Positions 1-34,624 of a DNA stretch of 34,624 nucleotides are shown piece by piece. Both the position numbers and the translations under genes were made by a program. The DNA lies in assembly GCA_020053945.1 (NCBI GenBank), contig JAGVME010000094.1, forward strand, positions 1 to 34,624, given 5' to 3'. Source of the stretch: Gammaproteobacteria bacterium (GTDB taxonomy: Bacteria; Pseudomonadota; Gammaproteobacteria; Ga0077554; Ga007554). The notes under the pieces are model-generated. The model searched no databases. It was not told the DNA's origin and saw nothing but the letters and a program-made list of their open reading frames with translations. Position 1 is the stretch's first letter, and each line of letters begins with the position of its first letter.

Positions 1-16
1 AACATGCGCATCGTCT

Positions 17-735
17 TTGACAAGCATTTCCCGAAATGGAACTATCGCGCCATTCCGGCAGAAGGCCGTTTTCGGTAAGTTATGTTTGGCCAAATCCTAT
101 GTGGATCTGGACAGTTTTACCATCCCACCTGACTTATTCGATGTGATCTCGGCGGCGCATGCTTATCAGTATGGCGTCGTCCCCTATGGGCGAGAGGGTG
201 AGTGGTTGCAGGTGGTTGTCCCTGATCCCTTTGATCTTATGCTGCCCGAGCATTTAGAGCGCCTGAGTGGGCGGCGCGTGAAATTGTATGTGAGCAGTGC
301 GAAAGCAATTTCAGCGGTATTGAAACGGAGTGAGGGTAGTTATGAGGTATTGAAAGGTGTTTCTGAAGATTTCAAATTAGCTATCGTCAAGGAGGGCGAG
401 GATGGCAAGGAGCGTTATATACCGCTGGACGCGGATGTGGAGGATTCTACTAGCCCGGTGATCAAGCTGATCAATAGCATGCTCTCGGCGGCTATTCAAA
501 AGCGCGCCAGCGATGTGCATATTGAAATCTATGAAAGTGGCATCTCTGCCAATTACCGGATTGACGGCGTGCTTTACCCCGCGACAGACATGCTTGACCG
601 TCGGCATCACAGCGCACTGGTTTCTCGTCTTAAGGTAATGGCCGAACTGGATATTGCCGAAAAACGGATTCCGCAGGATGGGCGCTTTAAGTTGCGCTTC
701 AGTGCGCGCGACATTGATTTCCGTGTTTCCATTCT
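17..735 (+). pseudogene. GspE/PilB-type secretion/pilus assembly ATPase, 3'-truncated at a junction with a Tn3 transposase fragment
   Basis: ORF contains typical GspE/PilB text (SPVIKLINSMLSAAIQKRASDVHIE...YRIDGVLYPA...RLKVMAELDIAEKRIPQDGRFKL...DIDFRVS) but stops before the Walker A region; sequence switches to transposase coding at about 735. 5' end/start codon uncertain (track start is TTG). Confidence 0.75.
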
Positions 736-1142
736 TTCGTGAACTCGGCCGGGTGGTCAGGACACAATTCCTTTTGAAGTACATCAACGACGTCGAGCTC
801 CGGCGCACCATTCACGCGGCAACCAACAAGAGCGAGGAATTCAACAATTTCACGAAGTGGCTGTTCTTCGGCGGGGAGGGCATTATTGCCGAAAATATCC
901 GCCACGAGCAGCGCAAGGTCATCAAGTACAACCAGTTGGTCGCCAACATGGTCATTCTGCACAACGTCCAATGGATGTCGCGCAAGCTCAAGGAAATGCA
1001 GAATCAGGGCTATCCCATCGACGAGAACATCCTGAAAGGCTTGTCGCCGTACAGAACCAGCCACATAAACCGATTTGGCGACTACATGCTCGATCTGCAC
1101 CGCAAGGCGCCACCTATCGATTACAAGATTAATTTCGATTAA
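736..1142 (+). pseudogene. Tn3-family transposase, C-terminal fragment only
   Basis: ELGRVVRTQFLLKYINDVELRRTIHAATNKSEEFNNFTKWLFFGGEGIIAEN...KYNQLVANMVILHNVQWMSRKLKEM...LSPYRTSHINRFGDYMLDL matches the conserved C-terminus of Tn3-family (DDE_Tnp_Tn3) transposases; only ~135 of ~1000 residues present. Confidence 0.85.
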
Positions 1143-1279
1143 AAATCAAATGATTAATGCCATTTCTGCGAAATTTTAAGGAATCCCGGCCGACCCTCAC
1201 GTTTGCTCGGCAGCGGCTTTCAGTCCGCTGCGTGCAGCGTCGCATTGTTTGCAGCCGGGCGAATACAACAACTCGATTT

Positions 1280-1699
1280 TCATGACCCACCTATTTTGAG
1301 TGTGCTCGATTCCAGTGCAGCTAGGATCGGGCAATCATCGAGCGGTCCACTCTCATTGGTGCAATCCGCGATAAGGCTATCCAACGCCGCAGACATGGCG
1401 CGCATGGCTTTGATTTTTTGTTCCAGTTGCAGTTTTTTCTCGATGGCGGCTTTACGGACATCGTTGCAACATGCGCTGTCCTGTGTGCGCAGCAACAAGA
1501 ACTCCCGAATTTCCGCCAAGGTGAAACCGCATTGCTGGGCTTGCTTGATGAAGCGCAGCCGCCGTACGGCATGTTCGTCGTACAGCCGGTAACCGCTGCC
1601 GCTTTTACGCGTGGGCATAATCAGCCCCTCGATTTCGTAGTAACGTAGCGTATCGACGCTGACGCCGGAAAGAGCCCCGAGCTTGCCAATAGTAAACAT
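1280..1699 (-). CDS. MerR-family metal-responsive transcriptional regulator (ZntR/PbrR/CadR-like)
   Basis: MFTIGKLGALSGVSVDTLRYYEIEGLIMPTRKSGSGYRLYDEHAVRRLRFIKQAQQCGFTLAEIREFL HTH; C-terminal Cys pattern (ACC...ADC...DDC) typical of metal-binding MerR proteins. Internal ATG chosen over the longer track ORF. Confidence 0.85.
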   Translation of the reverse strand: MFTIGKLGALSGVSVDTLRYYEIEGLIMPTRKSGSGYRLYDEHAVRRLRFIKQAQQCGFTLAEIREFLLLRTQDSACCNDVRKAAIEKKLQLEQKIKAMRAMSAALDSLIADCTNESGPLDDCPILAALESSTLKIGGS

Positions 1700-1794
1700 C
1701 ACGTACCTCGCTGCGTGCATGCCTCAATGACTAAGGCCATAGAACAGCCCCAGCAATTCCTATGCTGAAAGAATTTCCGGGGCCATTTCCTAGG

Positions 1795-2061
1795 TTAGAT
1801 AGTCACGCCCAAACCTGCGGTTCGCAGTTTCTTCTCATCAATACCGCGACCCGCGCAACAGTCGGCCAACTTGCCGTCAATGGCCACGGCGGGAATCGAA
1901 CGTATGCCGAGCGCCTTGGCGCGCTTTACGACTTCGATGCTCTTCATATCGAGCACGGTCACGTCGCAAGACGGACACGCCAATTTACGGACCAATTGCA
2001 GCGCTTCCTCACACACGGCACAACCGGCGCTAAAGACCTCTACTTTACGTTTCGTCGTCAT
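1795..2061 (-). CDS. small thioredoxin/glutaredoxin-like protein
   Basis: VEVFSAGCAVCEEALQLVRKLACPSCDVTVLDM...ALGIRSIPAVAIDGKLADCC: CxxC redox motif and cis-Pro of the thioredoxin fold; same strand as and upstream of merR-like gene. Confidence 0.7.
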   Translation of the reverse strand: MTTKRKVEVFSAGCAVCEEALQLVRKLACPSCDVTVLDMKSIEVVKRAKALGIRSIPAVAIDGKLADCCAGRGIDEKKLRTAGLGVTI

Positions 2062-2314
2062 GGCTTGGCTCCTTTAATTTGGTTTGATTTCGCGTTTTTG
2101 CCGACCCCACTCAAACTTTGCGGGTGAATACTGTGTTGATCGGGACCAAACCCATGCTAAACCCTGGAGGGTACTCACGAGTCAAGAGCTGAGATATGAA
2201 ATCACCCGTTGCCGCAAATATATGTGCATTACCGGGAAGGGAATGATCCGAGGATCAGTTGGACACTTTCGGAGCACTGCTGGCTAAATCAAGGCTTTAC
2301 ATTAATTCTATATT

Positions 2315-2336
2315 TCCATTATTTTAGAATAATGGA
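2315..2336. promoter_or_regulatory. probable ArsR operator palindrome
   Basis: TCCATTATT-TTAG-AATAATGGA, perfect 9-bp arms, 33 bp upstream of the ArsR-fusion start codon; AT-rich inverted repeats of this sort are typical ArsR/SmtB sites. Confidence 0.55.
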
Positions 2337-2368
2337 GTAAAATGTAAATTTCAACGGGAGATTTAACA

Positions 2369-3724
2369 ATGGACACAAAAAAGGTTCTTTCTGCCTTGGG
2401 CGCGCTGGCGCAAGAGTCGCGCCTGGCCGTGTTTCGCCTCCTGGTGCAGGCCGGTCCTGAGGGGATGGCGGCTACCAAGATCAGCGAACACCTCGGTGTC
2501 CCATCCTCGTCCCTGTCGTTTCATTTGAAAGAAATGGCACATGCCGACCTGGTGACATCACGCCAGGAAAGCCGCTTCGTCATTTACTCCGCGAACTTCA
2601 AGACGATGACGGGACTCGTTCACTTCCTGACAGAAAACTGTTGCGACGGCACTCCCTGCGTGCCGGTTTATATCCCTGCCGGTCCCCTTAACGTCCTATT
2701 TTTATGTACGGGCAATTCCGCGCGCAGCATCATGGCCGAAGCTATGCTCAATACGTTGGGCAGAGGACAGTTTCGTGCCTACAGTGCCGGTAGCCATCCG
2801 ATTGGCGCTATCAATCCGTTTGCCTACGAGCAAATCAAAAACCTTAAATATCCCCTGGGCGATTTGCGCAGCAAAAGATGGGATGAATTCGCGGTTCCCG
2901 GTGCGCCACATATGGACTTCATCATCACCCTCTGCGACGACGCCGCCGGTGAAGACTGCCCGCGCTGGCCTGGTCATCCGGTGACGGCGCATTGGGGATT
3001 TCAGGATCCGGCGGCTTTTGAAGGCACGGATGCAGAAAAACAACGGGTCTTTGCCAAGGTGTCCCGGGAAATCAAGAACCGGCTGGACATCTTTTCCATA
3101 CTGCCCTTTGAAAAGCTCTCACGTATCGCCATCAAACAAGAGCTCGACCAGATCGGTGCTCCCCGTGTACCGAGTCCACTTCCTCAACAGGCAACCATCA
3201 CCACCAAAAATACCCGCCGGGCAGACAAGGTACACACTGTGCTCTTCTTGTGCACCGGCAATTCCGCGCGCAGCATCATGGCCGAAGCGCTGGTCACGAT
3301 CCTGGGCAAGGGACGTTTTAAAGGCTTCAGCGCGGGCAGCAAGCCCGGCGGCAAAGTCAATCCGTTCGCGATTGAACAAATCAAGAACTTCGATCCTGCT
3401 TATCCGACAAGCGAGATGCGCAGCAAGAGCTGGGATGAGTTTGCACGGCCGGATGCGCCGCACATGGATTTCATCATTACCGTCTGCGACAACGCCGCCG
3501 CCGAAACCTGTCCGTACTGGCCAGGGCATCCTGCCACCGCGCACTGGGGATTTGAAGACCCGGCTGCGGTAAAAGGTTCTGACGAAGCTAAACGCGCCGC
3601 TTTTAAGCAGATATTCAACGAAATTACGCACAGAGTGCGTGCGTTTGTGGCGTTGCCGATGGCGTCAATGGATGACGATGCGATCCGGCAAGCCACCCAG
3701 AAAATAGGCGGGATCTCCGTATGA
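2369..3724 (+). CDS. ArsR repressor fused to two tandem LMW-PTP-type arsenate reductase (ArsC) domains
   Basis: N-terminal ArsR wHTH with C91-C92-xxxx-C97 (ENCCDGTPC); then two ArsC domains each with LFLCTGNSARSIMAEA P-loop and the distal ITxCDxAAxExCPxWPGHP Cys pair. Confidence 0.93.
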   Translation: MDTKKVLSALGALAQESRLAVFRLLVQAGPEGMAATKISEHLGVPSSSLSFHLKEMAHADLVTSRQESRFVIYSANFKTMTGLVHFLTENCCDGTPCVPVYIPAGPLNVLFLCTGNSARSIMAEAMLNTLGRGQFRAYSAGSHPIGAINPFAYEQIKNLKYPLGDLRSKRWDEFAVPGAPHMDFIITLCDDAAGEDCPRWPGHPVTAHWGFQDPAAFEGTDAEKQRVFAKVSREIKNRLDIFSILPFEKLSRIAIKQELDQIGAPRVPSPLPQQATITTKNTRRADKVHTVLFLCTGNSARSIMAEALVTILGKGRFKGFSAGSKPGGKVNPFAIEQIKNFDPAYPTSEMRSKSWDEFARPDAPHMDFIITVCDNAAAETCPYWPGHPATAHWGFEDPAAVKGSDEAKRAAFKQIFNEITHRVRAFVALPMASMDDDAIRQATQKIGGISV

Positions 3725-3843
3725 CGACGCAGGCACGCCGTTTAGTGGCCGAAGGCCTGGGAACCGCACTGTTGGTGGCGGTGGTGGTGGGCTCCCCATC
3801 TTCGGCTTGGCTACTGCACTCATCACGTGAGACTCAGGCGTAG
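3721..3843 (+). pseudogene. truncated MIP/aquaporin N-terminus of an ars operon
   Basis: ATG overlapping the arsRCC stop; translation MTTQARRLVAEGLGTALLVAVVVGS then diverges ([15 protein letters not shown]). First 25 aa resemble the N-terminus of ars-linked aquaporins; rest missing. Confidence 0.5.
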
Positions 3844-5106
3844 TGCAAGCGCTGCTAATGTCACTGCCAGCACAGGGGCAGTCAGTGCAACACCCACCTT
3901 GAAGTAATAACCCCAAGTGATCGTCATGCCCTTGCGCGCCAGCACATGCAACCAGAGCAGTGTGGCCAGCGATCCGATGGGGGTGAGCTTGGGCCCGAGG
4001 TCGCAGCCAATCACATTGGCGTAGATCATCGCGTCCTTGACCACACCGGTTGCATTCGTGGCATCAATGGAGAGCGCACCCACCAGCACCGTAGGCATGT
4101 TGTTCATGGCCGACGATAGCAGCGCGGTGAGAATGCCCGTCCCGAAAGCTGCGCCCCATACACCTCCTTGTGCGAAGTAATCGAGCAGCCCGGCGATGTG
4201 TTCAGTGAGACCCTCGTTGCGCAGGCCGTAAACCACCAGGTACATGCCAAGTGAAAAAATCACAATCTGCCAAGGCGCTTCTTTGAGCACCTTGCGGGTA
4301 GAGATCACATGGCCGCGCGCCGCCACATGCAGCAGGATCAGCGCGCCCGCTGACGCTACAGCGCTGACCGGCACACCGACATGTTCCAGCCCGAAAAAGC
4401 CAACCAGCAGCAGCGCCAATACCCACCAACCCGTCTTGAAAGTCGCGCTGTCAAGAATCGCCTCACGCGGGTTTTTTAGTTGCATCACATCGTAGTCTTT
4501 CGGGATGTCGCGGCGAAAGAACCATATCAACATCGCCAGACTGGCAGCGACGGCCACGATGTTGACCGGCACCATAATGGCGGCATACTCGGTGAAGCCA
4601 ATCTTGAAGAAATCGGCTGAGACGATGTTGACCAGATTGGAGACGACCAGTGGCAGGCTGGCGGTATCGGCAATAAAGCCAGCCGCCATCACGAAGGCTA
4701 GCGTCGCCGCCGGACTGAACCTGAGCGCCAGCAGCATCGCCATGACGATCGGTGTTAAGATCAGCGCCGCGCCGTCGTTGGCGAACAGTGCCGCTACGGC
4801 CGCACCCAGCAATACGAAAAAAGCGAACAGCCTTCGCCCGTTCCCGTTACCCCAACGCGCCACATGTAGCGCCGCCCACTCAAAAAAACCGGCTTCATCA
4901 AGCAGCAGGCTGATGATGATGACGGCGATGAACGTGGCTGTGGCGTTCCAGACGATATGCCAAACGGCGGGGATGTCATCGACATGCACCACGCCGAATA
5001 GCAACGCCACAACAGCGCCGGCGGTTGCACTCCAGCCAATGCCCAGTCCACGCGGTTGCCAGATGACCAGTACGATGGTGGCGATAAAAATTAGAAAAGC
5101 GGTCAA
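3823..5106 (-). CDS. arsB: arsenite efflux membrane protein ArsB
   Basis: 427 aa multi-spanning protein with ArsB/ion-transporter superfamily text ([89 protein letters not shown]). Confidence 0.93.
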
Positions 5107-5291
5107 TATTAGCTCAGTCCTTGCTAGGGTTGAAGATATCCGCGTTGTTGGTCAGCTGCTCAGCCAGCCCATGTTAACACCGTTTGCTGCGCAGTTACTG
5201 GGAGCAGCGGCGGCGACCTTGCTGTTTTTTGGCTGTGTCCGACTATCGACCACAGAAGCAGCAGAATGAATATCAACATCGCTTCAACATT

Positions 5292-5319
5292 ACTTCGTAT
5301 AATACATATTATGTTAAAT
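5292..5319 (+). other. dif-like XerC/XerD recombination site
   Basis: ACTTCGTATAA-TACATA-TTATGTTAAAT: 11-6-11 architecture; right arm identical to the XerD arm of E. coli dif (TTATGTTAAAT), left arm close to the XerC arm (..TTCGTATAA / GGTGCGCATAA). Confidence 0.8.
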
Positions 5320-5419
5320 AATACATGCGTTCGAAATTTAATCCAGAGGGATGTTTGCTTTAACCACCGCCCTGTTTATTTGACAAGCCCCAGGGGAATA
5401 TGCTAAAAAATTAACAATC

Positions 5420-5815
5420 ATGAGTATGTATGCCCGAAAGATTATCAGTTTATTTTTAGCGCTGGCAATAATGGTAATCCCGGTGCGGGTTGCTTTTTCT
5501 GAACCCATTACCCCTATCAGCCCGAGTTCTAGCACGGCACTCCCGTTGCCTAATGCAATGACCACACATGGCCATGACTGCGAGGGTATGATGGGTGCCC
5601 CTGACAAAACTCCGTGCGGGAAGATTAGCAATAATACCTCCGATACCCCCAATCATTGCCCGGGTGACGCGCATTGTTGCATTGTGTTGCTTTCCTCTCT
5701 CTCTGATACTACGCATACCGTTCCAGGCACACCCCGCAGTACCCTCTTAGTGATATTTACTGGCATTATCCCCCCTACCGCAACAAAACCCCCTCGTCAT
5801 AACCTCTTAGGTTAA
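5420..5815 (+). CDS. small exported Cys/His-containing protein, CopL/DUF2946-like
   Basis: Signal-peptide-like N-terminus; THGHDCEGMMG, NHCPGDAHCCIVLLSS and a C-terminal proline-rich PP...KPPRH tail as in CopL/DUF2946-type copper-linked proteins; directly upstream of cus genes. Confidence 0.5.
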   Translation: MSMYARKIISLFLALAIMVIPVRVAFSEPITPISPSSSTALPLPNAMTTHGHDCEGMMGAPDKTPCGKISNNTSDTPNHCPGDAHCCIVLLSSLSDTTHTVPGTPRSTLLVIFTGIIPPTATKPPRHNLLG

Positions 5816-5931
5816 AACCCGTATACTGGCTTGCTTGCCTGATTGTGCTTGCAGAAAGCACGTGTATTTGTGGAGTATGGACATCCACGGTGGCCTTGAT
5901 TGCAATCCAACCTTTACTAGGAAGCGCAAAC

Positions 5932-6597
5932 ATGATCGAAATTATCCCAAATTGGCATCCGATTTTTGTGCATTTCACAGTCGCGCTTTTCAGTATTGCC
6001 GTGGCGTTTTTTCTTCTGGCAGCCCTATTGCCGAAACATAAATGGCATGGACAATGGCTCACTGTTGCGCACTGGAATTTATGGACCGGCGCGGCGATTT
6101 CACTGTTCACGGCTACTGCAGGATGGCTTGCCTTTAACAGTGTCAATCATGATACCCCTTCCCATGAGGCAATGATTGAACATCGCAACCTGGCATTGAT
6201 AACACTGGCGGTGTTTTTACCCATTGCGATATGGGCACTGGCGCGCTACCGCGCAGGTAAACCAGTGCAAATGGTATTTCTGGCGGCATTGCTGGTTGCC
6301 CAAGGGCTGTTGTTGTCCACCGCTTGGCACGGCGCGGAGTTGGTATACCGTTATGGGTTAGGGGTAATGTCATTGCCGAAAAAAGAAGGTGACGGGCATG
6401 CGCACCAACATAGCGGTGACAGCGCGCATGGGGTGGATACCGCACCACACACTGATACGCCCACACCCCAAACATCAGGGACACAGCCGCCGCCAACGCA
6501 CAATGAGGGGGATGGCCATGCGCATGATGAAAAAAGGGTGGCGCCCGAAAACCCCCCTGGCCATGTGGATGACCCAGCCCGTCCCCATAGCCACTAA
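5932..6597 (+). CDS. DUF2231-type four-helix membrane protein with His-rich C-terminal tail
   Basis: MIEIIPNWHPIFVHFTVALFSIAVAFFLLAALL... hydrophobic DUF2231-like core followed by GDGHAHQHSGDSAHG...GDGHAHDEK...PHSH. ATG at 5932 with an AGGA upstream preferred to the 5845 start. Confidence 0.7.
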   Translation: MIEIIPNWHPIFVHFTVALFSIAVAFFLLAALLPKHKWHGQWLTVAHWNLWTGAAISLFTATAGWLAFNSVNHDTPSHEAMIEHRNLALITLAVFLPIAIWALARYRAGKPVQMVFLAALLVAQGLLLSTAWHGAELVYRYGLGVMSLPKKEGDGHAHQHSGDSAHGVDTAPHTDTPTPQTSGTQPPPTHNEGDGHAHDEKRVAPENPPGHVDDPARPHSH

Positions 6598-6624
6598 TTT
6601 TTAACGACTGAAAGGAACACATTA

Positions 6625-7143
6625 ATGGACAAAAAAATATTCGGCGGTATCGTAATGGTGTTAACACTCACCGCCTGTGGCCCATCCAGCACATCTTCCC
6701 AAACCCCCGGCGGCACCCCTCCTCCGGAAAAAACCATTTCCACGCTTACCGGTGTAGATGTGGTGCGCCCGCACAATGTGCAGCAAATCGCGGAAGGCGC
6801 GCAGCTCTATCAACAGCATTGCGCGAGTTGCCATGGCGCCACAGCGGAAGGCAACCCTGAATGGCGCAAGGCATTGGCGGAAGGAAAACATTTGCCGCCC
6901 CCCCTCAATGGCACCGGGCGCGAATGGCATAGCTCAAGAAACGAGTTGCATAACCATATCAAGTACGGCAGTAAATTTGGCAAGGGTAATATGCCGCCCT
7001 TCCAAAATGCTTTGACGGATGCCCAAATCACCGCGGTGATTGCATGGTTCCAATCATTATGGTCAGACCAGCTCTATGCGGAATGGCTGACTAAACACAC
7101 GGTGGGCAGTGTATTTGTTGATGAAGCCTATAAGAAGCAATAG
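6625..7143 (+). CDS. c-type cytochrome, probable lipoprotein
   Basis: Lipobox-like LTLTACG at N-terminus; single CxxCH (QHCASCHGATAEG) and distal Met (GNMPPFQNALTDAQITAVIAWFQSLW). Confidence 0.88.
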   Translation: MDKKIFGGIVMVLTLTACGPSSTSSQTPGGTPPPEKTISTLTGVDVVRPHNVQQIAEGAQLYQQHCASCHGATAEGNPEWRKALAEGKHLPPPLNGTGREWHSSRNELHNHIKYGSKFGKGNMPPFQNALTDAQITAVIAWFQSLWSDQLYAEWLTKHTVGSVFVDEAYKKQ

Positions 7144-7152
7144 GAGCCATCA

Positions 7153-8508
7153 TTGAAACGTTTATATTCTATGGCCATGGCATGTGTGTTGATGCTGGTA
7201 TGGCAGATGCCCGCCGCACAGGAAAGTCCTAGTGTCGCGGGAGAGCGAAGCGAGGGGCTCAGGATGCCGGAAGCGACTGCCGCGGCAAACGAGACGATTA
7301 CATTAAGCCTGGATGCCGCCGAACGCTTGGCGTTGCGGCATAATCCATTGTTGGCGCAATCCCAGGCTGAAATTGAAATAAGCCGCACGCGGGCGCTTTC
7401 TGCCGGTCAATTGCCTGATCCGCAAGTGCGTTTCGGCGTGCAGAACGTGCCCATCGACAGCCTCGCATTGAACCGCGATGAAATGAGCATGGTTACGTTG
7501 GGCGTCACGCAGATGTTCCCGCCTGTTGGGAAGCGCGGATTGATGCAGCAAAGCGCGCACACCGAAACGCTCAGTGCCCAGAGCAGATACCGCGATACCC
7601 AGGCGCGGCTACGGCATGAAGTGCACATGGCGTGGCTGGATGTTTACTATCAGGAACGTGAACTGGCCACGCTACGGGCAAGTTATGAATTACTCGACCA
7701 AATTGTGCAGGTGGCGCACGCCCAATACCGTAACGGGCTGGCGCAGGAAGCCGATGTATTAAAAGCGCAACTGGAACGGGATGATTTACGCGAGCGCGAA
7801 GAAAACATTCAGGCTGTACGTAGCGTGGCACTGAGCCGTTTGGCGCGGCTGGTGGGTATGTCCAGCGCGAATATTACTGTAACAACTGAGCTACCCGTAG
7901 CACCGACTATCCATACCGACAATGAACTGGCACAAACACTGGCGCAACATCCACAAGTGGCGGCGCTGGATGCACAGATCCGCACGGCAGAACTGGACCT
8001 GGCGGTGGCACGGCGCGATTATTATCCCGAGTTTGGTTTGGAGGCGATGTATGGTTATCGCGCCGCCCGTGATATGGGCGGCTCAAAAGTGCCCGATATG
8101 ATTTCGGCGGGCGTGGTAATGAGTGTGCCGTTGTGGACTGCCCACCGCCAGGATGCCCGCGCCCAGGAGCGTCAGGCGCAGTGGCTGGCGCTGCGCTATC
8201 AGCGTGATGATTTATTGTTGCAGTTAAATGCCGATGCGCGTGCGCGTTATGCGGAATATACCCGCATTAAATCACGGCTGGCACTGCTTGAAAACACGCT
8301 GTTGCCGCAGGCGGAACAAACGGTGAGCGCCCTGCTCGCCGCGTATCGCACCGGCAAAACTGACATGGCAAGTGTGTTGCGTGCACGCCAGGTGAGCCTG
8401 GATTACACGTTGCGGATGTGGCGCTTGCGTACTGATTTCTGGATCGCCACCGCTGAATTGAATTATCTGGGTACCACTATTACAGAGACATCTGGCCATG
8501 AACACTAA
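7153..8508 (+). CDS. cusC: TolC-family outer membrane efflux protein (CusC/CzcC-like)
   Basis: OEP repeats (AERLALRHNPLLAQSQAEIEISRTRALSAGQLPDPQ; YPEFGLEAMYGYR; TGKTDMASVLRARQ), directly followed by RND adaptor and pump. TTG start in track; ATG at 7171 also possible. Confidence 0.88.
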   Translation: MKRLYSMAMACVLMLVWQMPAAQESPSVAGERSEGLRMPEATAAANETITLSLDAAERLALRHNPLLAQSQAEIEISRTRALSAGQLPDPQVRFGVQNVPIDSLALNRDEMSMVTLGVTQMFPPVGKRGLMQQSAHTETLSAQSRYRDTQARLRHEVHMAWLDVYYQERELATLRASYELLDQIVQVAHAQYRNGLAQEADVLKAQLERDDLREREENIQAVRSVALSRLARLVGMSSANITVTTELPVAPTIHTDNELAQTLAQHPQVAALDAQIRTAELDLAVARRDYYPEFGLEAMYGYRAARDMGGSKVPDMISAGVVMSVPLWTAHRQDARAQERQAQWLALRYQRDDLLLQLNADARARYAEYTRIKSRLALLENTLLPQAEQTVSALLAAYRTGKTDMASVLRARQVSLDYTLRMWRLRTDFWIATAELNYLGTTITETSGHEH

Positions 8509-9922
8509 AAAAATTACCTTGTTAGCCGGTGTTGTCCTGGCAAGCGTCGCCCTTGGCATGGCAGCGGGTTGGTTGCTCAAGGAGAATTTTAAAGATACTT
8601 CACCATCTGATGTCACCATGCCACCCAAAGAAAAAAAACCGCTGTTCTACCGTAATCCGATGGATGCTTCCATTACTTCTCCTGTGCCGCAAAAAGATAA
8701 CATGGGAATGGATTATATCCCTGTGTATGCGGACGAGAAATCCGACGTTCAGGAGGAGAACAAGATTCTTTTTTACCGCAACCCGATGGATCCCAATATC
8801 ACTTCGCCCACGCCGCAGAAAGATAATATGGGCATGGATTACATACCGGTGTATGCCAACAAAATGACAGCCACAGGCAGCGTGGACATTGATCCCCGTG
8901 TGGTGCAAAACCTGGGCGTGCGTACCGCGGTGGTGCAGCGCCAGTCATTTTCCACCACCATTGATACGGTCGGTACGGTGGCGATTGACGAACGGGGAGT
9001 CAGTTTCTTTAATCCAAAAATTAGTGGTTGGGTTGAACGTGTGTATGTAAAGGCATTGGGTGATTCCATACAACGTGGCCAGTTACTGGCAGAAATTTAT
9101 GCGCCCGAACTGGTCAGCGCGCAGGAAGAATTTCTCGTGGCGCTCAATGGGGTTAAGCGTTTTGCCGACGCTCCGCTATTGAAAGACAGCCAATCCTTAC
9201 TCGAAACAGCGCGTGCACGGCTGCGGCTGCTGGATATGTCAAATGCCGATATCGAAGCCCTTGAGCGTAGTGGGCAAGGACGCCGCACCATCAAACTCTA
9301 CGCGCCACACAATGGCATTGTCACAGAATTAAATATGCGCGAGGGAGGTTACATTACACCGGATACCCGTCTTTATAGCCTCGCCGACCTGTCACGCGCC
9401 TGGGTAATTATGGAAATTTATACCGGCCAGATGGCATTTGTGAAGCCGGGTAATCCGGTAACACTGCGCACCGCGTCTATGCCAGGACGTGAATGGCGCG
9501 GGCGCATTGATTATCTTTATCCCACACTTAATCCACAGACCCGCACTGTGCAGGCGCGACTGGTATTTGACAATCCCGGCAATACGTTGCGCCCCGGCAT
9601 GTTTGTCAATGCCAGCATTCAGTCTACACCCAAGGCATCGGCACTCGCCGTACCGCGCGAAGCACTACTACGCACCGGCACACGCGATGTGGTGATGGTG
9701 GCGCTGGGCGCAGGACGCTTTCAACCCGTGACGGTGCGCACTGGCGCTGAGAACAGTGAACTCGTGGAAATCTTGGAGGGACTGGAGGCCGGTCAACAAG
9801 TAGTGTTAAGCGGACAATTCCTGCTGGATGCTGAGGCCAGCTTCAAAGGAGGCATGGATCGCCTTGAAGGAAACAATACCGGAACGCCCATTCAAGATGA
9901 TCATGCCGAGCATCAACAATGA
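8498..9922 (+). CDS. cusB: RND periplasmic adaptor CusB-like, with two tandem N-terminal heavy-metal-binding domains
   Basis: [27 protein letters not shown] and [27 protein letters not shown] followed by HlyD/CusB adaptor body ([41 protein letters not shown]). Confidence 0.93.
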
Positions 9923-12900
9923 TTAGCGCCATCATCGACTGGTCTTTGCGTAATCGCGTTCTGGTGTTGCTCGCCACGCTCGCACTCACACTGTGGGGCG
10001 TTTATGCCGTGCAGAAAACGCCAGTGGATGCGATTCCTGATCTTTCTGACGTTCAGGTGATTATCAAGACCAGCTTCCCCGGTCAGGCACCGCAGGTGGT
10101 GGAAGATCAGGTCACTTACCCGCTCACTACGACGCTGCTGGCAGTGCCGGGCGCCACGACAGTGCGCGGCTATTCATTCTTCGGCGACTCGTTTATCTAC
10201 GTGCTGTTCAAAGACGGCACCGATCCCTATTGGGCGCGCTCACGCGTGCTGGAATATATCAATCAGGCGCAATCGCGTTTGCCACAAGGCATTACGCCCA
10301 CACTCGGACCAGACGCCACTGGTGTGGGTTGGGTGTATGAGTACGCGCTGGTGGATCGCAGCAATCAGCATGACTTATCGCAACTGCGTTCACTGCAGGA
10401 CTGGTTTATAAAATTCGAATTGCAACGTCTACCGGGTGTCGCGGAAGTTGCAACGGTGGGCGGCATGGTGAAACAGTACCAGGTCGAAGTTGACCCCCTC
10501 AAGCTGCTGGCCTATGGCATTACTCTGCCCCAAGTGGAAGCCGCTATCAGGCGCGCCAACAGCGAAACCGGCGGTTCGGTAATCGAGATGGGTGGCGCCG
10601 AATACATGGTGCGCTCAAAAGGCTATCTGCGCTCGATCGCTGATCTGCGTCAAATACCCTTGAGCGTGTCTGCCAGCGGCACACCCATACAACTGGTCGA
10701 TGTCGCCAACATTCAACTTGGCCCGGAGTTGCGGCGTGGCGTGGCGGAACTGGATGGACAAGGTGAGGTAGTCGGCGGCATTGTCGTGATGCGTCACGGC
10801 AGCAACGCGCAGGATACCATTGCCCGCGTTAAGGAAAAACTCGTCGCATTGAAAAGCGGACTCCCTGCCGGGGTGGAAATTATTGAAACCTATGACCGCT
10901 CGGCACTGATTAATCGCGCTGTCGCTAACCTTAAAGAAAAATTGCTGGAAGAATCACTGGTGGTGGCGCTGGTGTGCCTGATATTCCTGTTTCACCTGCG
11001 TTCGGCGCTGGTCGCCATTATCAGCCTGCCGGTGGGCATTCTCACGGCGTTTGTTATCATGCACCAGCAAGGTATTAACGCTAACATCATGTCGCTGGGT
11101 GGCATTGCAATTGCGATTGGCGCGATGGTGGATGCCGCGATTGTCATGATCGAAAACATGCACAAACATCTGGAAAGAGCACGAGCATCCGCGCCTGCCC
11201 AAATAGACTATTGGGCGACAGCACGCGCTGCCGCGCAGGAAGTCGGGCCCGCCTTGTTTTTTTCGCTGCTGATTATCACCGTGTCATTTTTACCGGTGTT
11301 CACACTGGAAGCACAGGAAGGCCGCCTATTTGCCCCGCTCGCCTATACCAAAACGTACGCCATGGCGGCCGCAGCAGGGCTGGCCGTTACTCTGGTGCCC
11401 GTGTTGATGGGGTACTTAATCCGTGGGCGCATCCTGCCCGAACACAAAAATCCGCTGAATCGCCTGTTGATTGCGCTCTATCAACCGTTGATCGACGCGG
11501 TGCTGCGCTTTCGTGTACTCACGGTGATCATCGCACTGCTGTTGCTGGCAACCATTATCTATCCTTTGCAACGCCTGGGATCAGAATTCATGCCTGCACT
11601 GGATGAAGGCGACCTGCTTTACATGCCCATCACCCTGCCCTCGATTTCCATCGGCGAGGCGGCGCGCATTCTGCAACAAACCGATAAAATGATCAAGCAG
11701 ATACCCGAAGTCAAACGTGTCTTCGGCAAAGCCGGACGCGCTGAAACTGCCACTGACCCCGCGCCGCTATCAATGTTCGAAACCGTGGTGCAACTCAAGG
11801 ATCCATCCGAATGGCGTCCCGGCATGACACTCGACAAACTCAAGGAAGAACTCAATAACAGTGTACAAGTTCCGGGTCTCACTAACGCCTGGGTAATGCC
11901 AATCCGCAACCGCATCGACATGCTCGCTACCGGCATCCGCACGCCCGTTGGTATCAAGGTGGCAGGGCCGGATCTGGCGGGCATCGAACGCGTCAGCAAG
12001 GACATAGAAGCTGTCATCAAAAAACTGCCAGGCACGCGTTCTGCCTTCGCCGAGCGCGTCACCGGCGGACGTTATATTGACATTGAAGTGGATCGTGCGC
12101 TGGCGGCGCGTTATGGCCTGAATGTGATGGATGTGCAGGATATGATACGCACCGCCATCGGTGGCGAGAACATTACCACCACGGTGGAAGGACGCGAGCG
12201 TTACCCCGTTAATCTGCGCTACCCGCGTGCGCTGCGCGACTCGGTCAGCGCGCTGGCCGCCAGCCGCATCGCAACACCTTCAGGTGCGCAAATCCCGCTC
12301 GGCGAACTTGCCACATTGCGCTTGACGGATGGCCCGCCGGAAATCAAAAGCGAAAATGCGCGCTTGAATGGCTGGATCTACGTTGATATCGCCGATATCG
12401 ACGTGGGCGGCTTTGTCAGCAACGCCAAGACTGCCGTAGAGCAACAGGTAAAAATCCCACCCGGCTACTCCATCGCCTGGTCCGGCCAATATGAATACAT
12501 GGAACGCGCCAAGGCCAAACTCAAACTAGTCATTCCCCTCACGCTGGGCGTCATCGTGCTGCTGCTTTACCTGCATTTTCGCAATGGCATGGAAGTGGCG
12601 ATGATCGTTATCAGCCTGCCGTTCGCGCTGGTCGGCGGCGTCTGGCTGATCTATCTGCTCGGCTATCAACTCTCGGTGGCGGTGGGCGTAGGTTTTATCG
12701 CACTGGCAGGCGTGGCTGCGGAATTCGGCGTGATCATGCTACTCTACCTTGATCAAGCCGTAAAACATCAACAAGCCGAAGGCCGCATGAACTCCTGGGC
12801 CGACCTCAAGGCCGCGATTATCGAAGGCGCCGTGATGCGCGTGCGCCCCAAAATGATGACTGTGGCCGTCATCATCGCCGGCCTGTTGCCCATTATGCTC

Positions 12901-13041
12901 AGCCACGGCACCGGCTCGGAAGTCATGCAACGCATTGCCGCCCCCATGATTGGTGGTATGATTACGGCACCCCTGCTCAGCCTGTTGGTCATTCCTGCGC
13001 TGTATGCACTGTGGAAAAAGCGCGTATTGAAATTAAAATGA
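9919..13041 (+). CDS. cusA: heavy-metal efflux RND transporter CusA-like
   Basis: 1040 aa [97 protein letters not shown] is Cus-like; ATGA overlap with cusB. Confidence 0.96.
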
Positions 13042-13100
13042 ACCCCCTCTATACACTTCAAACAACATCCATTACCATTTCACCCCAGGAGGCTACACCC

Positions 13101-13454
13101 ATGAAAAAAGCACCGCACATAATACCTGCTATCGTACTGCTCAGCTTGCCCTTATTCACATCAGCCCACGCAGATGATATGGGTGGCATGCCCGGCATGC
13201 ACGCAAATAAACAGGCCGCCATGGCATCGCACAAAGGCCAAGGCACCGTGAACAAGGTCGATGCGGCCGCCGGTACCGTTAACCTTACCCACGACCCGAT
13301 CAAAAGCCTGGGATGGATGGGCATGACAATGGATTTTAAAATGAAAAGCAAAGCCAATCTTGATAAGATTAAAGTGGGCATGAAAGTAAACTTTGAAGTC
13401 ACCAAAGAACCCGACGGCACCTTTGTCATCACCACCATCACTCCTCTTAAATAA
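13101..13454 (+). CDS. cusF: periplasmic Cu/Ag chaperone CusF-like
   Basis: Signal peptide, GQGTVNKVDAAAGTVNLTHDPIKSLGWMGMTMDFKMKSKANLDKIKVGMKVNFE: canonical CusF fold text with W-MxM site; ATG at 13101 after AGGAGG. Confidence 0.93.
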   Translation: MKKAPHIIPAIVLLSLPLFTSAHADDMGGMPGMHANKQAAMASHKGQGTVNKVDAAAGTVNLTHDPIKSLGWMGMTMDFKMKSKANLDKIKVGMKVNFEVTKEPDGTFVITTITPLK

Positions 13455-13485
13455 TCCCTTTATATAACTAAAACCGAGGCGCCCA

Positions 13486-13899
13486 ATGAAAAAACACCGT
13501 GGACTGCAAGCTGTCCTTTTGACCGCTATACTTTCATCACCGCTAGCCTACGCCGCCGATGAGAGTAAAGATCATGCCCAACATCATCCGCATGGCGCAG
13601 CTTCCGCTGAAGCCGCTCCGCCTGCCGAAGACATGGCGCCAGTAGACATGAAAAAATACTTGCAGGACATGCAAGCCACGCTCCTGAAAATGCATGACTT
13701 GTCACACAAGATCCAGCAGAACAAAAATGCCAAAGAGCGTGAAAAATTAAAAGAGGAACACCTGCAACTGATGGGGCGGCACATGGAAATGGTCGCGCCA
13801 TTAATGATGCAAATGATGATGGGTGCAGGTGCGCACGAAGGTGACATGGAAGCCGATGAAGGAACAGCCGAAGCCCAAACCCCGCCGGATAAAAAATAA
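13486..13899 (+). CDS. Met/His-rich periplasmic protein of unknown function
   Basis: Signal peptide then KDHAQHHPHGAAS..., Met-rich amphipathic region (DMKKYLQDMQATLLKMHDLSHKIQ...LMGRHMEMVAPLMMQMMMGAGAHEGDM); last gene of cus cluster. Confidence 0.7.
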   Translation: MKKHRGLQAVLLTAILSSPLAYAADESKDHAQHHPHGAASAEAAPPAEDMAPVDMKKYLQDMQATLLKMHDLSHKIQQNKNAKEREKLKEEHLQLMGRHMEMVAPLMMQMMMGAGAHEGDMEADEGTAEAQTPPDKK

Positions 13900-13920
13900 A
13901 CGTAAATTTATTTTTGCATT

Positions 13921-14102
13921 ATCCTAAAAACCTCAGTTGGAACCGTAGCGAGAGCGACTAAGATGTTGAAGATGGACAAAATTTTTCTCTAATTTTTGCG
14001 AAGGCGTAGCCACCCCTACGGTGAGCGGAAATTTGAGAAAAATTTTGTTCAGATTCGGCATATTAGGCGCTCGCAGTAGGTTCCAACTGAGGTTTTTAGG
14101 AT
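13921..14102. repeat. 182-bp near-complete palindrome (MITE/cruciform-like)
   Basis: Terminal perfect 24-bp inverted repeats ATCCTAAAAACCTCAGTTGGAACC...GGTTCCAACTGAGGTTTTTAGGAT; inner arms also pair (GACAAAATTTTTCTC / GAGAAAAATTTTGTTC) around CGTAG-CCACCC-CTACG. Confidence 0.9.
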
Positions 14103-14155
14103 CATATGGCAACAGGTGATATTTGTGGTATCGCTTGTTGCCCGGAAAAATACGT

Positions 14156-14869
14156 TTACTTAGCCGCAGCCAGTGCGGCAGCCACTTCCGCCTGAATCTC
14201 CAGTAAAGCGCGTAAGGGATCTTCAGCTTCGGTAATAGGCCGGCCAATCACCAGATAATCAGCGCCATTGCGCAACGCATCGGCGGGTGTCATGATGCGG
14301 CGCTGATCATTTGGCCCGGCGCCGTGTGGGCGGATGCCGGGCGTCACCAGGCAAAATTCCGCGCCTTGGGCATGGCGTACATCCTCTACTTCCTGGGGGG
14401 AGCACACCACCCCATCCAGCCCCGATTGCTTCGCCAATGCCGCAAGGCGCAAAACATTTTCATATGGTGTGCCAGGCAAACCTATTTCACGCATGTCCTG
14501 CCCATCCAGGCTGGTCAACACCGTCACCGCAATCAAGCGGGGATGGTGGGAGGCGCTGTCGATCGCTTCACGCGCGGCTTCCATCATCTTGCGCCCACCC
14601 AAAGCATGCACATTCACCATCCATACTCCCAAGTCAGCCGCCGCAACACAGGCCTGGGCAACAGTATGGGCAATATCGTGGAATTTCAAATCAAGAAAAA
14701 TATCGAATCCTGCCCCCACCAATTTATCAACAACCACTGGGCCAGCGCGGGTAAAAAGTTCCTTACCCACTTTCAGGCGGCAGTATTGGGGAGACAAGCC
14801 ACTTACCAGATCCAATGCTTGTACCGGATCAGCATAATCCAAAGCAATAATAATCCGTGAATCCGTCAT
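14156..14869 (-). CDS. pyrF: orotidine-5'-phosphate decarboxylase
   Basis: [22 protein letters not shown]...[13 protein letters not shown]...[39 protein letters not shown]. Confidence 0.96.
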
Positions 14870-14894
14870 TTTTATCTTTGTCCTCCCGCTTTTT

Positions 14895-16118
14895 TCAGGA
14901 CGCGTCATCCAGACCCTGCACTGGTTTCATGACACCCCATTTTTTACAGCTTGGACATTGCCAATGCAGCGACTTTCCGGAAAACCCACATTGCCCACAT
15001 TGATAAAGAGGCCGCTCCTGCAACAATTTTTTTATCGCCGTATTGAGCGTCAATAGTTGCCCTCGCGTCTTGTCTTCACTTCCTACCAGATACAAGTCCA
15101 CCAGGCACGCCAACCCGGATAAGGTAGGTTGTTTATTAAGATGTTCAGCGACAAATACCGCTGCGTCCCCCTCCCCTTGCTGGTCACGCAACAACTCAGC
15201 GAATGCGATTAGCGGCGCCACGCCCGCGTATTTCTGCAAAATCTGCTTAAGGTATCCGGCTATTTCGTGTGGGGTACCGAGCTTATTGTAACAATCCACG
15301 ATGCGGGGGATCACTTCCGCCAGGTAATCCGCATCCTGTTCCTCAACATTTTTGTAAGCCCGCAACGCTGACACATAATGTCCAGACAGCATGTCAATAT
15401 CACCCTGAAGGATGCTGGCGCGCACGCAACCCGGGTCAGACGCTAAAGCACGTTTAATTTCCCTGTTCGCTTCATCAATATCATGTTGCTGCCGGGCCTG
15501 TTCGGCGAGTTCACAATGATATTGCGCGATAAGGTTATTTAACTTTTTTCCTGTAACAGTTTCCAGTTTAGATGCGACATGGATGGCTTTTTCCCATTCC
15601 CGCTCCTGTTGGTAAATGTCCCGCAAGGAACGCAGCGCGGGCACCATTTGTGGTGTACAGTCCCCCCCGACCAATGGATCGCCCGCATGTGTACCAGGTG
15701 TTTCAGTTAGTTTTAAAAACAGGCTTTCGGCACGGTCAAACCAACCCGCACGCAAGTAATCTTCACCTAACTCCAGCAAAGCCTGGTTACATTGATCGGG
15801 GGTCAGGGTGGGGCGGGCTATAAGATTTTGATGGATGCGGATGGCGCGGTCCACTTCACCGCGCCGACGGAACAGGCTACCCAAGGCAAAGTGGGTTTCG
15901 ACGGTTTCGGTGTCGACCTCAAGCATTTTGACAAACACTTCAATCGCTTTGTCAGGCTGTTCATTGATAAGATAATTCAGTCCTTTAAAATAATCAGGGT
16001 ACAACAAGCCCTGCGCACTTTCTTCCTGTCTACTCCGTTTATCACGCTTGGCAAACCACCAACCAGAGGCGGCGGCAATGGGCAATAACAGCATCCATAA
16101 CCAGGTAGCGTTATTCAA
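14895..16118 (-). CDS. lapB: lipopolysaccharide assembly protein LapB (YciM), TPR + rubredoxin-like metal-binding C-terminus
   Basis: N-terminal [29 protein letters not shown] TPRs, C-terminal [24 protein letters not shown]. Confidence 0.95.
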
Positions 16119-16420
16119 GGACTTTCCCTAAGCGGGTCTTTCAACGGAAGCGTACGTAAACTGGCAAGCTCGGCGTCAACAGCCTGGTTTGCCTTACGTA
16201 GCCGCGAAACCTCCCGCTTCAATTTAATAATGACCCCCAGGCTGGCAACTACCCCTGCAAGCACACCCATGATAAGCGTTATGAGCACGACCAGCGATAA
16301 AGATAAACGCTGGCTGCCAAAATAATAATCCAACTCTACTGGCTCGGCATTGAGAATGGCGAAGCTCAACCCAAGCGTAAGCACCAGTAGAAAAATTATT
16401 AAATTAACAATATAAGACAT
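16115..16420 (-). CDS. lapA: LapA family protein (YciS)
   Basis: ~100 aa with two TM segments, immediately upstream of lapB with 4-bp overlap. Confidence 0.85.
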   Translation of the reverse strand: MSYIVNLIIFLLVLTLGLSFAILNAEPVELDYYFGSQRLSLSLVVLITLIMGVLAGVVASLGVIIKLKREVSRLRKANQAVDAELASLRTLPLKDPLRESP

Positions 16421-16581
16421 GCTCTGACCCTCGTTACATCATAATCTTAAGTCACGGGCGGGACAGGTTGTGTTTCGGCATTCTGTACCGGCCATTGCGG
16501 CGGAGGTAGGAGTAAGGCAGGGATACCCCGTTACCTGCTAGGTGAACAAGTGCCGAATCGGCGCTTGGAACCATTGATGTT

Positions 16582-16650
16582 ATCCTAAAAACATCCGTTG
16601 GAACCTACTGTGAGCGCCCAATAGGCCAAATCCAATCGAATTTTTTGGAT
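16582..16650. repeat. diverged single-arm copy of the 13921-14102 palindromic element
   Basis: ATCCTAAAAACATCCGTTGGAACCTACTGTGAGCGCCCAATAGGCCAAATC aligns with the reverse complement of the right arm at 14102 (ATCCTAAAAACCTCAGTTGGAACCTACTGCGAGCGCCTAATATGCCGAATC). Confidence 0.75.
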
Positions 16651-16946
16651 TATTCGGCATTAATATTTGTGTGATTTACGCGGTCACGTAATTCTTTGCC
16701 TGGCTTGAAGTGGGGAACATATTTGCCTTCAAGAGGCACGGGTTCACCGGTCTTAGGGTTTCTGCCCATGCGGGGTGGACGGTGATGCAAAGAGAAGCTG
16801 CCAAAGCCACGAATCTCGATACGGCCGCCCGTGGCCAAGGTCTGGGCCATTTGCTCCAGGATCGTCTTAACGGAAAATTCCACATCTTTATAGGTTAAGT
16901 GATGAAGCTTTTGCGCGAGCGTATCAATCAGCTCGGACTTTGTCAT
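16650..16946 (-). CDS. ihfB: integration host factor beta subunit
   Basis: [91 protein letters not shown]; start chosen at MTKSEL. Confidence 0.96.
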
Positions 16947-17085
16947 TGCCTTATCCCCATCATCATAAGTGCCTGTCATAGTGTTCTCAACTCACATAGG
17001 GGAGCCTGCCTGACCAAGAGCAAAGGGAGTTCACTGCTCTCCCTTAAATCAAGGTCAGCCAGGCGCCAAGGTTACCAGAAAGTTA

Positions 17086-17225
17086 GGGCACCCCTATAAA
17101 TTCGATCAAGCCGCGAGGGCAAGGCGGAAATGGGCGAAAAAGCGGAGTGTACACGGAGTACATGAGCATTTTGAGTCCATTTCCAACGCCGCCATCGTGG
17201 CTTTAGCGAATTTATAGAGGTGCCC
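17086..17225. repeat. 140-bp imperfect palindrome between rpsA and ihfB (MITE/REP-like)
   Basis: GGGCACCCCTATAAATTCG (17086-17104) versus CGAATTTATAGAGGTGCCC (17207-17225), 18/19 complementary; inner arms pair too (GGAAATGG / CCATTTCC; GTACACGGAGTAC centre). Confidence 0.85.
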
Positions 17226-17242
17226 GTTATTGGTGCGGACGA

Positions 17243-18919
17243 TTACTCGCCTACCCGATTTTCCATTTTTTCCTTGATCAGGTCACCCAGCGTAGTCGCG
17301 GTTGAAGCGCTACGTGTGTATTCCTGCATGACTTCCGCTTCTTCTTCGTTATCTTTAGCTTTGATGGAGAGGATAATGGTGCGGTTCTTGCGGTCCACAC
17401 CCATAAACTTCGCCTCTACTTCATCGCCCACCTTGAGTACGGTACGCGCATCTTCGATGCGTTCACGCGACAGTTCGGTGGCGCGCAACTGGCCTTCCAC
17501 AGCTTCTTCAAGATGGATAACCGCGCCCTTGGCATCCACTTCCTTGACGGTACCTTTGACGATGCTGCCCTTGACATGATCCGCGACAAAGTTCGAGAAC
17601 GGGTCTTTTTCCAGTTGCTTGATACCCAGCGAGATACGTTCGCGCTCAGGATCAACCGCCAGAATCACCGCTTCAACTTCATCACCTTTCTTGTAGTTAC
17701 GCACGGCTTCTTCACCGGGGAGATTCCATGACAGGTCAGACAAATGCAACAGTCCGTCGATGCCACCGTCCAGGCCGACGAAGATACCGAAGTCAGTGAT
17801 GGATTTGATTTGCCCGAAGACTTTGTCGCCCTTGTTGTGGATGCCGGAGAATTCTTCCCACGGATTAGCGCGGCACTGCTTCATGCCCAGCGAGATACGG
17901 CGACGGCCTTCGTCAATATCAAGAACAACAACTTCAACTTCTTCGCCTAAATGCACAACCTTGGAAGGATGGACATTTTTGTTAGTCCAGTCCATTTCGG
18001 AGACGTGCACCAAACCTTCAACGCCGTTTTCAACTTCAACGAAACAACCGTAATCAGCAATGTTGGTGATTTTGCCAAACAGGCGCGCGCTCACCGGGTA
18101 ACGGCGTGCAATATCAACCCATGGATCTTCACCGAGTTGTTTGAGGCCCAGCGATACACGGTTGCGCTCACGGTCAAATTTGAGCACCTTCACGTCAATC
18201 TCATCGCCGACATTGACGACTTCGGAAGGATGCTTAACGCGCTTCCACGCCATGTCAGTGATGTGCAGCAGACCATCGACGCCACCCAGGTCAACGAACG
18301 CGCCATAATCGGTAAGGTTTTTAACAGTACCCCTGACGGCCTGGCCTTCTTCAAGATTTTCCAGCAAGGCCTGGCGCACGGCACCGCCTTCACTTTCAAC
18401 CACGGCACGCCGCGATACCACAACATTATTGCGCTTGCGATCCAGCTTGACGACCTTGAATTCCAGCTCTTTGCCTTCGAGATGTGTTGTGTCGCGCAAC
18501 GGACGCACATCAACCAATGAACCTGGCAAGAAAGCACGCACTGCATTGGTATCAACGGTAAAGCCGCCTTTGACTTTGCCGGTGATAATGCCTTTGATGA
18601 TTTCGCCGCTTTCCAGCGCACGTTCAAGGCGCGTCCACGATTCAGAGCGTTTGGCTTTTTCGCGTGACAGACGGGTTTCGCCGGTGCCATCTTCCATCAT
18701 TTCCAGCGCTACGTCGATCACGTCGCCTATGGCAACTTCGACGCCACCGCGCTCATTAAGAAACTGCTCCATGGGAATCGCGCTTTCCGATTTCAAACCG
18801 GCGTTGACGATAACCATGTCGGGTGTCATGCGCACCACGGTGGCAGTTACAATTGCGCCGGGGCGCAAACGGGTGCCGAACTGGCTCTCTTCCAATAATT
18901 GTGCAAAACTTTCGGTCAT
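17243..18919 (-). CDS. rpsA: 30S ribosomal protein S1
   Basis: 558 aa with repeated S1 motifs ([38 protein letters not shown] etc.), adjacent to cmk and ihfB. Confidence 0.98.
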
Positions 18920-19017
18920 TGACTGATGATCCTTGCCCCGCTATTTAATAGGGGCGACGCGTTGATCCGCCTGTGCCTTTATACCATTACAAAGACATTA
19001 AAAGGCCGGAGGTTAGT

Positions 19018-19074
19018 AATACACCGGATCTATGGCAGGCTCTACAATAGAACCTGCCATAGATCCGGCACCAT
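19018..19074 (-). repeat. strong hairpin upstream of rpsA / downstream of cmk
   Basis: CCGGATCTATGGCAGG (19024-19039) ... CCTGCCATAGATCCGG (19053-19068), perfect 16-bp arms; stem extends after one mismatch to a 5-nt loop. Confidence 0.85.
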
Positions 19075-19140
19075 TGCAAAACAGGCTTTCCTACTGATGT
19101 CGCCTGCCCTGACAAATACTGGATTGCCTTTGGCATCCTG

Positions 19141-19821
19141 TTATACAGCGCGTTCCCACAACTCTACGATGCGTTGTATCACCGCATCTATGGATACGCC
19201 TGTGGTCTCAACCAATATCGCATCGGGCGCGGCCTGCATGGGCGCCACACTGCGGGTACTGTCGCGCGCATCACGCTCGCGGATGTCATTCAACAAGTCT
19301 GCTAGAATAACATCCAATCCTTTATCTTTCAACTGTTTATACCGGCGATTTGCGCGTTCTTCGGCGCTGGCGGTTAAAAATATCTTGAGCTGTGCCGTGG
19401 GGAAAATCACCGTGCCCATGTCGCGGCCGTCCGCCACCAGTCCGGGGGGGATCAAAAACTCGCGCTGGCGCCCCAACAGGGCACGCCGCACCCCGGGCAG
19501 AATGGCGACCCGCGAGGCGTCATTGCCACAGGACTCGTCACGCAGGGCGCCTGTGACATCTTCACCTTCCAGGATAATCCGGCCCTGCATGTCGTGGTCG
19601 GTCTCAAATTGCACATCCAGATAAGCCGCCAGGGTTTCCAGCGCGGGTTCGTTATACAGTGGAATGGCGTGGTTACGGGCGCCCAATGCCACCAGACGAT
19701 AAAGGGCGCCACTGTCGAGAAAATGCCAGCCGAGCTGCTTGGCGAGAATGCGGCTGACGGTGCCTTTGCCCGAGCCGCCGGGGCCGTCGATGGTGATCAC
19801 GGGAGGCATAGGATTGTTCAT
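19141..19821 (-). CDS. cmk: cytidylate kinase
   Basis: [39 protein letters not shown]...[37 protein letters not shown]. Confidence 0.97.
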
Positions 19822-21188
19822 ACGGAACCTGGGGTTAGAAAGGAATGCTCAACACCTGTAACATCAATGACTGCACTGATATCCAGCCCTGCGTCGCGTG
19901 CCAGCGCAATAAATCCCGGGAAAGAAGTGGCGACATTGGCGCAGTCGTCAATGCTAATCGGGTCGTTGGCGCGCAAGGCGGCCATGGCAAACGCCATGGC
20001 GATGCGGTGATCACCGTGGCTGTTGATGCGCCCACCGCTCAGGCCGCCACCGCGAATAATCATGCCATCCGGGGTGGGGCGGGCGTCAACACCCAAGGCC
20101 AGCAGGCCGTCGGCCATCACCTGGATACGGTCACTTTCTTTCACCCGCAGTTCCTCGGCACCCGCCAGCACCGTCTCACCTTCGGCGCAGGCGGCGGCGA
20201 TAAATAGCGCCGGAAATTCATCAATGGCCAGCGGCACCTGGTCGCGCGGGATCACCACACCCCGTAAACGGCTGGCGCGCACCCGGATATCCGCCACCGG
20301 TTCGCCGCCTATTTCACGTTCACGGAGTATTTCGATGTTCGCGCCCATCAGGCGCAAAATATTAATAACGCCGGTTCTTGTCGGATTAATACCGACATGC
20401 TCCAAGGTCAGGTCCGAACCTTCGGCAATGGACGCACCCACCATAAAAAACGCGGCCGATGAAATGTCGGCGGGTACGTCAATCGCGGTAGCTGTTAAAC
20501 GGTGGCCGCTGCTGACACATGCTTTACCTGATTTATTTGTTACCGGATAACCGAAGCCTTTCAGCATACGCTCGGTGTGGTCACGGGTGGGAGCGGGTTC
20601 AGTCACACACGTAGTCAGGCCGTCTTGCGCATACAGACCCGCCAGCAACAGGCATGACTTCACCTGGGCGCTGGCCATGGGCATGGCATAATCTATCGCT
20701 TTCAGACGCGTACCGCCGTGAATGTGCAGTGGTGGCGTGCCCTTTTCAGTCGTGTCGATGCGCGCCCCCATCTGCCGCAACGGCTCAGTCACACGCCGCA
20801 TCGGCCGCCGCGACAGGGAGTCATCACCGGTCATCACCACATCAAACGCCTGCCCTGCCAGCAGACCCGCTAACAGGCGCATCGAGGTGCCGGAGTTGCC
20901 CAGGTTGAGCGGCGCAGACGGTGCCTGCAAGCCATGCAGGCCCACACCCTGCACTGTCACCCGGCCTTGATGCGGACCTTCAATGTGTACGCCCATCTGA
21001 CGGAAAGCATTGAGTGTCGCAAGGCTGTCTTCGCCTTCCAGAAAACCCGCGATATGTGTGGTGCCTTCAGCAATCGCGCCCAACATAATGGCGCGGTGCG
21101 AAATGGATTTGTCACCCGGCACGCGTACACTGCCGTGCAGGCGTCCACCCGGTGCAACCAGAAAAGTGTGGGGATGAAGACTACTCAT
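19818..21188 (-). CDS. aroA: 3-phosphoshikimate 1-carboxyvinyltransferase (EPSP synthase)
   Basis: [26 protein letters not shown]...[20 protein letters not shown]...[11 protein letters not shown]; 4-bp overlaps with cmk and tyrA. Confidence 0.97.
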
Positions 21189-22081
21189 TTGACTCCTGAA
21201 TTATGATTTTCTTTCTGATAATAGCGATCACGCGCGGCTTTGGCGCGGTTGAATATCGCCAGAATACCTTCGCTATCACTGGCACGAATCAGATCCGTCA
21301 AGGCATCCAGATCACCGCGAAAACGCTCCAGCAGAGTAATAATCGCCGGACGATTGGCCAGGCAAATGTCGCGCCACATCGTTGGATCACTGGAAGCGAT
21401 GCGCGTAAAGTCGCGGAAGCCGCCGGCGGCAAAACGAAATATCTCCTCACCTTGATCCGCACCAGCATCCATGCGCACCAGCGTGTCCACCAGGGCATAG
21501 GCCAGTATATGCGGCAGATGGCTGGTGGCGGCCAACACTTCATCGTGATGTTCCACGCCCATCTCTACGACTTCAGCACCTGCAGCACGCCACAGCAAAT
21601 GTACCTGCGCCAGCGCGTGTGCATCGGTGTGCGGCAACGGTGTTAAAATCACGCGGCGCCCCTGAAACAATTCCGTAAATGAAGCCTCGACACCGTTTTT
21701 TTCGGTGCCGGCAATCGGATGCCCCGGCACAAAATTGGCGGGCACTTCACCAAACACGTTGCGTGCCGCTGTCATCACGCTGGCCTTGGCACTGCCGACA
21801 TCGGTGATGATGGTGTCTGGCCGTATATGCCCAACCAAGGCGCGCAACACCTGCTCCATCGCACCGAGCGGCACGGCGACCACCACCATATCGGCATCAC
21901 GCACAGCGCTGGCAATGTCGAGGTCATAACGGTCAATCACGCCCAGCTCAACGGCCTTGCGCAACTGCACGACATCGCGGCCACTACCGACAATCTCTTC
22001 ACACAGCCCGGCACGTTTCACGGCGCGCGCCAATGAGCCGCCGATGAGTCCTACCCCGATGATGGCAAGGCGTTTAATCAT
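21185..22081 (-). CDS. tyrA: prephenate/arogenate dehydrogenase (TyrA family)
   Basis: LAIIGVGLIGGSLARAVKRAG...DVGSAKASV...FVPGHPIAGTEKNGVEAS...RDFTRIASSDPTMWRDICLANR. Confidence 0.94.
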   Translation of the reverse strand: MIKRLAIIGVGLIGGSLARAVKRAGLCEEIVGSGRDVVQLRKAVELGVIDRYDLDIASAVRDADMVVVAVPLGAMEQVLRALVGHIRPDTIITDVGSAKASVMTAARNVFGEVPANFVPGHPIAGTEKNGVEASFTELFQGRRVILTPLPHTDAHALAQVHLLWRAAGAEVVEMGVEHHDEVLAATSHLPHILAYALVDTLVRMDAGADQGEEIFRFAAGGFRDFTRIASSDPTMWRDICLANRPAIITLLERFRGDLDALTDLIRASDSEGILAIFNRAKAARDRYYQKENHNSGVK

Positions 22082-22099
22082 GTGACCTGTCGTTTTAAT

Positions 22100-23119
22100 T
22101 TAACCTAAATCACGGCCAATCACTTGCGCGATGCCACGCAACTCGCCCATCAACGTCATTAGCTCTTGCGGAGTCAAGGCCTGATCGGCATCACACCATG
22201 CCTCGGCAGGCGTGGGGTGCATTTCTATCAGCAAACCATCGGCACCTGCGGCAATTGCAGCGCGTGACAATGCAGGCACCATCCACGCTTTTCCGCCCGC
22301 ATGGCTGGGGTCAATAATCACTGGCAGGTGGGTTTCGCGCTTGAGCACCGGAATGGCGGTAACGTCCAGCATATTACGGTAATAGGTTTCAAAACTGCGC
22401 ACGCCACGCTCGCAGAAAATGATGTTGTGATTGCCGCCTGCCGCAATGTATTCCGCCGCCATTAACCATTCTGAAATGGTTGCCGACATGCCGCGCTTGA
22501 GAATCACCGGGGTTTGTATACGACCTACTTCTTTGAGCAGATCAAAGTTCTGCATGTTGCGCGTGCCGATCTGGATCACATCTACCTTATGCTCAAGGAA
22601 GGTATCGAGCATACGCACGTCCATTAATTCCGTGACGATGGGCAGTTTGTGCTTGCTGGCAGCCTTCTGAAACATGTCCAGGCCTTCAACGCCCACACCT
22701 TGAAAAGTGTAAGGGCTGCTGCGCGGTTTGAACGCTCCGCCCCGCATCAAACGGCAACCCGCCGCCGCAACGCTTTGCGCGGCGCTGTCCATCTGCGGTT
22801 GTGTTTCAACAGAGCACGGCCCAGCAATGATTTGAATGGTTTTTCCGCCAATCTTGATGCCGCGCACATCAATGATACTGTCTTCGGCATGCGATTCACG
22901 CGATACAATCTTGTACGGCTTCATGACACGCACAACATTTTCTACGCCGGGCAACGCTTCCAGCGCCTCTTTATCCATCTTGCGCTCGTCACCGATGGCG
23001 CCGATGACGGTGCGCTCGATGCCGCGTGATACATTGGCGCCCATACCCATCGCCTGCAGTTTTTTCTCCACCGCAGCGATTTCGCTATCGGCGACATGGG
23101 ACTTCATAATAATAATCAT
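22100..23119 (-). CDS. aroF: 3-deoxy-7-phosphoheptulonate (DAHP) synthase, AroF/type I-beta with N-terminal regulatory domain
   Basis: IQIIAGPCSVETQPQMDSAAQSVAAAGCRLMRGGAFKPRSSPYTFQGVGVEGLDM...CERGVRSFETYYRNMLDVTAIPVLK...VIIDPSHAGGKAWMVPALSRAAIAAGADGLLIEMHP. Confidence 0.95.
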   Translation of the reverse strand: MIIIMKSHVADSEIAAVEKKLQAMGMGANVSRGIERTVIGAIGDERKMDKEALEALPGVENVVRVMKPYKIVSRESHAEDSIIDVRGIKIGGKTIQIIAGPCSVETQPQMDSAAQSVAAAGCRLMRGGAFKPRSSPYTFQGVGVEGLDMFQKAASKHKLPIVTELMDVRMLDTFLEHKVDVIQIGTRNMQNFDLLKEVGRIQTPVILKRGMSATISEWLMAAEYIAAGGNHNIIFCERGVRSFETYYRNMLDVTAIPVLKRETHLPVIIDPSHAGGKAWMVPALSRAAIAAGADGLLIEMHPTPAEAWCDADQALTPQELMTLMGELRGIAQVIGRDLG

Positions 23120-23143
23120 TGTACTACCTCATGCTTGATGATG

Positions 23144-23225
23144 AACCACGGAGGACACGGAGAACACAGAGATTACAGATGAAAAACATTCTTAATTCTC
23201 CGTGCTCTCCGTGTCCTCCGTGGTT
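23144..23225. repeat. 82-bp inverted repeat of the CCACGGAGGACACGGAG type
   Basis: AACCACGGAGGACACGGAGAACACAGAGA ... TTCTCCGTGCTCTCCGTGTCCTCCGTGGTT: 20-bp perfect, 29-bp with two mismatches; between DAHP synthase and pheA. Confidence 0.9.
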
Positions 23226-23233
23226 ATGAAAAG

Positions 23234-24328
23234 TTACAGCACCGCGCCCGGATATGACCCCAGCACTTTTAACATGGCCGCTTCAGCGCCTAGCTCCTGC
23301 AATGCCTGGGCAACTGTTGGCTCCTGGCGGTGGCCTTCAATATCAATAAAAAATACGTAGTCCCACATCCCGCGCCGCGAGGGCCGCGACTCAATGCGCG
23401 TCATGGAAATGCCGTGGCGTGACAGCGGCTCAAGCAGGTGGTGCAATGCACCGGGGCGATTGCGCGCCGACAACAATAGTGAGGTCTTGTCGCTGCCACT
23501 GGGTGGCGGTGACTGCGGGCCGATTACCAGAAAGCGCGTGGTGTTATCTGGCTCATCTTCAATATTGGCGGCCATGACTTGCAAATTATAAATCTGCGCT
23601 GCCGCTTCACTGGCAATGGCCGCAGCGTCTGGCTCTTGCGCCGCGCGGCGCGCAGCTTCAGCATTACTGCTCACCGCCACATGCTCGACATCCGATAAAT
23701 TTTCTTCCAGCCATTCACGGCATTGCGCCAGGGATTGTTGATGCGAATAGACACGGGTAATGGCCTTTATATCACCCAGATTACCGAGCAGGTTATGATG
23801 GATGCGCAATTCCACTTCACCGCAAATCTGCAACGGCGAGTTCATGAACATATCCAGGGTATGATTAACGACACCTTCCGTGGAATTTTCCACGGGCACT
23901 ACGCCGTAATGTGAGGCGCGTGATTCGACATCACGGAACACATCCGCAATGGTGCTGTGCGAGATGGTTGTTACCGAATGGCCGAAATGTTTGAGCGCGG
24001 CGGCCTGGGTAAAAGTGCCCTCCGGGCCGAGAAAAGCAATTTTCATCGGCTGCTCCAGCGCCAGGCACGCCGACATGATTTCACGGAACAAACGCGCCAT
24101 TTCTTCGCCACTTAACGGACCCGTATTGCGCGCCATGACATTACGCAACACCTGTGCTTCGCGCTCGGGACGATAGAAGCTGGCCGCTTCGACACTCTGG
24201 GTGCCGGTATTTATCTTCAGCGCAGCCACTTCCTGGGCGCAACCGGCGCGCGCATTGATAAGCGCCTGAATCTGCTCATCCAGCAGATCAATGCGTGCGC
24301 GAATGTGTTGCAGTGGGTTGGTGGCCAT
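23234..24328 (-). CDS. pheA: bifunctional chorismate mutase/prephenate dehydratase
   Basis: N-terminal AroQ-type mutase (IRARIDLLDEQIQALINARAGCAQEVAALK) + dehydratase (IAFLGPEGTFTQAAALKHFG...VPVENSTEGVVNHTLDMF) + ACT domain (RIESRPSRRGMWDYVFFIDIEGH). Confidence 0.97.
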   Translation of the reverse strand: MATNPLQHIRARIDLLDEQIQALINARAGCAQEVAALKINTGTQSVEAASFYRPEREAQVLRNVMARNTGPLSGEEMARLFREIMSACLALEQPMKIAFLGPEGTFTQAAALKHFGHSVTTISHSTIADVFRDVESRASHYGVVPVENSTEGVVNHTLDMFMNSPLQICGEVELRIHHNLLGNLGDIKAITRVYSHQQSLAQCREWLEENLSDVEHVAVSSNAEAARRAAQEPDAAAIASEAAAQIYNLQVMAANIEDEPDNTTRFLVIGPQSPPPSGSDKTSLLLSARNRPGALHHLLEPLSRHGISMTRIESRPSRRGMWDYVFFIDIEGHRQEPTVAQALQELGAEAAMLKVLGSYPGAVL

Positions 24329-24345
24329 AATTCAAATACGCGTAT

Positions 24346-25521
24346 TTATAAAACCCTTACCGCTAACACACCTTCAATCGCGGCAATTTCCTTGATGACT
24401 GCCGCAGGAATCGCGGTTTCTACATCCGCCAGGGTATAGGCTATATTGCCCTTGGATTTGTTTAACAGATCAATAATGTTCAACCCCGCTTTGGCCATGG
24501 TGGTGGAAATCTGCCCCACCATATTCGGCACGTTGGCGTTGGCGATGGCGATGCGAAAGCCCTCAGTGCGCGGCATCACCACTTCGGGGAAGTTCACCGA
24601 GTTAGTGATATTGCCGTTCTCCAGAAATTCACGCACCTGATCAGCCACCATCACCGCGCAATTGTCTTCGGCTTCTTCTGTGGACGCGCCCAAATGCGGC
24701 AGCGTGATAACGCGCGGGTGTTTCTTCAGCAAATTGCTGGGGAAGTCGCACACATAGCCGTAGAGCTTACCCGCATCAAGTGCTGCCACCAGCGCGGCAT
24801 CATCGACAATACCCTGGCGTGAAAAATTAAGTACGACCGCGCCTTTTTTCATGAGTTTGACGCGCTCAGAACTGAGCATGTTGCGTGTAGCATCAATCAG
24901 CGGCACATGAAAAGACACAAAATCGACTTTCGATAACAGATCATCAACGCTGCTGGCCTGCTGCACATCGGACGACAGTTTCCATGCCGCCTGCACGGTG
25001 ATTGCGGGATCAAAACCCATCACTTTCATGCCAAGCTTAATGGCCAGATTCGCCACGCGCACACCAATCGCGCCCAGGCCAATCACGCCCAGCGTGCGCC
25101 CAGGCAATTCATAACCGACGAAATCTTTCTTGCCCGCCTCCACCTGTTTGTCGATGCTGGCATCGTCACCCTCGACATGACGGGCAAACTCCCAGGACTG
25201 GCAAATATTGCGCGAAGCCAGCAGCATGCCAGCCAACACCAGTTCGGCCACCGCATTGGCATTGGCGCCCGGCGCGTTGAACACTGGAATGCCGCGCGCG
25301 CTGAGTTTGTCGACGGGGATGTTGTTGACGCCCGCACCAGCACGCCCCACCGCTTTGACAGACGGTGGCAGTGTGTAATCGTGCATTTTGAAAGAACGCA
25401 GCAAAATAGCGTCGGGGCTTTGCATTTCTCCCGAACCTATTTCAGCAACTTCGTAGCGGGCACGCGGCAACCGCTCCAGGCCAACAATAGAAATATTATT
25501 TAAAGTCAGTATTTTGAACAC
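24346..25521 (-). CDS. serA: D-3-phosphoglycerate dehydrogenase with C-terminal ACT domain
   Basis: AVGRAGAGVNNIPVDKLSARGIPVFNAPGANANAVAELVLAGML...GRTLGVIGLGAIGVRVANLAIKLGMKVMGFDP...VITLPHLGASTEEAEDNCA. Confidence 0.94.
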   Translation of the reverse strand: MFKILTLNNISIVGLERLPRARYEVAEIGSGEMQSPDAILLRSFKMHDYTLPPSVKAVGRAGAGVNNIPVDKLSARGIPVFNAPGANANAVAELVLAGMLLASRNICQSWEFARHVEGDDASIDKQVEAGKKDFVGYELPGRTLGVIGLGAIGVRVANLAIKLGMKVMGFDPAITVQAAWKLSSDVQQASSVDDLLSKVDFVSFHVPLIDATRNMLSSERVKLMKKGAVVLNFSRQGIVDDAALVAALDAGKLYGYVCDFPSNLLKKHPRVITLPHLGASTEEAEDNCAVMVADQVREFLENGNITNSVNFPEVVMPRTEGFRIAIANANVPNMVGQISTTMAKAGLNIIDLLNKSKGNIAYTLADVETAIPAAVIKEIAAIEGVLAVRVL

Positions 25522-25563
25522 AAGTGTAATCCTGAATTATAAATTTTTAACGGTGCTTGGTTA

Positions 25564-26646
25564 CTAACCGTGGCGTTTTTCAAAATCCGCCATGAACGCA
25601 ACCAGCGCATCCACACCCTCTTCCGGCATAGCGTTATAGATGCTGGCGCGCATGCCGCCTACGGAACGGTGCCCGGCCAGCGCCACTAAACCCGCCGCGT
25701 CGGCCTCTTTAACAAAGGTTTTGTCGAGGTTGGCATCGGCCAGGATAAATGGCACGTTCATCAACGAACGGCAGTTTCGATCAATCGGGTTGGTATAGAA
25801 TTTAGAATTATCAATCGCCGCATACAGCTTGTCAGCTTTGCGTTTGTTGATGGCGCCCATCGCCTGCAGGCCGCCCCGGCGCTTCAACCAGTCGAATACC
25901 AACCCGGCGCAATACCAGCCATAAGTCGGCGGGGTATTGTACATCGAGCCATTATCAGCATGGATTTTATAATCGAACATGCTGGGCGTACCCGGCAAAG
26001 TCTGGCCGATCAGGTCATCACGCACAATCACTACGGTGAGACCCGAGGGACCCATGTTCTTTTGCGCGCCAGCGTAAATGACAGCAAACTTGCTGACATC
26101 CATCGGGCGCGACAGGAAGGTGGATGACATATCCGCCACCAACGGCACGGCGCCAACATCCGGTATGTCATGAAACTCCACGCCGCCTATGGTTTCATTG
26201 GGCGTGTAATGCACATACGCCGCTGCCGCATCAAGGCGCCACGTAGCGCGCGCCGGGATGCTGGTGAATTTGCTGTCTTTAGCGCTGGCCGCGACATTTA
26301 CATCGCAATACCGCTTGGCTTCGCTGATGGCTTTGTCTGACCAGATGCCGGTGTTGATGTAATCGGCCTTGGCTTTGCCACGCAGCAGGTTCATCGGCAC
26401 CATCGCAAACTGGCTGCTGGCGCCGCCCTGCAGGAACAGCACTTTATAATTGGTGGGTATTGCCAGCAACTCGCGTAAATCAGCCTCGGCCTGTTCAGCA
26501 ATCGAAACAAACTCTTTGCCGCGATGGCTCATTTCCATCACTGACATGCCCGAACCACGCCAGTCGAGCATTTCATCACGGGCTTTTTCCAAAACTTCCT
26601 GCGGCATCATGGCCGGACCGGCACTGAAATTGTAAATACGTGACAT
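25564..26646 (-). CDS. serC: phosphoserine aminotransferase
   Basis: [46 protein letters not shown]...[22 protein letters not shown]; start at MSRIYNF. Confidence 0.97.
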
Positions 26647-26820
26647 CGTTAGTCTTCCTCTGTGTTCGGAGGGGGTAACCCCTGCCATTAAAAAATACTG
26701 TGTTGTTGCGCGCCGTGCATGGACGGCGGTTTTTGCGCATCCCTGCGCTCACCGCACTTGGGCATCCTGCCCGGCGCACAAGTGCCGCGAGAGGCACGAT
26801 GCCGGAAGCGGCCAACGCTT

Positions 26821-26838
26821 GGTGGGTTGTAACCCACC
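26821..26838. repeat. short hairpin GGTGGGTT-GT-AACCCACC in the serC-gyrA gap
   Basis: Perfect 8-bp arms, 2-nt spacer; resembles the commonly seen GTAGGGTGGGTTACAACCCACC intergenic motif. Confidence 0.6.
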
Positions 26839-26883
26839 CTACATTTGATTTGGGCAGGTTGATAATCCGCCCGGCACATTTGA

Positions 26884-29487
26884 TTATTCGGGAGTCGGCT
26901 CCAATGTGCCGACAGCCGCTTCTTCCGCAATGCTCGCAACTTTTTCTACTACCACCAGTTTTTCGCTGTCATCCAGGCTGATCAATTTCACGCCCTGGGT
27001 GTTGCGGCCCAACACTGAAATTTCGCTGACGCGCGTGCGCACCAGCGTGCCGCCATCGCTGATCAGCATGATTTCATCTTCGTGATTGACCAGCACTGCG
27101 CCGATTACATTACCATTGCGGCCACTGGTCTGGATTGAGATCACACCCTGGCCGCCACGCCCATGCACAGGATAATCATTAGTCGCAGTGCGCTTGCCAT
27201 AACCACGCTCGGTGGCGGTGAGCACATCACCCTGCGCAGCGGCATCACTCTGCGACGCCGCGATAATCAATGAAATCACCTGCTGCCCAGTGCCCAGCGT
27301 GATGCCGCGCACACCGCGCGCGGTGCGACCCATGGGGCGCACGTCGTTTTCGTTAAATCGTACTGCTTTACCGCTGCTGGCGAACAACATCACATCTTTG
27401 GTACCATCGGTGATATCCACACCCACCAAGCGATCGTCACCCAGCAATTCCACAGCAATAATACCGTTGGTACGCGGACGCGAAAACTCTTCCAGCGAGG
27501 TTTTTTTCACGATGCCGCTGCTGGTCGCCATGAATACATATTTACCTGCTTCGTATTCACGCACCGGCAGAATGGCATTGATGCGTTCGCCCTCTTCCAG
27601 CGGCAGCAGATTGACCATGGGCTTGCCGCGCGCAATGCGGCTGGCCTGCGGCAGGTCATAAACTTTCATCCAATAGACTTTGCCGCGGCTGGAAAAACAC
27701 AAAATCGTGTCGTGAGTGCTGGCAACAAACAGTTTGTCGATAACATCCTCTTCTTTCATGCTGGTGGCCGCTTTACCCTTGCCACCGCGACGCTGGGCGC
27801 GGTACATGGCAAGCGGCTGCGATTTGGCGTAACCGGCGTGCGAGAGCGTCACCACCACGTCTTCTTCAGTGATGAGATCGGCCATACTGAGATCCTGATG
27901 CGTAGTGACGATCTCAGTGCGACGCTTGTCCCCGTATTGTTCGCGGATCGCCAGCAACTCTTCGCGGATCACCTGCATGAGGCGTTCCGGATCATTCAAA
28001 ATATCAAGCAAATCTTTAATTTTAACAAGTATATCTTTATATTCACTGAGTATTTTGTCCTGCTCAAGGCCCGTCAAGCGATGCAGGCGCAAATCCAGAA
28101 TCGCCTGCGCCTGCTCCGCAGACAAGCTGTAACCCTGTACGCCACCCGTAATATGTAAACCAAATTCTGCGGCCAGCCCGTCAGGACGCGATGCGGTACC
28201 GCCCGCGCGCTCCAGCATTTCCGTCACCAAACCCGGCGCCCAGGCACGCCCCATCAAGCCAATCTTCGCCTCCGCCGGGCTCGGCGCAGCCTTGATCAAC
28301 GCAATGATCGGATCAATGTTCGCCAGCGCAATCGCCAGCCCTTCCAAAATATGCGCACGCTCGCGGGCTTTGCGCAAATCAAATACGGTGCGGCGTGTCA
28401 CCACTTCACGGCGATGGCGGATAAAGGCTTCGAGAATCTGCTTGAGGTTCAGCAAACGTGGCTGACCGTCGACCAGCGCCACCATGTTGATGCCGTAAAC
28501 ACTTTGCATCTGCGTGTGCTGCCACAGATTGTTAATCACCACTTCCGCCATTTCACCGCGTCGCAGCTCGATGACCATGCGCATACCATCTTTGTCAGAC
28601 TCATCGCGCAGCTCAGTGATGCCTTCAATTTTTTTCTCTTTAACCAGATCAGCAATACGCTCCAGCAACAGCGCCTTGTTCACCTGATAAGGCAACTCGG
28701 TGACGACGATGGTCTGCTTGCCGTTACGTGCTTCGTCAACTTCCACATGAGTGCGCGCACGCACATAAATGCGGCCGCGTCCGGTGTGATACGCCTCATG
28801 AATACCGCGCGCGCCGTTAATAATCGCCGCCGTGGGGAAGTCGGGGCCGGGCACATAGGCCATCAACGCGGCGATATCCAGACTCGGATCGTCAATCAGC
28901 GCCAGGCACGCGTTCACCACTTCGGTGAGATTGTGCGGCGGAATATTGGTGGCCAGGCCGACAGCAATACCTGTCGAGCCATTCACCAGCAAATTGGGGA
29001 CGCGCGCCGGAAACACCCGCGGCTCGGTTTCGGATTCGTCGTAATTGGGGGCGAAGTCGACGGTTTCCTTGTCCAGATCGGCAAGCAGTTCGTGCGCAAT
29101 ACGCGACATGCGCACCTCGGTGTAACGCATCGCTGCGGGCGCATCGCCGTCTACCGAGCCGAAGTTACCCTGACCATCCACCAGCATATAGCGCAGCGAA
29201 AATGGTTGGGCCATGCGTACGATGGTGTCATACACCGCCGTGTCACCGTGCGGGTGATATTTACCAATCACATCACCGACCACACGCGCCGACTTTTTGT
29301 ACGGTTTATTCCAGTCATTACCCAGTTCGCGCATGGCATACAGTACCCGGCGATGGACTGGCTTGAGGCCATCCCGTACATCCGGCAGGGCGCGCCCGAC
29401 GATGACGCTCATGGCATATTCCATGTACGACTGCTTCATCTCCTCTTCAATATTGACGGGGAGGACTTCTTTGGCGAACTGGCTCAT
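26884..29487 (-). CDS. gyrA: DNA gyrase subunit A
   Basis: 867 aa; [94 protein letters not shown]. Confidence 0.98.
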
Positions 29488-29857
29488 GCGGAAAAACTAA
29501 TCCTTTCCTTATGCAGGGGTAAAAACATGTGTACAGGGATTCTTAAGGACACCTTAACAAGGTTACCATGGACGTTTCAGCAGCCCCTGAATCAAACGAG
29601 AAAGTTTACCATAAATAGTTACTTGCTGCATCGTGCCGCCCTTGCTCCAGATATCAAAGAGGTAGACTCCCTTGCCCGTAAACCAAGGTGCAAAACGGTG
29701 AGGAGGCGGCCGCGTCATTCCATAAAAATGACTGTTTATTGCTCACGAATAAATGGCGCTTACCCACAATTCCCACATTAAAGGGCTATAGGATATAATA
29801 GCTTATCAGCGAAACATTCCGGAATGCCGTCACCTAACCCTCGGCCAAATTCATCCC

Positions 29858-30247
29858 ATGACCACTAATCTTCACCCTGCCCTATTATTTGCATTGCGTT
29901 GGACTATCAACACATTGGCTTTATGGGTTGCCAGCTATCTGTTTGTGGATATTTCATTTACCAATGCGGGAGCGTTGTGGGTATCCGGGTTATTGCTGGG
30001 ATTTGCGAATGCCATTATTCGACCGGTGTTGCTGATCCTTACACTGCCCTTATCGGTGTTCACGCTGGGGTTTTTTGTGCTCGTCATCAATGCGTTGATG
30101 CTTTTGCTGGTCGCGTGGCTGGTGCCTGGCTTTAGCGTGGCGGGCTTCTGGACGGGATTTTTCGTCGCACTTTTTATCTCAGTATTCGGGTTTTTTACCA
30201 ACCTGTTTATTGGCATGGGACATGTAAAGATGCAAAAACTGCCTTAG
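29858..30247 (+). CDS. phage holin family 4 / DUF360-type small membrane protein
   Basis: ~129 aa, four hydrophobic segments, GLLLGFANAIIRPVLLILTLPLSVFTLGFFVLVINALMLLLVAWLVPGF signature. Confidence 0.85.
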   Translation: MTTNLHPALLFALRWTINTLALWVASYLFVDISFTNAGALWVSGLLLGFANAIIRPVLLILTLPLSVFTLGFFVLVINALMLLLVAWLVPGFSVAGFWTGFFVALFISVFGFFTNLFIGMGHVKMQKLP

Positions 30248-30324
30248 AGCCTATTCCAAGCTGGCTCCAGGGAAAGGGGGAAGCAAAGGGTTCGATGGAT
30301 AAAGGGTGGATCCCTGGCAGGATG

Positions 30325-30347
30325 TTAAAAAAGCCCATCCATGGGCT
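30325..30347 (-). terminator. rho-independent terminator-like hairpin downstream of glgP
   Basis: On minus strand AGCCCAT-GG-ATGGGCT followed by TTTTTT (plus strand AAAAAAGCCCATCCATGGGCT). Confidence 0.65.
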
Positions 30348-30351
30348 GCAC

Positions 30352-30375
30352 GCAGGCTGTTTTTCAACAGCCTGC
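30352..30375. terminator. second hairpin between convergent genes
   Basis: GCAGGCTGTT-TTTC-AACAGCCTGC perfect 10-bp arms, between the convergent holin-like gene and glgP. Confidence 0.5.
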
Positions 30376-30403
30376 TAGAGGTTTTGAGGCATTTGACTAC
30401 CTA

Positions 30404-32986
30404 CTAAAACCACAGCATACACCCCGTCTCAAAGGGGTGCGCCAGCAATTTATTGTAGGGATAAATACGCAGTTTGTAATGCTGCAATCCGGAAAGCGTC
30501 GGGCATAAGTCCAGCTCGAAATGGATCTCCCCGCCACTGCCGCGCTGGGTGGCCAGTAGCGGCTGGCGCTCATGAACCGTGAATTCACCCGTGTCTGACG
30601 TAGTTCCCAATAGGCATTCCACACACACATCATCGGCGCCCAACCCGCCCAATAACGCGCTGGCGCGGATCGACAGGCAGTCACCCGTCTTGATTTCCTG
30701 GATCACTTCGTCAATACGGGTTATGCGCACTTGCGGCCAAGCCTGCGCCACTTTTTTCTTCCACGCGGAAAGTTGTGTCGCGGCCGCGCCGTTATTGGCG
30801 GAGAGGATTTTGCAACGCTGGTTGGCGGGCGCGTAGTAACGGGCCACATAATCCATAACCATGCGCTGCGAATTAAACTGTGGCATGATGGATTTCATGG
30901 AGGCTTTGGAGAGCTTTACCCAGCCTTCTGAATAGCCGTGCCCATTGCGCTGATAATATAAAGGCACCACTTCTTTTTCCAGCAGGTCAAGCAGTTCCTG
31001 GGCTTCTTCACGGTCGCGGTGCGTGGCGTCGTAACTTGCGCCGTGAGGGGCATTATAATTGGAGCCATGCGGCGTAATGGCCCAGCCATTTTCGCCGTTA
31101 TACCCTTCGCCCCACCAGCCATCCAGCACGCTTAAATTAATCACGCCGTTGAGACCGGCTTTTTGTCCTGAGGTGCCGCTGGCCTCCAGCGGATATTCAG
31201 GCGTATTAAGCCAGACATCCACACCTGACACCAACTTGCGGGCAAGGGCGAGATCATAGCCTTCCAACATCAGGATGCGGCCTTCAAATTCCGGGCGGCG
31301 TGACAGGCTATGGATGGTTTGGATTAACTGTTGGCCCGGCAAGTCACGCGGATGCGCCTTGCCGGCAAAGATCAGCATTACCGGGCGTTGTGGATCATTC
31401 AGTATGCGCGCCAGGCGCGCCGGGTCGGAAAATAACAACGTGGCACGTTTATACGTGGCAAAACGGCGCGCAAAACCCAGCACCAGCGTATCAATATTGT
31501 CCGGCTCCAGATGGCGTGTCAAGCGCTCGATCTGCATGGCGCTGCACCCGTTACGCCGGTATTGCACCAACGTGCGACGCCGCACATTGTCCATCAGTTG
31601 TGATTTAAGCGATTGGCGCAGGCTCCAGTAACTGTGGTTGGGGATGCCGTCAATGTGCTGCCAAAAATCAGGATTGCGCAATTCACCACGCCACTTTCCA
31701 CCAAAGTGCATGTCGAATAAATTGCTCCATTCACGTGCCAGGAACGTCGGCACATGCACGCCATTGGTCACATAACCAATGGGATTTTCATCATGGGGCA
31801 CCTGCGGCCAGATGTAGCCTTCCATGTGCGAGGCCATGCTGCCATGGATGCGGCTCACGCCGTTATGGAAGCGTGAACCGCGCAACGCCAGGGCCGTCAT
31901 ATTAAAACCGCCTTGGCTGCCGGGGCTTGAACCCAGCTGCAGAAAATCATCAAGCGGCACTTTAATATGCTCTACATAATTTTTAAAGTAAGTGATGATT
32001 AATTGATGGTCAAAGATGTCATGGCCAGCGGGTACGGGCGTGTGTGTGGTAAATACGGTGCCTGCCGCGATGCATTCCAGCGCGCTGTCAAAATCCCAAC
32101 CGCGTTGCACACGTTCGCGGCAACGTTCCAGGATCTGGAATGCCGAATGGCCTTCATTAATGTGCCACACCGTGGGGCGTAGCTCCAACGCCCGTAACGC
32201 ACGCACGCCACCGATGCCCAGTATGATTTCCTGCTGGATGCGGGTTTCAATGTTGCCGCCATACAGATGGTAAGTAATGGTGCGGTCGTGTTCCGTATTT
32301 TCAGGCAAATCACAATCAAGCAGGTATAACGTGATGTGCCCGGCTTTGGCTTGCCACACCTTGAGCCGCACACTGCGCCCCGGCAACTCCACATGCACAT
32401 AAACAGCGTTACCCTGTTTATCCTGGGCGGGTAAAATCGGCAGGTTGGCAAAATTAGTGGGTGTATAGTGCGCGATCTGCGCGCCCTGACCATCAATGGT
32501 TTGGGTAAAATACCCTTGGCGGTAGAGTAACCCTACGGCAATAAACGGCACGCCCAGATCACTGGCGGCTTTGCAATGATCACCCGCCAGGATGCCCAGC
32601 CCTCCCGAATAAATCGGCAGGCTTTCATGAAAACCAAACTCCGCGCAAAAATAGGCGACCAAATCTGTTTTGGCATCGAGGAATTGGCTGATGTTGGCAT
32701 TGTGTTCTTCGCGGTGATAACTATTATACGACGACATTGCACGGTGATAGTTTTCCATGAAAATGCGGTCTTGCACCGCATTTTCCAGCCGTTGTTGCGA
32801 CACCCGGCGCAGGAAAAGTTTGGGATTATGCCCCGAGGCTTCCCACAGCGTGTTGTCTAATTGGGCGAACAGCGCGCGTACTTCACGGTCCCAACTGTAT
32901 AACAAGTCATCAGAAAGTTCGGCTAGGCCATTCAGGCGTTGGGGAATGTGGGGTTGAACTTCCAGCGTATAACGTGTGCCTGGCAT
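30404..32986 (-). CDS. glgP: alpha-glucan (glycogen) phosphorylase, GT35
   Basis: CAEFGFHESLPIYSGGLGILAGDHCKAASDLGVPFIAVGLLYRQGYF...WHINEGHSAF...RRFATYKRATLL...WLNTPEYPLEASGTSGQKAGLNGVINLSVLDGWWGEG. Confidence 0.95.
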   Translation of the reverse strand: MPGTRYTLEVQPHIPQRLNGLAELSDDLLYSWDREVRALFAQLDNTLWEASGHNPKLFLRRVSQQRLENAVQDRIFMENYHRAMSSYNSYHREEHNANISQFLDAKTDLVAYFCAEFGFHESLPIYSGGLGILAGDHCKAASDLGVPFIAVGLLYRQGYFTQTIDGQGAQIAHYTPTNFANLPILPAQDKQGNAVYVHVELPGRSVRLKVWQAKAGHITLYLLDCDLPENTEHDRTITYHLYGGNIETRIQQEIILGIGGVRALRALELRPTVWHINEGHSAFQILERCRERVQRGWDFDSALECIAAGTVFTTHTPVPAGHDIFDHQLIITYFKNYVEHIKVPLDDFLQLGSSPGSQGGFNMTALALRGSRFHNGVSRIHGSMASHMEGYIWPQVPHDENPIGYVTNGVHVPTFLAREWSNLFDMHFGGKWRGELRNPDFWQHIDGIPNHSYWSLRQSLKSQLMDNVRRRTLVQYRRNGCSAMQIERLTRHLEPDNIDTLVLGFARRFATYKRATLLFSDPARLARILNDPQRPVMLIFAGKAHPRDLPGQQLIQTIHSLSRRPEFEGRILMLEGYDLALARKLVSGVDVWLNTPEYPLEASGTSGQKAGLNGVINLSVLDGWWGEGYNGENGWAITPHGSNYNAPHGASYDATHRDREEAQELLDLLEKEVVPLYYQRNGHGYSEGWVKLSKASMKSIMPQFNSQRMVMDYVARYYAPANQRCKILSANNGAAATQLSAWKKKVAQAWPQVRITRIDEVIQEIKTGDCLSIRASALLGGLGADDVCVECLLGTTSDTGEFTVHERQPLLATQRGSGGEIHFELDLCPTLSGLQHYKLRIYPYNKLLAHPFETGCMLWF

Positions 32987-33157
32987 GATAGCTCCAAAAT
33001 AATATCAGGTAAATTATTTAACGGGATTGGCATTGTAACGTAGAGAGCGGATCATCCGCAGCGGTGGCACGGTTAATCCATTCGCCTACAATATTATCTG
33101 TATCTGGAGGTAAACGGCAGCAAAAATAGTGCCAAGAGGGGGGTTTCTTGCGTGATG

Positions 33158-33244
33158 TGGTGCCGGGAGGGAGAATCGAACTCCCACAACCTCACAGTTA
33201 CCAGATTTTGAGTCTGGCGCGTCTACCAGTTCCGCCATCCCGGC
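33158..33244 (-). tRNA. tRNA-Leu (anticodon CAA)
   Basis: Reverse complement GCCGGGATGGCGGAACTGGTAGACGCGCCAGACTCAAAATCTGGTAACTGTGAGGTTGTGGGAGTTCGATTCTCCCTCCCGGCACCA: acceptor, D, anticodon (CCAGA-CTCAAAA-TCTGG), variable and T arms fold; encoded CCA. Confidence 0.93.
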
Positions 33245-33383
33245 CAGCATCACGTGTAAAGTTGGACAGTATAAAGCATTTTGCCAAATCGGCAAGACAC
33301 ATCGTGGGGCATCTTTTACAGCAGGCGCGATCATTGCGCGAATTCATGAACCATGCAAGATAAAACTGATATTATCCTACGCC

Positions 33384-34514
33384 ATGCAACGCAGTGATTT
33401 TTATTACGATCTCCCCCCCGGCCTAATCGCCCAGCACCCGCCGACGCTGCGCGGCGAGAGCCGGTTATTACACCTTGATGGGGGCACTGGCGCCGTACAG
33501 GATCTCCAGTTTAATGATCTAACTCAGCTTGTAAGGCCAGGTGACCTGCTGGTTTTCAACGATACCCGGGTGATACCGGCCCGTCTTTGGGGGGTAAAAG
33601 CCAGCGGGGGCAAGGTGGAAGTGCTGATAGAACGCATTCTGGATGAGTGCCGCGTATGGGCCCACGTGCGTGCCAGCAAAGCGCCACGCCCGGGAGGACG
33701 GCTGATTTTCCAGGGGATTGAAGCGGAAATGCTGGGGCGGCAAGGTGATTTATTTGAGCTGCGCTTTGATATGCCGGATAACCGGGGGGGCGGCGCGGTG
33801 GGTGCATCCACGCCCCAGGGGAGTAGCCCGCGTTCTCTGTTAGATATTCTCGAACAGATCGGCCAAGTACCGTTGCCTCCTTACATTCATCGGCCTGGCT
33901 CGCCGCCCGACCCCGCTGAAGACCGGGAGCGCTATCAAACCGTGTATGCACGCCACCCGGGCGCGGTCGCTGCCCCTACCGCCGGATTACATTTTGACAC
34001 GCCGTTGTTGGCGCGTCTTCGCGCCATGGGAGTGCATAGCGCTTTTGTCACGCTGCATGTTGGGGCGGGCACCTTCCAACCTGTGCGCGCCGAGCGGCTT
34101 GAAGATCATCTCATGCATGTGGAATATGTGCGTGTCGACGCGGCCGTATGTGAACAGGTGCGCGCCGCCCGCGCCCGGGGTGGACGTGTCATCGCGGTCG
34201 GCACAACGGCGGTACGCAGCCTGGAAAGCGCTTCACGCGGCGGCGTGATTGAACCTTTTGCGGGAGACACCGGCATTTTCATCTATCCCGGTTACCATTT
34301 TGTAAGTGTAGATGCGTTGATTACCAATTTTCACTTACCGGAGTCGACCCTGTTGATGCTGGTGTGCGCCTTCGGGGGGTATACGCCAGTAATGAAGGCT
34401 TACCATCATGCGATAACGTACGGCTATAGGTTTTTCAGCTATGGGGACGCCATGTTCATAACGCCTGGCCCGTTGCACACCACCCCGATCGAGGCGGCTA
34501 GAGCCACTTTATGA
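33384..34514 (+). CDS. queA: S-adenosylmethionine:tRNA ribosyltransferase-isomerase
   Basis: [32 protein letters not shown]...[17 protein letters not shown]...[21 protein letters not shown]...[12 protein letters not shown]-like; [20 protein letters not shown]. Confidence 0.97.
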
Positions 34515-34529
34515 AAAATGATAGGATTA

Positions 34530-34624
34530 GGACTTACGCAAATCAGTTGAAAATTAAGGAAACCTTATTTTGAATGGCGAAGTGCTATAGTCCGGGACAT
34601 GAAACCAACGCGCCTGGATTACTG
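34530..34624 (+). mobile_element. probable left end of an insertion sequence with start of its transposase (MKPTRLDY...), cut by window edge
   Basis: GGACTTACGCAAATCAGTTGAAAATTAAGG resembles IS terminal sequences; ATG at 34599 opens MKPTRLDY, similar to N-termini of some IS701/IS4-like transposases. Only 8 codons visible. Confidence 0.35.

Follow-up and report, generated by a model that had tools for sequence, protein, structure and literature searches.

A probable chromosomal dif site between an apparently acquired ars segment and a genus-conserved cus operon

A 28-bp sequence with the architecture of a dif site separates an ars from a cus gene cluster in the DNA analysed here, and the question is what it is doing there. 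An initial annotation of the window, i.e. the whole 34.6 kb stretch, left two options: either the 28-mer is the chromosomal dif, which would put the window at a replication terminus with accessory DNA nearby, or it is the attachment site or scar of a Xer-exploiting element (IMEX or pdif-type module) that carries metal resistance. The first option has held up, as the 28-mer occurs in single copy, is conserved across the class, sits mid-chromosome in two closed relatives and has KOPS of the appropriate polarity around it. We therefore consider it very probable that the 28-mer is the ordinary chromosomal dif of the host; it is a fresh instance of a well-known element.

The full 28-mer, ACTTCGTATAATACATATTATGTTAAAT, is found exactly and on the + strand where the dif architecture had been annotated, and its 28 bp show the 11-6-11 layout with conserved XerC and XerD arms that is expected of a chromosomal dif:

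5292..5319, + strand: very probable chromosomal dif, with the XerC arm ACTTCGTATAA at 5292-5302, the central TACATA at 5303-5308 and the XerD arm TTATGTTAAAT at 5309-5319

With a dif weight matrix built from seven sites (six family sites and E. coli dif) the 28-mer scores 38.8, its own reverse complement 14.7 and the next best site in the window 7.5; the maxima in mononucleotide shuffles of the window range from 2.7 to 11.0. Within the window there is one occurrence of the XerD arm and one of the inner-arm pattern TATAA-N6-TTATG. No further match to the 28-mer with <=3 mismatches was detected in the 34.6 kb, which bears out the annotation on this point, and there were zero such matches in 100 shuffled windows. 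The central TACATA is present also in several related genomes. The XerD arm is, as claimed, identical to that of E. coli dif.

A search of the host genome, which had been proposed as a check, returned one copy of the 28-mer at <=3 mismatches, a single-copy status that holds within the limits of an assembly of 2.14 Mb in 155 contigs, 85.6% complete and with 2.26% estimated contamination; a better second dif could sit in the missing part. The host also encodes the machinery that a chromosomal dif calls for. XerD on contig C115 of the host assembly (G000:C115) passes the NCBIfam equivalog cut-off TIGR02225, XerC on G000:C131 passes TIGR02224, and an FtsK gamma domain is encoded on C132. The XerD gene adjoins a DsbC-like thiol-disulphide frame.

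Comparison with related genomes shows how widespread the motif is. A relaxed dif pattern was found in 33 of 56 related genomes (host included), with a single match in all but two of the 33, and in two other genomes of the genus the dif reads ACTTCGCCTAATACATATTATGTCAAAT and ACTTCGCATAATGTATATTATGTTAAAT. When window positions 1100-5420 were used as query in a class-wide DNA search, around 30 genomes gave short isolated matches at dif. The motif lies at 53.0%, 49.95% and 49.1% of the contig in three single-contig genomes. Two of these, the closed genomes G115 (53.0%) and G181 (49.95%), have a dnaA frame, identified by its translation, at the start of the contig, so that the motif is opposite the presumed origin in both; a position opposite oriC is thus seen in these closed relatives, the host genome itself being fragmented. 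One class member, G044, carries two dif-like sites on separate contigs (C96 and C301), TGCGCATAATAATCATTATGTTAAAT and TGCGCATAATATATATTATGTTAAAT; the extra one might belong to a further replicon or to an element, or be a contaminant.

KOPS converge on dif and >90% of the nearby ones are on the leading strand (PMC5357621). The exact KOPS of the window are as follows:

873..880, + strand: KOPS GGGGAGGG, points to dif
2234..2241, + strand: KOPS GGGAAGGG, points to dif
6156..6163, - strand: KOPS GGGAAGGG, points to dif
11633..11640, - strand: KOPS GGGCAGGG, points to dif
15169..15176, - strand: KOPS GGGGAGGG, points to dif
29875..29882, - strand: KOPS GGGCAGGG, points to dif

The polarity that the annotation had suggested to look for is present, i.e. 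all six point toward dif, which for a fixed site has a chance of 1 in 64, on a small number; both left-hand KOPS (873 and 2234) fall within the acquired DNA. In the compared stretches of G001, G002, G003, G005 and G006, 38 KOPS point toward dif vs 6 away. Genome-wide in the host, the contig strands carry about equal numbers of KOPS among the matches listed, the orientations are mixed within many contigs, and the strand bias is weak in many contigs other than this one, so we read the polarity in the window as support and not as proof. The dif site is usually close to the shift point of GC skew (PMC3025954). Here the skew is -0.024 to the left of dif and -0.040 to the right, with no change of sign, and it is uninformative on the terminus because the left flank measures just 5.3 kb and is mostly acquired DNA. 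The 20.7 kb of backbone on the right (gyrA-serC-pheA-aroA-cmk-rpsA-ihfB-lapAB-pyrF) is mostly transcribed leftward, toward dif, and has a GC skew of -0.053.

The two sides of the 28-mer appear to have different histories. Nothing in the congeners corresponds to the left 5.3 kb, which opens with a secretion/pilus-ATPase frame (window 17-1142) that is broken at ~735, where a Tn3 transposase tail of 118 C-terminal residues abruptly takes over. The secretion ATPase has close matches (66-72% identity) in other family genomes and is absent from both congeners; the first 28 residues of the frame recur, at 96% identity, at the start of another host contig, C23. After the Tn3 tail come an ArsR-ArsC fusion and then arsB. 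The fusion is a single frame of 451 aa (window 2369-3724) that joins an ArsR-type HTH and two LMW-phosphatase-type ArsC domains in tandem; at the DNA level, parts of one ArsC half repeat the other with 71-74% identity. The features nearest to the 28-mer on this side are:

3823..5106, - strand: arsB (Pfam), acquired, with a DNA match to Acinetobacter plasmid arsB
~5156..5269, + strand: 3' fragment of a reading frame (from the sequence) that points toward dif and separates the ars segment from dif

Together with 49 bp upstream (to 5155, within the remaining 3' part of a truncated CBS-domain gene), arsB has 91.9% DNA identity to copies on the Acinetobacter plasmid pR4WN_E10B and two relatives, a similarity that points to transfer of 3823-5155 between distant bacteria. 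The plasmid copies of arsB have the CBS-domain gene as a neighbour, and also a transposase of the Tn3 family. The plasmid homology ends at 5155, where the CBS gene is cut, 137 bp short of dif. The annotation had placed the 28-mer precisely in the gap after arsB, which needs correction: the truncated tail of the CBS gene (to ~5155) and the 3' fragment (~5156-5269) intervene. The fragment has no homologue among the compared loci, and nothing like transposon inverted repeats was seen at the ars ends.

On the right, the 28-mer is followed by a large operon:

5420..13454, + strand: orf5420-DUF2231-cytochrome c-cusC-cusB-cusA-cusF operon, genus backbone by synteny

The genes orf5420, DUF2231, cytochrome c, cusC, cusB, cusA, cusF and orf13486 are collinear in both congeners (39-97% protein identity), where the cus operon is likewise near pyrF-lapB-lapA-ihfB, and the operon was therefore not inserted at dif; the idea of a cus module inserted beside dif is ruled out by this synteny. 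The earlier picture of a site between two metal modules is thus half correct, since there is an acquired ars segment on the left, while cus on the right is a genus-conserved operon and no separate inserted module. Only the left side (the ars genes, the Tn3 transposase tail and the broken secretion-ATPase gene) looks acquired. DNA similarity to the congeners stops at or just upstream of orf5420. A TTGACA element ~60 bp to the right of dif is common to the three genus genomes, as judged by eye, and the DNA beyond it differs in each.

Synteny with the congeners ends between dif and the cus promoter. There is thus a break at dif, as would be seen at an insertion boundary, but what adjoins dif is variable in the family as a whole, and the break does not imply a mobile boundary. 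In both congeners dif is in a place other than here. In genome G002 the genes next to dif encode a TPR protein and a der-like GTPase (identified by eye), with der abutting dif, while in G001 (C28) a Z1-domain gene is on one side and a PPK2/copper-resistance cluster on the other; der has no adjacent dif in the host (C146) or in G001. The differing place of dif in the congeners and the absence of dif beside der in the host speak against the chromosomal dif reading. The copper cluster of G001 (multicopper oxidase, CopB, DUF2231, CusF, P-type ATPase, PPK2) differs from the cus operon described above. G003 and G005, two members of one genus, have common genes on both sides of dif, and compared with G003, G005 has ~24 kb (left) and ~10 kb (right) of extra DNA directly at dif, with a single dif remaining. 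Acquired DNA next to dif is found in several family members, and the dif context differs family-wide. As altered neighbours and insertions beside dif are usual in the family, they are no argument for a mobile element here. A rather unlikely possibility is that dif has changed neighbours repeatedly in the genus and family (three congeners, three unrelated contexts) and that rearrangements and insertions may preferentially occur at dif or in the adjacent DNA, possibly with Xer involvement.

The mobile-element readings call for another dif, and none turned up in the window or in the incomplete host genome. An integrated IMEX carrying ars, with the true dif absent from the assembly or further left, would agree with acquired ars/Tn3 DNA adjoining the 28-mer and with synteny that stops between the 28-mer and the cus promoter. 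But one would then expect two flanking dif-like sites and a site additional to the chromosomal dif, and neither is seen: the window holds no partner (next matrix score 7.5), nor does the 85.6% complete host genome. Both arms of the 28-mer are near consensus, KOPS orientation switches at it, viral contigs contain no exact match to it, and a differing dif context is common in the family. No genes of a Xer-exploiting element were recognised and the cus side shows no boundary of an element, which together with the missing partner leaves the second option of the annotation unsupported; we regard the IMEX as very unlikely. A further reading, that the 28-mer is the pdif site of a dif module with ars or cus, is suggested by the 91.9% identity of arsB to copies on Acinetobacter plasmids, where such modules are common (PMC6449649). 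However, a pdif module needs two inversely oriented Xer sites as bounds and just one is present, the matching ars genes on pR4WN_E10B adjoin a Tn3 family transposase, the ars homology ends before the 28-mer is reached, and cus is genus backbone. A plasmid search with 69 bp around dif gave many weak dif-like matches, none with good flank identity among the matches listed, and we find this reading hardly conceivable. An assembly artefact would be of a different kind, namely terminus DNA of one organism joined to ars DNA of another near a common dif. The fragmented and slightly contaminated assembly, the left arm that the congeners lack and the abrupt secretion-ATPase/Tn3 junction all fit with this, but the 3' fragment and the CBS-gene DNA lie between arsB and dif, so the switch to known foreign DNA is not on the 28-mer, and 28 bp would presumably be short as an overlap for a false join. 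Such an artefact seems highly improbable.

If the 28-mer is the chromosomal dif, it would serve when homologous recombination has joined sister chromosomes to a dimer: having loaded at polar KOPS, FtsK would move terminus DNA toward the 28-mer, its gamma domain would activate XerD, and XerC/XerD would swap strands at the site, so that the two chromosomes come apart. That this 28-mer is bound and cleaved and that it resolves dimers is a prediction. The ars segment would be DNA acquired within the terminus zone, and the cus operon old genus DNA that probably came to lie beside dif when the terminus region was rearranged or lost DNA; deletion, inversion and other events that may have joined dif and cus are indistinguishable in fragmented assemblies. 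The replication terminus of the host genome, apparently gammaproteobacterial, can thus be placed on this contig, and the idea that a Xer-exploiting element carries metal resistance here can be dropped as misleading. That close relatives differ in what flanks dif adds a little to the picture of how plastic the terminus region is.

It is useful to compare the locus with known Xer sites. The IMEX attachment sites of Vibrio filamentous phages and of the gonococcal genomic island (PMC5357621) are similar in as much as a dif-like site lies beside acquired DNA, but our locus has neither a second site nor recognised element genes, and neither of its arms is degenerate. With Acinetobacter pdif modules (PMC6449649) it has in common a dif-like site near a resistance gene, one that is also present on Acinetobacter plasmids; it differs from them in that it lacks an inverted pair of sites and its ars homology stops short of the site. 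Compared with E. coli dif, the XerC arm and the central region of the 28-mer are unlike, while the 11-6-11 layout, the XerD arm, the single copy, the converging KOPS and a host that encodes XerC, XerD and FtsK gamma are common to both.
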